A DNA stretch of 64,000 bases, from positions 1,364,001 through 1,428,000 of the forward strand of contig NZ_CP119106.1 in NCBI RefSeq assembly GCF_029643425.1, read 5' to 3'. Below, one piece after another: positions 1 through 64,000 of this stretch. The position numbers were made by a program, and so were the translations under genes. Position 1 is the first letter of the stretch. Every line of letters starts with the position of its first letter. Source of the stretch: Isoptericola sp. AK164 (GTDB lineage Bacteria > Actinomycetota > Actinomycetes > Actinomycetales > Cellulomonadaceae). The notes beneath the pieces were generated by a model. The model was given only the letters and a program-made list of their open reading frames with translations, was not told the DNA's origin and did not search any database.

Positions 1-555
1 AAGCCGCAACGGGCCGCCATCCACCGCCACACGGTGGACCGGCACCTGGTCGAGACGGCGGCGCTGGCCACGGCGGTGCGCAAGCGGCAGATCGCCGACG
101 GCGTCCCCGCGCGCCTGCTGCCCGCGGACCTGCTGCTCGTCACCGCGATCCTGCACGACATCGGCAAGCGACGGCGCGCGACCAGCAGCGACCACTCCGT
201 CGAGGGCGCGGCGATCGCTCCGCCGATCGTGCGGCGCATGGGCTTCTCCGAGGAGTTCACCGCCGACGTCGAACGGCTGGTGCGCCACCACCTGACGCTG
301 TCCGGTCTCGCCACGCGCTCCGACCCCGAGGACCCGGCGACCGTGCGGGCGCTGCTCGAGGCGGTCGACCACCGGCCCGACCTGCTCGAGGTGCTGCGGG
401 CGCTCACCGAGTGCGACGCGACCTCCCTGGGACCCGCCGGCTGGACCGGCTGGCGGGGCAGCCTCGTCGACCAGCTCACCGACCTGGCGCGTGCCGCCCT
501 GGCCGAGGAGGGCGCCCCGGCCGACGGTCCGACCGACGGTGAACCCCGCCGGTAG
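1..555 (+). CDS. glnD: [Protein-PII] uridylyl/adenylyltransferase GlnD, C-terminal end (5' truncated by window edge)
   Basis: The reading frame is open from base 1. It contains the HD hydrolase region of Gln[12 protein letters not shown] near the start, then ILHDIGK and DHSVEGA. In the family the N-terminal nucleotidyltransferase modifies PII (GlnB/GlnK) and the HD domain removes the modification in response to nitrogen status. The stop (TAG, 553-555) comes about 40 residues after the HD helices, in a Pro/Asp/Gly-rich tail, so the two C-terminal ACT domains usual for GlnD are not there. ffh follows after 55 nt, the usual actinobacterial amtB-glnB-glnD-ffh order. The N-terminal catalytic domain lies outside the window, so activity cannot be judged. 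The family call is firm; the missing ACT domains are either a lineage trait or a truncation. Confidence 0.88.
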
Positions 556-610
556 GAGGCCGGTAGGCTAGGGGACCGCACTTCATCCATCCCGTGAAGA
601 GGACCACCTG

Positions 611-2245
611 GTGTTCAACTCCCTGTCGGACCGTCTCGCTGCGACGTTCAAGAACCTGCGCGGCCGGGGACGGCTGTCCGAGGCGGACATCGACGCGACC
701 GTGCGGGAGATCCGGCGCGCGCTGCTCGATGCCGACGTCGCCGTCCCCGTCGTGCGGGAGTTCACGCGCGCCGTGCGCGAGCGTGCGCTCGGCGCCGAGG
801 TCTCGGCCGCGCTGAACCCTGCCCAGCAGGTCGTCAAGATCGTCAACGACGAGCTCGTTGAGATCCTCGGCGGGCAGACCCGCCCGCTGTCGCTGGCCAA
901 GAACCCGCCGACGGTCATCATGCTGGCCGGTCTGCAGGGCGCCGGGAAGACGACGCTGGCCGGCAAGCTGGCGCTGGCGCTCAAGGAGCAGGGGCACACC
1001 CCGCTGCTGGTCGCCGCCGACCTGCAGCGGCCCAACGCCGTGACCCAGCTCTCGGTGGTCGCCCAGCGGGCCGGGGTGCCGGTCTTCGCGCCGCACCCGG
1101 GCAACACCTCCGCCGAGGACACCGACGCCGTCATCGGCGACCCGGTCGGGGTCGCGCGCGACGGCGTCGGCGAGGCGCGCGCCAAGCAGCACGACGTGGT
1201 CATCGTCGACACCGCGGGCCGGCTGGGCATCGACCAGGTGCTCATGCAGCAGGCCGCGGACATCCGCACGGCGATCGACCCGGACGAGGTCCTGTTCGTC
1301 ATCGACGCGATGATCGGCCAGGACGCCGTCAGCACGGCCAGCGCGTTCGCCGAGGGTGTCGACTTCACCGGTGTCGTCCTGTCCAAGCTCGACGGCGACG
1401 CCCGCGGTGGCGCGGCGCTCTCCGTCGCGAAGGTCACGGGCCGTCCGATCATGTTCGCCTCGACCGGTGAGAAGCTCACCGACTTCGAGGTCTTCCACCC
1501 GGACCGCATGGCCTCGCGCATCCTCGACATGGGTGACGTGCTCACCCTCATCGAGCAGGCCGAGAAGGCGTTCGACGCCGAAGAGGCCGAGAAGATGGCC
1601 GCCAAGGTGGCCGGCGGCGAGGACTTCACGCTCAGCGACTTCCTGGTGCAGATGCAGCAGATGAAGAAGCTCGGGTCGATGAAGAAGATGCTCGGGATGA
1701 TGCCCGGCATGGCCCAGATGCGCGAGCAGATCGAGAACTTCGACGAGCGCGAGGTCGACCGTGTCCAGGCGCTGATCCAGTCGATGACGCCCGCCGAGCG
1801 GGACAACCCCAAGATCATCAACGGCTCGCGCCGGGCGCGCATCGCCCGCGGTGCGGGGCAGACGACGGCGGCGGTCAACGGCCTGCTGGACCGCTTCGCC
1901 CAGGCGCAGAAGATGATGCGCCAGATGTCCTCGGGCGGCGGTATGCCGGGCGGTGGCCCCGGTGGCATGCCGGGGATGCCCGGGATGCCGGGCATGCCGG
2001 GCGGCGGCAAGAAGTCCCGGGGCAAGCAGGCCCCCAAGAAGAAGGTCAAGGGCAAGTCCGGCAACCCCGCCAAGCGGGCGCAGCAGGAGCGCGAGGCCAT
2101 GCAGCGGGCGCTCGGCGGGGGCGGCAAGAAGCCGGCCGCGTCCGGGTCCGCGTTCGGCATCGGTGGCGACCAGTCCGAGGCCCAGGACGTGGAGAACCTC
2201 GAGCTGCCGTCGGACGTCAGCAAGCTCCTGGGTGGCGGACGCTGA
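611..2245 (+). CDS. ffh: Signal recognition particle GTPase Ffh
   Basis: The 544-residue SRP54-type protein binds 4.5S RNA and signal sequences at the ribosome and docks with FtsY for co-translational membrane targeting. Visible parts: N domain helices (1-90), P-loop GLQGAGKTT (about 107-115), the G3 region DTAGRLGID, and a Met-rich M domain (about 300-440) with MKKMLGMMPGM and the RNA-binding segment around SRRARIARGAG. The tail is longer than in E. coli Ffh: a Gly-Met-Pro-rich run (nt about 1936-2010), then a Lys-rich basic stretch. GTG start at 611 gives the conserved MFNSLSDRL N-terminus. Neither the 4.5S RNA gene nor ftsY is in the window. Confidence 0.97.
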   Translation: MFNSLSDRLAATFKNLRGRGRLSEADIDATVREIRRALLDADVAVPVVREFTRAVRERALGAEVSAALNPAQQVVKIVNDELVEILGGQTRPLSLAKNPPTVIMLAGLQGAGKTTLAGKLALALKEQGHTPLLVAADLQRPNAVTQLSVVAQRAGVPVFAPHPGNTSAEDTDAVIGDPVGVARDGVGEARAKQHDVVIVDTAGRLGIDQVLMQQAADIRTAIDPDEVLFVIDAMIGQDAVSTASAFAEGVDFTGVVLSKLDGDARGGAALSVAKVTGRPIMFASTGEKLTDFEVFHPDRMASRILDMGDVLTLIEQAEKAFDAEEAEKMAAKVAGGEDFTLSDFLVQMQQMKKLGSMKKMLGMMPGMAQMREQIENFDEREVDRVQALIQSMTPAERDNPKIINGSRRARIARGAGQTTAAVNGLLDRFAQAQKMMRQMSSGGGMPGGGPGGMPGMPGMPGMPGGGKKSRGKQAPKKKVKGKSGNPAKRAQQEREAMQRALGGGGKKPAASGSAFGIGGDQSEAQDVENLELPSDVSKLLGGGR

Positions 2246-2263
2246 CCGGAGTAGGCTGACGCC

Positions 2264-3376
2264 ATGTCCGTCCCGCACGTCCCGCTGCACGTCACCGGCC
2301 GGATCCTGCTCGACGGCGAGCGCGAGGTCGGCGAGATGTGGGTCCGCGACGGACGCCTCAGCCTGCTGCGCCCGACGCCGCAGGGCAGCTCCGCCACGGA
2401 GCTGGAGGGGTGGGTCGTCCCCGGCCTCGTCGACGTGCACTGCCACGTCGGGCTCGACGCCGGGGGAGCGACGGACCCCGCGACCGCCGCCAAGCAGGCG
2501 CTGGCCGACCGCGACTCCGGCGTGCTGCTGATCCGCGACGCCGGGTCCCCGCTGGACACCTCGTGGGTGGCCGACCGCGCCGACCTGCCCCGCCTGGTGC
2601 GGGCCGGTGCCCACCTGTCCCGGCCCAAGCGGTACCTGCGGCGCTACGGCCTCGAGCTCGACGACGTCGCCGACCTCCCGCGCGTCGTGCGCGAGCAGGC
2701 CCGCGCCGGTGACGGCTGGGTCAAGCTCGTCGGGGACTGGATCGACCGCGACCTGGGCGCCGACGGCGACCTGCGACCGCTGTGGCCGGCGGACGTGCTG
2801 ACCGAGGCCGTCGCCGCGGCGCACGCCGAGGCCGCCCGGGTGACGGTGCACGCCTTCTCCGCGGAGGTCGTGCCGGACCTGCTCGCCGCCGGAGTCGACG
2901 GCATCGAGCACGGCACCGGGCTGACGGCGGACCAGATCGTCGAGGTCGCGCACCGCGGCATCCCGGTCACGCCGACCCTGCTGCAGGTGAACCAGTTCGA
3001 GAACATCGCCGCCCGGGCCGACGGCAAGTACCCCGTCTACGCCGCCCGGATGCGGCGCATGCACGCCCGCCGCCACGAGCAGGTGCGCGCCCTGCACGAG
3101 GCGGGGGTCCCGCTGCTGGTCGGCACGGACGCGGGCGGGACCATCGACCACGGTCGGATCGCCGACGAGTGCGCCGAGCTCGTCGCGGCGGGGATCCCGG
3201 CGGCCGAGGTGGTGGCCATGGCCACGTGGCGCGCGCGGGCGTTCCTGGGCCAGGCCGGGATGGTCGAGGGGGCCAGCGCGGACTTCGTCGTCTACCCGGC
3301 CGACCCCCGGGAGGACATCGAGGTGCTGCGCCACCCGACGGCGATCGTGCTGCGGGGACGGGTCGTCGCGCCGTAG
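2264..3376 (+). CDS. Metal-dependent amidohydrolase (imidazolonepropionase-like)
   Basis: This 370-residue protein is of the amidohydrolase superfamily (TIM barrel, one or two metals). The first metal motif HCH is at residues 59-61 (VDVHCHVG). Later metal-ligand regions are VHAFSAE, GIEHGTGL and the Asp in LLVGTDAGG; Lys in GWVKLVGDW could be the bridging lysine. A C-terminal small beta domain (GASADFVVYPADP) completes the fold. The substrate cannot be told from sequence; members cleave cyclic amides, peptides or ureas. TAGGCT (2252-2257) ends 6 nt before the ATG with no Shine-Dalgarno, suggesting its own leaderless transcript. A family protein next to ffh is common in Micrococcales. Confidence 0.85.
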   Translation: MSVPHVPLHVTGRILLDGEREVGEMWVRDGRLSLLRPTPQGSSATELEGWVVPGLVDVHCHVGLDAGGATDPATAAKQALADRDSGVLLIRDAGSPLDTSWVADRADLPRLVRAGAHLSRPKRYLRRYGLELDDVADLPRVVREQARAGDGWVKLVGDWIDRDLGADGDLRPLWPADVLTEAVAAAHAEAARVTVHAFSAEVVPDLLAAGVDGIEHGTGLTADQIVEVAHRGIPVTPTLLQVNQFENIAARADGKYPVYAARMRRMHARRHEQVRALHEAGVPLLVGTDAGGTIDHGRIADECAELVAAGIPAAEVVAMATWRARAFLGQAGMVEGASADFVVYPADPREDIEVLRHPTAIVLRGRVVAP

Positions 3377-3413
3377 CCGCGCTGGTCGGGCCCGTCGTGT
3401 GACGCAGGTCCGG

Positions 3414-3443
3414 TTGGGTGCCGGGCCGCTCTTCTGGCACAAT
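3414..3443 (+). promoter_or_regulatory. Promoter of the rpsP operon
   Basis: A -35 TTGGGT (3414-3419), an 18-bp spacer and a -10 CACAAT (3438-3443) lie upstream of rpsP. The -10 context TGGCACAAT closely matches that of the rplS promoter (TGGCAGAAT, same spacer). A start near 3450 gives a leader of about 120 nt before the rpsP GTG. Inferred from sequence only. Confidence 0.6.
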
Positions 3444-3568
3444 GGCGGGGTACTCGGCGTGCCCAGGCCCCTCTCACCTGCGTGCGCCCGGTCCCGATCC
3501 GATCGTCCGCCGGCACCCCACCCGCGCGACGTCCCGGATCCCCCTCAAGCACAGGAGAGTCCACACCA

Positions 3569-3982
3569 GTGGCCGTCAAGATTCGTCTGAAGCGTTTCGG
3601 CAAGATTCGCAGCCCCTTCTACCGTGTCGTCGTCGCCGACTCGCGCACCAAGCGCGACGGTCGTGTGATCGAGGAGATCGGCAAGTACCACCCCACCGAG
3701 GAGCCCTCGTTCATCGAGATCGACTCCGAGCGGGCGCAGTACTGGCTCGGTGTCGGCGCCCAGCCGACCGAGCAGGTCGCCGCTCTGCTCCGCGTCACGG
3801 GCGACTGGCAGAAGTTCAAGGGTCTCCCGGGCGCCGAGGGCACCCTGAAGACCAAGCAGGCCGCCTCCGACTCCACCTCGGCCGTCGACGCGGTCAACGC
3901 CGAGGCGGAGAAGGCCAAGGCGAAGGCCTCCGCCGAGAAGGACGCCACGTCCTCCGACGACGAGGCCGAGGCCGAGGCCTGA
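3569..3982 (+). CDS. rpsP: 30S ribosomal protein S16
   Basis: This 137-residue protein starts [20 protein letters not shown], the highly conserved S16 N-terminus; S16 assists 30S assembly. GTG at 3569 is preceded by the purine run AGGAGAG at 3553-3559 and gives the canonical start; an upstream in-frame ATG at 3482 would add 29 non-conserved residues. The core ends near residue 90; the remaining Ala/Glu/Lys/Asp-rich tail is an actinobacterial extension and looks disordered. The stop overlaps the next gene by one base (TGATG), so translation of khpA is probably coupled. Confidence 0.98.
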
Positions 3983-4221
3983 TGCTGGCAGACGCCCTCG
4001 AGCACCTGGTGCGCGGCATCGTGGACAACCCGGACGACGTCCAGGTGTCCGCCCGCACGCAGCGCCGGGGCGATCTGCTCGAGGTCCGGGTGCACCCCGA
4101 CGACCTCGGCCGAGTGATCGGGCGGGGCGGCCGGACCGCCAAGGCGCTGCGCACCGTCGTCGGTGCGCTCGCCACCGACGGTCCGGTGCGGGTCGACGTC
4201 GTGGACGTCGACCGGCGCTGA
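3982..4221 (+). CDS. khpA: KH-domain RNA-binding protein KhpA
   Basis: This 79-residue protein is a single KH domain with the GxxG loop in GRVIGRGGRTAKALR (residues about 43-57). KhpA-type proteins bind RNA broadly and partner with KhpB/EloR in several Gram-positive bacteria. Position between rpsP and rimM is the standard place for this gene. Its ATG overlaps the rpsP stop. A strong hairpin terminator follows at 4249-4287, so rpsP-khpA is probably a transcription unit separate from, or only partly read into, rimM-trmD. Confidence 0.93.
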   Translation: MLADALEHLVRGIVDNPDDVQVSARTQRRGDLLEVRVHPDDLGRVIGRGGRTAKALRTVVGALATDGPVRVDVVDVDRR

Positions 4222-4248
4222 ACCACCCGGTACGGCACGGAGCAGTCT

Positions 4249-4287
4249 CGACGAGGCCCGGTCCCCCCGCGGGGCCGGGCCTCGTCG
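4249..4287 (+). terminator. Hairpin terminator after khpA
   Basis: A perfect 13-bp stem (4249-4261 with 4275-4287, sequence CGACGAGGCCCGG) closes a 13-nt loop and is followed by TGTT. GC-rich stems with short T runs are usual for actinobacterial terminators. Confidence 0.7.
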
Positions 4288-4325
4288 TGTTCACTGGGAA
4301 CGTCACGGCACGACGAGGAGACGAC

Positions 4326-4865
4326 ATGGAGCTGGTGGTGGCCCGCGTGGGCCGCGCGCACGGACTGCGGGGCGAGGTCGCGCTGGAGATGCGCACCGAC
4401 GTCCCCGAGGAGCGGTTCACCGTCGGGGCCGTCCTGGCGACCGAGCCGGCCACGGCGGGGCCGCTGACGGTGGAGAGCACCCGGGTGCACCAGGGGCGCT
4501 GGCTGGTCCGCTTCGCCGAGACCGCCGACCGCACGGCCGCCGAGGCCCTGCGCGGCACCGAGCTGCTCGTCGACGTCGGGAAGTCCGACGAGGAGGACGC
4601 CTGGTACCCGCACGAGCTGACGGGCCTGCGGGCCGAGCTCGTCGACGGCACCGTGGTCGGCGAGGTCGCCGGGCTCGAGCACCTGCCCGCGCACGACGCG
4701 CTCGTGGTGCGCGAGGACGGCGGGGCCCGCACGCTCGTCCCGTTCGTGCACGCCATCGTCCCGACCGTCGACGTGGCCGGCGGACGCGTCGTGCTGGACC
4801 CGCCCGGCGGTCTGCTCGCCCGCGACCAGGTCGCGGACGAGGCCGCCGGCGAGCCGGAGGCCTGA
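4326..4865 (+). CDS. rimM: Ribosome maturation factor RimM
   Basis: This 179-residue protein starts [18 protein letters not shown], the RimM N-terminal beta-barrel signature, and ends in a PRC-barrel region ([30 protein letters not shown]). RimM binds S19 and the 30S head during maturation of the 16S 3' domain. ATG 4326 was chosen because the conserved N-terminus begins there and GAGGAGACGAC precedes it; the in-frame start at 4287 would lie in the terminator region. trmD follows after one base. Confidence 0.96.
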
Positions 4866-4866
4866 C

Positions 4867-5655
4867 GTGCGCATCGACGTCGTCACGATCTTCCCGGAGT
4901 ACCTGGCGGCCCTCGACCTGTCGCTCGTGGGCAAGGCTCGCCGCGCGGGCCTGCTCGACCTGCGGGTCCACGACCTGCGCGACTGGACCGACGACCGCCA
5001 CCGCACCGTCGACGACACCCCGTTCGGCGGGGGCGCGGGGATGGTCATGCGGGCCGACGTGTGGGGTCGTGCGCTCGACGAGCTGCTGGCCGCGGACGGC
5101 CCGGCCCGGCTCGTGGTCCCCGCGCCGTCGGGCGAGGTCTTCACCCAGCGCCGCGCCGAGGCGCTGGCGACCGAGGAGCACCTGGTCGTGGCCTGCGGCC
5201 GCTACGAGGGCATCGACGCCCGGGTGGTCGAGCACTACCGCGACCGCGGTGTGGCCGTCGACGAGCTCTCGCTCGGCGACTACGTGCTCAACGGCGGGGA
5301 GGTGGCCGCGCTGGTCATGGTCGAGGCCGTGGGGCGGCTCCTGCCCGGCGTCGTCGGCAACCCGCACTCGCTCGTCGAGGAGTCGCACGGGGAGGCCGGG
5401 CTCCTCGAGTACCCGGTCTACACCAAGCCCCCGGTCTGGGAAGGTCGCGAGGTGCCCGAGGTGCTGCTCTCCGGGCACCACGCCCGCATCGAGCGCTGGC
5501 GGCGCGACGAGGCGCTGCGGCGCACCGCCCGGCGGCGTCCCGACATGATCGCGGCGCTGGGGGACGGGGACCTGGACGCCCGCGACCGCGAGGTCCTGGC
5601 CGAGTCGACCGAGGACCTGTCGGACGGTGGCGCGCCTCACGAGCCGCGCGGCTGA
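4867..5655 (+). CDS. trmD: tRNA (guanine-N1)-methyltransferase TrmD
   Basis: The 262-residue SPOUT methyltransferase makes m1G37 in tRNAs, preventing +1 frameshifting. Visible signatures: [14 protein letters not shown]-terminus, [13 protein letters not shown], the SAM-binding trefoil-knot region [11 protein letters not shown] and [18 protein letters not shown], and [21 protein letters not shown] at 4867 is one base after the rimM stop, so the pair is one operon. The C-terminus has an acidic extension after the conserved domain. Confidence 0.97.
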
Positions 5656-5681
5656 CCTCGCCGGACCCGGTGTGGCAGAAT
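5652..5681 (+). promoter_or_regulatory. Promoter of rplS
   Basis: CTGACC (5652-5657), an 18-bp spacer and CAGAAT (5676-5681) match the rpsP promoter in layout and in extended -10 (TGGCAnAAT). It overlaps the last codons of trmD. A start near 5688 gives a leader of about 135 nt. Confidence 0.6.
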
Positions 5682-5709
5682 AGGGCGCTGGTGTGTCGCA
5701 GCCCGAACT

Positions 5710-5808
5710 CTGCCACAGGGGAGACCATCGGGCCGAGAGCCGACGCACCCACCATGACGAGATCCGGTCCGCCCGTGCGGACCCAGAGCTTGCGCTGACC
5801 TGTGGCAG
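5710..5808 (+). ncRNA. Structured rplS leader (candidate L19 autoregulatory leader)
   Basis: CTGCCACAGG (5710-5719) pairs perfectly with CCTGTGGCAG (5799-5808), closing a 79-nt domain; inside is a 7-bp hairpin GGTCCGC/GCGGACC (5766-5783, loop CCGT). The closing helix ends just before the ribosome binding site GGGCGGGGAG (5808-5817) of rplS. L19 leaders are known in other phyla; equivalence of this one is inference. Confidence 0.4.
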
Positions 5809-5823
5809 GGCGGGGAGACAACC

Positions 5824-6180
5824 ATGAAGACGCTCGACTCCGTCGACGCAGCCACGCTGCGCTCCGACATCCCGGACTTCCGCGCCGGTGACACCGTCAA
5901 GGTCAACGTCAAGGTCATCGAGGGCAACCGCTCGCGCATCCAGGCGTTCCAGGGTGTCGTGATCGCGCGCCGCAACGCCGGTGTCGGCTCGACCTTCACC
6001 GTACGCAAGATCAGCTTCGGCGTCGGCGTGGAGCGCACCTTCCCGGTGCACGCCCCGACGGTCGAGTCCGTCGAGGTCGTCAGCCGCGGTGACGTGCGAC
6101 GCGCCAAGCTCTACTACCTGCGCGAGCTGCGCGGCAAGAAGGCCAAGATCCGCGAGAAGCGCGAGACCCCCAAGAAGTGA
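5824..6180 (+). CDS. rplS: 50S ribosomal protein L19
   Basis: This 118-residue protein contains the conserved L19 segment [20 protein letters not shown] and [12 protein letters not shown]19 sits at the 30S-50S interface. The C-terminus is Lys-rich ([11 protein letters not shown]) as usual. It has its own promoter (5652-5681) and is followed by a very strong hairpin (6212-6249), so it is probably monocistronic. Confidence 0.98.
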
Positions 6181-6211
6181 TCGCCGGCGGCTCAGGCCGC
6201 CCCGGCGAGAC

Positions 6212-6249
6212 CGACGGGCGGTCCCTCCACGTGGAGGGACCGCCCGTCG
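6212..6249 (+). terminator. Perfect 38-bp palindromic terminator after rplS
   Basis: Two 19-base arms, 6212-6230 and 6231-6249, are exact reverse complements with no spacer (effective loop about 4 nt). The position 31 nt after the rplS stop fits a transcription terminator, although there is no T run. Confidence 0.75.
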
Positions 6250-6301
6250 TCGTCCCGGCGGGGGTTTCGCGCCTCGTGCGGGCGTCTGGCAAGGTGTGGT
6301 C

Positions 6302-7153
6302 GTGGCAGACTCCGATCCCATGACCTCCGCGCCGGACCGACCCGAGGACCAGGGCGACGCGACCGACGACGTCGTGGGACGGTCCGACGAGGCCGAGCGC
6401 TCCGTGCGTGCGGACGGCCCCCCGGCGCACGCCGCCGCCGTCGCCGAGGACTCGCGCAGCCGGGGCCTCGGGCTGCTGCGCGAGACGGCGATCATCGTCG
6501 TCTCCGCGCTGGTGCTGTCGTGGCTGATCAAGACCTTCCTCGTCCAGGCCTTCTACATCCCCAGCTCCTCGATGGAGGACACCCTCCAGATCGGGGACCG
6601 CGTGATGGTGTCCCGCCTGGTCCCGGACGCGCTGGACGTGAACCGCGGCGACGTCGTCGTCTTCCAGGACCCGGGCGGGTGGCTGCCGCCCTACGAGGAG
6701 CCGGACCGCGGACCGGTCGGCAACGCCCTGCGCGGGGCCGCGACCTTCGTCGGGCTGCTCCCGCAGGACGCCGGCGACCACCTCATCAAGCGGGTCGTGG
6801 GCACGCCGGGCGACACCGTGGCCTGCTGCGACGACGACGGCCGGGTCACGGTCAACGGCGAGCCGGTCGACGAGAGCGAGTACCTGGCCGACGGCGCCGT
6901 GCCGAGCCAGACGACCTTCGAGCACGAGGTCCCCGAGGGCATGCTGTTCGTCATGGGGGACAACCGGCAGAACTCCCAGGACTCCCGCTACAACACCGGC
7001 AAGCCGGGCGGGGGGTTCGTCCCGCTCGACAACGTCGTGGGCAACGCGTTCGTCATCATGTGGCCGTTCGAGGACGCCCGGCTGCTGCGCAACCCGGCCG
7101 ACGTCTTCGCCGACGTCCCCGCGGCCGACGGGGCCGAGGAGCCGGCGCCATGA
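6302..7153 (+). CDS. lepB: Type I signal peptidase
   Basis: This 283-residue membrane protease removes signal peptides from exported proteins. A disordered acidic N-terminus (about 58 residues) is followed by one membrane segment ([19 protein letters not shown], about 61-79) and the catalytic Ser90 in [12 protein letters not shown]. The general base is Lys163 in [12 protein letters not shown]. The box [12 protein letters not shown] is also present. GTG 6302 is my start choice; ATG 6320 is an alternative that does not change the folded part. The stop overlaps the rnhB start (ATGA). Confidence 0.94.
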
Positions 7154-7962
7154 CGACCCGGAACGGACGCCGGAGCCCGACCCTGCGGGCCGAGAGGTCC
7201 CTGCTGTCCGACGGCGCACGCCTGGTCGGGGGGATGGACGAGGTCGGCCGTGGCGCCCTGGCGGGCCCGGTCAGCGTCGGCCTCGTCGTGGTCGACGCCG
7301 GCACCCGGACCGCGCCGCGCGGGCTGACCGACTCCAAGCTGCTGGCCCCGAAGGTCCGCGAGGCGATGGTCGACCCGCTGCGGCGGTGGGCCGTGGCCTG
7401 GGCCGTGGGGCACGCCGGCCCCGCCGAGATCGACGCGCACGGCATCGTCGCGGCGCTGCGGTTGGCGGGACGCCGGGCGCTGGCGCAGATCCGGCGCACC
7501 CACGGCGACGTCGACGTCGTGCTCCTGGACGGGTCGCACGACTGGCTCAGCCGGCCCGGGGCGGACCTCTTCGAGGCGGCCGACCTCGATCCGGGCGGGG
7601 CGCTCGACGCCCCCGAGCCCGGGGTGCGCACGATGGTCAAGGCCGACCTGCAGTGCTCGTCGGTCGCCGCGGCCAGCGTGCTGGCCAAGGTGGAGCGCGA
7701 CGGTCTGCTCAGCCGGCTGGCCGCCCAGTACCCGCACTACGCCTGGGAGCAGAACAAGGGCTACTCGGCCCCGGCCCACCTGGACGGCCTGCGCCGCCTC
7801 GGCCCGACGCCGCAGCACCGGCGGTCCTGGAACCTGCGGGTGCTCGACGACACCCCGGCCGCGCCGGAGACCTCCGCGACGGCGGGCGAGCCGGCGGACG
7901 TGGTCACCCTCGAGGCCGCCGCGGCGCCCGAGGAGGCAGCCTCGCGCTACCGGGTGGGATGA
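7150..7962 (+). CDS. rnhB: Ribonuclease HII
   Basis: The 270-residue enzyme cleaves RNA in RNA-DNA hybrids and removes misincorporated ribonucleotides. The type II motif [12 protein letters not shown] near residue 30 supplies two acidic metal ligands. [19 protein letters not shown] and the later [19 protein letters not shown] with Asp are also family features. The last 35 residues are an Ala/Glu-rich tail. The ATG overlaps the lepB stop, so the two are co-translated. Confidence 0.95.
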
Positions 7963-7969
7963 TGACCCG

Positions 7970-8269
7970 GTGAGCGCTGAGGACCTCGAGAACTACGAGA
8001 ACGACGCCGAGCTGGCCCTCTACCGCGAGTACCGGGACGTCGTGGGCCTGTTCTCGTACGTCGTGGAGACCGAACGCCGGTTCTACCTCGCCAACCAGGT
8101 CGACCTGCAGGTCCGGTCCGCCGCGGGCGAGGTGTACTTCGAGCTGCGGCTGACCGACGCGTGGGTGTGGGACGTGTACCGCTCCGCACGCTTCGTCAAG
8201 GCCGTGCGGGTGGTGACGTTCAAGGACGTCAACGTCGAGGAGCTCGCCAAGGCCGAGATCGCCCTGTAG
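7970..8269 (+). CDS. DUF2469 family protein
   Basis: This 99-residue acidic protein (MSAEDLENYENDAELALYRE) is nearly invariant across actinobacteria and is always found between rnhB and yraN; its function is unknown to me. It has no signal peptide or membrane segment. GATGAT (7958-7963) ends 6 nt before the GTG start, a leaderless-type arrangement. The strong conservation suggests a housekeeping role. Confidence 0.93.
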   Translation: MSAEDLENYENDAELALYREYRDVVGLFSYVVETERRFYLANQVDLQVRSAAGEVYFELRLTDAWVWDVYRSARFVKAVRVVTFKDVNVEELAKAEIAL

Positions 8270-8384
8270 CGGCGCCGCACGGCCGTCCACAGCCCGCCCC
8301 TCGGCGCGGTTCGTCCACAGCCCGGCCCGCCCGGGCCGCGCGCCGCACCCCCGCCGCGGCAGCCTCGGTCGCGGAGGTGGTTCC
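8270..8384. promoter_or_regulatory. Gap before yraN with two GTCCACAG repeats
   Basis: GTCCACAGCCCG occurs at 8285-8296 and 8313-8324 in the 115-bp gap. The second is in the context TTCGTCCACA, one mismatch from the actinobacterial DnaA box TTGTCCACA. No gene is seen. Confidence 0.35.
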
Positions 8385-8741
8385 GTGCGAGCCAAGGATG
8401 CCGTCGGACGGCACGGCGAACGGGTGGCGGCGCGCTACCTGACCGAACGCGGGTACGAGGTCCTGGACCGCAACTGGCGGGGGACCGGCGGTGAGCTGGA
8501 CCTGGTCCTCGGCGACCGGGGCCGCGTGGTCGCCGTCGAGGTCAAGACGCGACGCGGCACCGGCTACGGCCACCCGGCCGAGGCGGTCACCCGGGCCAAG
8601 CTGCGCCGGGTGCGGCGGCTGACCGCCGAGTGGCTGCGCACCCACCCGGGCCCGTGGCGCGAGATACGGGTCGACGTGGTGGCGGTGCTGCTGCCCCGCT
8701 CCGGGGCCGCCCAGGTCGAGCACCTGCGGGGAGTCCTCTGA
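8385..8741 (+). CDS. YraN/UPF0102 family nuclease-fold protein
   Basis: This 118-residue protein carries the restriction-endonuclease-like motifs of the YraN family: GRHGERVAARYL, a Glu/Asp pair in GGELDLVLGD, and VVAVEVKTRRG (E-x-K type catalytic signature). Its cellular role is not settled. GTG at 8385 matches the usual N-terminus. The stop overlaps the comM ATG (TGATG), placing it in the comM-dprA operon that handles DNA. Confidence 0.9.
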   Translation: MRAKDAVGRHGERVAARYLTERGYEVLDRNWRGTGGELDLVLGDRGRVVAVEVKTRRGTGYGHPAEAVTRAKLRRVRRLTAEWLRTHPGPWREIRVDVVAVLLPRSGAAQVEHLRGVL

Positions 8742-10279
8742 TGGGGTACGCCACCACCACCGGCGTCGCGCTCGCCGGGATGGAGGGCCACCTGGTGGAG
8801 GTGCAGGCACAGCTCGCCCGGTCCGTGCCGGGGTTCACGCTCGTGGGGCTGCCCGACACCGCCCTGGCGGAGTCGCGCGACCGGGTGCGCGCCGCCGTGC
8901 TGTCGACCGGGATCGAGTGGCCGCAGCGCAAGGTCACGGTCAACCTCTCGCCCGCCTCGCTGCGCAAGTCCGGCTCGGGTTTCGACCTCGCCATCGCGAT
9001 GGCCGTCCTGGCCGGTCACGGCGTGGTGCCGGCCGCCGGGCTCGGCGCGGTGGTGCACCTGGCCGAGCTGGGCCTCGACGGCCGGCTCCAGCCGGTCCGC
9101 GGGGTGCTCCCGGCGGTCGCCGCGGCGGTCGCCGCGGGCCACCGAGACGTCGTGGTGGCCGCCGGCGACGAGGCCGAGGCGGCGCTGGTCCCGGGTGCCC
9201 GGGTCCACGGAGCGGCCCACCTCGGTGACGTCGTGCTCCGCCACGGCGGCCGGCTGCGCTACCACCGTCGCGTCGAGCCCGTGGCCCCGGCGCGCTCCGC
9301 AGTGCCGCGTCGACCCGGGGGAGACCTGGCGGACGTCGTCGGGCAGACCGAGGCACGGACGGCGCTCGAGATCGCGGCCGCCGGCGGGCACCACCTGGCC
9401 ATGGTCGGCCCGCCGGGTGCGGGCAAGACGATGCTGGCGGCCCGCCTGCCCGGCCTCCTGCCGGACCTCACCGACGCCGAGGCCGTGGAGGTCACCGCGG
9501 TGCACTCGGTGGCGGGCACCTTCGACCCGGGCGGCGGGCTCCTGCGCCGACCACCCTTCGAGGACCCGCACCACACCGCCACCCCGGTCGCGATCGCCGG
9601 CGGCGGCACGGGCCTGGCCCGCCCGGGTGCGGTGTCCCGCGCGCACCGGGGGGTGCTCTTCCTCGACGAGGCGCCCGAGTTCGCCCCGCGGGTGCTGCAG
9701 ACGCTGCGCCAGCCGCTGGAGGCCGGAGAGCTCGTGCTGCACCGCAGCGGTGGCGCGACCCGCTATCCGGCGCGCTTCCAGCTGGTCCTGGCGGCCAACC
9801 CCTGCCCGTGCGGGATGGCGGACACCCGCGCCGGCCAGGACTGCACCTGCTCGGTGACGGCACGACGCCGGTACCTGGGCCGGGTGTCGGGGCCGCTGCT
9901 GGACCGGGTCGACCTCCAGGTCCACCTGCCCGGACCCAGCCGCGCCGACCGTGTGCTCGGCGCCGCGGGCGAGCCGACCCGCGTCGTGGCCGCCCGGGTG
10001 GCCGCCGCCCGGGACCGGGCGCGCGAGCGCCTGCGGGACACGCCGTGGTGCACCAACGCCGAGCTGCCGGGCCCGTGGCTGCACGAACGGCTCCGCGGCG
10101 AGCGCGCGGTGCTCGGCCCCGTCGAGCGGCAGCTCGACGAGGGCCGGCTGTCGATGCGCGGTGCCCACCGGGTGCTGCGGGTCGCGTGGACGGTCGCCGA
10201 GCTGGACGGACGGGACGTCCCCCGCGCCGACGACGTCGACACCGCGACCGTGCTGCGGACGGAGGGGTCCCGTGGCTGA
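8741..10279 (+). CDS. comM: ComM/YifB-type AAA+ ATPase (Mg-chelatase-like)
   Basis: The 512-residue protein has an N-terminal Lon-protease-like domain (SVPGFTLVGLPDTALAESR, KVTVNLSPA). A Mg-chelatase-type AAA+ core follows with Walker A GPPGAGKTM near residue 224 and Walker B RGVLFLDEAPEF. CPCG and CTC cysteine pairs lie near residues 352 and 368. In Vibrio, ComM is a helicase aiding branch migration in transformation; in actinobacteria the role is inferred. It overlaps yraN by one base and dprA by 8 bases, forming a tight operon. Confidence 0.95.
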   Translation: MGYATTTGVALAGMEGHLVEVQAQLARSVPGFTLVGLPDTALAESRDRVRAAVLSTGIEWPQRKVTVNLSPASLRKSGSGFDLAIAMAVLAGHGVVPAAGLGAVVHLAELGLDGRLQPVRGVLPAVAAAVAAGHRDVVVAAGDEAEAALVPGARVHGAAHLGDVVLRHGGRLRYHRRVEPVAPARSAVPRRPGGDLADVVGQTEARTALEIAAAGGHHLAMVGPPGAGKTMLAARLPGLLPDLTDAEAVEVTAVHSVAGTFDPGGGLLRRPPFEDPHHTATPVAIAGGGTGLARPGAVSRAHRGVLFLDEAPEFAPRVLQTLRQPLEAGELVLHRSGGATRYPARFQLVLAANPCPCGMADTRAGQDCTCSVTARRRYLGRVSGPLLDRVDLQVHLPGPSRADRVLGAAGEPTRVVAARVAAARDRARERLRDTPWCTNAELPGPWLHERLRGERAVLGPVERQLDEGRLSMRGAHRVLRVAWTVAELDGRDVPRADDVDTATVLRTEGSRG

Positions 10280-11555
10280 TCACCTCCTCGACGGCCGCGT
10301 CCCCGCCCGCACGGGGGTCCGGTTCGACGTCGACGACCCGGTGCTGGCCGCGGCGGCCTGGAGCCGGCTGGCCGAACCCGGCGACGTGGTGGCCGGGGCC
10401 GTGGTGGAGCACCTGGGCGCGTCGGGGGCCCTGTCCTGGCTCGTGGACGCCACCACCGACCCGGTCGGGGCCCGCCGTGCCGCCGGCCTCGACGGCCTGG
10501 CGCTGCCTGACCCGCCGTCCGTCCCCGGCGGCCTCGCCGCACCGCCTCGCGCCGACACCGGGCAGGACGCCGCCGCCCGGCTCGGTGCCGCCGTGCGGCG
10601 CTGGGCCCCGCGCCTGGAGAGCCTCGACCCGCGCCGCGAGCTGCGCGTGCTCGACCGGTGCCAGGGGACGCTCCTGACCCCGCAGGACGACCGGTGGCCG
10701 CGGACCCTCGGCGACCTGGGTACGGCGGCGCCGTTCGCGCTGTGGGTGCGCGGACGCGCCGACGTCGCGTCCTGGGCGGACCGCGCGGTGGCGCTCGTGG
10801 GGTCCCGCGCCTCGACCCGGTACGGCGAGCGCGTCGCCGAGGACCTCGCCGCCGGTGTCGCCGACCGCGGCTTCACCGTCGTGTCCGGGGGCGCCTACGG
10901 CATCGACGCCGCCGCTCACCGTGGGGCGCTCGCGGCGGGCGGCGCGACGTGCGCGGTGCTGGCCGGTGGTGTGGACCGCTACTACCCGCAGGGCAACGAC
11001 GGCCTGCTGCGGCACCTGGTCGCGCAGGGCGGGGCCGTGCTCAGCGAGGTCCCTCCGGGATCGGCTCCGTACCGTCGGCGCTTCCTGGCGCGCAACCGCG
11101 TGATCGCGGCGCTGACGGGGGCGACGGTCGTCGTCGAGGCCGCGCGGCGGTCCGGCGCCCTGTCGACGGCGCGGCGGGCGGCCGAGCTGCTGCGTCCTCT
11201 CGGCGCGGTGCCGGGGCCGGTGACGTCGATCGCGTCGTCCGGGTGCCACGGTCTGCTGCGGGACGGCGCCGCCGTCTGCGTGACCGACCCGGCCGAGGTG
11301 GCCGAGCTGGCGGGGCGGCTGGGCGAGGACGCGGTGCCCGAGGACCCGCTGCCCGGGTCGCACGACCGGCTCGACGGGCTCGGACCGGACGAGCGCGCGC
11401 TCTGGGACGCGCTGCCGCTGCGCTCGGGGGCGGGCGTCGACGCCCTGGCGCGCAGCGCCGGTCTCTCGCCGCGCCGGGTGATGACCCTGGTGGGCGGCCT
11501 CGAGCGCCGCGGGCTGGCGCGCTGCGACGCCGGACGGTGGCTGCGGGGCACCTGA
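10272..11555 (+). CDS. dprA: DNA-processing protein DprA
   Basis: This 427-residue protein has the Rossmann-type DprA core: [39 protein letters not shown] and [21 protein letters not shown]. DprA protects incoming single-stranded DNA and loads RecA. The first about 130 residues are a poorly conserved helical region; the last about 60 form a winged-helix-like domain ([18 protein letters not shown]). GTG start 10272 overlaps the end of comM by 8 bases. Confidence 0.95.
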
Positions 11556-11643
11556 CCCGCGGGCGCGGGGACGCGGGGCAGCGTGGCGGGAAACGCCGCG
11601 CGACCTGCAGCGTCGCGGCGGACCGGCGGGGCACACTGGCGAG

Positions 11644-12588
11644 GTGACCGACCCCGACGTCCCGCCGCTGCCCGCCGCGCTCGCCGGCGCGGTGGACGGG
11701 TTCTCGCGGCACCTGGCCACCCGCCAGGGCCACTCGGCGCACACCCGGCGTGCCTACCGGGCGGACGTGACCGCGCTGCTGCGGTACGCCGTCCGGCACG
11801 GTGCCGACGGCCTCGACGGCCTCGACCTGACCATGCTGCGCGGCTGGCTCGGTGCGCAGGCCGACCGCGGTCTGTCGCGCGCGACGCTCGCGCGGCGGGG
11901 TGCGGCGGCGCGGGCCTTCCTGCGCTGGGCCCATCACGAGGGCCTCGTGGCGAGCGACCCGTCCGTGCGGCTGGCCACCCCACGCACCCCGCGGACGCTG
12001 CCGACCGTGCTCTCGACCCGGGCCGCGGCGCGGCTGCTCGACACCGCACGGTCCGACGCGGAGGCGGCCGAGCCCGAGCACCGGCCCGCGGCGCTGCGTG
12101 CCTGGGCGGCGGCCGAGCTGCTCTACGGGTCCGGCGTGCGGATCGGGGAGCTGACGGCGGCCGACCTGACCGACGTCGACGTCTGCGAGCGGATCGTGCG
12201 CGTCCTCGGCAAGGGCGGCAAGGAACGCGTCGTGCCGTTCGGCGTCCCGGCGGCCCGCGCGCTGCAGGCGTGGGTCTCGGACGGCAGGCCCGCCCTCGTG
12301 CGTGCCGCGAGCCCGGCGGCGCTCTTCCTCGGTGACCGGGGCGGACGCTGGGGGCAGCGGCAGGCCCGCGACGCCGTGCACCGCCTGGCCGCCCGGGCCG
12401 AGGTGGACGACGTGGCCCCGCACGCCCTGCGGCACTCGGCCGCGACGCACCTGCTCGCCGGCGGGTCCGACCTGCGGTCCGTGCAGGAGGTGCTCGGGCA
12501 CGCCGACCTGGGCACGACCCAGCGGTACACCCACGTGGACGCCGACCGGCTACGGCAGGTGTTCGAGCAGGCGTTCCCCCGCGCCTGA
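11644..12588 (+). CDS. xerC: Tyrosine recombinase XerC
   Basis: The 314-residue recombinase has a SAM-like N-terminal domain and a catalytic domain. Visible active-site residues: Arg166 (GSGVRIGEL), Lys190/193 (LGKGGKE), His260 and Arg263 ([12 protein letters not shown]), His286 (LGHADLG) and nucleophile Tyr295 (QRYTHVD). XerC with XerD resolves chromosome dimers at dif. Length and location after dprA fit the housekeeping XerC, not a phage integrase. CACACT (11632-11637) ends 6 nt before the GTG start. Confidence 0.93.
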
Positions 12589-12599
12589 GCCGACCGGTC

Positions 12600-13217
12600 T
12601 CAGCCGTGGGGGAGCAGCACCACGGGCACGGCTCGTCCGACCAGGACCAGCGGGTCGAGGTAGCGGTCCCCGCGTCGGACGCCCCAGTGCAGGCACCGGT
12701 CGGGAGCGCAGTGCCCCGCGCCCGCGTCGGCGACGACGGCCACCGGGCGGCCCGCGCGGACGGTGCCGCCCACCTCCACCAGGGCCTCGGCCGGCTCGAA
12801 CGTCGACCGCAGCGCACCGTGCGCGAGGACGACGACGGGCTTACCGCCGACCTGGCCGGCGAACGTGACCGTCCCGGCCCGCGGGGCGCGGACGGTCGAG
12901 CCGGCAGCGGCGGGCAGGTCGACGCCGCGATGTCCGGGCCGCCAGGGCTCGGCCGGCAGGTCGACGACCGTCCGGACCGGGCCGGGCAGGGGGAGACGCC
13001 ACCCGTCGGCGGCCCCGGGCCGCTCGAGGGCTGCTGCGGGTTCGCCGGCCGCGACCACGACCGCGCGCGGCGGGGGAGCGGGCGCCGCCGGTCCGGTCGT
13101 GAGCACGACGGCCGCACCGGCGAGCAGGGCCACGGGCAGGGCCGCGCCCGGCCGCGACCGTCGCGGGCGACGACCGGGCCGTCGCGGACGGCGGTCGGGG
13201 TGGCGGTCGGGCGTCAT
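12600..13217 (-). CDS. Secreted M23 (LytM)-domain protein
   Basis: The 205-residue protein has an Arg/Pro-rich N-terminus and one hydrophobic segment (ALPVALLAGAAVVLTTG, signal peptide or anchor). A LytM domain covers about 85-205: GHRGVDLPAAAGSTVRAPR gives the first His and Asp, and CLHWGVRRGD the last His. In active M23 peptidases the last motif is His-x-His; here the first His is Cys. It may therefore be a non-catalytic LytM factor or use another residue. It is convergent with xerC (11-nt gap) and divergent from rpsB. GACGGT lies 6 nt before the ATG. Confidence 0.85.
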   Translation of the reverse strand: MTPDRHPDRRPRRPGRRPRRSRPGAALPVALLAGAAVVLTTGPAAPAPPPRAVVVAAGEPAAALERPGAADGWRLPLPGPVRTVVDLPAEPWRPGHRGVDLPAAAGSTVRAPRAGTVTFAGQVGGKPVVVLAHGALRSTFEPAEALVEVGGTVRAGRPVAVVADAGAGHCAPDRCLHWGVRRGDRYLDPLVLVGRAVPVVLLPHG

Positions 13218-13673
13218 CCCGCCACCGTCCCGCACCGGTGGACCGCGCCGTCCCACGGCCGGCCGGAGCTGTGGACGAACCGGTCTGGGCGTGGCCGACG
13301 ACGTGCGCGAGAACACCACGACGGTCGTCGTCCTGGCGCGGCGGCGTCGGGTAGACTCGCCCGTGCGACCACTCGTGTCCACCCCCACCTCGTTCCGTCC
13401 GCGACGGACGCCTGCGCGGGGTGGCCCGGCACGAACGGTCGACATCGCGCGTCACGTGGTGCTCGGAGGCTCCCGCAGGGAACCGACCGGCACCGCCGCG
13501 TCGGCAGCGGTCCGCACCCCGGGTGCGGTGCCGGAGCGGCGTGACGCCAGGGGTGGCCGGGCCCGATGCCCACCACCGACAACCGAAGCACCCGCGACCG
13601 TCGACACCGTCGGCGGTCGCCCGATGCGTGTGGAGCCGGGAGGATCCCGGGCCGCACGGCGAAAGGACCAGCC
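13218..13673 (+). promoter_or_regulatory. rpsB upstream region: promoter and long structured leader
   Basis: This 456-bp gap has no credible gene. A -10 TAGACT (13352-13357) would give a leader of about 310 nt before rpsB. The leader holds several potential stems, for example CCGCACC/GGTGCGG around CCGGG near 13511-13530 and GCGACCG/CGGTCGC near 13592-13620. At 13269-13281 is CTGTGGACGAACC, whose complement matches GGTTCGTCCACAG also seen near 8308-8320. Only promoter-like hexamers and stems are visible; no known riboswitch was recognised. Confidence 0.45.
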
Positions 13674-14567
13674 ATGGCCGTCGTGACCATGCGTCAGCTC
13701 CTCGAGAGCGGTGTCCACTTCGGGCACCAGACCCGTCGTTGGAACCCGAAGATGAAGCGGTTCATCTTCACCGAGCGCAACGGCATCTACATCGTCGACC
13801 TGCAGCAGTCGCTGTCGTACATCGACCGCTCCTACGAGTTCGTCAAGGAGACCGTCGCCCACGGCGGCACGATCCTGTTCGTCGGCACCAAGAAGCAGGC
13901 CCAGGAGGCCATCGCGGAGCAGTCCTCCCGCGTCGGCATGCCCTACGTCAACCACCGTTGGCTCGGCGGCATGCTCACCAACTTCACCACCGTGCACAAG
14001 CGGCTCCAGCGTCTCAAGGAGCTCGAGGAGATCGACTTCGACGACGTCGCCGGCTCCGGCCTGACGAAGAAGGAGCTCCTCGTCCTGCGCCGCGAGAAGG
14101 ACAAGCTCTCGCGCACGCTGGGTGGCATCCGCGACATGGCCAAGACGCCGTCGGCCGTGTGGATCGTGGACACCAACAAGGAGCACCTCGCCGTGGACGA
14201 GGCCCGCAAGCTGGGCATCCCGGTCGTGGCGATCCTGGACACCAACTGCGACCCCGACCTGGTCGACTACGCGATCCCGGGCAACGACGACGCGATCCGC
14301 TCCGTCACGCTGCTCACGCGGGTCATCGCCGACGCCGTCGCCGAGGGCCTCATGCAGCGCGCCGCCGGCAAGAAGGGCGAGTCGGCCCCCGAGGAGTCCG
14401 AGCCGCTGGCCGAGTGGGAGCGCGAGCTCCTCGCCGGTGCCGAGGGCGAGCAGGCCGCGGACGCCGCGCAGCCGGTCGCCCCGGCCGAGGACGCCGCTGC
14501 CGAGCAGCCCGCCGCGGAGGCCGCCCCGGCCGAGCAGCCGGCGGAGACCGCCGAGAAGTCCGAGTGA
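13674..14567 (+). CDS. rpsB: 30S ribosomal protein S2
   Basis: This 297-residue protein starts [22 protein letters not shown], the conserved S2 N-terminus, followed by [22 protein letters not shown] and [13 protein letters not shown]. The core ends near residue 235 and a Glu/Ala/Pro-rich tail follows, typical for actinobacteria. ATG 13674 is preceded by GAAAGGACCAGCC. It is the first gene of the rpsB-tsf group, with a hairpin (14577-14600) before tsf. Confidence 0.98.
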
Positions 14568-14576
14568 GCCCCTGGC

Positions 14577-14600
14577 GGCCGGCCGCACGCGCGGCCGGCC
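14577..14600 (+). terminator. Hairpin between rpsB and tsf
   Basis: A perfect 10-bp stem GGCCGGCCGC (14577-14586) with GCGGCCGGCC (14591-14600) and loop ACGC. There is no T run; it may act as a partial terminator or mRNA-stability element setting the rpsB/tsf ratio. Confidence 0.5.
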
Positions 14601-14647
14601 CGCCTCTCGGAACGCACATCGATCACCAGCACGGAGGACATCCCCCC

Positions 14648-15487
14648 ATGGCGAACTACACCGCCGCTGACATCAAGGCGCTGCGCGAGCGCACCGGCGC
14701 CGGCATGCTCGACGTCAAGAAGGCGCTCGACGAGGCCGACGGCAACGCCGACCAGGCCATCGAGATCATCCGCAAGAAGGGCCTGGCCAAGGCCGCCAAG
14801 CGTGAGGGCAACACCGCCTCCGAGGGTCTCGTCGCCGCGACGATCACCGACGCGGGCGACGGCCAGGTCGCCACGCTGATCGAGCTGAACGCCGAGACGG
14901 ACTTCGTCGTCAAGAACGAGAACTTCGTCGCGCTGGCCGACACCGTCCTCGCGGCCGCCGCCGCGGCCGGTGCCACCGACGCCGAGTCGGCGCTGGCCGC
15001 CCCGGCCGCCGACGGCACGGTCGCCGACACGATCGCCGCCCAGGGCGCGACCATGGGCGAGAAGGTCGTCCTGCGCCGCGTCGCTCGCGTCGAGGGCCCG
15101 AAGGTCACCGCCTACCTGCACAAGACCGCCAAGGACCTGCCGCCGTCGATCGGCGTCCTGGTCGTGACGGACGCCGCGGGCGAGGCCGTCGCCAAGGACG
15201 TCGCGCAGCACGTCGCCGCGCTGGCGCCGCAGTACCTCACCCGTGAGGACGTCCCGGCCGAGGTCGTCGACAAGGAGCGCGAGATCGCCCGCGAGCGGTC
15301 CATCGCCGAGGGCAAGCCCGAGGCCGCGCTGCCGAAGATCGTCGAGGGTCGTCTCAACGGCTTCTTCAAGGAGGCCGTGCTGGTGGACCAGCCGCTGGCC
15401 AAGGACACCAAGACGACCGTGGGCAAGCACGTCGAGGCCGCCGGCGGCGAGCTGCTCGGCTTCGTCCGCTTCCGCGTCGGCAGCTGA
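14648..15487 (+). CDS. tsf: Elongation factor Ts
   Basis: The 279-residue nucleotide exchange factor recycles EF-Tu. The signature N-terminal UBA-like domain is [27 protein letters not shown] and the core motif is [20 protein letters not shown] 14648 follows GGAGGACATCCCCCC. It sits 80 nt after rpsB, as in most bacteria, and a strong terminator follows at 15495-15533. Confidence 0.98.
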
Positions 15488-15494
15488 CGCGACC

Positions 15495-15533
15495 ACGGCC
15501 CGGCCGCACCGGCGACGGATGCGGCCGGGCCGT
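15495..15533 (+). terminator. Hairpin terminator after tsf
   Basis: A perfect 14-bp stem ACGGCCCGGCCGCA (15495-15508) with TGCGGCCGGGCCGT (15520-15533), loop 11 nt, starts 7 nt after the tsf stop. Confidence 0.75.
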
Positions 15534-15648
15534 CGTGCGTCCGCTCCCGGTCACTCCCCGGAGGGCGGACGACGGCATCCGGTGCCAGGATGCGCCCAGG
15601 AGAGACCCGTGCGGGGCTGACCCGGACGACGACGAGACGGACGGTGGC

Positions 15649-16413
15649 ATGACGCAGATCGACCAGACCCAGACGGCGACCGGACACGTCCCGCCGAAGG
15701 ACCCCGACACCCGGCGCGTCCTGCTCAAGCTGTCCGGCGAGACCTTCGGCGGCGGCGCCGTCGGGCTGGCCAGCGACGTCGTGCGCCGTGTCGCCCAGGA
15801 GATCGGTGAGGCGGTCCGTCAGGGGATCCAGGTCGCCATCGTCGTCGGCGGGGGCAACTTCTTCCGCGGCGCCGAGCTGTCCCGGGCCGGTCTGGACCGG
15901 GCCCGCGCCGACTACATGGGCATGCTCGGCACGGTGATGAACTGCCTGGCCCTGCAGGACTTCCTCGAGCAGGACGGCGTCAAGACCCGCGTCCAGACGG
16001 CGATCACCATGGGGCAGGTCGCCGAGCCGTACATCCCGCTGCGCGCGATGCGTCACCTGGAGAAGGGCCGTGTCGTCATCTTCGGCGCGGGGGCCGGGAT
16101 GCCCTACTTCTCCACCGACACGGTCTCGGTCCAGCGCGCCCTGGAGACGCACTGCGACGAGGTCCTCATGGGCAAGAACGGGGTCGACGGCGTGTACACC
16201 GCCGACCCCCGCACCGACCCCGACGCCGAGAAGCTCGAGCACCTCACCTACACCGACGCCCTCGTGCGCGGGCTCAACGTCATGGACGCCACCGCGCTGT
16301 CGATGTGCCGGGACAACGACGTGGCCATGCTTGTCTTCGGCCTGGAGGAGACCGGTAACGTGACCCGTGCACTGCTCGGCGAGAAGATCGGTACCTCCGT
16401 CACGACCCGCTGA
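15649..16413 (+). CDS. pyrH: UMP kinase
   Basis: This 254-residue amino-acid-kinase-fold enzyme phosphorylates UMP to UDP in pyrimidine synthesis. Motifs: [44 protein letters not shown] and ARFGAGAG-like [19 protein letters not shown] 15649 was chosen because an upstream ATG (15535) would add unrelated residues. A leader-like N-terminal stretch of about 20 residues precedes the domain. frr follows after 42 nt. Confidence 0.97.
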
Positions 16414-16455
16414 GCGGCACCGTCCCCCCAACCCATCACGAGCAAGGAGCACCGG

Positions 16456-17013
16456 GTGATCGACGACACCCTCCTCGAGGCCGAGGAGAAGATGGACACG
16501 GCGATCGAGGTCGCCAAGGAGCAGTTCGGCTCGATCCGCACCGGGCGCGCGAACGCCGGCATGTTCTCCTCGCTCGAGGTGGACTACTACGGCGCGCCGA
16601 CGCCCCTGCAGCAGCTGGCCTCGTTCAACATCCCCGACGGCCGCACGGTGCTGATCTCCCCGTTCGACAAGAGCTCGATGTCGGCCATCGAGAAGACGCT
16701 GCGCGAGTCCGACCTCGGCGTCAACCCGTCCAACGACGGCAACGCGATCCGCGTCATCATGCCGACGCTGACCGAGGAGCGCCGCCGCGACTACGTCAAG
16801 CTGGCCAAGACCAAGGCGGAGGACGCCCGGATCTCGGTCCGTGGCGTGCGCCGCAAGGCCAAGGAGCAGCTGGACAAGCTGGTCAAGGACGGCGACGTCG
16901 GCGAGGACGAGGGCGCCCGGGCGGAGAAGGAGCTTGAGGCGCTCACCAAGAAGCACGTGGAGCTGGTCGACCAGCTGCTCGCCCACAAGGAGAGCGAGCT
17001 GCTCGAGGTCTGA
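16456..17013 (+). CDS. frr: Ribosome recycling factor
   Basis: The 185-residue protein splits post-termination ribosomes together with EF-G. Conserved regions: [44 protein letters not shown] and [11 protein letters not shown]. The GTG start at 16456 follows AGCAAGGAGCACCGG, a good ribosome binding site. The stop overlaps the cdsA ATG by one base (TGATG). Confidence 0.98.
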
Positions 17014-17846
17014 TGTCCCCCGTCGACGCGCAGCGCCGGCCGTCCCGCGCCGGGCGCAACCTGCCGGCCGCCGTCGCGGTCGGGGTCGGGCTGCTCCTGC
17101 TGCTCGCCGCGTCCCTCTGGTTCCGTCCCGAGCCCTTCGTGGCGTTCGTGGTCGTGGCCCAGAGCGCGGCCCTGTGGGAGCTGCGCGTCGCCTTCGCCCG
17201 ACGGGAGATCCACGTCCCGCTGACCCCGCTGCTCGTGGGCGGGGCCGGCATGGCCGTGTCGGCGTACGTCGCCGGGCCCGAGGCGCTGCTCGTGGCGTTC
17301 ATGCTCACCGTGGGCGCCGTCGTCGTGTGGCGCGTGCTGGACGGCTCGGGACCGCAGGCGCTGCGGGACGCGGCCGCCGGCGTGTTCGCCGCCACGTACC
17401 TGCCGTTCCTGGCCGGATTCGTGCTGCTCGTCCTGGACCAGCCGGACGGCGAGCTGCGGGTCGTGCTGTTCGTGCTGCTCGCGGTGGCCAACGACGTCGG
17501 CGGCTACGTCGCCGGGGTGCTCTTCGGGCGGCACCCGATGGCGCCCTCGGTCAGTCCCAAGAAGAGCTGGGAGGGACTGGCCGGCTCGGTGGCCCTGACC
17601 ACCGCCGTCGGCGTCGCCGGGGCGCTGTTCGTCCTGGACGCCCCCTGGTGGCTGGGCGTCGCGCTGGGGGTGCTGACCGCCGTCACCGCCACGGCGGGGG
17701 ACCTGGCCGAGTCCCTCGTCAAGCGCGACCTCGACCTCAAGGACATGGGGTCGTTGCTGCCGGGCCACGGGGGCGTGCTCGACCGTCTCGACTCCCTGGT
17801 CATCACCGCCCCGTTCGTCTACCTGGTCCTGGCCGCCACCGTCTGA
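17013..17846 (+). CDS. cdsA: Phosphatidate cytidylyltransferase
   Basis: The 277-residue integral membrane enzyme makes CDP-diacylglycerol from phosphatidate and CTP, feeding PgsA and other phospholipid synthases. At least six hydrophobic segments are visible (for example AVAVGVGLLLLLAASLWF and AALVAFMLTVGAVVVWRVL-like). The C-terminal family signature is SVSPKKSWEGLAGS and LVKRDLDLKDMGSLLPGHGG VLDRLDS. It is translationally coupled to frr. Confidence 0.95.
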   Translation: MSPVDAQRRPSRAGRNLPAAVAVGVGLLLLLAASLWFRPEPFVAFVVVAQSAALWELRVAFARREIHVPLTPLLVGGAGMAVSAYVAGPEALLVAFMLTVGAVVVWRVLDGSGPQALRDAAAGVFAATYLPFLAGFVLLVLDQPDGELRVVLFVLLAVANDVGGYVAGVLFGRHPMAPSVSPKKSWEGLAGSVALTTAVGVAGALFVLDAPWWLGVALGVLTAVTATAGDLAESLVKRDLDLKDMGSLLPGHGGVLDRLDSLVITAPFVYLVLAATV

Positions 17847-17864
17847 GCTGCGAAGGAAACACCC

Positions 17865-19055
17865 ATGGCATCACCGACCGCGCCCTCCGGCGCCGGCGCC
17901 GACCTCGGCATCCCCGCGGTGCGGCCGTCCGACGAGACCCGCCCGATCCCGCTGCAGATGGCGCCGCGGCGCCGGGGCAAGCCCCCGAAGCACTTCGCCG
18001 ACCTCACCGCCGACGAGCGGGTCGCCAGCGTCACCGAGATGGGGGAGAAGGCGTTCCGGGCCAAGCAGCTCGCGGCGCACTACTTCACCCACTACACCTC
18101 CGACCCGGCGGAGATGACCGACCTGCCCAAGGCGACCCGCGACCAGCTGGCCACCACGATGTTCCCGCCGCTGATCCGGCCTACGCGCCGCATGGAGGCG
18201 GACGGCGGCACCACCGTCAAGACGCTGTGGCACCTGTTCGACGACGCCAAGGTCGAGTCGGTGCTGATGCGCTACCCGCACCGCACCACGCTGTGCGTCT
18301 CGTCCCAGGCCGGCTGCGGCATGGCCTGCCCGTTCTGCGCCACGGGTCAGCTCGGGCTGACCCGCAACCTGTCGACGGCCGAGATCCTCGAGCAGGTCCG
18401 GGACGCCTTCCGTGCCCTGGACCGCGGCGAGATCCCGGGCGGCCCGGCCCGGCTGAACAACCTCGTGTTCATGGGGATGGGGGAGCCGCTGGCGAACCCG
18501 CGCGCCGTCATCGAGACGGTCAAGGCCCTGGTGGCGCCCGCTCCCGAGGGGTTCGGGATGTCGGCGCGCAACATCACGGTGTCGACCGTCGGACTCGTGC
18601 CGGCGATGCGCAAGCTCGCCGACCTCGGCATCCCCGTCACGCTGGCCCTGTCGTTGCACGCCCCGGACGACGACCTGCGCAGCGAGCTGGTGCCGATCAA
18701 CACGCGCTGGAGCGTCGACGAGGCGATCGACGCGGCGCGGCACTACTACGAGGTGACGGGCCGGCGCGTGTCCATCGAGTACGCGCTCATCAAGGACATG
18801 AACGACCACGGCTGGCGTGCTGACCTGCTCGCGGAGAAGCTCAACGCCCGCGGCCGGGGCTGGGTGCACGTCAACCCGATCCCGCTCAACCCGACTCCCG
18901 GCTCGATCTGGACGGCGTCCGACCGTTCCGTGGAGGACGAGTTCGTGGCACGATTGCGCGGGCACGGGATCCCCACCACGATCCGTGACACCCGCGGGAG
19001 CGACATCGACGGCGCCTGCGGGCAGCTGGCCGCCGAGGAGGACGACGACGAGTGA
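17865..19055 (+). CDS. rlmN: Dual-specificity 23S rRNA/tRNA A2-methyltransferase RlmN
   Basis: This 396-residue radical-SAM enzyme makes m2A at 23S rRNA 2503 and tRNA 37. The CxxxCxxC iron-sulfur motif is in [27 protein letters not shown], the methylation-linked Cys near the C-terminus (DIDGACGQL) and [17 protein letters not shown] are also family features. ATG 17865 lies 18 nt after cdsA and follows GAAGGAAACACCC. Its stop overlaps the DivIVA-motif gene (GTGA). Confidence 0.96.
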
Positions 19056-19603
19056 GCACGCTCTTTTCCACCGTGTCGAAGATGCGACAGGGTTATGAAC
19101 CGGACGAGGTCGACGAGTTCTTCGACCACGCCCGGCAGGCGTACGAGGGGCAGACCCCCGAGCCGATGACGAACGCGGACGTCGCGGCGTCCACGTTCGA
19201 GCTGGTGCGCGGTGGCTACAACACTCACGAGGTCGACGCGGCGCTGGACCGCCTGGAGGGTGCCTTCATCGCCCGCCAGCGGGCCGACTTCGTCAACGAG
19301 CACGGCCAGGACGCCTGGATGGCGGCGCTGGCCGAGCGTGCCCGCACGCTGTACGGCCGGCTGGGCCGCCCCGACGGGCTGAAGTTCGCCCCGGCGGAGC
19401 GTGGGCAGCAGGGCTACGACATGGACGACGTCGACGCCCTGTGCGACCGGCTCGTGGGCTACTTCGACCGGCAGGAGCCGCTGACGGCGGCCGAGCTGCG
19501 GTCGGCCACGTTCAGCCGCGCCAAGGGCAAGGACGCCTACGCCGAGGGAGCGGTGGACAAGTTCCTCGCCCGGGCGATCGAGGTGCTCCTCGGGGTCGAG
19601 TGA
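19052..19603 (+). CDS. DivIVA-motif protein
   Basis: This 183-residue soluble protein contains four spaced repeats resembling the DivIVA N-terminal motif: [54 protein letters not shown] and [12 protein letters not shown]. DivIVA/Wag31 proteins mark curved membrane and cell poles. This one has no long coiled coil, so it is not Wag31 itself; it belongs to the small DivIVA-domain family found between rlmN and dxr in Micrococcales. Its function is unknown. GTG start overlaps the rlmN stop by 4 bases. Confidence 0.85.
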
Positions 19604-19620
19604 CCTGGGATGATGGGGCC

Positions 19621-20805
19621 ATGCCCCACGCTGCACGGACCCTGACCCTGCTCGGATCCACCGGATCGATCGGCACCCAGGCCCTCGACGTCGTCGACGC
19701 CCACCCGGGCCGGTTCGAGGTCGAGGCGCTCAGCGCCGGCGGGTCCGACGTCGGAGTGCTCGCCGCCCAGGCGGCCCGGCACGGGGTGCGTGCCGTCGCG
19801 GTCGCCGACGCCGGTCGTGCGGACGCGCTCCGCGAGGCGCTGGTCGGGGCGATGGGTCCGCGGGCGGCCGACGTCGAGGTCCTCGCGGGCCCGCACGCGG
19901 CCACCGAGCTGGCCGGGCGCGGCAGCGACGTCGTGCTCAACGGCATCACCGGGTCGGTCGGCCTGCGGCCCACCCTCGCGGCGCTGGGCGCCGGGTCGAC
20001 CCTGGCGCTGGCGAACAAGGAGTCGCTGGTCGTCGGCGGCGCCCTCGTCAAGGCGGCCGCCGCCCCGGGGCAGATCGTCCCGGTCGACTCCGAGCACTCC
20101 GCCATCGCCCAGGCGCTGCGCGGCGGGGCCCGCGAGGAGGTCCGCCGGATCGTCCTGACGGCCTCCGGCGGGCCGTTCCGCGGCCGGAGCCGGGACGAGA
20201 TCGAGGCGGTGACCGCGGACGAGGCGCTCGCCCACCCCACCTGGGCGATGGGACCGGTGGTCACGGTCAACTCGGCGTCCCTGATGAACAAGGGCCTCGA
20301 GCTCATCGAGGCGCACCTGCTGTTCGACGTCCCCACCGACGACATCACCGTCGTCGTGCACCCGCAGTCGGTCGTGCACTCGATGGTCGAGTTCCGCGAC
20401 GGCTCGACCATCGCACAGGCCTCGCCGCCGGACATGCGCCTGCCCATCGCGCTGGGCCTGTCGTGGCCCGAGCGCCTCGACGTCGTCTCCCCGCCGTGCG
20501 ACTGGACGCAGGCGGCGAGCTGGACCTTCGAGCCGCTGGACGAGCACACGTTCCCGGCCGTCGGGCTGGCGCGGGCGGCGGCTGCGGCCTCGGCGACCCA
20601 CCCGGCCGTCTACAACGCCGCCAACGAGCAGGGCGTCGCCGCCTTCCTGCAGGGGCGGATCGGGTTCCTGGACATCGTGGGCACCGTCGAGCGGGTGCTC
20701 GGCGAGCACGACGGCGCGGCGGCCGCGGACGTCACGCTCGAGGACGTCGAGGAGACCGAGACCTGGGCGCGCGCCCGGGCGGACGAGCTGCTCGCCCGCC
20801 GCTGA
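19621..20805 (+). CDS. dxr: 1-deoxy-D-xylulose 5-phosphate reductoisomerase
   Basis: The 394-residue NADPH enzyme makes MEP, the second step of non-mevalonate isoprenoid synthesis. Visible motifs: [15 protein letters not shown] (nucleotide binding), [38 protein letters not shown] and [15 protein letters not shown] (metal and substrate residues). ATG 19621 is preceded by GATGAT (19609-19614) with a 6-nt gap and no clear Shine-Dalgarno, suggesting a leaderless start. It is followed by an M50 protease and ispG, the usual cluster. Confidence 0.97.
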
Positions 20806-20886
20806 GGCCCGCACGACCGTCGATCCGTCGCGGACGGCTCCGGGGGACCTGCACGGGGCCTGCACCCGGCTCCCAGGATGGTCGCC

Positions 20887-20892
20887 TACCCT
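20887..20892 (+). promoter_or_regulatory. Leaderless -10 element of rseP (example of a recurring pattern)
   Basis: TACCCT ends 6 nt before GTG 20899. The same layout (hexamer, 6-nt gap, start codon, no Shine-Dalgarno) precedes starts at 2264, 7970, 11644, 19621, 22254, 51673 and 58633 on the plus strand and 13217, 25265, 42138, 43350, 48977, 51518 and 58590 on the minus strand; proS (25325) has 7 nt. See findings. Confidence 0.6.
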
Positions 20893-20898
20893 GCTGGT

Positions 20899-22164
20899 GT
20901 GGACATCCTTCCTCTCGTCGTCGGCATCGTCGTCATCGTGCTCGGCATCCTCGTCTCGATCGCCCTGCACGAGGTGGGGCACATGGTGCCCGCCAAGAAG
21001 TTCGGCGTGCGCGTGAGCGAGTACATGGTGGGTTTCGGGCCCACCCTCTGGTCGCGTCGCAAGGGCGAGACCGAGTACGGCCTCAAGGCGATCCCGCTGG
21101 GCGGCTACGTGCGGCTGGTCGGCATGATGCCGCCCGCCCCGGCGGGCCGTCGTCCGCGCGGCGGGTTCTTCGGCCAGGTGATCGCCGACGCCCGCGACGC
21201 CAGCGTCTCCGAGATCCGACCCGGCGAGGAGCACCGCGCGTTCTACCGGCTGTCCACGCCGAAGAAGCTCGTCGTCATGCTCGGCGGTCCGGTGATGAAC
21301 CTCGTCATCGCCGTCGTGCTGCTGGCGGTCGTGTTCCTGGCGATCGGCATGCCGACGGCGACGACCACCGTCGCGCAGGTCGGCGACGACTCCGCCGCGT
21401 CGTCCGCCGGGGTCGAGGCCGGTGACGAGGTGGTCGCCTTCGACGGGGTGCCCGTCGAGGAGTGGAACCAGCTCGTGGGCATGGTCAACGACTCGGCCGG
21501 CGAGGCCGTGCCGATGGTCGTCGAGCGGGACGGCGAGCAGGTCGCCCTGACCGTCACGCCCGTGCCGGCGGAGCGGCCGGCGACCGACGACCAGGGCTAC
21601 CCGGTCCTCGACGACGACGGCGAGCCCGTGATGATCGACGGCGCCCTGCTCGGCGTCACCTCCAGCGTCGAGCGTCAGGCCCTGCCGGTCTCGTCGGTGC
21701 CCGAGGCCGTCTGGCTCCAGGTCTCGGAGACCGCCCGGGCGATCGTCACCCTGCCGGTGCGCATCTACGACGCCGCCTACGAGGCGTTCACCGACGCCCC
21801 GCGCTCGCAGGACTCGGTGATGTCGGTGGTCGGCGTGGGCCGTGCCGCGGTGGACACCGCGGGGGCCGAGGACTACTCGGTGCTCGCCCGGGTCCAGCTC
21901 ATGCTCATGCTCCTGGCGTCGCTGAACGTCGCGCTGTTCATGTTCAACCTCATCCCGCTCCTGCCTCTCGACGGCGGCCACGTGGCGAACGCGCTCTACG
22001 AGGGCGGACGGCGCCAGGTCGCCCGGGTCCGCGGTCGCGCCGTGCCGGGACCGGCCGACGTGGCCCGGATGATGCCCGTGGCGTACGTGGTCTTCGTGCT
22101 GCTCATCGGCGTGGGTGCGGTACTCATGGTCGCCGACCTGGTCGATCCCGTCCGGCTGTTCTGA
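20899..22164 (+). CDS. rseP: Site-2 (M50) intramembrane metalloprotease, RseP family
   Basis: This 421-residue membrane protease has HEVGH at residues 24-28 in the first membrane helix, a mid-protein PDZ domain (VGDDSAASSAGVEAGDEVVAF), and the third zinc ligand in NLIPLLPLDGGH. Homologues cut anti-sigma factors and other membrane proteins (Rip1 in mycobacteria). I chose GTG 20899, giving MDILPLVV; TACCCT (20887-20892) ends exactly 6 nt before it. The upstream in-frame ATG at 20878 would lie inside that promoter element. Confidence 0.93.
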   Translation: MDILPLVVGIVVIVLGILVSIALHEVGHMVPAKKFGVRVSEYMVGFGPTLWSRRKGETEYGLKAIPLGGYVRLVGMMPPAPAGRRPRGGFFGQVIADARDASVSEIRPGEEHRAFYRLSTPKKLVVMLGGPVMNLVIAVVLLAVVFLAIGMPTATTTVAQVGDDSAASSAGVEAGDEVVAFDGVPVEEWNQLVGMVNDSAGEAVPMVVERDGEQVALTVTPVPAERPATDDQGYPVLDDDGEPVMIDGALLGVTSSVERQALPVSSVPEAVWLQVSETARAIVTLPVRIYDAAYEAFTDAPRSQDSVMSVVGVGRAAVDTAGAEDYSVLARVQLMLMLLASLNVALFMFNLIPLLPLDGGHVANALYEGGRRQVARVRGRAVPGPADVARMMPVAYVVFVLLIGVGAVLMVADLVDPVRLF

Positions 22165-22253
22165 CGGCGGACGACGTGGGGATCCGGTGACCATCGGGAC
22201 GTCACCGGGCCGACAGGTGCACAGCACGGTCGAAACCGCGCGATACTGGCGTG

Positions 22254-23414
22254 GTGACTGCAGTGAACCTCGGCATGCCCGCACCCCCCGCGCCCACGCT
22301 CGCCCCGCGCCGGAAGACCCGCAAGATCAAGGTCGGTGACGTCTACGTCGGTGGCGACGCCCCGATCAGCGTCCAGTCGATGACGACGACCAAGACCACC
22401 GACATCAACGGCACCCTCCAGCAGATCGCGGAGCTGACGGCCGCCGGCTGCGACATCGTCCGTGTCGCGTGCCCCACCCAGGACGACGCCGACGCGCTGC
22501 CGATCATCGCGAAGAAGTCCCAGATCCCCGTCATCGCGGACATCCACTTCCAGCCGAAGTACGTGTTCGCGGCCATCGAGGCCGGTTGCGCCGCCGTGCG
22601 GGTCAACCCGGGCAACATCCGCCGCTTCGACGACCAGGTCAAGGAGATCGCCCAGGCGGCGAAGGACCACGGCACCTCGTTGCGCATCGGCGTCAACGCC
22701 GGGTCGCTGGACAAGCGCCTCATCGAGAAGTACGGCAAGCCGACCCCCGAGGCGCTGGTCGAGTCGGCCGTGTGGGAGGCGAGCCTCTTCGAGGAGCACG
22801 ACTTCCACGACTTCAAGATCTCCGTCAAGCACAACGACCCCGTGGTCATGGTCGAGGCGTACCGGCAGCTGTCCGAGCGGGGTGCGTGGCCCCTGCACCT
22901 CGGGGTCACCGAGGCGGGACCGGCCTTCCAGGGCACGATCAAGTCCGCCACGGCCTTCGGTGCGCTGCTCAGCGAGGGTATCGGCGACACCATCCGCGTC
23001 TCGCTGTCGGCGCCTCCGGTCGAGGAGGTCAAGGTCGGTACGCAGATCCTGCAGTCGCTCAACCTGCGCCCCCGCAAGCTCGAGATCGTCTCCTGCCCGT
23101 CCTGCGGGCGGGCGCAGGTGGACGTCTACGAGCTCGCCGACAAGGTCACTGCGGGTCTGGAGGGCATGGCGGTCCCGCTGCGCGTGGCCGTGATGGGCTG
23201 CGTCGTCAACGGTCCCGGCGAGGCGCGCGAGGCCGACCTGGGTGTGGCGTCCGGCAACGGCAAGGGGCAGATCTTCGTCAAGGGCGAGGTCATCAAGACC
23301 GTCCCGGAGGCCCAGATCGTCGAGACGCTGATCGACGAGGCGAACCGCATCGCCGCGACCATGGACGCGCCGGAGAACGACGACCAGGCCGGCGCCGTGG
23401 TGACGGTCTCCTAG
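22254..23414 (+). CDS. ispG: 4-hydroxy-3-methylbut-2-enyl-diphosphate synthase (flavodoxin)
   Basis: The 386-residue [4Fe-4S] enzyme converts MEcPP to HMBPP in isoprenoid synthesis. The TIM-barrel part includes [15 protein letters not shown] and [10 protein letters not shown]. The cluster cysteines lie in [11 protein letters not shown] and [12 protein letters not shown]. Two GTG codons are adjacent (22251, 22254); I choose 22254 because GATACT (22242-22247) ends 6 nt upstream, as in neighbouring leaderless genes. The family call does not depend on this. Confidence 0.96.
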
Positions 23415-23443
23415 GCCAGAGCGACGACGAGGGGGCACACGCG

Positions 23444-24367
23444 ATGGGATGGCGACCGGCGCTGCGCAGCCGGTCGGCCGCGCCCGGGGACGGCTCCGGG
23501 GCCGGCGCTCGGGTCCTGGGACCCGACGACCTGGTCGAGGCACGCCGGGTCTGCACGCGCGACCCGGTGGCGTCCGTGCTCGCCGCCGCCCGGCTCGACG
23601 TGGCCCTGCACGTCGGGCTGGCCGCGGCCGGCGGGCAGGTGTGGGGCTACCCGGCCACCGGCGAGCTGCGCGCCGTGTGCTGGGCCGGGGCCAACCTCGT
23701 CCCGGTGGTGCCGTCGTCGGTGGACCCCGCCGAGGCCGACGACGCCGTGGCGTCCTTCGCGGCCCTGGCGCGTCAGCAGGGCCGCCGGTCCAGCTCGGTC
23801 GTGGGGGAGCAGCGCACCACGCTGCGCCTGTGGGAGCTGCTCTCGCGGGTCTGGCCCCCGCCGCGCGAGGTGCGCACCGACCAGCCCTCCCTCGTGCTCG
23901 ACCGCGACCCGCTCGTCGCGCCCGACCCGGGCGTGCGGCACGCGGACCTGTCCGAGCTGGAGCTGGTCCTGCCCGCCTGCGTCCGCATGTTCACCGAGGA
24001 GGTGGGCTACTCCCCGGTGGCGGGCGGCGGCAGCGCCTATGCCGCCCGGGTGCGGTCGCTGGTGGCCGAGCGGCGCTCGTTCGTGCGGATCGAGCCCGAC
24101 GACGACGGCGCGCCCCGGGTGGTCTTCAAGGCGGAGCTGGGCGCGGTGTCCGGCGGCGTGGCCCAGGTCCAGGGCGTCTGGGTCGACCCGGAGCTGCGCG
24201 GGCGGGGGTTCTCCGTCCCGGGGATGGCCGCCGTGGTCGCCCTGACCCGGCAGCACGTCGCCCCCGTGGTCTCGTTGTACGTCAACGGGTTCAACGCCCC
24301 TGCGCTGGCCACCTACCGCCGGGTGGGCTTCGAGCAGGCCGGGACCTTCGCGACGGTCCTGTTCTAG
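23444..24367 (+). CDS. GNAT N-acetyltransferase with N-terminal DUF4081-like domain
   Basis: This 307-residue protein has an N-terminal region (RARRVCTRDPVASVLAAARL-like, residues about 25-140) typical of DUF4081 and a C-terminal GNAT fold (about 165-307). The acetyl-CoA loop is VDPELRGRGFSVPGMAAV, followed by SLYVNGFNAPALATYRRVGF. The substrate is unknown. The same gene follows ispG in many actinobacteria, which makes co-transcription with ispG likely (29-nt gap). It is convergent with the Fpg-like gene. Confidence 0.87.
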   Translation: MGWRPALRSRSAAPGDGSGAGARVLGPDDLVEARRVCTRDPVASVLAAARLDVALHVGLAAAGGQVWGYPATGELRAVCWAGANLVPVVPSSVDPAEADDAVASFAALARQQGRRSSSVVGEQRTTLRLWELLSRVWPPPREVRTDQPSLVLDRDPLVAPDPGVRHADLSELELVLPACVRMFTEEVGYSPVAGGGSAYAARVRSLVAERRSFVRIEPDDDGAPRVVFKAELGAVSGGVAQVQGVWVDPELRGRGFSVPGMAAVVALTRQHVAPVVSLYVNGFNAPALATYRRVGFEQAGTFATVLF

Positions 24368-24386
24368 CTGTACTGACTCGGGCCGC

Positions 24387-25265
24387 CTAGCGCAGCAGCC
24401 GGGACATCCGCCGGTCGGCCAGCACCTGACCGCCGGTCTGGCAGGTCGCGCAGTACTGCAGCGAGCGGTCGGCGAACGAGACCTCGCGCACCACGTCGCC
24501 GCACTCGGGGCACGCCTCGCCGGTGCGGCCGTGCACGTGCATGCCGCGCCGCTTGGCGTCCTTGAGCTCGGCCGCGGGGCGTCCCGTCGCCGCGTCCACC
24601 GCGGCGGCCAGCGTGCCCACCACGGCCGTGTGCAGCGCCGCCACCCCGGCGGCGTCGAAGGACCGGGTCAGGGCGAAGGGGGACAGGCGGGCGGCGTGCA
24701 GGATCTCGTCGGAGTAGGCGTTGCCGATCCCGGCCACGGCGTGCTGGTCCCGCAGCAGCCCCTTGATCTGCTGGTTGCGCCCGCGCATCAGCTCGGCCAG
24801 CACCGCCGGGGTGAAGGCCTCGGAAAGGGGCTCGACGCCGAGGGTCCGGATCGCCTCGACGTCCTCGGCCGCGTGGACCACGTGCACGGCGAGGCGCTTG
24901 CGCGTGCCGGCCTCGGTGACGTCCGCACCCGCGCCGTCGTCGAACCGCAGCCGCAGCGCGAGCGCCGCACCCCGGGACGAGCCGCCCAGCCGCGGACGCA
25001 CCGGCGTCGTCGGTGCGTCCTCCCGCCACCGCACCCAGCCGCCGCGGGCCAGGTGCACCGCCAGCACGGGGCCGTCGGTGCCGAGCACCAGCCACTTGCC
25101 CCGGCGCGTCCACCCGCGCACCGCGGCGCCCACCAGGGACGACACCGGCGGGTCGTGGGTCTTGAGCGCGGCGACGGCGGCGACGTCGGCGGCCACGACG
25201 GTCCGACCGCGCGTGCGCTCGTCGAGGAAGCGCGCCAGCCCCTCCACCTCGGGCAGCTCCGGCAT
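24387..25265 (-). CDS. Fpg/Nei family DNA glycosylase
   Basis: The 292-residue enzyme starts MPELPEVE, giving the catalytic Pro2 and Glu3 of bifunctional Fpg/Nei glycosylases that excise oxidised bases and nick the DNA. The beta-hairpin lysine is in [10 protein letters not shown]-terminal zinc finger is intact (CPEC...CATC with 16 residues between). It differs from classical MutM in length and finger sequence, so the substrate range (8-oxoG versus oxidised pyrimidines) is uncertain. GACACT lies 6 nt before the ATG. It is divergent from proS with a 59-nt gap. Confidence 0.9.
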
Positions 25266-25324
25266 GGTCCCAGTGTCGCCGACGGCGCCGATGCACGCCG
25301 GTGCGCGCCGTTAGGCTGTGCTCC

Positions 25325-27151
25325 ATGTCGATCGCGTCCCACCGCAGCGGTGACCTGCTGCGCCTGTCCTCCCTCTTCGTCCGCACCCTGCGCGAGGATC
25401 CCGCCGACGCCGAGGTCGCCAGCCACCGGCTGCTGGTGCGCGCGGGCTACATCCGTCGGGCGGCCCCGGGCGTGTACTCCTGGCTCCCGCTGGGACTGCG
25501 CGTGCTCGCCAAGGTCGAGCAGGTGGTGCGCGAGGAGATGGCCGCGATCGGCGCGCAGGAGGTCCACTTCCCGGCGCTGCTGCCGCGCGAGCCCTACGAG
25601 GCCACCGGCCGCTGGAGCGAGTACGGTCCCAACCTGTTCCGGCTCAAGGACCGCAAGGACGCCGACTACCTGCTCGCGCCGACGCACGAGGAGATGTTCA
25701 CCCTGCTGGTCAAGGATCTGTACTCCTCGTACAAGGACCTGCCGCTGGCGCTGTACCAGATCCAGACCAAGTACCGCGACGAGGCCCGTCCGCGGGCCGG
25801 GCTGATCCGCGGCCGCGAGTTCATCATGAAGGACGCCTACTCCTTCGACCTGGACGACGACGGTCTCGCCGCGGCATACGACAAGCAGCGCGGCGCCTAC
25901 CAGCGGATCTTCGAACGCCTCGGGCTCGACTACGTCGTCGTCGCGGCGACCTCGGGCGCCATGGGCGGTTCGCGCTCGGAGGAGTTCCTCTCCCCGTCGC
26001 CGATCGGCGAGGACACCTTCGTGCGATCGGCCGGCGGCTACGCGGCCAACGTGGAGGCCGTCACCACGCCGGTGCCCGAGCCCGTGGCGTACGACGACGC
26101 CCCCGCGGCCCACGTCGAGGACACCCCGGACACCCCGACGATCGAGACGCTGGTGGACGTGGCCAACGCCCGTCACCCGCGTCCGGACCGGGCGTGGACC
26201 GCCGCGGACACGCTGAAGAACGTCGTGCTCGCCGCGACGCACCCCGACGGGCGGCGCGAGCTCGTCGTCGTCGGCGTGCCCGGCGACCGCGAGGTGGACG
26301 TCAAGCGGCTGGAGGCGTCCATGGCCCCGGCCGAGGTGGAGCCCGCCACGGAGGCGGACTTCGCGGCCCACGCCGAGCTCGTCAAGGGCTACATCGGGCC
26401 CGGCGTGCTGGGACCGCAGGGCAAGCAGGTGACCGACGTCGAGACCGGCGAGGCCCGCTCGGCGATCCGGTACCTGCTCGACCCGCGCGTGGTCACGGGG
26501 ACCCGCTGGATCACCGGCGCCGACGAGACCGGCAAGCACGTGTTCGACCTGGTGGCGGGCCGGGACTTCACCGCGGACGGCACCGTCGAGGCCGCGGAGG
26601 TCCGTGCCGGCGACCCCGCGCCCGACGGCTCGGGGCCGCTCGAGCTCGCGCGCGGCATCGAGATCGGTCACATCTTCCAGCTGGGCCGCAAGTACGCCGA
26701 GGCCCTCGACCTGAAGGTGCTCGACCCGAACGGCAAGCAGTCCGTGGTGACCATGGGGTCCTACGGCATCGGCGTGAGCCGCGTGCTGGCCGCCCTGGCG
26801 GAGGCGAACCACGACGAGCGCGGGCTCGCGTGGCCGGCGCAGGTCGCCCCGGCGCACGTCCACGTGGTCGCCACCGGCAAGGGGGCCGAGGTCTTCGAGG
26901 CCGCCGACGCCCTGGCCTCGCAGCTCGCGGCCGAGGGCGTCGAGGTGGTCTACGACGACCGCCCGAAGGTCTCGCCCGGGGTGAAGTTCGCCGACGCCGA
27001 GCTCTTCGGCGTGCCGCTCGTGGTCGTCGTGGGCCGGGGCCTGTCCGACGGCGTGGTGGAGGTCCGCCCCCGCGTCGGGCCGGCGGAGCAGGTCGCCGTG
27101 GACGACGCCGTGGCGGAGGTCACGCGTCGGGTCGGCGAGCTGCTGGCCTGA
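25325..27151 (+). CDS. proS: Prolyl-tRNA synthetase, bacterial type
   Basis: The 608-residue class II synthetase charges tRNA-Pro. It is of the bacterial form: motif 2 ([17 protein letters not shown]), a long YbaK-like editing insertion (about 230-400), motif 3 ([16 protein letters not shown]) and an anticodon-binding domain (about 500-608). ATG 25325 was chosen because TAGGCT (25312-25317) ends 7 nt before it, and a start at 25301 would lie upstream of that promoter. It is convergent with the DUF4439 gene (6-nt gap). Confidence 0.97.
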
Positions 27152-27157
27152 GCCGCC

Positions 27158-28393
27158 TCAGCCGTCCTGGTCGGACTGCCCGCCCTGGTCCTCCGCGGCG
27201 TCCTCGCCGTCGGTGGTCTCCTGCGGCGCCTGCTCCGGCAGCCCGGGGAACGGCACGGGGTCGGCGCCCCACGCGTCGAGCGTGAGGGCGGTCTCGACGA
27301 GCAGGTCGACCAGGACGGCGCGGGTGCCCGCCGCGGTCGAGCCGACCAGCGTCGCGTAGGTCGTGGCCAGGTCGTCCTCGACCGCGCGGACCAGCGCCCG
27401 GTCGCCGGGACCGCGGGGGACCGCGTAGGCCACCTGGCGCGGGTCCTGGGCCGTCCCGTCGGTGCCGGCCACGACGGCCCAGGCCTGGGCCCGCGCGGTG
27501 TGCACGTCGGCACGGCCGGCGAGGCGGGCGCGCTCGTCCTCGGGCCGGAGCGCGGCACGCAGCCGCAGGGCGTAGCCCGCCCCGTGCTCCGAGGTCACGA
27601 GGGTGCGCAGGTCGGCCGCCGTCAGGCCGACCGGCACCACGGGGGGCTCGTCGGAGTCCGGTGACGTGCTCGAGACGCCGTCCTCGCCGGGCTCCTCGGT
27701 GGCCGGGGGCTCCTCGGCGTCGGAGGGAGCGGTGAGCGCGGCCGACCCCGACCGGTCGGCCGCCTGCCCGGCGTCGTCGCCGGCCGGCGACGCGCCCGAC
27801 GGGGCGTCGGCCGTCACCTCGTCGGGTCCGGGCAGCCGCGGCACGACCGGCGCCGGGGCTCCGTCGTCGGTGAACCCGCCCACGCGGGCGGCCGAGACGG
27901 CCTGCGCCGCGCCCACCGAGGCCAGCAGCCTCGCCAGGGAGCCGTCGGCCGTGGTGCCGGCCGCCGTCCGGTTGCGTCCCGAGGCGTTCGTCAGCGCGTC
28001 GACGACGTCCCGGGCCAGCACCGGCTCGTCGGCCGGCGTGCTCTGCGGCGACCCGCTCGGCGGGTCGGCGGGCTCCTGCAGCCCGGAGACGTACACGCCG
28101 CCGAGCTGGTCCGCCTGCTCGCGGGAGTCGGCCGCGACCCGCTCGAGCTCGGCGACCAGCCGCCGGCGCCGGTCGCCCAGCTCCTCGATCGCGGCGTCGG
28201 CCTGCTCGGCGACGAACAGGGCGTCCGTGACGGCGGTGCGACGCACGATCTCGAGCGTGTCGGGCTCCGGCTCGGCGGGCGGAGGAGTCTCCAGCCGGAG
28301 CCCGCAGCCGGCGAGCAGGAGCACCACGAGCAGGCCGCCGACCACACCCCGGCTCCGGCGGCGGGTCGGGTCGGGGGCAGGCTGCAGCGTCAT
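27158..28393 (-). CDS. Lipoprotein with C-terminal DUF4439 ferritin-like domain
   Basis: This 411-residue protein has a lipoprotein signal (RSRGVVGGLLVVLLLAGC, lipobox LLAGC near residue 30). A helical segment rich in Glu/Arg (about 40-100) is followed by a long Pro/Ser/Asp/Ala-rich linker, and the C-terminal four-helix DUF4439 region begins at LTAADLRTLVTSEHGAGYAL. Ferritin-like folds can bind di-metal sites, but I do not see a clear set of ligands. The gene is divergent from rimP, its usual place. The tail after the domain is Gln/Glu/Asp-rich. Confidence 0.8.
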   Translation of the reverse strand: MTLQPAPDPTRRRSRGVVGGLLVVLLLAGCGLRLETPPPAEPEPDTLEIVRRTAVTDALFVAEQADAAIEELGDRRRRLVAELERVAADSREQADQLGGVYVSGLQEPADPPSGSPQSTPADEPVLARDVVDALTNASGRNRTAAGTTADGSLARLLASVGAAQAVSAARVGGFTDDGAPAPVVPRLPGPDEVTADAPSGASPAGDDAGQAADRSGSAALTAPSDAEEPPATEEPGEDGVSSTSPDSDEPPVVPVGLTAADLRTLVTSEHGAGYALRLRAALRPEDERARLAGRADVHTARAQAWAVVAGTDGTAQDPRQVAYAVPRGPGDRALVRAVEDDLATTYATLVGSTAAGTRAVLVDLLVETALTLDAWGADPVPFPGLPEQAPQETTDGEDAAEDQGGQSDQDG

Positions 28394-28549
28394 CGTGCCC
28401 TGATCTTGCCACGTCCTGGTGTGACGTTCCTCCACCTGCCAGGGTGGTTCGTTCGGCGCCCGGTGCGCGGGTCGTTCGTTACGCTGGTCGACGCACAACG
28501 ACACACCGCCGCGGGAGGTCCCGGCGCGGGAGACCCACGGGAGGCAGCG

Positions 28550-29074
28550 ATGGCAGCAGGAGAGGACCGGACCGCGGACGGTCGCGTCCGAGCGGTGGTC
28601 GCTCCGGTGGTCGACGACGTCGGCCTGTCCCTCGAGGACGTCCGGGTGACCCGGGCGGGAAGCCGCTCGGTGGTCCGCCTGACGATCGACCTGCCCGAGG
28701 ACGCGGTGGGCAGCCTCGACTCCGACACCCTCGCCGAGGCCTCGCGGTCGCTGTCCGCGGCCCTGGACGACGCGGACGCGGTGCGCGGCCAGTACACGCT
28801 GGAGGTCTCCACCCCGGGTGTCTCGCGGCCGCTGACGGAGCTGCGGCACTATCGTCGGGCGCGGACGCGCCTGGTGCGTCTGACGCTCGACGACGGCCAG
28901 GTGGTCACCGGGCGGCTGACGGACGTGGACGGCGGCGGCGACGACGCCGTGCTCGTCCTGGACGACGAGCGACGTGTCGGGCTCGGGCAGGTGCGGCGTG
29001 GCCGTGTCGAGGTGGAGCTGGACCGGCGCGAGGACGACGAGGCGGGGACCTCCCGCCAGGGCGAGGAGAGCTGA
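28550..29074 (+). CDS. rimP: Ribosome maturation factor RimP
   Basis: The 174-residue protein assists 30S assembly. The family pattern is visible: [26 protein letters not shown], and the invariant [23 protein letters not shown] 28550 follows GGGAGGCAGCG. The C-terminal 20 residues are acidic and variable. A promoter-like TACGCT (28479-28484) lies about 65 nt upstream. nusA starts 2 bases after the stop, forming the classic rimP-nusA-infB operon. Confidence 0.95.
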
Positions 29075-29075
29075 C

Positions 29076-30116
29076 GTGGACATCGACATGAGCGCGCTGC
29101 GGATGCTGGAGCGCGAGCGGGAGATCAGCCTGGACCTGCTGGTCGGGGCGATCGAGGACGCGCTGCTGTCCGCCTACCACCGCACCCCGGACGCCTACCA
29201 CCACGCGCGGGTCGAGCTGGACCGCACGTCCGGTCACGTCACCGTGTGGGCGCGCGAGCAGATCCGCACGCCCGACCCGGAGGACCCGGAGGGGCGGGGC
29301 ACGGTGGAGCTGGGCCCGGAGATCGACGACACGCCGGAGAACTTCGGGCGCATCGCCACCGCCACGGCCCGCCAGGTGATCGTGCAGCGGCTGCGGGACG
29401 CCGAGGACGACCAGGTGCTGGGCACCTTCCGCGGCAAGGAGGGCGAGATCCTCGCGGGGGTGATCCAGCAGGGTCACGACCCGCGCACGGTGCTGGTCGA
29501 CGTCGGCGAGACCGAGGCGGTGCTCCCGCACCACGAGCAGGTGCCCGGAGAGAAGTACGTCCACGGTGAGCGCCTGCGCGGCTACGTGGTGGAGGTCGCC
29601 CGCGGCATGAAGGGCGCCAAGGTCACGCTCAGCCGGACCCACCCGGGCCTGGTACGCAAGCTGTTCGAGCTGGAGGTCCCCGAGATCGCGGACGGCTCGG
29701 TCGAGATCACCGCCGTCGCCCGCGAGGCCGGGCACCGCTCGAAGGTCGCGGTGCGCTCGCGGGTGCCCGGCCTGAACGCCAAGGGTGCCTGCATCGGACC
29801 GATGGGGTCCCGCGTGCGCGCCGTGATGGCCGAGCTGCACGGGGAGAAGATCGACATCGTCGACCACAGCGACGACCCGGCCCGGTTCGTGGCGAGCGCC
29901 CTGTCGCCGGCGCGTGTGAGCTCGGTCACCGTCGTGGACGCCGAGGCCAAGGCCGCGCGCGCCGTCGTGCCCGACTACCAGCTCTCCCTCGCGATCGGCA
30001 AGGAAGGGCAGAATGCTCGGCTTGCGGCCAAGCTCACGGGGTGGCGGATCGACATCCGGTCCGACGAGGGCACACCCGGGGCGGTGGCCGACGGTGACCG
30101 GGTCGAGGGCGCCTGA
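29076..30116 (+). CDS. nusA: Transcription termination/antitermination factor NusA
   Basis: This 346-residue protein has an RNA-polymerase-binding N-terminal domain ([16 protein letters not shown]), an S1 domain (about 135-205, [20 protein letters not shown]) and two KH domains (about 205-335, including [20 protein letters not shown] and [19 protein letters not shown]). It lacks the C-terminal acidic repeats of E. coli NusA, as usual in actinobacteria. GTG start follows rimP by one spacer base. Confidence 0.97.
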
Positions 30117-30130
30117 GCTGGTCGAGGCCC

Positions 30131-30478
30131 ATGAGCAGTCGCGTTAGACTGGAGCAGATCGGGTCGCGCGACCCTCTTCCGGCGTGCTCGCCGACCGTCC
30201 CTCCCTCCGCGGCGGGTCCGGTGCGGACGTGTGTCGGATGTCGGATGCGTGACCTGCGGTCGCAGCTCCTGCGGCTGGTCCTCGCGACGTCGGACGACGC
30301 CCAGCGTGTCGTCGTGGACGTCCGCGGGTGCCTGCCGGGGCGGGGTGCCTGGCTCCACGAGGACCTCGCCTGCTGGGAACGTGCCGTCCGGCGACGGGCC
30401 GTCCCGCGCGCACTGCGTGCGGACGGGCCGGTGGACCTGGACCCGGTCCGGGCATATCTGGAGCACCAGGACCGTTGA
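30131..30478 (+). CDS. ylxR: YlxR (DUF448) family RNA-binding protein
   Basis: This 115-residue protein has the YlxR signature [19 protein letters not shown], then [20 protein letters not shown]. YlxR-type proteins lie between nusA and infB and have been linked to RNase P and to transcription. The domain starts near residue 30; the first 30 residues are not conserved, so a later GTG (30222) directly before RTCVGC is a possible true start. A TAGACT hexamer at 30145-30150 lies inside the extended start region and would fit that alternative. Confidence 0.85.
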
Positions 30479-30486
30479 GAGAACCG

Positions 30487-30536
30487 GGGCGGCACCACGG
30501 GTGCCGCCCACGTCGCGACCGGGCGTCACCGCCCGG
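30487..30536 (+). terminator. Double hairpin after ylxR
   Basis: A 10-bp stem GGGCGGCACC/GGTGCCGCCC (30487-30496 with 30500-30509, loop 3) is followed by a 7-bp stem CCGGGCG/CGCCCGG (30519-30525 with 30530-30536). No T run; may attenuate transcription into infB. Confidence 0.55.
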
Positions 30537-30632
30537 CCGCACCACGCGTACGTCGACAAGGAAGCGGGTCAGAAGCCGATGGGCACCCGATGAGTCCCCA
30601 GCGATGAGTACTCAGTACTAGCGACGGTCCTG

Positions 30633-30663
30633 CCTGTCTCGGTGGGGCCGAGACAGGAGAGAT
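30633..30663 (+). promoter_or_regulatory. Hairpin overlapping the infB ribosome binding site
   Basis: CCTGTCTCGG (30633-30642) pairs perfectly with CCGAGACAGG (30648-30657), loop TGGGG. The Shine-Dalgarno AGGAGAG (30655-30661) shares its first three bases with the 3' arm. Upstream, AGTAC TCA GTACT (30608-30620) forms a second small inverted repeat in an unusually AT-rich patch. Confidence 0.5.
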
Positions 30664-33540
30664 GTGGCGAAGATCCGCGTCCACGAGCTGGCGAAGCAGC
30701 TCGGGGTGGAGAGCAAGACCCTGCTGGCCGAGCTGAAGGCCTCAGGTGAATTCGTCCGGTCGGCGTCCTCGACGCTCGAGGCACCGGTCGAGCGCATGAT
30801 GCGCGGCAAGTTCGCGTCGTCCGACGGCGGCGCGTCGAAGGGCGACAAGCCCGCCAAGCCGGCGCCCAAGAAGTCGGCCGCGCCCAAGCCGGGTGCGCCG
30901 AAGCCGGGAGGCGAGAAGGCCCCGAAGCCGGGTGCCCCGACGCCCGCGGCGGCGCCCAAGCCCGGTGCCGCCACGGCCCCGAGCGCCGAGACGGCCCCGC
31001 CGGCCGCCCCGAAGCCGGCCGGCGAGCAGGCCCCGACGTCCGGCGCCCCCACGCCGGGTGCGCCCACGCCGGGCACGGCCCCGAAGCCCGGTGGCGCGCC
31101 CAAGCCGGGTGGTGCCCCCAAGCCGGGTGGCGCGCCCAAGCCGGGTGGTGCCCCCAAGCCGGGCGGCCAGCGCTCCGGCGGACGCGGTGGCCCGCGTCCG
31201 GGCAACAACCCGTACTCCTCCCAGCAGGGCATGCAGCGTTCGGGCGGTGGCCCGCGTCCGGGCAACAACCCGTACTCCTCCCAGCAGGGCATGCAGCAGC
31301 GTCCCGCACGCGGTGAGGGCAAGCAGGGCGAGCGCTCCGGCGGTCCCCGTCCGGGCGCTCCGCGTCCGGCGGCCCCGCGTCCGGGCGCCCCGCGCCCCAA
31401 CCCGGGCATGATGCCCGGCAAGACGAGCATGCCGCGTCCGGGCGAGCGTCCCGGCGGCGGCGGTCGTGGCGGCCGTGGCCGCGGCGGCGGTCCGGGCGGT
31501 CCCGGTGGTGCGGGCGGTCCCGGGGGTCCCGGCGGCGGTCGGGGCGGTTTCCGCCCCGGTGGCGGCGGCGGCTTCCGCGGTCGTGGTGGCGCCGGCCGCG
31601 GCAGCACCCAGGGTGCGTTCGGTCGCGCCGGCGGCAAGCCGGTCCGGGGCCGCAAGTCGAAGCGGGCGAAGCGTCAAGAGTTCGAGCAGATGCAGGCCCC
31701 CACGCCGGGTGGCGTGTCGGTCCCTCGGGGCAACGGCAACACCCTGGTGCGCCTGCGCCACGGCTCGTCGCTGAACGACTTCGCGGACAAGATCGACGCG
31801 AACCCCGCCGCGCTCGTCACGGTGCTGCTGCACCTCGGCGAGATGGCGACCGCGACCCAGTCCCTGGACGAGGAGACCTTCGTCACGCTCGGGTCCGAGC
31901 TCGGCTACAAGATCGAGATGGTCTCGGCCGAGGAGGAGGACCGCGAGCTGCTCGAGTCCTTCGCCATCGACCTGCAGGCCGAGGAGGCCGAGGAGACCGA
32001 CGAGGACCTCGTCGCCCGGCCGCCGGTCGTGACCGTCATGGGTCACGTCGACCACGGCAAGACGAAGCTCCTGGACGCCATCCGGTCCACGGACGTCGTC
32101 GCGGGCGAGGCCGGCGGGATCACCCAGCACATCGGTGCGTACCAGGTGCACACCGAGCACGAGGACATGGACCGTGCGGTCACGTTCATCGACACCCCGG
32201 GTCACGAGGCCTTCACGGCCATGCGTGCCCGTGGTGCCAAGGCGACGGACATCGCGATCCTCGTGGTGGCCGCGGACGACGGCGTGATGCCGCAGACGAT
32301 CGAGGCGCTGAACCACGCCCAGGCGGCCGACGTGCCCGTCGTGGTCGCGGTGAACAAGGTGGACAAGGAGGGGGCCAACCCCGCCAAGATCCGCCAGCAG
32401 CTCACCGAGTACAACCTGGTGGCCGAGGAGTACGGCGGCGACACGATGTTCGTCGACGTCTCGGCGCTGCAGCGCAAGGGCATCGACGACCTGCTCGAGG
32501 CCGTGCTGCTGACGGCGGACGCGGCCCTCGACCTGCGGGCGAACCCGACCAAGGACGCCCGTGGTGTGGCGATCGAGGCGCACCTGGACAAGGGCCGCGG
32601 CTCCGTGGCCACCGTCCTGGTGCAGTCCGGCACCCTGCACGTCGGGGACGCCATCGTGGCGGGCACGGCGCACGGCCGGGTGCGGGCCATGTTCGACGAG
32701 CACGGCGAGTCGGTCACCGAGGCGGGTCCGGCGCGTCCGGTCCAGGTCCTGGGGCTGGCGTCGGTGCCGAGCGCGGGGGACACCTTCCTCGCGGCGCCCG
32801 ACGAGCGCACCGCCCGGCAGATCGCCGAGAAGCGTGAGGCGGCCGAGCGTGCCGCCCTTCTGGCCAAGCGCCGCAAGCGCATCAGCCTGGAGGACTTCAC
32901 CAAGGCGCTCGAGCAGGGCAAGGTCGAGACCCTCAACCTGGTCCTCAAGGGCGACGTCTCCGGTGCCGTCGAGGCGCTGGAGGACGCCCTGCTCAAGATC
33001 GACGTGGGCGACGAGGTCGACCTGCGCGTCATCCACCGCGGTGTCGGTGCGATCACGCAGAACGACGTCAACCTGGCCACGGTCGACAACGCCGTGATCC
33101 TCGGCTTCAACGTCCGCTTCGGCGAGCGTGTCGAGGACCTCGCCGAGCGCGAGGGCGTCGAGGTCAAGTTCTACTCGGTCATCTACCAGGCGATCGACGA
33201 CATCGAGGCGGCCCTCAAGGGCATGCTCAAGCCGGAGTACGAGGAGGCGAAGCTCGGCAGCGCCGAGATCCGCCAGGTCTTCCGGTCCTCGAAGTTCGGC
33301 AACATCGCCGGTTCGATCGTCCGGTCGGGCACGATCCGTCGCAACACCAAGGCCCGCGTGCTGCGCGACGGCCGCGTGGTGGGCGACGAGCTCACGGTCG
33401 AGTCGCTGCGACGCGAGAAGGACGACGTCACCGAGGTCCGCGAGGGCTTCGAGTGCGGTATCGGTCTCGGGTCGTACAACGACATCGTCGAGGGCGACAT
33501 CATCGAGACCTTCGAGATGCGCGAGATCCCGCGCGACTGA
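30664..33540 (+). CDS. infB: Translation initiation factor IF-2
   Basis: The 958-residue GTPase places initiator tRNA on the 30S subunit. Regions: IF2N domain ([20 protein letters not shown], 1-55); a long Pro/Gly/Ala/Lys-rich disordered linker (about 60-330) with tandem repeats; second IF2N-like domain (about 360-440); GTPase domain with [31 protein letters not shown] and NKVDK; then domains II-IV. GTG 30664 fits the conserved N-terminus. The linker repeats (31083-31169 and 31184-31297) are the only unusual part. Confidence 0.98.
31083..31169 (+). repeat. 18-bp coding tandem repeat in infB (PGGAPK units)
   Basis: About five copies of an 18-bp unit encoding PGGAPK. Codon use alternates between GGCGCGCCC and GGTGCCCCC versions, giving a 36-bp higher-order period. 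It lies in the disordered linker of IF-2 and keeps the frame. Confidence 0.85.
31184..31297 (+). repeat. 60-bp period direct duplication in infB
   Basis: Bases 31184-31237 are repeated exactly at 31244-31297 (54 identical bases, period 60). The duplicated peptide includes [16 protein letters not shown]. Identity at synonymous positions indicates a recent in-frame duplication. Confidence 0.9.
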
Positions 33541-33555
33541 GAAGGTCGAGACGGA

Positions 33556-33609
33556 CGACGGCGCCCCGTTCCACCCCGCCACGCGCGGAGGGGGGGCGGG
33601 GCGCCGTCG
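33556..33609 (+). terminator. Hairpin after infB
   Basis: Arms CGACGGCGCCCCG (33556-33568) and CGGGGCGCCGTCG (33597-33609) are exact complements; the 28-nt loop can fold further (CCCCGCC with G-rich run). It lies 16 nt after the infB stop and before the rbfA ribosome binding site. Confidence 0.65.
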
Positions 33610-33630
33610 ACGTCGTGACAAGGAGGACGG

Positions 33631-34068
33631 ATGAGCGAGAACCCGCGGGCGCGCCGGTTGGCGGACCGCATCAAGGAGATCGTCGCGCAGATGCTCGACA
33701 CGCGGATCAAGGACCCCCGCCTCGGGTTCGTCACGGTCACGGACGTGCGTGTCACCGGCGACCTGCAGCAGGCGTCGGTGTTCTACACGGTCTTCGGCAG
33801 CGACGAGGAGCGGACCGGGACCGCCGCCGCGCTGGAGAGCGCCAAGGGGATGATCCGTTCCGAGGTCGGCAAGCAGACGGGCGTGCGGCTCACGCCGACC
33901 ATCGAGTTCCACCTGGACTCGGTGCCGGAGACCGCGGCGCACCTCGACGCGGCGCTGTCGCAGGCCCGCCTGCGCGACGCCGAGCTGGCGGCGCTGCGCG
34001 AGGGCAAGTCCCCGGCGGGCGACGCGGACCCGTACCGCACGAGCGACGAGCGCGCCGACGACGAGTGA
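33631..34068 (+). CDS. rbfA: 30S ribosome-binding factor RbfA
   Basis: The 145-residue KH-like cold-shock and assembly factor acts on the 16S 5' helix. Family pattern: [46 protein letters not shown] (split here only for reading) and [14 protein letters not shown]-like [15 protein letters not shown] 33631 follows the near-perfect Shine-Dalgarno AAGGAGG with a 4-base spacer. The tail is acidic. Confidence 0.96.
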
Positions 34069-34082
34069 CCACCACCCCGACA

Positions 34083-34149
34083 CTGTGGGCATGAAATCTG
34101 CAGTGCTGGACCCGTCCTGGCCTGCAGATTTCATGCCCACAGCTGTGGG
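34083..34149. repeat. Long perfect inverted repeat, REP/MITE-like, between rbfA and truB
   Basis: Left arm CTGTGGGCATGAAATCTGCAG (34083-34103) and right arm (34122-34142) are exact 21-base reverse complements around an 18-nt loop. The right arm overlaps a second perfect palindrome CCCACAGCTGTGGG (34136-34149). The arms are about 52 % GC against about 73 % around them and contain AAAT, rare here. There is no T run, so it is not a standard terminator. Its compact form resembles a dispersed palindromic element, but only one copy is in this window. Confidence 0.8.
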
Positions 34150-34165
34150 GGAGAGGGGAGGAGCC

Positions 34166-35125
34166 GTGGCCGAGGAGAGCTCCGGCCGTCCCGCGCGGCG
34201 CCCGACGGCGCCCGACGGTCTGCTGGTCGTCGACAAGCCGGCCGGCTGGACCAGCCACGACGTCGTCGGGCGGTGCCGTCGTTTGGCGGGGACGCGCAAG
34301 GTCGGCCACGCCGGCACGCTGGACCCGATGGCCACGGGCGTGCTGGTGATCGGCGTCGGGCGGGCCACCAAGCTGCTCACCTACGTCGTGGGGGCCGACA
34401 AGGCCTACACCGCGACGATCCGTCTCGGCGTCGCGACCACCACGGACGACGCCGAGGGAGACGTCGTCGACGCCCCCGGCGTGGACGACGGTGTGGACCC
34501 GGCGGCGCTGGACCGCGAGATCGGCCGGCTCACCGGGGACATCCAGCAGGTGCCGACCACCGTCAGCGCGATCAAGGTGGACGGCCGGCGCGCCTACGCG
34601 CGGGCCCGGGCCGGCGAGGACGTGGAGCTCGCCGCCCGCCCGGTGACCGTGAGCACCTTCGAGGTGACCGCCACCCGGCCCGCGACGTCCCACGACGGGA
34701 CCGCGGTCCTCGACCTCGACGTCGTCGTGGTCGTCTCCTCCGGCACGTACGTGCGCGCCCTGGCGCGGGACCTCGGGGCGGCGCTCGGCGTCGGCGGGCA
34801 CCTGACGGCGCTGCGGCGGACGCGTGTGGGCGGCTACACGCTCGACCGGGCCGCCACCCTCGACGAGCTCGAGGCGCAGGCCGACGCGGACGGCGTGCTC
34901 GCCACGCTGCCGCTCGGCGACGCGGCGCGCAGCACCTTCCCGGTGCGTGAGCTGACCGAGGCCGAGACCCGCGCCCTGGGCTACGGGCAGTGGGTGACGC
35001 CGACCGGGATGCGCGGGACCGTGGCGGGCCTGGGCCCGGACGGCACCCTGGTCGCCCTGCTCGAGGACACGACCCGGCGTGGCGAGCGCCTGGCCAAGCC
35101 GGTGCTGGTGCTCGCCCCGGCCTGA
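34166..35125 (+). CDS. truB: tRNA pseudouridine(55) synthase TruB
   Basis: The 319-residue enzyme makes pseudouridine 55 in the tRNA T-loop. The catalytic Asp is in GHAGTLDPMATGVLV; other motifs are GLLVVDKPAGWTSHDVV and VSSGTYVRALARDLG. GTG 34166 was chosen: the Shine-Dalgarno GGGGAGGAG precedes it and the encoded protein begins close to the conserved domain. A longer frame from GTG 34085 would translate the inverted repeat and is rejected. Confidence 0.95.
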   Translation: MAEESSGRPARRPTAPDGLLVVDKPAGWTSHDVVGRCRRLAGTRKVGHAGTLDPMATGVLVIGVGRATKLLTYVVGADKAYTATIRLGVATTTDDAEGDVVDAPGVDDGVDPAALDREIGRLTGDIQQVPTTVSAIKVDGRRAYARARAGEDVELAARPVTVSTFEVTATRPATSHDGTAVLDLDVVVVVSSGTYVRALARDLGAALGVGGHLTALRRTRVGGYTLDRAATLDELEAQADADGVLATLPLGDAARSTFPVRELTEAETRALGYGQWVTPTGMRGTVAGLGPDGTLVALLEDTTRRGERLAKPVLVLAPA

Positions 35126-35194
35126 GCCGGACTATCCTGATCCGTCGGCGTCGCCCGGGCGCCGAGAAGTCTGCTGACGAGGAGCGCGATCGGC

Positions 35195-36172
35195 GTGCAG
35201 GTGTTCACGGACCTCGCCGAGGTCCCCGACGACTTCGGCCCGTCGGTGGTGACGATCGGCAACTTCGACGGCGTCCATCGCGGCCACCAGGCCGTCCTGG
35301 GACGTCTCGTCCGGCTCGCCCGGGCGGACTCCCGCGCCGCCGTCGCCGTGACCTTCGACCCGCACCCGGCGCTGGTGCACCGCCCGGAGTCGGCCCCGGA
35401 GCTGATCACGGGCCTCGCCGACCGCCTCGAGCTGCTGGCGCGGACGGGTCTGGACGCGGTGCTCGTGGTCCGCTACTCCCTCGAGTTCGCGGAGCAGAGC
35501 CCCGAGGAGTTCGTCACCCGCTACCTCACCGGGGCGCTCGGCGCGCGCAGCGTCGTCGTGGGCCACGACGTGCGTTTCGGCCGGGCCAACGCCGGGACGT
35601 TGGCCACCATGGTCGACCTGGGCGGGCGCCACGGCTTCGAGGTCGTGGCCGTCGACGACGTCGGCGAGTGCGCGCCGCAGGACGACGGCGCCGGGGACCG
35701 CTGGTCCAGCTCGGCCGCCCGCGCCCTGATCGCCGAGGGCGACGTGGCCCAGGCCGCCGACGTCCTGGGCCGGCCCCACCGGGTGCGCGGCGTCGTCGTG
35801 CACGGGGACGCCCGCGGCCGCGAGCTCGGGTTCCCCACGGCGAACCTGGGCGGCATCGACGGCATGGTGCCCGCCGACGGCGTCTACGCCGGATGGCTGC
35901 GCCGGCCGGGTCTGGCCGACCGCGAGCCCGACCACCCCGACGTCGTGCTGCCGGCGGCGATCTCCATCGGCACCAACCCGACGTTCGACGGTGTCGAGCG
36001 CCGCGTCGAGGCGTACGTCCTGGACCGGACCGACCTCGACCTGTACGGCGAGGAGGTCGTGCTCGAGATGGTCCAGCACCTGCGTCCCACCGTCCGGTTC
36101 GACGGCATCGACGCCCTGGTGACCCAGATGACCGACGACGTCGTGCGCGCCCGGGCCGCCCTGCTCTCCTGA
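35195..36172 (+). CDS. ribF: Bifunctional riboflavin kinase / FAD synthetase
   Basis: This 325-residue protein makes FMN and FAD from riboflavin. The N-terminal adenylyltransferase domain has VVTIGNFDGVHRGHQAVL and the C-terminal kinase domain has GDARGRELGFPTANL and TVRFDGIDALVTQM. GTG 35195 follows GACGAGGAGCGCGATCGGC. TATCCT (35132-35137) upstream is a possible -10 for a separate promoter. No FMN riboswitch is present in the 69-nt gap. Confidence 0.95.
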   Translation: MQVFTDLAEVPDDFGPSVVTIGNFDGVHRGHQAVLGRLVRLARADSRAAVAVTFDPHPALVHRPESAPELITGLADRLELLARTGLDAVLVVRYSLEFAEQSPEEFVTRYLTGALGARSVVVGHDVRFGRANAGTLATMVDLGGRHGFEVVAVDDVGECAPQDDGAGDRWSSSAARALIAEGDVAQAADVLGRPHRVRGVVVHGDARGRELGFPTANLGGIDGMVPADGVYAGWLRRPGLADREPDHPDVVLPAAISIGTNPTFDGVERRVEAYVLDRTDLDLYGEEVVLEMVQHLRPTVRFDGIDALVTQMTDDVVRARAALLS

Positions 36173-36263
36173 TAGGATGGTCGCTGCCGTAGAACGGCCG
36201 CGGATCCAGAGCGCCCGGTGAAGAAGTCCCGGAGCACCGCGCAACGACACCAGAAGGAGAGCC

Positions 36264-36533
36264 ATGCCGCTCGACGCTGCCACGAAGCAGTCCATCATCA
36301 CCGAGTACGCGACTCACGAGGGCGACACCGGCTCGCCGGAGGTGCAGATCGCTCTGCTGACCCGGCGGATCACCGATCTGACCGAGCACCTCAAGGAGCA
36401 CAAGCAGGACCACCACTCCCGTCGTGGTCTGCTCCTCCTGGTCGGTCAGCGTCGCCGTCTGCTGAGCTACCTGCAGAAGGTCGACATCCAGCGCTACCGC
36501 GCGCTCATCGAGCGCCTCGGTCTGCGTCGCTGA
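36264..36533 (+). CDS. rpsO: 30S ribosomal protein S15
   Basis: This 89-residue protein has the S15 pattern [18 protein letters not shown] and [21 protein letters not shown]; it binds 16S rRNA in the platform. ATG 36264 follows AGAAGGAGAGCC. A TAGGAT hexamer (36174-36179) overlapping the ribF stop is a likely -10, leaving a leader of about 80 nt. A strong terminator follows. Confidence 0.98.
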
Positions 36534-36543
36534 CGTCCCGCCC

Positions 36544-36576
36544 TCAGCCCGGTCCCTCTCGCAGGGACCGGGCTGA
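36544..36576 (+). terminator. Hairpin terminator after rpsO
   Basis: A perfect 14-bp stem TCAGCCCGGTCCCT (36544-36557) with AGGGACCGGGCTGA (36563-36576), loop CTCGC, 10 nt after the rpsO stop. Confidence 0.75.
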
Positions 36577-36580
36577 TCTG

Positions 36581-36603
36581 GTGTGATGTCCTTGTAGTCA
36601 CAC
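36581..36603. promoter_or_regulatory. Dyad GTGTGA-N11-TCACAC upstream of pnp
   Basis: A 6-bp inverted repeat with an 11-bp spacer lies about 140 nt before pnp, just after the rpsO terminator. The half-sites recall Crp/Fnr-type sites, but the spacer is too long for the usual TGTGA-N6-TCACA. It could be an operator or an mRNA stem. Confidence 0.3.
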
Positions 36604-36743
36604 AGCACACCGCGCCGCCGGGCCGTCGTCCGGTCCTCGGTAGTGGCCCCCCGATCCGCCGGTCCGCACCGGCGTGCTCCGGGGGCCTCGATCGAAGACC
36701 GTCGCTCGGGCGGGCGGCGCCTTCGAGAGCAAGGAGGGCACCC

Positions 36744-38996
36744 GTGGAGGGTCCCGAGATCCAGTTCGCCGAGGCCGTCATCGACAACGGCCGCTTCGGC
36801 ACCCGTACCGTCCGCTTCGAGACCGGCCGACTGGCCCGGCAGGCCGCCGGCGCCGTCTCCGCCTACCTCGACGGCGAGACCATGCTGCTGTCGACCACCG
36901 CGGTCGGCAAGCACCCCAAGGACCAGTTCGACTTCTTCCCGCTGACGGTGGACGTCGAGGAGCGGATGTACGCCGCGGGCCGCATCCCCGGCTCGTTCTT
37001 CCGCCGTGAGGGCCGCCCGTCGACCGAGGCGATCCTGACCTGCCGCCTCACCGACCGCCCGCTGCGCCCGCTGTTCGTCAAGGGCCTGCGCAACGAGGTC
37101 CAGATCGTCATCACGGTCATGGCCCAGCACCCGGACGACGCCTACGACGTCCTGGCGATGAACGCGGCCTCCGCGTCCACCCAGATCTCCGGCCTGCCGT
37201 TCTCCGGCCCGGCCGGTGCCGTGCGCATCGCGCTCATCGACGACCAGTGGGTCGCGTTCCCGAAGTACTCGGACAAGGAGCGCGCCGTCTTCGAGATGGT
37301 CGTCGCGGGCCGCAAGGTCACCGCCGCCGACGGCTCGGAGGACGTCGCCATCGCGATGATCGAGGCCGAGGCGACCGACGACGCGTGGAACCTCGTCAAG
37401 AACGAGGGCGCCACCGCCCCGACCGAGCAGGTCGTGGCCGAGGGCATCGACGCGGCCAAGCCGTTCATCGCCGCCCTGTGCGACGCCCAGCTCTCCCTGG
37501 CCTCGCAGTCGGCCAAGGACGTCGCCGAGTTCCCGCTCTTCCCGGACTACGCCGACGACGCCTACGCCGCCGTCGAGTCCGCGGCGTCGGCCCCGGCCAC
37601 CGAGGCGCTGGCGATCGCCGACAAGCAGCAGCGCGAGAGCCGTCTCGACGAGATCAAGGCCGGCGTCCTCGAGCAGCTGGGCGAGCAGTTCGAGGGCCGT
37701 GAGAAGGAGCTGTCGGCCGCCTACCGCAGCCTGCAGAAGCAGCTCGTGCGTCAGCGCGTGCTCACCGAGGGCGTGCGCATCGACGGCCGCGGTCTCGCGG
37801 ACATCCGCACCCTGTCGGCCGAGGTCGAGGTGCTGCCCCGCGTGCACGGCTCGGCGCTGTTCGAGCGCGGCGAGACCCAGATCCTGGGTGTCACCACGCT
37901 GAACATGCTGCGCATGGAGCAGCAGATCGACTCCCTCGGGCCGGTCACGCGCAAGCGCTACATGCACAACTACAACTTCCCGCCGTACTCGACCGGTGAG
38001 ACCGGCCGGGTCGGCTCGCCGAAGCGTCGCGAGATCGGCCACGGTGCGCTCGCCGAGCGCGCCCTGGTGCCGGTGCTGCCGAGCCGCGAGGAGTTCCCCT
38101 ACGCGATCCGCCAGGTCTCCGAGGCCCTCGGGTCCAACGGGTCGACCTCGATGGGCTCGGTCTGCGCCTCGACGCTGTCCATGCTCAACGCCGGCGTGCC
38201 GCTCAAGGCCCCCGTCGCGGGCATCGCGATGGGCCTGGTGTCCGACACGGTCGACGGGGAGACCCGCTACGCGGCCATGACGGACATCCTCGGTGCCGAG
38301 GACGCCTTCGGCGACATGGACTTCAAGGTCGCCGGCACCCGCGAGTTCGTCACCGCCATCCAGCTCGACACCAAGCTCGACGGCATCCCCGCCTCGGTGC
38401 TGGCCGCCGCGCTGGGCCAGGCGCACGACGCCCGCCTGACGATCCTCGACGTCATCGCCGAGGCCATCGACACGCCGGACGAGATGTCGCCGTACGCGCC
38501 GCGGGTCATCGCGGTCAAGGTCCCCGTGGACAAGATCGGCGAGGTCATCGGGCCCAAGGGCAAGATGATCAACCAGATCCAGGAGGAGACCGGCGCCGAC
38601 ATCTCCATCGAGGACGACGGCACGGTCTACATCGGCGCCACGGACGGTCCGAGCGCGGAGGCGGCGCGGGCGTCGATCAACGCGATCGCCAACCCGCACG
38701 TGCCGGAGGTCGGCGAGCGCTTCGTCGGCACCGTGGTCAAGACGACCTCCTTCGGCGCGTTCATCTCGCTCGCGCCGGGCAAGGACGGCCTGCTGCACAT
38801 CAGCCAGCTGCGCAAGCTGGTCGGCGGCAAGCGCGTGGAGAACGTCGACGACGTGCTCTCCATCGGCCAGAAGATCCAGGTCGAGATCGGTGAGATCGAC
38901 TCCCGCGGCAAGCTGTCGCTGGTCGCGATCACCGAGGAGGACGACAAGGCGGCCGACGCCGACGAGGCGCCGGCCACCGAGGCGAGCGAGGCCTGA
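36744..38996 (+). CDS. pnp: Polyribonucleotide nucleotidyltransferase (PNPase)
   Basis: The 750-residue phosphorolytic 3'-5' exoribonuclease has two RNase PH domains ([20 protein letters not shown] and the catalytic half with [15 protein letters not shown]), a KH domain (about 600-660, [19 protein letters not shown]) and an S1 domain (about 665-735, [21 protein letters not shown]). The start is GTG at 36744 after AGCAAGGAGGGCACCC. The 210-nt upstream region holds the rpsO terminator and a dyad. Final residues are an acidic tail. Confidence 0.98.
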
Positions 38997-39004
38997 TCGC
39001 CCGT

Positions 39005-40345
39005 ATGAGCCAGCACCTGCCGCTCGTCGGAGCGGATCAGCCGGGTGCGGAGCTGACCGCCGGGCAGGACGGTGCGACGATCCGTCGCACCGTCCTGCCC
39101 GGCGGTGTGCGTGTGCTCACCGAGCACATGCCGGGGCTGCGCTCGGCCACCGTCGGCGCCTGGGTCGGCGTCGGGTCCCGCGACGAGACGGACGGGCACC
39201 ACGGGTCGACCCACTTCCTGGAGCACCTGCTGTTCAAGGGCACGGCACGACGCACGGCCCTGGACATCGCCGAGGCGTTCGACGCCGTCGGGGGCGAGGC
39301 CAACGCGGCGACCGGCAAGGAGCACACGTGCTACTACGCCCGGGTGCTCGACGCCGACGTCCCGATGGCGGTCGACGTCGTCAGCGACATGATGACGTCG
39401 GCCCGGCTGGACCCGGACGAGCTCGAGACGGAGCGGGGAGTCATCCTCGAGGAGCTCGCCATGGCCGAGGACGACCCGGGCGACCTCGTGCACGAGCGGT
39501 TCGCCGCCGCCGTGCTCGGCAGCCACCCGCTCGGCCGTCCCATCGGTGGCACCCCCGAGGCGATCCGCGGCGTGCCGCGCGACGCCGTCTGGGAGCACTA
39601 CCGGTGGCACTACCGTCCCGAGACCCTCGTCGTCGCGGCGGCCGGCGGGGTGGACCACGACCGGCTCGTCGGTCAGGTCGGCGAGACGCTGTCCGCCGGC
39701 GGCTGGGACCTGTCCGGCACCGCGGGCCCGCGGGAGCGCCGCTCCGGCGCTCCGGAGTCCGACGGCGTGCCGGCCGAGGGCGCCGAGGTCACGGTGCGGC
39801 GCCCCACCGAGCAGGCGAACGTGATCCTGGGCACCACCGGGCTCAGCGCGACCGACGAGCGCCGCTTCACCATGACGGTGCTCAACGCGGTGCTGGGCGG
39901 CAGCATGTCGTCGCGGCTGTTCCAGGAGATCCGCGAGAAGCGGGGTCTGGCGTACGCGACCTACTCCTTCGCCCAGGGGCACGGCGGCCTGGGGACCTTC
40001 GGGCTCTACGCCGGGTGCGCTCCGGCCCGTACCGACGAGGTCGTGGCGATGCTCGGCGCCGAGCTCGACCGACTGGCCGAGGACGGCATCACCGCCGCCG
40101 AGCTCGAGCGCTCGGTGGGCCAGCTCTCCGGCGGGCTCGTGCTCGGCCTGGAGGACACGGGGTCGCGGATGAGCCGGCTGGGCAGGTCGGAGCTCGTCCT
40201 CGGTGAGCTGATGACCGTCGACGAGTCGCTGCAGCGCATCCGGGCCGTCACCCGCGAGGACGTCCGGGAGCTGGCCGCCGACCTGGCCGGGCGTCCGCGG
40301 TCGGTCGTGCGGGTGGGACCTTTCGCAGAACAGGGAGAGCAGTGA
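39005..40345 (+). CDS. M16 family zinc metallopeptidase
   Basis: This 446-residue protein has the inverted zinc motif HxxEH at residues 70-74 (STHFLEHLLFKG) and the downstream Glu in the TERGVILEELAM region, so it looks catalytically intact. It is the soluble processing-peptidase type with two repeated halves. The substrate is unknown; in actinobacteria the gene sits after pnp. It starts 8 nt after pnp and its stop overlaps the dapB start, so pnp-M16-dapB is likely one operon. Confidence 0.92.
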   Translation: MSQHLPLVGADQPGAELTAGQDGATIRRTVLPGGVRVLTEHMPGLRSATVGAWVGVGSRDETDGHHGSTHFLEHLLFKGTARRTALDIAEAFDAVGGEANAATGKEHTCYYARVLDADVPMAVDVVSDMMTSARLDPDELETERGVILEELAMAEDDPGDLVHERFAAAVLGSHPLGRPIGGTPEAIRGVPRDAVWEHYRWHYRPETLVVAAAGGVDHDRLVGQVGETLSAGGWDLSGTAGPRERRSGAPESDGVPAEGAEVTVRRPTEQANVILGTTGLSATDERRFTMTVLNAVLGGSMSSRLFQEIREKRGLAYATYSFAQGHGGLGTFGLYAGCAPARTDEVVAMLGAELDRLAEDGITAAELERSVGQLSGGLVLGLEDTGSRMSRLGRSELVLGELMTVDESLQRIRAVTREDVRELAADLAGRPRSVVRVGPFAEQGEQ

Positions 40346-41121
40346 GCATGAGCAGCGCGACCAGGGTGGCCGTCATCGGTGCGGCCGGACGGATGGGCAG
40401 CCAGACGTGCGCCGCGGTGGAGGCCGCCGAGGACCTCGAGCTCGTGGCCCGCGTCGACGCCGGTGACGACGTCGCGGCGACGGTCCGCGACTCCGGCGCC
40501 CAGGTGGCCGTGGACTTCACCGTCCCGGCGGTCACCGAGGCCAACGTGCACGCGGCGCTCGACGCCGGTGCCCACGTCGTGGTCGGGACGACCGGCTGGG
40601 ACGACGACTCGCGCGGCCGGGTCACCGAGCACCTCGAACGGCTCGCCGCCGGGCAGGTGGGCGACGGGCCCGGTGTGCTCATCGCGCCGAACTTCGGCCT
40701 GTCCGCCGTGCTGGCCATGACGTTCGCGGCCAAGGCGGCCCGGTACTTCGAGTCCGCCGAGGTCGTCGAGCTGCACCACCCGAACAAGGTCGACGCCCCG
40801 TCGGGCACGGCCCGGCACACGGCGGCCGCGATCGCCGCGGCGCGCGCGGACGCCGGCCTCGGGGCCTCGCCCGACGCGACCCAGGACGGCTGGGAGGCGC
40901 GGGGTGCCGACGTCGACGGCGTGCGGGTGCACGCGGTCCGGCTGCGCGGCCTGGTGGCCCACGAGGAGATCCTGTTCGGCAACGCCGGGGAGCAGCTGAC
41001 GATCCGCCAGGACTCGTTCGACCGGGCCTCGTTCATGCCGGGCGTGCTGCTGGCGGTGCGCGAGGTCGGGTCGCGCCCGGGTCTGACGGTCGGGCTCGAG
41101 CACGTGCTGGACCTGTCGTGA
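40342..41121 (+). CDS. dapB: 4-hydroxy-tetrahydrodipicolinate reductase
   Basis: This 259-residue NAD(P)H enzyme acts in lysine and diaminopimelate synthesis. Motifs: VAVIGAAGRMGSQTC (nucleotide binding), VDFTVPAV, and the catalytic loop VELHHPNKVDAPSGTA. GTG 40342 overlaps the M16 stop (GTGA); ATG 40348 is a possible alternative. dapA, the preceding pathway enzyme, lies 10.5 kb downstream at 51673. Confidence 0.97.
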   Translation: MSMSSATRVAVIGAAGRMGSQTCAAVEAAEDLELVARVDAGDDVAATVRDSGAQVAVDFTVPAVTEANVHAALDAGAHVVVGTTGWDDDSRGRVTEHLERLAAGQVGDGPGVLIAPNFGLSAVLAMTFAAKAARYFESAEVVELHHPNKVDAPSGTARHTAAAIAAARADAGLGASPDATQDGWEARGADVDGVRVHAVRLRGLVAHEEILFGNAGEQLTIRQDSFDRASFMPGVLLAVREVGSRPGLTVGLEHVLDLS

Positions 41122-41600
41122 CCACCGAGGACGGCTCCTCGCCGCCCGCCCGGAGGCGTCCGCCGCGGGGACTGGTCGGCGCGCTGGCGGTGACGTTCCT
41201 GCTGGCGATCTACGTCTGGGCGATCGCCGGGCGCGGCGTGGCGATGGTGGCCAGCGGCGAGCCCGTGCTCGTCGCCATCGGTGCCGCCGCGCTGGTCGTC
41301 CCGCTGCTCGTCGTGGGGCTCATCGCGCGCGAGTTCTGGCTCGCGGCCCGCGTCCAGCGGATGGCCGACGTCCTCGCCGACGCCGGGGAGCTCCCCGTGG
41401 ACGACCTGCCCCGGTCCCCGGGAGGACGGATCGACCGCGACGCCGCCGACGCCGCCTTCACCGAGGCGCAGGCCGCCGTCGAGGCCGAGCCGGAGAGCTG
41501 GCGGGCCTGGTACCACCTGGCCTTCGCCTACGACGCCGCCCGCGACCGCCGTCGGGCCCGGGCCGCCCTGCGCCGGGCCTCCTCGCTCTTCACGGGCTGA
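41118..41600 (+). CDS. Small membrane protein with C-terminal TPR-like helices
   Basis: The 160-residue protein has two membrane segments (LVGALAVTFLLAIYVWAIAG and PVLVAIGAAALVVPLLVVGL) and a C-terminal helical pair (DAAFTEAQAAVEAEPESWRAWYHLAFAYDAARDRRRARAALRR region) like one TPR unit. The first 15 residues are Arg/Pro-rich and cytosolic. Similar proteins follow dapB in related genera, but no function is known to me. The GTG overlaps the dapB stop by 4 bases. Confidence 0.75.
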   Translation: MTTEDGSSPPARRRPPRGLVGALAVTFLLAIYVWAIAGRGVAMVASGEPVLVAIGAAALVVPLLVVGLIAREFWLAARVQRMADVLADAGELPVDDLPRSPGGRIDRDAADAAFTEAQAAVEAEPESWRAWYHLAFAYDAARDRRRARAALRRASSLFTG

Positions 41601-41604
41601 CGTC

Positions 41605-42138
41605 TCAGCCGGACGGCCACCGGGTCCAGCAGTACAGCTCGTGGCGGACGTCGGCGGCCCGCCAGGCGAGCTCGCCCAGGTCCTCGAGGGAGCGGGCCAG
41701 CGCCGCGGCGTCGCCCGTGTGCTCGACGCGCCGTGCCCACTCGCGGGCTGCCTCGGCGAGCTGCTGCGGGGAGGCGGCCGCCAGGTGGTCGGCGAGCTCG
41801 GCGGCCACCGTCACGACGAACGGACCCTCGTCCTGCCCGCCGACGACCTGACCGTGCCGGGGATCGGCCGTCACCTCGCCGTAGGGGAGGCCGAAGGTCA
41901 CCTCCGCCAGCACGGCCAGCGCGACGAAGGGGTCGATCGACGGCAGCGCCACCGTGTCGAAGAGCGGCTCGCCGGACCCTCGCGTCGGCGTGCTCGGCCC
42001 GGTCTCGACGTGCAGCACCGTCGCGGCGAGCGCGTCGGACGGCGCGGCGAAGTAGTCGGTGAGCATCGGTTCCGTCGGGCTCGCCAGACGCCGGTGCCTG
42101 GTGCTGGATCGTGCGGACCGTTCTCCGACGTCGGACAT
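41605..42138 (-). CDS. Conserved hypothetical protein
   Basis: This 177-residue soluble protein was not assigned to a named family. It begins its conserved-looking part at MLTDYFAAPSDALAATVLH (residue 25), followed by VDTVALPSIDPFVALAVL-like text and a Trp-rich end (YCWTRWP). CAGGCT (42150-42145) ends 6 nt before ATG 42138, supporting this start; ATG 42066 is the alternative. No membrane or signal sequence. It is convergent with the preceding gene (4-nt gap) and the first gene of the accessory stretch. Confidence 0.6.
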   Translation of the reverse strand: MSDVGERSARSSTRHRRLASPTEPMLTDYFAAPSDALAATVLHVETGPSTPTRGSGEPLFDTVALPSIDPFVALAVLAEVTFGLPYGEVTADPRHGQVVGGQDEGPFVVTVAAELADHLAAASPQQLAEAAREWARRVEHTGDAAALARSLEDLGELAWRAADVRHELYCWTRWPSG

Positions 42139-42183
42139 GGATCCAGCCTGCCAGCGACGTGCTACGACGTGGTCACGCGGGAG

Positions 42184-43350
42184 TTACCGTGCGGGGTCGC
42201 GCGGGAACGCTCGCCGGGCGACCAGCACCACGACGCCGGCGGCGGCCATGGCCGCCGCCCCGGTCCAGGCGAGGGCGGGGAGTCCCGGGCCGGCGACGAC
42301 GACGGCCCCGACGGCCGCCCCGAGACCGATGCCGAGGTTCGAGGTGGCGTTGACGAACGCGCCCGCGACGTCCGCGCTCGCGCCGCGGGCCCGCAGCGCC
42401 AGGGTCTGGAACGCGGCGGGCACGGCCCCGAACGCAGCGAGCCACACCGCCGCGGCGACCAGCACGGGGAGCCGCTGCGGCAGTGCCAGCCCGAGGACGA
42501 CCAGGGCGAGCACCATCACCCCGACGGTGGCGAGCGTCAGGGCGCGCGGGCGGCGGTCCAGGTAGCGCGCTGCCGCCCAGAGCCCCACGATCCCCAGCGC
42601 GCCGAAGACGAGCAGGGCCGGGCCGACCGCGGCCTCGGTCAGGCCGGTCGCGAGCAGCAGCAGGGAGACGAAGGTGTAGACCGTGTACTGGCCCACGAAC
42701 AGCAGCGTGTTGGTCCCCACGACGATCCCGAGACGCGACCGCCCGCGGTGCGGCGAGCCGCCCGGCGCGACCTGCTCGACCCCGACCGGGGGCAGGAGCC
42801 GCGCGACGAGGAGGGCGGTCAGCGCGCACACGCCGGCGAGCACCGCGAAGGACCACCGCCACCCGACGGCCGCGCCGAGCGACGTGGACAGCGGCACGCC
42901 GAGCACGAACCCGAAGGTGCCGCCGGTGGTCACCAGCGTCACCGCGCGGCCGGTGTACAGCGGCGAGACCAGTCGCGCCGCGTAGGCGATCGAGACCGAG
43001 AAGAACAGCGCGTGCCCGAGCCCGCCGAGCGTCCGTGCCGCGACGACGACGCCGAACGTCGGCGCGACGGCGGCCAGCACGTTCGCGACGGCGTAGACGA
43101 CCACCGTGGTGAGCAGCAGCGGCTTGCGGGCCAGGCGCCGGGTGAGCAGCGTCAGCGGGACCGCGCACGCCGCCACGACGAACGCGTACACGGACACGAG
43201 CAGCCCGGCCGTCGACTCCGGCACCCCGAGGCCGGCCGCGAGCTGCGGCAGCAGCCCGACCGGGAGCACCTCGGTGGTGATGGCGACGAAGTTCGCGACC
43301 GCCAGGATCGTGATCCCCGCCAGGGCGTCGCGGACGGTGCGGTGTTCCAC
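42184..43350 (-). CDS. MFS transporter, DHA1-like drug/sugar efflux type
   Basis: The 388-residue protein has about 12 hydrophobic helices. The N-terminus ITILAVANFVAITTEVLPVGLL is that of the DHA1/AraJ-type efflux family. The loop motif between helices 2 and 3 (LLTRRLARKPLLL) and GGTFGFVLGVPLSTSLG in helix 5 (motif C-like) fit an exporter. Substrate unknown. The start is GTG; CAGGAT ends 6 nt upstream of it. It reads in the same direction as the GH3-permease pair but with a 67-nt gap and its own promoter-like element. Confidence 0.83.
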   Translation of the reverse strand: MEHRTVRDALAGITILAVANFVAITTEVLPVGLLPQLAAGLGVPESTAGLLVSVYAFVVAACAVPLTLLTRRLARKPLLLTTVVVYAVANVLAAVAPTFGVVVAARTLGGLGHALFFSVSIAYAARLVSPLYTGRAVTLVTTGGTFGFVLGVPLSTSLGAAVGWRWSFAVLAGVCALTALLVARLLPPVGVEQVAPGGSPHRGRSRLGIVVGTNTLLFVGQYTVYTFVSLLLLATGLTEAAVGPALLVFGALGIVGLWAAARYLDRRPRALTLATVGVMVLALVVLGLALPQRLPVLVAAAVWLAAFGAVPAAFQTLALRARGASADVAGAFVNATSNLGIGLGAAVGAVVVAGPGLPALAWTGAAAMAAAGVVVLVARRAFPRDPAR

Positions 43351-43417
43351 CGGCTCATCCTGTCACCGGTGCGGCGACCGCGACCGCCCGGGGGGCGGCC
43401 GCGGGACGGCACGCAGC

Positions 43418-45289
43418 TCAGACCGACAGGCCGTGACCGCAGCGGAACAGCGGGTCCGCGGTGTCGAACGGCACGTCCTCCCGGGAGGCCTCGACGGCGG
43501 CCATCGAGCGGGGCAGGTCGAACGGCAGCCTGCCCTCGGGCCGCACGACGCCGGTCAGGGCGTCGAGCAGCGCGCCGGTGGAGGCCCCGAAGTTCGCCAC
43601 GAGCGACCCCGTCGACCCCAGGGCGTCGAGCACGGGGGCGAGGACCGCCGGGCGGTCGAGGTAGACGTCCACGACGGTCGGGACCCGGGACGAGACCGCG
43701 GCGACGTGGGAGAGCACCTCGGCGGGGAAGTCCAGGGACCCCGCGTGGAAGAACGCCTCGAAGCCGTCCCCGCGTGCCTCGTAGGGTGCCTTGAGGCGCA
43801 GCAGCGCCACGTCGGCCTCCTCCGGCGAGTCGACGAGGGTCACCAGGCCGGGGGAGACGTCGGTGACGTCGTCGGCCCCCTCGAGCCAGACGCGCAGGCC
43901 GCGAGCGGCCGGCAGTGCCGCCGGACCCCTCCGGGCGGCGGACAGGACCGTCACCGAGCGGGACTGGGCCCGGCGCCCTGCCGCGACGAGCTCGGGATGC
44001 CCGACGACGGCGCTCGCGGCGTCGACGTCCACGTACCGGGCGTCGTCGAACAGCCCGAGGACGAACTTCTCGCGCAGCAGGCGGGCGACGGAGACGTCCA
44101 GCCGCTCCTCGGGGACCCGGCCGGTGCGGACGAGCTCGACGACGAGCTCGGGGCAGGCCTCGCCGCCGAGCTGGTCGGCTCCGGCGGCGAGGATCCTCTC
44201 GACCCGCTCGAGCGGGTCGAGGCCCTCGACGCCCCACGCGCGGGCGGGGTACTCGGTGCCGAGGATCTCGGCGTCGTTGACCAGGCCCCAGTCCGTGCAG
44301 ACGATGCCGTCGAACCCGAGACGCTCGCGCAGCAGCCCGGTGAGGACCTGCCGGTTGAAGGCGAAGCCGACGGGTTCGACCGCCTCGCCGTCGACCTCGA
44401 GGCCCACCGGCATGCCGTAGTAGGGCATCATCTGGCGGGTGCCGGCGGCGATGAGCTCGGTGAACGGTGCGAGGTGCGTGGCGAAGGCGCCGCCCGGGTA
44501 GACCTGCTCGCGCCCGTAGGCGAAGTGGGGGTCCTCGCCGTCGGCCTGCGGGCCGCCACCGAGGAAGTGCTTGGTCATGGTCGACAAGGAGGACGGGCCG
44601 AAGGTGCCGGGCAGCCCGGCGCGGCGTGCGACCGCACCGGTGCCCTGCAGCCCGTGGACGGCGGCGGCGCCGAGCCGTCCGGCGGCCGCGGGGTCCTCGC
44701 CGAAGGTCCCCGCGGCCCGCGACCAGCGGGGTTCCGTGGCGAGGTCCACCTGCGGGTGCAGCGCGGTGCGGATCCCCACGGCCAGGTACTCGCGCCGCAC
44801 GGCGTCGGCCTGCTCCTCCACGAGCCCGGGGTCGCCGACGGCCGCCAGGCCCGGCGTCTCGGGCCACTGCGAGAACGGGCCGGCCAGCAGCGCCGTGCCG
44901 GGGTTGTCGGTGAACGCGTGGCGCGGGTCGCTGGACACCGTCACCGGGATGCCCAGCCGCGTCGAGGCGGCGAGGTCCTGGAGCCGGTTGTGCCAGCGGG
45001 CGAACTCCTCGGCGGTCGCCGGCGAGGCGAGCACGTTGAAGTGCGTCATGTGCCGACCCAGGAGCATGTCGCTGGTGGCGGGCACGCCCATGGGCGAGGG
45101 CTCCTCGGCGAGGGTGCCGCCGGGGCCGGTCTCGATCATCGTGTGGAAGAGCTGGCCGGCCTTCTCGGCCACCGTCATCCGACCCAGCAGGTCGGTGACG
45201 CGCTCGCCGACGGGGCGGGTCCGGTCCCGGTACGGGGCGTCCGGCGGGACGGCCCCGGTCCCCACGGCGTCGTCGGTCGCGGTCCTCAA
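43418..45289 (-). CDS. Glycoside hydrolase family 3 protein (beta-glucosidase/xylosidase type)
   Basis: This 623-residue enzyme has the GH3 TIM barrel with KH-containing motif MTKHFLGGGPQADGEDPH (Lys240-His241), the nucleophile Asp333 in GIVCTDWG, and the (alpha/beta)6 sandwich domain (about 410-623) ending RLPFDLPRSM. No signal peptide, so it is cytosolic and probably splits an imported disaccharide. The start is TTG 45289, overlapping the permease stop (TTGA); GTG 45265 is an alternative. The exact sugar is not visible. Confidence 0.88.
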   Translation of the reverse strand: MRTATDDAVGTGAVPPDAPYRDRTRPVGERVTDLLGRMTVAEKAGQLFHTMIETGPGGTLAEEPSPMGVPATSDMLLGRHMTHFNVLASPATAEEFARWHNRLQDLAASTRLGIPVTVSSDPRHAFTDNPGTALLAGPFSQWPETPGLAAVGDPGLVEEQADAVRREYLAVGIRTALHPQVDLATEPRWSRAAGTFGEDPAAAGRLGAAAVHGLQGTGAVARRAGLPGTFGPSSLSTMTKHFLGGGPQADGEDPHFAYGREQVYPGGAFATHLAPFTELIAAGTRQMMPYYGMPVGLEVDGEAVEPVGFAFNRQVLTGLLRERLGFDGIVCTDWGLVNDAEILGTEYPARAWGVEGLDPLERVERILAAGADQLGGEACPELVVELVRTGRVPEERLDVSVARLLREKFVLGLFDDARYVDVDAASAVVGHPELVAAGRRAQSRSVTVLSAARRGPAALPAARGLRVWLEGADDVTDVSPGLVTLVDSPEEADVALLRLKAPYEARGDGFEAFFHAGSLDFPAEVLSHVAAVSSRVPTVVDVYLDRPAVLAPVLDALGSTGSLVANFGASTGALLDALTGVVRPEGRLPFDLPRSMAAVEASREDVPFDTADPLFRCGHGLSV

Positions 45290-46575
45290 CGCACGCCCTT
45301 GATGCGGTAGACGAGCACGGCGCCGAAGAAGGCGACGAACGCTCCGAAGAGGAACCAGGCGGTGTAGCCGCCGATGCCGACGGCCGTGCCGACGGCGATG
45401 ATGCTGGGGGCCATCGCCGGGGCGAGCGACTGGGGCAGGGCGTTGGCGATGTTGAGCACCCCGAGGTCCTTGGCGGCGTCCTCCGCGTTCGGCAGCACCT
45501 GGGTGGCCAGGGCCTGGTCCACCGAGAGGAACGAGCCGGCGCCGAAGCCGACGACGCCCTGGGCGACCACGACCATCGCCACCGACGGGGCCAGCGCGAG
45601 GAGCAGGAGACCGAGCACCATCACCAGACCGGCGGCGGTGACGAAGGGGCGGCGCTTGCCGAGCTTGTCCGACAGCCAGCCGCCCAGGGGGCTCGAGACG
45701 AGCATGGCCACGGTGGAGGCCATGTTGGCCGCCAGGATGACCTCGGTCGCCTCGGCCTCGGCCAGGCCGAAGGTGTCGGTCAGGTAGTAGGGGATGTAGG
45801 TCGCGATGCCGGCGTAGCCGAACATGACGAAGAACTTCGTCAGCCAGGTCCAGCCGAAGTCCCGGTGGGTGCGGGGGTCGAAGACGAAGGAGCCGAAGAA
45901 CTCCTTGACGCGGAAGGGCTCCACGGGCGGGACGGTGCGCACGACGTCGTCGAGCACGACGGCGAACACGATGCTCGCCACGGTGGCGACCAGGCCGGGC
46001 AGCAGGAACCGCCACAGGTCGGCGGCGACGAGGTTGGCGAGCACCGAGGCGCCGAGGATGGCCAGCGGCGTGCCGATGCCGATGAGCGCGGAGTAGCGCC
46101 CGCGGCGGGCGGGGGCGACCTGGTCGTGCAGGGTCGCGATGATCGCGGCCAGTGCCCCGTTGTAGGCGGCCTGCGCCAGGCACCACGCGACCAGGACCAT
46201 CGGCACCGACTCGGTCACGCCGATCACCGCCATGGCCAGGGTCCCGACGAGAGAGCCGCCGACGATGAACGGCCGCCGCTTGCCGAAGCGCGCCGTGGAG
46301 CGGTCCGACAGCCGGCCGGCCAGCGGGTTCGCGACGAGGGCGAACGCGGCGCCGACGCCGAGCACGAGCCCGAGGCTGCCGACGGCGCCCTCGGGGTCGA
46401 TGTGCTGGATCTTGAACGCCATGGCGACCATCACCGGGGTGAACAGCGCGAAGTACACGCCGAACGCCGCGATCGTCAGGCCGGATCCGTAGCCGCGCGG
46501 CGTCGTCGCCGGACCGGGGTCCTGGGACAGTGCCCGGCCGTCGGCCGGGGTGGGGGTGGCGGTCATGGTGGACAT
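45286..46575 (-). CDS. MFS sugar permease (GPH/SLC45-like)
   Basis: This 429-residue protein has 12 hydrophobic helices. Loop motifs GRLSDRSTARFGKRRPFIVGG and GWLSDKLGKRRPFVTAAG, one in each half, are typical of sugar-cation symporters of the SLC45/GPH group. Co-translation with a GH3 glycosidase suggests it imports the glycoside the enzyme cleaves. The ATG follows GAGGATGTCCACC. Two TetR-type operators lie 28-67 nt upstream, so expression is probably repressed by the divergent regulator. Confidence 0.85.
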   Translation of the reverse strand: MSTMTATPTPADGRALSQDPGPATTPRGYGSGLTIAAFGVYFALFTPVMVAMAFKIQHIDPEGAVGSLGLVLGVGAAFALVANPLAGRLSDRSTARFGKRRPFIVGGSLVGTLAMAVIGVTESVPMVLVAWCLAQAAYNGALAAIIATLHDQVAPARRGRYSALIGIGTPLAILGASVLANLVAADLWRFLLPGLVATVASIVFAVVLDDVVRTVPPVEPFRVKEFFGSFVFDPRTHRDFGWTWLTKFFVMFGYAGIATYIPYYLTDTFGLAEAEATEVILAANMASTVAMLVSSPLGGWLSDKLGKRRPFVTAAGLVMVLGLLLLALAPSVAMVVVAQGVVGFGAGSFLSVDQALATQVLPNAEDAAKDLGVLNIANALPQSLAPAMAPSIIAVGTAVGIGGYTAWFLFGAFVAFFGAVLVYRIKGVR

Positions 46576-46603
46576 CCTCGTCGTCGGGGTCGGAACCCAT
46601 TAC

Positions 46604-46642
46604 TTACCAACTGGTCGGGACCTATGGTTACCGATTGGTCGG
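46604..46642. promoter_or_regulatory. Duplicated TetR-type operator between permease and regulator
   Basis: TTACCAACTGGTCGG (46604-46618) and TTACCGATTGGTCGG (46628-46642) are direct repeats 24 bp apart; each has an internal dyad ACC-N4-GGT. On the minus strand, TTGCGC and TAACCA with a 17-bp spacer form a plausible promoter for the permease, with one repeat between the hexamers and one just downstream. The regulator starts 50 bp away on the plus strand. Binding by that TetR is inferred. Confidence 0.65.
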
Positions 46643-46692
46643 GTTCTGCGCAACCCTGGCATGATGGTGGCCGTGACGGACGAAGGAGTGCG

Positions 46693-47349
46693 ATGACGAC
46701 CACCGGTACGACACCCCAGGCCAGCGGCTCGCGGGCCGGTGGCTACGCGCGCGGTCGCCGGAAGCGCGAGCAGATCCTGCAGGCCGCGATCTCGCTGTTC
46801 GGCGAGGCCGGCTTCCACGGCACCTCCCTGCGCGACATCGCCGCGGCCGCGGGGATCTCCCACCCCGGGCTGCTGCACCACTTCCCGACCAAGGCGGCGG
46901 TGCTGGAGGCGCTGCTGGAGCACCGGGACGAGGTCGACGAGGCGGACCTCGAGGCGGAGCTGGACCAGGGCACCGACTTCTTCGCCGCGATGATCCACCT
47001 CGTGGAGCGCAACGCGCTGCGCCCGGCGATCGTCGACCTCTACACCTCCGTCGCCGCCGAGGCGACGTCCCCGGACCACCCCGCGCACGCCTACTTCGAG
47101 CAGCGGTACGCCGCCACCGTCGCGCGGATGCTCGAGGAGCTGGAGACCCGGCGGGACGCCGGCGGCCTGCGCCCCGGCATCGACCTGGAGGCCTCCGCCC
47201 GCTCGATCGTCGCCATCATGGACGGGATGCAGCTGCAGTGGCTGCTCGCCCGCGACCTCCCGCGGGCGCAGCGGCCGGACATGGCCGGTGCCCTGCGGGC
47301 CTACCTCGACCTCGTCCTCGTGCCCGAGGATGCCCGCGCGGCGGACTGA
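46693..47349 (+). CDS. TetR family transcriptional regulator
   Basis: This 218-residue protein has a TetR helix-turn-helix near residues 22-70 (RKREQILQAAISLFGEAGFH GTSLRDIAAAAGISHPGLLHHF). The C-terminal ligand domain is helical with a conserved-looking end MDGMQLQWLLARDL as in sugar-utilisation repressors. The ATG follows CGAAGGAGTGCG, a good ribosome binding site. It is divergent from the permease-GH3 operon and likely represses it and itself through the operators at 46604-46642; the inducer may be a glycoside. Confidence 0.88.
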   Translation: MTTTGTTPQASGSRAGGYARGRRKREQILQAAISLFGEAGFHGTSLRDIAAAAGISHPGLLHHFPTKAAVLEALLEHRDEVDEADLEAELDQGTDFFAAMIHLVERNALRPAIVDLYTSVAAEATSPDHPAHAYFEQRYAATVARMLEELETRRDAGGLRPGIDLEASARSIVAIMDGMQLQWLLARDLPRAQRPDMAGALRAYLDLVLVPEDARAAD

Positions 47350-47450
47350 CGGGCGGCGGCCCCGAGGCGTGCCTCCTGCGCCTCCCGGGCGCGCCGGCAC
47401 GCGGGCGCCTAGCATGGCCGCAGGTCAGCAGGCATCGACGAAGGGCTCGC

Positions 47451-48467
47451 ATGGCACGCGACGACGGAACGACCCAGGACGAGGCCACCGCCGAGGCACC
47501 CGGTGCCGCACGCAACCCGTTCCGCCGGGTGTGGTGGCTCCCCGTGCTCCGGGGGATCTCCTACATCGTGCTCGGTCTGCTGCTCATGATCGAGCCGCTC
47601 GAGGAGCTGGAGATCCTGCGCCTGCTCATCGGGATCTTCCTCGCCTTCGACGGCGTGCTGGTCCTGGTCCAGTGGCTGGTGCACCGCCGGCAGGTCGGCT
47701 CGGCCTGGTGGCTCGCCCAGGCCGGGGTCAACCTCGGCTTCGGCGCCGCCGTCGCCCTGTGGCCCGAGCTGTCGCCGACGCCGTTGTACTACGTGCTCGC
47801 GGTCTGGACGATCGTGCTGGGCATCGTGGCGATCATCGGCGGTGCGGCGCTGTCGAGGAACCGGGACCTCGGCTGGCCGTGGATGGTCGCGTTCGGCATC
47901 ACGGCCGCCCTCTTCGGCCTCCTGCTCGTGACGCGGCCGCTGGACTCCTTCGACGTCCTGCGGCTGGTGACGATCGTCTTCGCGCTGTTCGCCTTCGTGG
48001 CCGGATCGCTGAACATCGTCTCCGGGTTCGCCGTCCGCTCGGTGTCGCGCGAGCTGCAGGGCCTGCGCGAGCAGGCCGAACGCGTGGGGGTCGTGGTCAC
48101 CGGTGGCTCCGTGCTCGGCGCCGCCAACCCGCAGGCCGCGCCCGCCCGTGCCGCCGGCCCGCGTCCCGCGCCCGGCGGCCAGGAGGTCGGCGCGACGTCG
48201 GCCGGTGACGCTCCCGGGACGCCGTCGACGCCCCGGGACGAGGCGGCCTCGCCGACCGCGGCACCGGACGGCGGGACCGGTGCTCCCGCCGCCGAGGGGA
48301 CGGGTACGCCCTCCGAGGGCGGCACCCCGCCCGCGCCCGACGCCCCGTCCGGCCCGGACGGACCGTCCGGCGAGGACAGCCCCGCGACGGGCACGCCCGC
48401 GGACGGCGAGGACCCGGGCGCGGGGTCGCCCGGAGGGACCACCGGCCGGTGGCGCCGCCGCCCCTGA
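47451..48467 (+). CDS. HdeD/DUF308 family membrane protein with long disordered tail
   Basis: The 338-residue protein has six hydrophobic helices (residues about 28-205), in the pattern LRGISYIVLGLLLMIEPL, LLIGIFLAFDGVLVLVQWL, AGVNLGFGAAVALWP typical of HdeD-like DUF308 proteins. HdeD in E. coli is linked to acid resistance; function here is unknown. Residues about 225-338 are a Pro/Gly/Ala/Asp/Ser-rich tail ending WRRRP. The ATG follows GAAGGGCTCGC. It is convergent with the next GNAT gene (3-nt gap). Confidence 0.82.
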   Translation: MARDDGTTQDEATAEAPGAARNPFRRVWWLPVLRGISYIVLGLLLMIEPLEELEILRLLIGIFLAFDGVLVLVQWLVHRRQVGSAWWLAQAGVNLGFGAAVALWPELSPTPLYYVLAVWTIVLGIVAIIGGAALSRNRDLGWPWMVAFGITAALFGLLLVTRPLDSFDVLRLVTIVFALFAFVAGSLNIVSGFAVRSVSRELQGLREQAERVGVVVTGGSVLGAANPQAAPARAAGPRPAPGGQEVGATSAGDAPGTPSTPRDEAASPTAAPDGGTGAPAAEGTGTPSEGGTPPAPDAPSGPDGPSGEDSPATGTPADGEDPGAGSPGGTTGRWRRRP

Positions 48468-48470
48468 GGC

Positions 48471-48977
48471 TCAGATCGTGGCGGACCAGCGCCGCTCGAC
48501 GACGTCGCGGACCCCGGTGGCCAGGGCGCGCTCCGTGCCGTCGGGACCGAGGCCCGAGGAGGACAGGAACCGTTCACGGCCGTCGTCGCCGTCGAGCACC
48601 CAGGTGACGACCTCGGACTCGCCGTCGGTCCGCAGCCGGTCCACGGCCGCGGCCAGCAGCCGTGAGCCGTGACCGCCGCGCCGGGCGTGGGGCGCCACCT
48701 CCAGGGACATCACCTGGCCCGGGGCGACGGCGGCGAAGCCGACGACCGTCGGTCCGTCCAGGGCGACGAGCACGGCGAAGCCGGGACCCGGCGGCCGGGA
48801 GATCGCGTCGGCCCACCGGTCGGTCATCGCCGTGGTGTCCAGGGCGTCGACGGCGCCCCCGAGCACGTCGGCGTGCGTGGTGCGCCAGGCCTCGACCTGG
48901 ATGCGGGTGACGGCCTCCTCGTCGCCGGGGACGGCGGGGCGCACCGAGACGTCGGCGGTCTCCTGGAACAATGCCAT
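48471..48977 (-). CDS. GNAT family N-acetyltransferase
   Basis: The 168-residue single-domain acetyltransferase has SVRPAVPGDEEAVTRIQVEAWRTTH at the start and the acetyl-CoA site SLEVAPHARRGGHGSRLLAAA. The substrate is unknown. TAGGGT (48989-48984) ends 6 nt before the ATG, a leaderless-type arrangement. No neighbour points to a pathway. Confidence 0.85.
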   Translation of the reverse strand: MALFQETADVSVRPAVPGDEEAVTRIQVEAWRTTHADVLGGAVDALDTTAMTDRWADAISRPPGPGFAVLVALDGPTVVGFAAVAPGQVMSLEVAPHARRGGHGSRLLAAAVDRLRTDGESEVVTWVLDGDDGRERFLSSSGLGPDGTERALATGVRDVVERRWSATI

Positions 48978-48998
48978 CGGGCCACCCTAGTGGGCCGC

Positions 48999-49319
48999 TC
49001 AGCCCCAGCCGAGCGCGCGCAGGCCCGCGGCCACGGCGGCGGCGACCACGATGACCACGACGAAGGGTGCGCGCAGCGCGAGCGCTGCCGCCGCGGCGGC
49101 CAGCGCCGGCACGCGCGCGTCCACCGTGAGAGCAGGGCCGGTGGCGAAGGTCTGCACCACCACGAGGGCCACGAGCAGCGCTACCGTGACCAGCCCCGAG
49201 GTGCGCTGCACCCGGTCGGTGGCCAGCCAGTGCTGCGGGACGAGGTGGCCCGCGAGCTTCAGGGCGAAGCTCGCCACGGAGGCGACCAGCACGGTCGCCC
49301 ACAGCACGGTCGGGGTCAT
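48999..49319 (-). CDS. azlD: AzlD-like branched-chain amino acid transport subunit
   Basis: This 106-residue protein has three to four hydrophobic helices (TPTVLWATVLVASVASFALKL, LVTVALLVALVVVQTF). It pairs with AzlC to export branched-chain amino acids in characterised systems. Its ATG overlaps the azlC stop (ATGA), confirming a two-gene unit. Specificity is inferred from family only. Confidence 0.85.
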   Translation of the reverse strand: MTPTVLWATVLVASVASFALKLAGHLVPQHWLATDRVQRTSGLVTVALLVALVVVQTFATGPALTVDARVPALAAAAAALALRAPFVVVIVVAAAVAAGLRALGWG

Positions 49320-50017
49320 CGCGCACCTCCACGCCGGGCACGGGGTGCGGGGGACAGGAACCCGGCCGCGATCGCCGCGGCGGCCGCACCCAGCACGGGG
49401 ATGCCCGCGGGGGTCACCGGGACCAGGGCGGCGGAGACGACGACGGCGAGAGCGGCCACCAGGCGGGCGTCGCGGGAGGCCAGGCGCGGCCAGACGAGCG
49501 CGAGGAAGGCGGCCCCGGCGGCCGCGTCCAGACCCCAGGCCCGCGGGTCCCCGAGCGCGTCGCCGGCCAGGGCCCCGAGCAGGCTGCAGACATTCCACAG
49601 CACGAAGACGCCCAGCCCGGTGGCCCAGAACCCGACCCGTACGGCCTGCGGGTCGCGCTGGGCCACCGCGACCGCGGTCGACTCGTCGATCGTGACCTGC
49701 GCGGCCGCCCAGCGGCGCCACCCGCGCACGTCGAGCAGCGGGGAGACCACCGCGCCGTAGAGGGTGTTGCGCACGCCGAGCAGGCTCGACGTCGCCACGG
49801 CGGCCAGCGGGGAGCCGCCGGCGGCCACGACCCCGACGAGGGCGAACTGCGAGCCGCCCGAGAAGAGCAGCAGGCTCAGCGCGGCGGTCTGGGCCACGGT
49901 CAGACCCGCGACCACCGCCAGCGCGCCGAACGAGACGCCGTAGAGCCCGGTGGCCACAGAGACGCTGACGCCCTGGCGGACGGCGGCCGAGACCGCGGGG
50001 GAGCGGGGGCGGGACAC
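49316..50017 (-). CDS. azlC: AzlC-like branched-chain amino acid permease, large subunit
   Basis: The 233-residue integral membrane protein has the AzlC pattern GVSFGALAVVAGLTVAQTAALSLLLFSGGSQFALVGVVAAGG and LGVRNTLYGAVVSPLL. The start is GTG. It forms a two-gene unit with azlD. BrnFE/AzlCD exporters of Corynebacterium and Bacillus export Ile, Leu, Val and Met; no Lrp-type regulator is next to the pair here. Confidence 0.87.
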   Translation of the reverse strand: MSRPRSPAVSAAVRQGVSVSVATGLYGVSFGALAVVAGLTVAQTAALSLLLFSGGSQFALVGVVAAGGSPLAAVATSSLLGVRNTLYGAVVSPLLDVRGWRRWAAAQVTIDESTAVAVAQRDPQAVRVGFWATGLGVFVLWNVCSLLGALAGDALGDPRAWGLDAAAGAAFLALVWPRLASRDARLVAALAVVVSAALVPVTPAGIPVLGAAAAAIAAGFLSPAPRARRGGAR

Positions 50018-50048
50018 CGGGTCATCGAACCACGGGACCCGCGGCCGG

Positions 50049-51518
50049 TCACATCGCCACGTACACGGTCTCGAGGTACTCCTCGAGACCGGCCTCGCCG
50101 CCCTCGCGGCCCAGCCCGGACTGCTTGGTGCCGCCGAACGGCGCGCTCGCGTCGCTGACCATGCCCCGGTTCACCCCGATCATGCCCGCGTCCAGCTCGT
50201 GCGCCGCGCGCATCGCCAGGTCCAGGTCGCGGGTGTAGGCGTAGGCCGCCAGCCCGTAGGGCGTGTCGTTGGCCAGGGCGATGCCCTCGTCGTCGTCGGC
50301 GAACGCGACCACGGGGGCCACGGGCCCGAAGATCTCCTCGTGCACGCAGCACGCGTCCCGGGCGACGTCGGCGAGCACCGTGGGCGGGTAGAAGTAGCCG
50401 GGGCCGGCGGGGCGCTGCCCCCCGGTGACCACGCGGGCGCCGTGGTCCACGGCGTCGGCGACCAGCGCGTGCACGGAGTCCACCGCGTCGGCACCGATGA
50501 GCGGCCCGACGTCGTTGCCCTCGGCGCCGGGCCCCACGGTCAGGTCGGCGAAGCGCGCACCGAGGCGGTCGGCGAACTCGGTGGCCAGCGACTCGTGCAC
50601 CAGGAAGCGGTTGGCCGCCACGCACGACTGGCCGCCGTTGCGCAGCTTGGCCACGGCCGCACCGTCCACGGCGGCCTCGAGGTCGGCGTCGCCGAAGACG
50701 ACGAACGGCGCGTTGCCGCCCAGCTCCATCGAGCAGGACAGAACCTGGTCTGCCGCCTGGGCCAGCAGCCGCCGCCCGACACCCGTGGACCCGGTGAACG
50801 ACAGCTTGCGCAACCGGTCGTCCGCCAGCAGCGGGCCCGTGACGTCCCCGGCCGAGGAGGTGGGGACGACGTTGACGACGCCGGCGGGCAGCCCGCGGCG
50901 CTCCAGCTCGTCACGCAGGATCTCGGCCACGGCGAGGGTGGTCAGCGGGGTGAGCTGGGCCGGCTTGATCACGACCGGGCACCCGGCGGCCAGGGCGGGA
51001 CCGATCTTGCGCGTCGCCATCGCGATGGGGAAGTTCCACGGGGTGATGAGCAGCGCCGGCCCCACCGGCCGCCGGTGGACGAGCTGCTGGTTCGCGCCGG
51101 CCGGTGCGCGGCGCAGCAGGCCGGGCGCGCGCACCGCCTCCTCGGCGAACCAGCGGAGGAACTCGGCGCCGTAGGCGACCTCGGCGCGCGACTCGGCGAG
51201 GGTCTTGCCGCACTCGGCGGTGATGAGGGCGGCCAGCTGCTCGGCGCGGGCGGTGACGGTCTCGAAGGCGGCCCGCAGCAGCTCGGCGCGCTCGCGCGGG
51301 GCGACCCGCGCCCACTCCGGGGCGGCCGCGTGCGCCGCGGCCAGGGCCGCCTCGCCGTCCTCGGGACCGGCGTCCGCCACCGAGCACAGGGTCTCCTCGG
51401 TCGCCGGGTCGACGACCTCGAACGTGCCGCCGCCGGTGGCCGCACGCCAGCGGCCGTCGACGAGCACCTCGGTCGGGACGTCACGGACGGGAGAGGTGGT
51501 CGGCGTCGTCGCAGTCAT
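50049..51518 (-). CDS. NAD(P)-dependent succinate-semialdehyde dehydrogenase-like aldehyde dehydrogenase
   Basis: This 489-residue ALDH has the catalytic Cys299 (GGQSCVAANRF), Glu265 (MELGGNAPFVVF), the Asn in ITPWNFPIAM and FTGSTGVGRRL. The pattern is that of GabD/SSADH type, which oxidises succinate semialdehyde to succinate, though the substrate cannot be proved. No GABA aminotransferase is next to it. CATACT (51530-51525) ends 6 nt before the ATG. It is divergent from dapA and the last gene of the accessory stretch. Confidence 0.87.
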   Translation of the reverse strand: MTATTPTTSPVRDVPTEVLVDGRWRAATGGGTFEVVDPATEETLCSVADAGPEDGEAALAAAHAAAPEWARVAPRERAELLRAAFETVTARAEQLAALITAECGKTLAESRAEVAYGAEFLRWFAEEAVRAPGLLRRAPAGANQQLVHRRPVGPALLITPWNFPIAMATRKIGPALAAGCPVVIKPAQLTPLTTLAVAEILRDELERRGLPAGVVNVVPTSSAGDVTGPLLADDRLRKLSFTGSTGVGRRLLAQAADQVLSCSMELGGNAPFVVFGDADLEAAVDGAAVAKLRNGGQSCVAANRFLVHESLATEFADRLGARFADLTVGPGAEGNDVGPLIGADAVDSVHALVADAVDHGARVVTGGQRPAGPGYFYPPTVLADVARDACCVHEEIFGPVAPVVAFADDDEGIALANDTPYGLAAYAYTRDLDLAMRAAHELDAGMIGVNRGMVSDASAPFGGTKQSGLGREGGEAGLEEYLETVYVAM

Positions 51519-51672
51519 ACGGCCAGTATGTGACGCGCGTCGCGGCACCGCAGCAGCGCGTGCGGCCGCCCGGGCCCTCGGCCCGGGGCCGCGCCGTCGC
51601 GCCGACGACACGCCGTGCGACAGCCGCTGGACAGCGCCGCCGCCGCGACCCCTCGACAGGTACGGTGTTCCC

Positions 51673-52596
51673 ATGACGCTGCCCGGTACCCCTGCGCGCC
51701 CTTTCGGCGCCGTGCTCACCGCAATGGTCACGCCCATGTCGGGGTCGGGCGCGATCGATCTCGACGCCGCTGCGCAGCTCGCGACGCGGCTCGTGGACGC
51801 GGGCAACGACGGCCTCGTGCTGTCGGGCACCACGGGCGAGGCGCCCGTGACGCACGCCCCGGAGAAGGCCGACCTGGTGCGCGCCGTCGTCGAGGCCGTC
51901 GGTGACCGGGCGACCGTCCTGTCCGGTGCCGGTTCGAACGACACGGCGCACGCCGTGCGCATGGCCGAGCAGGCGGCCGAGGCCGGCGCCGACGGGCTCC
52001 TCGTCGTCTCGCCGTACTACTCCCGCCCCACCCAGGAGGGGCTGTACCAGCACTTCGCGACGGTGGCCGACTCCACCGACCTGCCGGTCATGCTCTACGA
52101 CATCCCCGGCCGGGCCGGGGTGCGCATCGCACCCGCGACGTACGAGCGGATCTCCGCCCACCCCCGCGTGGTGGCCACCAAGGACGCCACCGGGGACGTG
52201 GGCTCGGTGCCCGCGCTGCAGCGGCTGACCGGCCTGGCCTGGTACTCCGGCGACGACGGGCTCCTGCTGCCCTTCCTCGCCCACGGCGCGGCGGGGATCG
52301 TCTCGGTCTCCGCGCACCTCGTCGGCGACCGGTTCGCCGAGGTCGTGCGGCGCTTCGACGCCGGCGACCACGTCGGTGCGCTCGAGGTCTTCAACACGAC
52401 GATGCCCGTGCTGGCCGCCATGAACGGCGCCGGCGCGCAGGCCGTCATGGTCAAGGCCGCCCTCGAGCTGCTCGGCGTCCACGACAACCGCGAGCTGCGC
52501 CTGCCGAACGTCGCCGCCACGGACGACGACGTCGCCGCGGTGCGCGCCGCCCTCATCGCCGGCGGGGTCATGGAACCCGCCACCACACCCCAGTAA
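51673..52596 (+). CDS. dapA: 4-hydroxy-tetrahydrodipicolinate synthase
   Basis: The 307-residue TIM-barrel enzyme condenses pyruvate with aspartate semialdehyde in lysine and diaminopimelate synthesis. The Schiff-base Lys is in VVATKDATGD, the Tyr in VMLYDIPGRAG and the loop GTTGEAPV is present. ATG 51673 is preceded by TACGGT (51661-51666) with a 6-nt gap. RNase J follows after 21 nt, the usual order. Confidence 0.97.
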   Translation: MTLPGTPARPFGAVLTAMVTPMSGSGAIDLDAAAQLATRLVDAGNDGLVLSGTTGEAPVTHAPEKADLVRAVVEAVGDRATVLSGAGSNDTAHAVRMAEQAAEAGADGLLVVSPYYSRPTQEGLYQHFATVADSTDLPVMLYDIPGRAGVRIAPATYERISAHPRVVATKDATGDVGSVPALQRLTGLAWYSGDDGLLLPFLAHGAAGIVSVSAHLVGDRFAEVVRRFDAGDHVGALEVFNTTMPVLAAMNGAGAQAVMVKAALELLGVHDNRELRLPNVAATDDDVAAVRAALIAGGVMEPATTPQ

Positions 52597-52617
52597 CGAC
52601 ACAGGCCAGGAGGCCCC

Positions 52618-54303
52618 GTGAGTCACCCTCACCCCGAACTTCCCCTGCCCCCCGAGCTGCCGGCCGACGGTCTGCGGATCGTCGCCCTCGGCGGGCTGGG
52701 AGAGGTCGGCCGCAACATGGCCGTCCTCGAGCACCGCGGACGGCTGCTCATCATCGACTGCGGCGTCCTCTTCCCGGAGGACCACCAGCCCGGCGTCGAC
52801 CTCATCCTGCCCGACTTCGAGTACATCGCCGACCGCATGGACGACGTCGAGGCGATCGTGCTCACCCACGGCCACGAGGACCACATCGGTGCCGTGCCGT
52901 ACCTGCTGCGCCTGCGCCGCGACATCCCGATCTACGGCTCGCAGCTGACGCTGGCGTTCATCGAGGCCAAGCTCAAGGAGCACCGCATCAAGCCGGTCAC
53001 CCACGTGGTGGCCGAGGGCGACTCCGTGCAGCTCGGGGAGTTCGGCTGCGAGTTCGTGGCCGTCAACCACTCCATCCCGGACGCGCTCGCCGTGGCCGTC
53101 ACCACGGCCGCCGGTACCGTGCTGCACACGGGCGACTTCAAGATGGACCAGCTGCCCCTGGACGGTCGCGTCACCGACCTGCGGGCCTTCGCCCGGCTCG
53201 GCGAGAAGGGGGTCGACCTGTTCATGGTCGACTCCACCAACGCGGAGGTCCCCGGCTTCGTCACCAACGAGGCGGAGATCGGACCGGTGCTGGACAACGT
53301 CTTCGCCCAGGCGGAGAAGCGCATCGTCGTCGCCTCGTTCTCCTCCCACGTGCACCGCGTCCAGCAGGTCCTCAACGCCGCGCACGCCCACGGGCGCAAG
53401 GTCGCGTTCGTCGGCCGCTCGATGGTGCGCAACATGGGGATCGCCGCCGAGCTCGGCTACCTCGACGTCCCGCCCGGTGTGCTCATCGAGCTCAAGCAGG
53501 CCACCAACCTGCCCGACGACCAGGTGGTCTACATGAGCACCGGGTCGCAGGGCGAGCCCATGGCGGCGCTGAGCCGCATGGCGAACGGCGACCACAAGGT
53601 CAACGTCGGCCACGGCGACACCGTGATCCTCGCCTCGTCGCTCATCCCGGGCAACGAGAACTCCGTGTTCCGCGTCATCAACGGACTGACCCGGCTCGGC
53701 GCGCGCGTGGTGCACTCCGGCAACGCCAAGGTGCACGTCTCCGGGCACGCCAGCGCCGGCGAGCTGCTGTACTGCTACAACATCCTGCGGCCCAAGAACG
53801 TCATGCCGGTGCACGGCGAGGTGCGCCACCTCGTGGCCAACGCGGCGCTCGCGGTCAAGACCGGGGTCCCCGCCGACCGCGTCGTGCTCGCCGAGGACGG
53901 CGTCGTCGTCGACCTCGTGGACGGCAAGGCCGCCGTGGTGGGCGCGGTCCCGTGCGGGTACGTGTTCGTGGACGGCTCCTCGGTCGGCGAGGTGACCGAG
54001 AGCGAGCTGAAGGACCGTCGCACGCTCGGCGAGGAGGGCTTCGTGTCCGTCTTCGCCGTGGTCGACACCGCCACGGGCAAGGTGCTCGCCGGGCCGCAGC
54101 TCCTGGCGCGCGGCATGGCCGAGGACGACGCCGTGTTCTCCGAGATCCAGCCGGACGTGGTCCAGGCCCTCGAGGACGCGATCGCCGGCGGCGCCACCGA
54201 CACCTACCAGCTCCAGCAGATCATGCGGCGCGTCATCGGCCGCTGGGTCAACCGGCGTCTGCGCCGCCGCCCGATGATCGTCCCCGTCGTCGTCGAAGCC
54301 TGA
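52618..54303 (+). CDS. rnj: Ribonuclease J
   Basis: The 561-residue metallo-beta-lactamase/beta-CASP nuclease has the zinc motif HGHEDH (residues 84-89) in VLTHGHEDHIGAVPYLL. Other metal ligands are in VNHSIPDA, LHTGDFK and HVSGHAS. It acts as endo- and 5'-3' exoribonuclease in mRNA decay and rRNA maturation. GTG 52618 follows CCAGGAGGCCCC. The 3' flank holds a tandem repeat (54307-54431). Confidence 0.97.
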   Translation: MSHPHPELPLPPELPADGLRIVALGGLGEVGRNMAVLEHRGRLLIIDCGVLFPEDHQPGVDLILPDFEYIADRMDDVEAIVLTHGHEDHIGAVPYLLRLRRDIPIYGSQLTLAFIEAKLKEHRIKPVTHVVAEGDSVQLGEFGCEFVAVNHSIPDALAVAVTTAAGTVLHTGDFKMDQLPLDGRVTDLRAFARLGEKGVDLFMVDSTNAEVPGFVTNEAEIGPVLDNVFAQAEKRIVVASFSSHVHRVQQVLNAAHAHGRKVAFVGRSMVRNMGIAAELGYLDVPPGVLIELKQATNLPDDQVVYMSTGSQGEPMAALSRMANGDHKVNVGHGDTVILASSLIPGNENSVFRVINGLTRLGARVVHSGNAKVHVSGHASAGELLYCYNILRPKNVMPVHGEVRHLVANAALAVKTGVPADRVVLAEDGVVVDLVDGKAAVVGAVPCGYVFVDGSSVGEVTESELKDRRTLGEEGFVSVFAVVDTATGKVLAGPQLLARGMAEDDAVFSEIQPDVVQALEDAIAGGATDTYQLQQIMRRVIGRWVNRRLRRRPMIVPVVVEA

Positions 54304-54306
54304 GCC

Positions 54307-54431
54307 TGAGACGGAGCGAGCGTGCGAGCGCAGGCGCAGGCTGACCGGGGGGCCGGGGTCTGAGTCGGAGCGAGCGTGCGAGCGCAGGCGCAGGCTGACC
54401 GGGGGACCGGGGTCTGAGTCGGAGCGAACGG
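54307..54431 (+). repeat. 54-bp tandem repeat between rnj and ftsK (2.3 copies)
   Basis: Copy 1 is 54307-54360, copy 2 is 54361-54414 (52 of 54 bases identical), and 54415-54431 begins a third copy that soon diverges. The unit begins TGAGTCGGAGCGAGCGTGCG. Its length is a multiple of three, but it is not part of a credible gene on either strand. No clear stem or promoter in it. Confidence 0.9.
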
Positions 54432-54489
54432 ACACGCGACGCCGACGTGCGGCGTCGTGACCAGGGTCGCGGGTACCGTGGTGACCATC

Positions 54490-57285
54490 ATGGCGACCCG
54501 GATCCCTGCCCGGAAGACTTCCGGGACCTCGCGGTCGACGGCCCGTACGGGGCGCAGCGCCTCCGTGTCCGCGCCGTCACGCAGCACGTCCGCGCGCTCG
54601 TCGTCGCGCTCCTCCACGGGCCGGTCCTCCACGGGCCGGTCCTCCGGGGCGCGCGGCGGGCGCTCGTCCGGCTCCGCCCGGAACCGTCGGCGGACCGGGC
54701 CACCGTGGCCCGTGAAGATGGTGCGCGGCGCCTACCTGGGCGTCGCGCACGGCCTGGGTGCCCTGACCCGCACGATCACCAAGGGAGCGAGAGACCTGGA
54801 ACCCGAGCACCGCCGAGACGGCGTCGCCTTCTTCCTCATCGCGATCGCCCTCGTCGTGGCGGCCCGCGAGTGGTGGGGCATCCCCGGGGCCTTCGGCACC
54901 TGGGTCCACGCGGTCGTCGCCGGGACGGTCGGGCTGGCGGGCGTCGCGATCCCCGTCCTGCTCATCTGGATCGGCGTGCGGATCATGCGTCACCCCGAGC
55001 GGGGCCACGCCAACTCCCGCGTGGCCATCGGGGTGAGCCTGCTCGTGGTCTCCGTCTGCTCGCTGGTGGCCATCGCCGAGGACACCCCGTCCCCGCGGGA
55101 CGGGTTCGACCAGGTGCAGGACGCCGGCGGCATCATCGGCTACCTCGCGGCGACGCCCGTCGTCATCGGCGTCACGGCGTGGGTGGCCGTGCCGTTGTTC
55201 CTGCTGCTCGGCTTCTTCGGGCTCCTCGTCGTCACCGCGACCCCCGTGCACCGCATCCCCGAACGGGTGCGGGGGCTGTACGACCGCCTCACGGGCAACC
55301 ACGGCTCCGCCGCGGACGACGGCGGGCTCGAGCTCGCCGACGGCGTCTCCCAGCACGACGGCACCGACGAGAAGCCCGCCCGCAAGAAGCGCACCAAGCG
55401 GGTGCGCTCCACCCGCGCCGAGCGCGCCGCGAAGGCGGCCGCCGGCGACCTCGACGAGTACGCCGGCGACCAGGCCTTCGACAAGGCGGCCACCCTCGAC
55501 CCGGCCGGCCCGTCGGCGCCGGCCGGCGCCGACGACCCGGGGGCGACCCAGGTGATCGCCACGGGGGCGACGGCGTCGCCAGCCCCGGCGGACAGCGCCC
55601 CAGCGGCGCCGTCGGGGCCGGCCGCACCGGAGCCGTTGCCCGCTCCCCAGGGGCGGGCGGAGCAGCCGATGCTCTCCGGCGACACGGTCTACCTGCTGCC
55701 GTCGGAGGACGCGCTGGTCCAGGGCGCGCCGCACAAGAGCCGCTCGGCGGCCAACGACCGCGTGGTGGCCGCCCTCGAGCAGACCTTCGAGCAGTTCGGC
55801 GTGGACGCCCAGGTCACCAACTTCACCCGGGGGCCCACGGTCACCCGGTACGAGGTGGAGGTCGGCCCGAAGACCAAGGTCGAGCGCATCACCGGGCTGA
55901 GCAACAACATCGCCTACGCGGTCGCCAGCGCCGACGTGCGGATCCTGTCGCCGATCCCCGGCAAGTCCGCGATCGGCATCGAGATCCCGAACACCGACCG
56001 CGAGACGGTCGTGCTCGGGGACGTGCTGCGATCGTCGGCGGCCCGCCGCACCGAGCACCCGATGGTCATGGGTGTGGGCAAGGACGTCGAGGGCGGTTTC
56101 GTCGTGGCGAACCTGGCCAAGATGCCGCACATCCTCGTCGCCGGTGCGACCGGCGCCGGCAAGTCGAGCTTCATCAACTCGATGATCACCTCGATCCTCA
56201 TGCGTGCCACCCCCGAGCAGGTGCGACTGATCCTCGTCGACCCCAAGCGGGTCGAGCTCACGCTGTACGAGGGCATCCCGCACCTGATCACGCCGATCAT
56301 CACGAGCCCGAAGAAGGCGGCCGAGGCGCTGGACTGGGTCGTGCGCGAGATGGACGCCCGGTACGACGACCTGGCGACGTTCGGGTACAAGCACATCGAC
56401 GACTTCAACGCCGCCGTGCGGGCCGGCAAGGTGACGCCGCCGCCGGGCTCCGAGCGCAAGGTCGCCGCCTACCCGTACCTGCTGGTCGTCGTGGACGAGC
56501 TCGCCGACCTGATGATGGTCGCGCCGCGGGACGTCGAGGCCGCGATCCAGCGCATCACCCAGCTCGCGCGGGCCGCGGGCATCCACCTCGTGCTGGCCAC
56601 GCAGCGTCCCTCCGTGGACGTCGTGACCGGTCTGATCAAGGCGAACGTGCCCTCGCGGCTGGCGTTCGCGACGTCGTCCCTGGCCGACTCCCGCGTCGTG
56701 CTCGACCAGCCGGGCGCCGAGAAGCTCATCGGTCAGGGTGACGCGCTGTTCCTGCCGATGGGCGCCTCCAAGCCGATGCGCGTCCAGGGGGCGTGGGTCA
56801 GCGAGTCGGAGGTGCACGCCGTCACCGAGCACGTGAAGTCGCAGCTCAAGCCGATCTACCGCGAGGACGTCACCGCCCCGGCGGCCGCCAAGAAGCAGAT
56901 CGACGAGGACATCGGCGACGACCTCGACGTGCTGCTGCAGGCGACCGAGCTCGTGGTGTCGACGCAGTTCGGTTCGACGTCGATGCTGCAGCGCAAGCTG
57001 CGCGTCGGGTTCGCCAAGGCCGGCCGGCTGATGGACCTGCTCGAGTCGCGCGAGATCGTCGGACCCTCCGAGGGGTCGAAGGCGCGCGAGGTGCTCGTCC
57101 AGCCCGAGTCCCTGTCGTCCGCGCTCGCCCTGATCCGCGGGGAGACGCCGTCCGCCTACGACCAGGACGCCGAGACCGCGGCCTCGGGGGACCGGTACTC
57201 CGACGGCACCGACGGTCACCGGCCGCCCACGGCGACCGACTACCACGACGGCGCCGACACCGACGCCGAGCACCCCGTCCGCTGA
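54490..57285 (+). CDS. ftsK: DNA translocase FtsK
   Basis: The 931-residue septal motor pumps chromosomal DNA at division and activates Xer recombination. After a basic Ser/Arg/Thr-rich N-terminus (about 75 residues) come four membrane segments (about 115-265), a linker, the RecA-like motor with Walker [14 protein letters not shown] near residue 553 and Walker [14 protein letters not shown], and the C-terminal gamma DNA-reading domain ([20 protein letters not shown]). ATG 54490 is my choice; TACCGT (54474-54479) lies 10 nt before it and GTG 54481 is an alternative. Confidence 0.95.
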
Positions 57286-57323
57286 GCTCCTCGTCCACCG
57301 GGCCCCGGGGGCGGGCTCAGCGG
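57279..57323. terminator. Bidirectional hairpin between ftsK and the CapA-like gene
   Basis: CCGCTGAGC (57279-57287) pairs with GCTCAGCGG (57315-57323). Both convergent stop codons lie in the arms, so it may end both transcripts. Confidence 0.45.
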
Positions 57324-58590
57324 TCCCGGACGGCGGGGTCCCGGGGCAGGACGGCGGGGTCCCGGGGCAGGACGGCGGGGGTCCCGCCGGTCGGCTCCGG
57401 CGGGCGCCGACGCTCACGGGCCTGCGGGCCGACCGCCTCGGCGACCCGGTCGTGGCGGGTCCTCAGCTCGCGGCGGTCCAGCGTCGTGGCCCCGGCGTCG
57501 AGCCGGCGTCCCAACGCGTGCACGCGGTGCCCCGCCGGGATGTCCACGGTCGTGGCCGTCCAGCGGACGTCGGTGACGAGTGCCGGCTCGGCCGGCCGTT
57601 CCTCGGTGACGGTGGCGGTCAGCAGCACACCGCTGCTGCTCCGGGGGTCGCAGCAGGACGCGCTCTGGTTCGACAGCAGGTTGCCCAGCCCGTAGGCGAC
57701 CCACATGCCGGCCCGGTGCGGCCCGCCGTCGAGCCGCTCGATCCGCTGGGGTACGTGCGCGTGGTGCCCGACGACGAGGTCGACCGCACGCGAGGCGGCC
57801 AGGGCGGCGGCCACGTCCTCCTGCTGGGCGGTGAGCCGCTCGGTGTACTCGGTGCCGGCGTGCAGGCTGACGAGCACGACGTCGGCACCGTCGTCACGCC
57901 GGGCGGTGCGCGCAGCGGTGACGAGCGCCTCCGCGTCGATGAGGTCGACCGCCCACGGCGCCTCGGCCGGCACCGGGAAGCCGTTGAGGCCGTAGGTGGC
58001 CGACAGGTGCGCCACGACCAGGTCCCGGTCGGACCGCTGGAGGCGGTAGTGCTGGGCCGACCTCTGCTCGCGGTGTGAGCGGGCCGTGCCGGCATGGCCC
58101 ATCCCGGCGTCGTCGAGCGCGTCCAGGGTGGTCACGACGCCGGTGTAGCCCCGGTCGAGGGCGTGGTTCGACGCCGTCGAGCAGCCGTCCCACCCCTGCG
58201 CGGCCAGAGCCGGGACCAGCTGTCGCGGAGCACCGAAGACGGGGTAGCCGCTCGGTGCGGTGCCTCGCGGCGCGACGGGCGCCTCGAGGTGGCAGAGGGC
58301 GAGGTCGGCCCCGGCCACCCACGGGTCCAGGTCGGCCAGCAGCCGGCCGAAGCGGTCGCCCCCGCGGGCGGAGCGCACGACCGGCCCGTGCGGGAGCAGG
58401 TCACCGGCGGCGAGCACCGTGAAGACCGCCGGCAGGACGGGGTCCGGGCACGGGCGGTGGACGGCGCGACCGTCGTCGTGGGCGCCGGTGCGGGCTCCGG
58501 CGGTGCGACCAGCTCGCAGGCCGTCGTCGCCGCCACGGCGGCGACCACGAGGACCCGCAGGGTGACCCTGCGTGGGACGTCGTCGGCCAC
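57317..58590 (-). pseudogene. CapA-like (poly-gamma-glutamate synthesis type) lipoprotein, frameshifted
   Basis: The true start is GTG 58590: TAATCT ends 6 nt before it and it encodes a lipoprotein signal (LRVLVVAAVAATTAC) and a Pro/Thr-rich linker. After RARTP the frame is lost; the CapA metallophosphatase-like domain (VFTVLAAGDLLPHG, LALCHLEAP, ASNHALDRGYTG, LVVGHHAHVPQ) continues one frame over. One extra C in the four-base run at 58439-58442 (C on the coding strand) would join both parts. So this is a frameshifted gene or a sequence error. Function otherwise unknown; family members have a calcineurin-like fold and are surface-attached. Confidence 0.75.
57330..57382. repeat. 21-bp tandem repeat in the 3' end of the CapA-like gene
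   Basis: Two exact 21-bp copies (57330-57350, 57351-57371) and a partial third encode AVLPRDP units on the minus strand near the C-terminus. In-frame, in a non-conserved tail. Confidence 0.8.
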
Positions 58591-58632
58591 GCTGCGAGAT
58601 TATCGCGCGGCCGGTCCCAGTAGGCTGATGGC

Positions 58633-59280
58633 ATGCCGGACGCCGCACCTTCGCCCTGGAACATCGCGAACATCGTCACGATGATCCGCATCGCTCTCGT
58701 CCCCGTCTTCGCGGCGGCCCTGCTGGTCGACGGCGGCGATTCGATGCTCTGGCGCCTCGTGGCGACGGGCATCTTCCTGCTGGCCGCGCTCAGCGACAAG
58801 GTCGACGGCCACCTGGCGCGGTCGCGCGGGCTCGTGACGGACCTGGGCAAGCTCCTGGACCCGATCGCCGACAAGGCCCTGGTGGGGACCGCGCTCGTCC
58901 TGCTGTGGTGGCCGCTCGGCGAGCTGCCCTGGTGGGTGCCGACGATCATCCTTGCGCGCGAGCTGGGGATCACGCTGATGCGCATGGCCGTCCTGAAGTA
59001 CGCGGTGATGCCGGCCTCGCGCGGCGGCAAGATCAAGACGGTGCTGCAGGTCGTGGCGATCTCGCTGTTCCTGCTGCTCCTGGCCCACCTGCCGGCCGAG
59101 GTCCGGGACGTCGCGTGGGTCGCCATGTGGGCGGCGATCGCGGTCACCGTCGTGACCGGTGTCGACTACGCCGTCCAGGGGCTGCGCCTGCGGCGCCGAG
59201 CCCGGCAGGAGGGCACGGACTCCGCCCCCGAGGACGGGCCGGCCGACGGTGCGTCGGGAGCGCCCCGGACCGAGGGATGA
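58633..59280 (+). CDS. pgsA: CDP-alcohol phosphatidyltransferase (phosphatidylglycerophosphate synthase)
   Basis: This 215-residue membrane enzyme has the family signature D-x2-DG-x2-AR-x8-G-x3-D-x3-D, seen as SDKVDGHLARSRGLVTDLGKLLDPIADK (with the first Asp in LSDK). It transfers glycerol 3-phosphate to CDP-diacylglycerol. Six hydrophobic segments are visible. TAGGCT (58621-58626) ends 6 nt before the ATG. The stop overlaps cinA (ATGA). The tail is acidic. Confidence 0.94.
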   Translation: MPDAAPSPWNIANIVTMIRIALVPVFAAALLVDGGDSMLWRLVATGIFLLAALSDKVDGHLARSRGLVTDLGKLLDPIADKALVGTALVLLWWPLGELPWWVPTIILARELGITLMRMAVLKYAVMPASRGGKIKTVLQVVAISLFLLLLAHLPAEVRDVAWVAMWAAIAVTVVTGVDYAVQGLRLRRRARQEGTDSAPEDGPADGASGAPRTEG

Positions 59281-59750
59281 CGGCCCGCGAGGTCCTGGCG
59301 GCGGTGGCCGCGAGGGGATGGACGCTCGGCGTCGCCGAGTCGCTGACCGCGGGCATGGTCGCGGCCGAGCTCGCCACGGTGCCGGGCGCCTCCGCCGTCC
59401 TGCGCGGCGGTGTCGTCGCCTACGCGACGGACCTGAAGGCGTCGTTGCTGGGGGTGGACGCGGACCTGCTGGCCGCCCGGGGGGCCGTGGACCCCGACGT
59501 CGCCGGTGCGATGGCCACGGGCGCGCGTTCCGCGACGGGGGCGGACGTCGGGCTCGCCACGACCGGGGTCGCCGGGCCGGACCCCCAGGACGGCCGGGCT
59601 CCCGGGCTCGTCTTCGTCGCCGTGGCCACGCCGACGACCATCGAGGTGCGCCGGTGCGACCTGGACGGCGACCGCGCCGCGGTCCGTGCGGGGGCGGTCG
59701 CGGCGGTCCTGGACCTCTGCGCAGCGGTGCTGGGTGACGCAGCCGCGTGA
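59277..59750 (+). CDS. cinA: CinA C-terminal domain protein (nicotinamide-nucleotide amidohydrolase)
   Basis: The 157-residue protein corresponds to the C-terminal domain of CinA/PncC, which deamidates NMN. Motifs: [35 protein letters not shown] and [13 protein letters not shown]. The N-terminal MocF-like domain of long CinA is absent, as usual in actinobacteria. It is translationally coupled to pgsA. Confidence 0.93.
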
Positions 59751-59946
59751 AGGAAGGGTGCGGATCCCGGACGTCGTGCCGTGGTGGGAACACAGCGGGG
59801 GTGCCGGGCGTTGGGCAGGTGTGATCGCCAACAGGCCACGAACCGGTATCGATGCCCGTCCCGGACGACGCACCACGCGCCCGTCGGGGTACGGTAGTCA
59901 TCCCACGCCCCGTCCCGGGGTGTCGGAGGAAGAGAGGGGGCGCGAC
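59751..59946 (+). promoter_or_regulatory. clgR upstream region
   Basis: In this 196-bp gap a -10-like TACGGT (59894-59899) stands about 50 nt before clgR, followed by the ribosome binding site GGAGGAAGAGAGG. CGCCAACAGGCCACGAAC nearby could be an operator half-site, but I see no clear dyad. No small gene is evident. Confidence 0.4.
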
Positions 59947-60276
59947 ATGGTCGTCCTGCGACAGGAGATCGGTGACGTGCTGCGCGACGCGCGGCAGCGT
60001 CAGGGGCGCACCCTGCGAGAGGTGTCCTCGGCCGCACGGGTCTCGCTCGGCTACCTCAGCGAGGTCGAGCGCGGGCAGAAGGAGGCCTCCTCCGAGCTGC
60101 TGGCCTCCATCTGCGAGGCCCTCGACATCCCGCTGTCCCTCGTGCTGCGCGAGGTGAGCGACCGGATCGCGGTCGCCGAGGGGCTGCTGGTCCCGGACAC
60201 GATCCCCACGGACGTGCTCGCCGGGATGCTCTCCCGCGGCGCCGTCGAGCGCGAGGACCTCACGCCGGTCGGCTGA
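59947..60276 (+). CDS. clgR: XRE-type regulator ClgR
   Basis: The 109-residue protein has an N-terminal Xre helix-turn-helix (about 10-65): [46 protein letters not shown], the near-invariant ClgR segment. ClgR activates clp protease genes and stress functions in actinobacteria and is itself often a Clp substrate. The C-terminus (EREDLTPVG) does not end in the Ala-Ala type degron seen in some. Its 3' end overlaps the convergent nei2 by 17 bp. Confidence 0.93.
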
Positions 60277-61060
60277 CCGCCTGGCACGTGGGGCACCAGA
60301 ACACCGGCCGCTCGTACGGCGGCTCGTTGGCCTGCCCGACGGCGATCGGCGTCCGGCACCGTCGGCAGGGTCGGCCCAGTCGCCCGTGCACGGACCGCGG
60401 CACCTCGCCCAGATCACGGCGGCGGCCGATCTCGACGCTGCCCCCCACGAGCCGGCGCGCCGTGACGAGCAGGCCGCGCACCTCGTCCTCGGACAGGGAG
60501 TCGGCCGGGATCCACGGGTGCAGCCGTCGCGCGAAGAGCGACTCCGCCATCCAGATCGTCCCGAGCCCGGCCACGACGGCCTGGTCCAGCAGGACGTCGC
60601 ACAGCGGGCGGTCCCCCTGGGCATGCCACCGGTCGAGGGCCTCGGGCAGCCCGTGGGTGCCGAAGTCGTCGGCGAGCACGTCCGGTCCCAGATGAGCGAG
60701 CAGGCGCGGCTCGTCCCGGGTCCGCAGCAGGTCCAGCATGCCGAGCCGCCACCCCACGGCGGTCCAGCGGGCGGTCGACAGCACGGCGCGCACCTGCGGA
60801 TGGCCCGCGGCCGAGGTGCGGCCGTCGGTCGGCACCACCCGCCACGCGCCCTCCATCCGCAGGTGGGTGTGCAGGGTGCGGCCGTCGTCGAAGCGGGTCA
60901 GCAGGTGCTTGCCGTACGAGACGCAGCCCGTGACCGTCCGACCCGTCAGCTCGGCCCCGCCGACGTTCGGCCAGCGCAGCTCGGCGCGCACCAGCGGCCC
61001 GCCCCGCAGCGCCTGGTCGAGGCGTTCGGCCGTCAGCCGCAGCACGTCCCCCTCGGGCAT
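60260..61060 (-). CDS. nei2: Fpg/Nei-family endonuclease VIII-like glycosylase (Nei2 type)
   Basis: This 266-residue protein starts [15 protein letters not shown] (Pro2, Glu3), has the beta-hairpin Lys in [10 protein letters not shown], the THLRMEG motif and a C-terminal zinc finger (CRRC...CPTC). It excises oxidised bases and is the second Fpg/Nei paralogue in the window. Its ATG overlaps the lhr stop (TGATG), so both are one operon, an association reported often in actinobacteria. Substrate is inferred. Confidence 0.92.
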
Positions 61061-64000
61061 CAGACCGCCACCCGCAGGCCGCGGGGCGTGACCGAGAAAC
61101 CCGCCCCCAGCAGCGCCCCGACGGCCGCGGACGGTGTCCGGACGGCCTCCAGGGACGCCACGCCGTCGATCCGCTGCACCACGAGCCGGCCCAGCCGCCC
61201 CTGGCGCGCATGGTCGGCCAGCGTCGCCGCCGCGACCTCGAGGGCGGCCGGCTCCGTGGTGAACGTCAGCACCGTGCGGCCGCCCCGTTCGACGTAGATC
61301 GCCGGCTCGCCGTTCGTCAGCACCACCACGGCCCCCGCCTTGCGGCCGGGCCGGTGGCCGCCGGGGGCGTCACCCGGCCCCGGGGTGGTGCCCGGCCACG
61401 GCAGCGCCGCCCCGTACGGGTTGGCGGGGTCGGTCGCGGCGAGCAGCAGGCCGGGCGGTGCGGCGTCGGGGTCGTCGCGGACCCGGTCGCGGTCCCCGGC
61501 GTCCACGCGCAGCCGGTCGACCGCACCGGGCAGGGCGAACTGCGCGCCGCCCAGCCGTTCGACGAAGTACCCGCGCCGGACCGCCCCGCGCTCCTCGAGC
61601 CCGGTGAGCACCCGGTAGACCTCCCGGAACTGTCCGGCCACGTGCTCGGACGGCGCGACGGCACGCGTCAGGACGCCGTGCCGGTCCAGCAGCATCTGGG
61701 CCAGGGCGTGCGTGCGCACCGTCGCGTCCTGCTCTCGGGTCGGCAGCGCGGACCAGCGGCCGGCTCCCGCCGGCGGCACGGTGGAGCGGGCCATGGCGAA
61801 GCGGGACCGCCGCACGGGGCGGGCGCGCCCCGGCTGCCGGGGTGCCCGGTGCGCGCCACCGCCCGTGCCGAGCCGCGCCCGCAGCACGGCCAGCCCGTCG
61901 TTGGTGACGTGCCCGCCCCAGACGAGGTCCCACAGCGCCTCGAGCACGTCCTCGGCCGAGGCGTCCGCGAGCTCGACGAGGCGGGGCAGGAAGAAGCCGC
62001 CCGACGACGTGAGCAGGTCGAGCAGCACCCGGTGCAGGTCGGTGTCCAGCGTCCCCTCGGGACCCAGGGGCGCCGGCTGCGCCAGCGTCAGCGGGGCGTC
62101 CTCGGCCAGGTGCAGGCTCACGGTGCCGTCCGTGCCGGGCAGCGCGGCGTGGCCGGCCCAGACGACCTCGCCGGTGGTGGTCAGCTCGTCCAGCAGCGCG
62201 GGGGAGTAGTCGGCGACCCGGGCGGGGAGCACCAGCGTCTCCAGCGCCGAGGCGGGCACCGCGGCACCCGCGAGCTGCTCGACCGCCCGGAGCAGACCGT
62301 CGGTGCCCCGCAGCCGCGGTCCGGTGGTGCCCTGCCAGCGGGGCAGGAACACGCCCAGCGCCTCCGGCTCCACGGGTTCGACCTCGGCGCGCAGCGCGGC
62401 CAGGGAACGCCGCCGCAGGGTCCGCAGCACCTGCGGGTCGCAGAACTCGTCGCCGGTGCCGCCGATCACCTCGGGCCGCAGGGCGCCGCGGGTCAGCCGG
62501 CCGTCCCGCTCCAGCCGGGACAGCACCGCGGTCACCACGGCGATGCCGAGCCCGAACCGGTGCGCGGCCCCGGCCGCCGTGAACGGCCCGTGCGTGCGGG
62601 CGTGGCGGCGCAGCAGGTCCGTCAGCGGGTCGGCGGCGGGCGCCATGACGGCGTCCGGCAGGCCCGCGGGCGGTGCCACCCCGAGCGCGTCGCGCAACCG
62701 GCCGGCGTCCTCGGCGACCGCCCACTGCTCGGTGCCGGCGACGCGGACCCGGATGGCCCGGCGGTCCCGTTCCAGCGCGGCGAGCCAGTCGGGGACCGCG
62801 CCGGTGACGTCGTCGGCCACCCGGCGGCGCACCTCCTCGAGCCCGTGCGGTCCGGTGCGGCGCAGCAGGTCCCAGACCCCCTCGGCGTCGGTCGCACGGC
62901 GGTCGGGGGCGAGCCCCTGCAGCTCGGCCTCGGTCCGCTCGACCACCTGGGGATCCAGCAGGTCGGAGAGGTCGGTCGCGCCCTGCTCGCCGAGCAGCTC
63001 GGCCAGCAGCGTCGGGTCCAGCGAGAGCGCGGCGGCCCGGCGCTCGGCGAGCGGCGCGTCGCCGTCGTACAGGAACTGGGCGGTGTACCCGAACAGCAGC
63101 GACCGGGCGAACGGCGAGGGTCCCTCGGTGGAGATCTCGACGAGCCGGACGTCTCCCGCGGCCAGGTCGGTCATCAGCGCGCGCAGGGCGGCGACGTCGA
63201 AGTCGTCCTGCAGGCACTCGCGGGCCGCCTCGAGCATGATCGGGAAGTCCGGGTAGGCCGAGGCGACCTGCAGCAGCTGGGCGGCCCGCTGGCGCTGCTG
63301 CCACAGCGGGGCGCGGCGGTCGGGACGACGGCGGGGCAGCAGCAGGGCGCGGGCCGCCGCCTCGCGGAACCGGGACGCGAACAGCACCGAGGAACCGAGC
63401 TCGGCACGGACGGCCGCGTCGACCTCGTCCGGCTCGACGAGGAGGTCGGCCGTGGTGACCTCGGGCCGTGCCGTCGCGGCCTCGAGGTCCCACGGCGAGT
63501 CGCCGGGCAGGCGCAGCACGATCCCGTCGTCGGCGGCCATGGCGGCGACGTCGGTGCCCAGGCGCTCCCGCAGCCGCGCGCCGACCACCAGCGCCCAGGG
63601 CTCGTGGACGCGGGCGCCCAGCGGGGAGTGGACCACGACCCGCCAGTCGCCGAGCTCGTCGCGGAAGCGCTCGACGACGACGGTGCGGTCGTCGGGGACG
63701 CGACCGGTCGCGGCGCGCTGCTCGGTGAGGTAGCCGGCGAGGTTGTCGGCGGCCCACGCGTCCAGGCCCGCCTCGCGCAGGTGGGCGCGGCCCTTCTCGG
63801 CGTCGTCGGCGAGGTGCTCGTCGGCCTCCCGCAGGAACGCGCCGACGGCCCGCCCCAGAGCGACAGGACGGCCGGGGGAGTCGCCCCGCCAGAACGGCAG
63901 GCGGCCGGGCAGGCCCGGTGCCGGGGTGACCAGCACGCGGTCCGGGGTGATCTCCTCGACCCGCCAGGTCGAGGACCCGAGGGTGAAGGTGTCCCCGGCG
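61060..64000 (-). CDS. lhr: Lhr-type ATP-dependent DNA helicase, C-terminal part (5' end beyond window)
   Basis: This frame is open to base 64000 (980 residues visible). The N-terminal helicase motor is outside; what is seen is the large Lhr C-terminal region: winged-helix and beta-rich domains (about VRLRLPGDSPWDLE), DFDVAALRALMTDLAAGDVRLVE, EFCDPQVLRTLRRRSLAALRAEVEPVE, LPRWQGTTGPRLRGTDGLL and the C-terminal beta-barrel. Lhr is a 3'-5' translocase linked to DNA damage tolerance in mycobacteria. A Gly/Arg/Pro-rich insertion lies near 61800-61880. Coupled to nei2. Confidence 0.92.
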   Translation of the reverse strand, partial: AGDTFTLGSSTWRVEEITPDRVLVTPAPGLPGRLPFWRGDSPGRPVALGRAVGAFLREADEHLADDAEKGRAHLREAGLDAWAADNLAGYLTEQRAATGRVPDDRTVVVERFRDELGDWRVVVHSPLGARVHEPWALVVGARLRERLGTDVAAMAADDGIVLRLPGDSPWDLEAATARPEVTTADLLVEPDEVDAAVRAELGSSVLFASRFREAAARALLLPRRRPDRRAPLWQQRQRAAQLLQVASAYPDFPIMLEAARECLQDDFDVAALRALMTDLAAGDVRLVEISTEGPSPFARSLLFGYTAQFLYDGDAPLAERRAAALSLDPTLLAELLGEQGATDLSDLLDPQVVERTEAELQGLAPDRRATDAEGVWDLLRRTGPHGLEEVRRRVADDVTGAVPDWLAALERDRRAIRVRVAGTEQWAVAEDAGRLRDALGVAPPAGLPDAVMAPAADPLTDLLRRHARTHGPFTAAGAAHRFGLGIAVVTAVLSRLERDGRLTRGALRPEVIGGTGDEFCDPQVLRTLRRRSLAALRAEVEPVEPEALGVFLPRWQGTTGPRLRGTDGLLRAVEQLAGAAVPASALETLVLPARVADYSPALLDELTTTGEVVWAGHAALPGTDGTVSLHLAEDAPLTLAQPAPLGPEGTLDTDLHRVLLDLLTSSGGFFLPRLVELADASAEDVLEALWDLVWGGHVTNDGLAVLRARLGTGGGAHRAPRQPGRARPVRRSRFAMARSTVPPAGAGRWSALPTREQDATVRTHALAQMLLDRHGVLTRAVAPSEHVAGQFREVYRVLTGLEERGAVRRGYFVERLGGAQFALPGAVDRLRVDAGDRDRVRDDPDAAPPGLLLAATDPANPYGAALPWPGTTPGPGDAPGGHRPGRKAGAVVVLTNGEPAIYVERGGRTVLTFTTEPAALEVAAATLADHARQGRLGRLVVQRIDGVASLEAVRTPSAAVGALLGAGFSVTPRGLRVAV

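Follow-up and report, generated by a model that had tools for sequence, protein, structure and literature searches.

A dispersed palindromic element in Isoptericola and its apparent pairing with an AbiEi-DUF559 gene

Introduction

To our knowledge, RAYT is the best known protein that is paired with dispersed bacterial palindromes. REP and REPIN sequences are described as short palindromes scattered singly, or as inverted doublets around a spacer, and are linked to a nuclease gene (PMC3116915), with the repeats located mostly downstream of coding regions and the RAYT genes flanked by repeats (PMC3733652). Also described are CGTC repeats, a large group without a dedicated transposase among which RPEs are counted (PMC3733652); Rickettsia palindromic elements, about 150 bp long, which occur in frame within genes (PMC10969869, PMC3733652); and AbiEi of S. 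agalactiae, whose own promoter contains the two 23-bp inverted repeats, separated by 3 bp, to which it binds (PMC3985639).

Here we describe a family of palindromes in Isoptericola, one copy of which lies between rbfA and truB of Isoptericola sp. AK164. Like REP repeats, its members are dispersed and located mainly downstream of genes, and a partner gene is flanked by them; unlike REP/RAYT, the Isoptericola system has no Y1/HUH transposase, its partner being an AbiEi-DUF559 protein, shows no GTAG or CGTC tag, and has arms of about 21 bp as against the 20–40 bp hairpins of REP. The family works like REP/RAYT yet misses two of its defining features, the Y1 transposase and the tag. With Rickettsia palindromic elements it shares palindromes in frame within genes, but the Isoptericola copies lie mostly between genes, and for them we propose a partner gene. 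With the AbiE type IV toxin–antitoxin system it shares a pair of inverted half-sites, each about 20 bp long (23-3-23 in the AbiEi operator), but here a nuclease domain is fused to the AbiEi-like part, and copies of the operator-like sequence are scattered over the genome. The Vsr-fold homing endonuclease I-Bth0305I, a member of the EDxHD group, resembles the modelled C-terminal fold of the partner, but the Isoptericola gene is bracketed by palindromes, and its nuclease activity is predicted.

In the open-access literature, which leaves most subscription journals outside, the papers listed for DUF559 (by title and opening of the abstract) and for Vsr and homing endonucleases (by title) include no report of a link with palindromic repeats. 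The letters of the arm were not found in print there, the titles listed disclose nothing on Isoptericola palindromes, and no paper was found on RAYT with repetitive extragenic palindromic sequences in Actinobacteria. We consider it probable that the rbfA–truB feature is a copy of a dispersed palindromic element belonging to a repeat–nuclease pair, in which an operator would have been spread by a nuclease, with arms and protein changing together.

Results

An inverted repeat separates rbfA and truB

We analysed a stretch of 64,000 nt of the AK164 genome (hereafter the window; NZ_CP119106.1, positions 1,364,001 to 1,428,000). Pfam upholds the names of both genes at the locus, rbfA (33631–34068, + strand; RBFA, 112 bits) and truB (34166–35125, + strand; TruB_N, 160 bits), and the intercistronic site given in the original prediction is right. 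Direct reading and alignments locate a left arm at 34083–34103 (+ strand; CTGTGGGCATGAAATCTGCAG, comprising a foot, CTGTGGGC, and an inner arm), a variable centre of 18 nt at 34104–34121, and a right arm at 34122–34142 (− strand) whose reverse complement is identical to the left arm, in agreement with the perfect 21-bp inverted repeat that had been claimed. The rbfA stop lies 14 nt before the repeat, and the truB start lies 23 nt after it. By direct reading, a partial extra foot, CTGTGGG (34143–34149, + strand), abuts the right arm, and the right foot (CCCACAG) followed by this extra foot makes up the 14-bp palindrome CCCACAGCTGTGGG at 34136–34149, likewise noticed beforehand.

Inward extension of the palindrome gives 29-nt arms that are 90% complementary. 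The repeat folds at −62.7 kcal/mol, compared with a mean of −33.2 kcal/mol for 200 dinucleotide shuffles (z −8.5), and the inverted repeat is real, beyond chance. Reading of the sequence reveals no T tract at the repeat, and the repeat has no Rfam match. Further along the window, an Actino-pnp RNA (RF01688, 50.8 bits; 36629–36703, + strand) lies upstream of a long ORF at 36744, which we take to be polynucleotide phosphorylase.

The repeat is one copy of a dispersed family

The AK164 genome (3,576,703 bases, one contig) was searched with the repeat by BLAST, which gave at least 40 places (40 of 70 candidates scored), and with a covariance model trained on 41 copies, which gave at least 63 places (126 matches on both strands; 150 of 3666 candidates scored). 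The repeat is thus not unique, and the rbfA–truB feature belongs to a dispersed family of palindromic elements, as the REP/MITE part of the original prediction had suggested. The consensus comprises an arm, YTGTGGGCRTGAAATMTGCAG (21 bp), 17 or 18 variable bases with letters that vary by copy, and the inverse arm; the element is 60 bp long in 48 of the 63 copies and 59 bp long in the other 15. Most arm positions carry 1.5–2 bits of information, and the centre positions carry less than 0.85 bits. A 17-nt arm core, with at most one mismatch allowed, matches the two strands 56 and 59 times, versus 0 and 0 for a reversed-pattern control. Among the 100 arm-core matches listed (of 115), all sit within the 63 short elements, so no long element with the same ends is seen; with these 100 matches checked, the only candidate for an autonomous parent is an AbiEi-DUF559 gene bracketed by full elements.

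Where one arm changes, the other tends to change to match: the C–G pair of AAATCTGCAG, for example, is A–T in 4 of the 41 aligned copies, with zero mismatches. Pairing of the flanks beyond the arms is at shuffle level (0.516 versus 0.487). No target-site duplication was found at the element ends, where the conserved G and C belong to the palindrome; the empty moeA sites are too diverged for this purpose.

An AbiEi-DUF559 gene lies between two elements

The ORF between the element sites at 2850260 and 2851420 matches DUF559. Intact relatives, of about 300 residues, have a DUF559/MTES_1575 C-terminus, a domain of the Vsr/homing-endonuclease fold, and an AbiEi-like N-terminus (PADLOC models). Specifically, the AbiEi-like N-terminus is present in 13/13 proteins scanned with the PADLOC models, the best E of each protein lying between 2e-5 and 6e-18, and Pfam AbiEi_4 matches one protein only (E 0.024). 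DUF559 is above the Pfam cut-off in 5/5 Isoptericola proteins scanned, in 3/4 from Tsukamurella, and in the one from Nonomuraea; the three Arthrobacter proteins all give weak matches, below the cut-off. In the structure model of the partner, 194 of 296 residues have pLDDT below 50, the N-terminal two thirds being poor. The best fold match of the C-terminal model is the catalytic domain of I-Bth0305I (TMt 0.71), at an E of 0.08 with no match reaching 0.001, so that the resemblance is only suggestive. Searches of phages and viral contigs with the partner protein gave no match.

The partner gene is flanked on both sides by the element type of its own genome in 10/10 Isoptericola genomes that hold it at this locus (G000, which is AK164, G002, G017, G009, G012, G008, G014, G001 and G011, plus G015, in which one foot is decayed; genomes and loci carry our own G and L numbers). 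The TGA stop of the gene lies inside the element in G002, G014, G001, and G011, and the upstream copy lies 56–66 bp before the gene in the three genomes measured, with start codons chosen by hand. Five genomes lack the gene at the locus, which has just one element in G006 and G010 and other or decayed hairpins in G003, G004, and G013. Not in this tally are G005, whose element lies beside a run of N, and two genomes cut at contig ends, G007 and G016. A sister-genus genome, G418, has one element and no partner gene in its 3.8-kb locus. Genome-wide model matches on both strands number 126, 84, 50, 23, 31, 41, 42, 49, 0, and 6 in genomes with the gene and 0, 0, 5, 4, and 1 in genomes without it, as counted with a model tuned to the AK164 arms and uncorrected for relatedness; G011 and G015 (feet TTGTGAGC) count low despite having elements.

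The chance that a named gene is bracketed by two of the 63 elements is roughly (63/3300)^2, the figure of 3300 genes being an extrapolation from the window. The Isoptericola gene was picked for lying between two elements, and the ten genomes share one ancestral locus, so they do not represent ten independent events. In AK164 itself (L112:10355–11297, − strand), the N- and C-terminal halves of the gene lie in different frames, which may reflect either a broken gene or a sequence error; the repeat–nuclease system may thus be inactive in this strain.

Five of eight related genes outside the genus are bracketed by different repeats

Because the Isoptericola gene was first noticed between two elements, test genes were chosen by protein similarity alone. 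The test set, from a plasmid collection, comprised three Arthrobacter, four Tsukamurella, and one Nonomuraea gene, with one further Tsukamurella place left out. All eight proteins match AbiEi models. One common dispersed repeat is present on both flanks of five of the eight genes (L232, L241, L242, L231, and, more weakly, L239) and on at least one flank of six, and the arms differ for each of the five. In particular, L232 (Arthrobacter sp. ERGS1:01) has the arm TTGAGGGCCCRGATAATCC on both flanks and at 15 places in its own record, no other record being matched, and L231 (Arthrobacter sp. StoSoilB13) has, on both flanks, partial palindromes with a common 15-nt inverted arm that recurs at 41 places in the two records of the strain. 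L241 and L242, two paralogues in T. tyrosinosolvens NCTC13231, are each flanked on both sides, by two different repeats with two different arms, which recur at 20 places in 8 records and at 12 places in 9 records, respectively, all of T. tyrosinosolvens. L239, from the same strain, has single inverted 22-nt arms on both flanks (9 places in 6 records, 3/6 below E 1e-3). Of the remaining genes, L230 has a repeat on one flank only (11 places), L240 (Nonomuraea) has no flanking palindrome, and L243, which matches AbiEi and has no Pfam DUF559 match, has 27-nt direct repeats common to both flanks. Places count both palindrome strands and include the flanks, so loci are fewer than places. The L243 repeats (L243:2118–2144 and 3398–3424) are G-rich, and the Tsukamurella gene that they surround combines a strong AbiEi match with weak similarity to the partner protein.

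As a control, we surveyed 300 kb of the 754-kb ERGS1:01 record. It contains 26 strong palindromes, of which the only same-arm pair 300–1400 bp apart brackets the partner gene, and 11 of 20,000 random segments had a common repeat on both flanks. The 300 kb contain the arms 25 times, spread over 8 loci (5 convergent and 3 tandem, under incomplete annotation), with 0 control hits. The record NZ_CP012477.1 is labelled a plasmid and resembles a piece of chromosome (tilS, ftsH, serS, recR), as other megabase-size "plasmids" used here may. The pairing of the palindromic element with the AbiEi-DUF559 gene is well supported.

Many positions persist across the genus while the inner arm switches

The covariance model (E 0.01) has matches in 13/18 genomes of the genus. 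In other Isoptericola, the foot, YTGTGRGC (outer 8 bp), is kept and the inner-arm type differs between genome groups, some genomes (for example G014, G008, and G017) having more than one type. Element lengths across the genus are 58–60 or 69–71 bp. With a pattern allowing 46–76 bp, the long class accounts for 23/24 elements in G009 and 29/29 in G012 and the short class for 20/20 in G014, one 46-bp G009 match being set aside as unrelated and 2 of 25 G001 places being listed; hits per strand for the reversed control numbered 2 in G009, 1 in G012, and 0 in both G014 and G001. The length step of 10–11 bp is close to one turn of DNA, which suggests a protein on double-stranded DNA. In the 300 kb of Arthrobacter sp. 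ERGS1:01, the nearest inverted pairs are 40 bp (five times), 50, 53, and 63 bp long, the last two (2/8) falling off the 10-bp step from 40 and 50; between adjacent arms on one strand the distance is 31 bp six times and otherwise 23, 32, or 83 bp.

Five neighbouring sites in a 20-kb stretch were compared between genomes. At 2850260 and 2851420, an element of the own-genome type is present in 9/9 genomes that have both flanking genes, AK164 included. At 2858903, an element is present in G017 and G008, a half-decayed one in G002, and another hairpin in G004; at 2841117, an element is present in G002, G017, G014, and G011, a decayed one in G004, and none in G003. At 2846572, with G010 and G013 excluded for intervals kilobases long, an element is present in G017 and G008, a bare foot in G012, and none in G002, G009, G014, G003, G004, G011, and G005. 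At rbfA–truB, G017 has a copy, G002 has a GC-rich hairpin of the same length, and G010, G013, and G014 have other hairpins; 11 further genomes have no such element, the locus of G007 not being found. Positions at many sites persist across the genus while the inner arm switches. The bare foot in G012 (L165) is the palindrome TTGTGGGCGCCCACAA, at a site that holds the full element in other genomes; it may be a slippage deletion or an empty site. We considered the feet as a target of hairpin insertion and rejected this, since the bare TTGTGGGCGCCCACAA is its sole basis and slippage between short repeats explains it equally.

The persistence of positions bears on a reading in which the protein–repeat pair is real and the repeats are domesticated binding sites (for regulation, as a roadblock, or for chromosome organisation) with no present mobility. 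Genus-wide persistence at several sites, conserved arms with a drifting centre, narrow lengths, and a copy 56–66 bp before the gene wherever this distance was measured (three genomes) all fit such sites, but presence varies by species (at 2846572, rbfA–truB, and moeA), and placement at 3′ ends is odd for regulation; we judge this reading rather unlikely, though the strongest of the alternatives.

The foot pattern was sought in 396 genomes of the order and matched 16, of which 7 are in the genus; outside the genus, only G388 has more than two matches (six, one pair overlapping; 50 bp). In G388 (L226–L229), which belongs to another family of the order, the elements are 50 bp long and share the foot, TTGTGGGC, and 2 of 4 have the inner arm AGATGGTCGA; no relative of the partner protein was found in 80 kb around four of its element places. 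Separately, three genomes of genus g28 (L215–L217) have palindromes with similar arms (GAGCGGGCGTGACC and variants) downstream of the same ABC-2 permease gene, perhaps another such family.

Copies lie mostly at gene ends and lack the T tract of terminators

Genes were called with a codon-usage script, which misses short genes and makes start sites, those of partner proteins included, approximate. By these calls, the neighbouring genes of the 63 copies (the places at 2841106 and 2858892 included) are convergent for 38, tandem for 20, and divergent for 2, and the other 3 copies fall within predicted ORFs; copies are mostly directly 3′ of stop codons, mainly between convergent pairs. Of the three copies within ORFs, two are in frame, one in moeA and one in a YjeF/Carb_kinase gene (both by Pfam), and the third overlaps the 3′ end of a glycosyltransferase gene. 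At the moeA codon, aligned for 13 relatives with G002, G006, G011, and G016 left out, G009, G015, G007, and G001 have an element with other inner arms, G005 has a degenerate element, again with another inner arm, and 8/13 have no recognisable one; G017 has extra residues there, unpaired.

This placement would be expected if the repeats were bidirectional 3′-end hairpins (terminators or mRNA stabilisers) kept for RNA structure, with their likeness in sequence incidental. It is also in line with the 60-bp form having a centre that pairs at 70% (38% in shuffles), with the unrelated GC-rich hairpins that are common at the end of the same gene in other genera, and with the four relatives that have other hairpins at rbfA–truB. 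The interior of the 70-bp form, however, pairs at 0.469 versus 0.466 in shuffles (20 elements), so a continuous hairpin is dispensable, and a hairpin does not need near-invariant arms or explain the copies in moeA and the YjeF/Carb_kinase gene. In the 12 nt downstream of 96 element ends, the mean T content is 0.089 and no T run exceeds 2; the copies lack the T tract of an intrinsic terminator, and the original statement that the feature is not a terminator is borne out for a canonical terminator, at this copy and family-wide. With the 20 tandem copies read as transcribed, 8 of 20 arm mismatches are of the G.U type and 7 of the A.C type, no clear G.U excess in these small numbers. RNA structure as the selected feature was rejected on this count, on the lack of an Rfam match at this copy, and on the 70-bp interior, which pairs no more than shuffles do; on the same grounds, the conserved structured RNA offered in the original prediction is not supported. 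The covarying changes looked for are present as mirrored arm changes and lack an RNA-type pattern. We therefore regard 3′-end hairpins as an improbable explanation. The proposed binding model does not account for the paired centre of the 60-bp form.

A REP/RAYT or classical MITE family with a coincidental DUF559 link, for which the short dispersed palindromes, 3′ intergenic placement, and in-gene copies could be taken, is very improbable, given that the genome has no Y1_Tnp, that the listed arm matches reveal no long element with the same ends, and that other lineages also have DUF559 genes bracketed by repeats, each with arms of its own. The search for a RAYT/IS200-type gene gave 0 matches to PF01797 in the genome, with 5/14 control genomes positive, and inspection of the 41-copy alignment revealed no unpaired GTAG or CGTC tag at either of the symmetric ends. 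Mobilisation by RAYT, the remaining part of the original REP/MITE suggestion, was accordingly dropped.

Discussion

We favour a repeat–nuclease pair as the explanation of a family that is dispersed and narrow in length, conserves its arms, and keeps its positions while the inner arm switches, and of the bracketing of AbiEi-DUF559 genes by their own element types in several lineages. The repeat consists of two inverted arms of about 21 bp, set at a spacing that is nearly fixed and apparently helix-phased, and the AbiEi-like part of the partner would bind these arms as double-stranded DNA, the arms having the form of an AbiEi operator with two inverted half-sites. The element copy upstream of the partner gene may originally have been the gene's own operator. 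The nuclease would cut, and copying repair would then spread the operator to other intergenic sites in a homing- or REPIN-like manner, with arms and protein changing together within each lineage. The AbiEi operator form, the upstream copy, and the homing-endonuclease-like C-terminus are the grounds on which we propose this cut-and-copy spread; protein binding of the arms, cutting, the copying step, and any host benefit, such as the marking of 3′ ends, are inferred.

More broadly, and as a tentative generalisation that we hold with less than even confidence, Actinomycetota may carry self-spreading repeat–nuclease pairs, in which an antitoxin-type DNA-binding protein joined to a nuclease of homing-endonuclease fold would have made its own operator replicate as a palindrome throughout the genome, with gene-specific arms co-evolving and copies settling at the 3′ ends of genes. 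If real, the pairing would give a purpose to AbiEi-like proteins fused to DUF559, and, as a second pairing unrelated to RAYT, would provide a candidate partner for orphan repeats such as CGTC repeats. It would also offer natural protein/arm pairs in which to read how DNA specificity changes.
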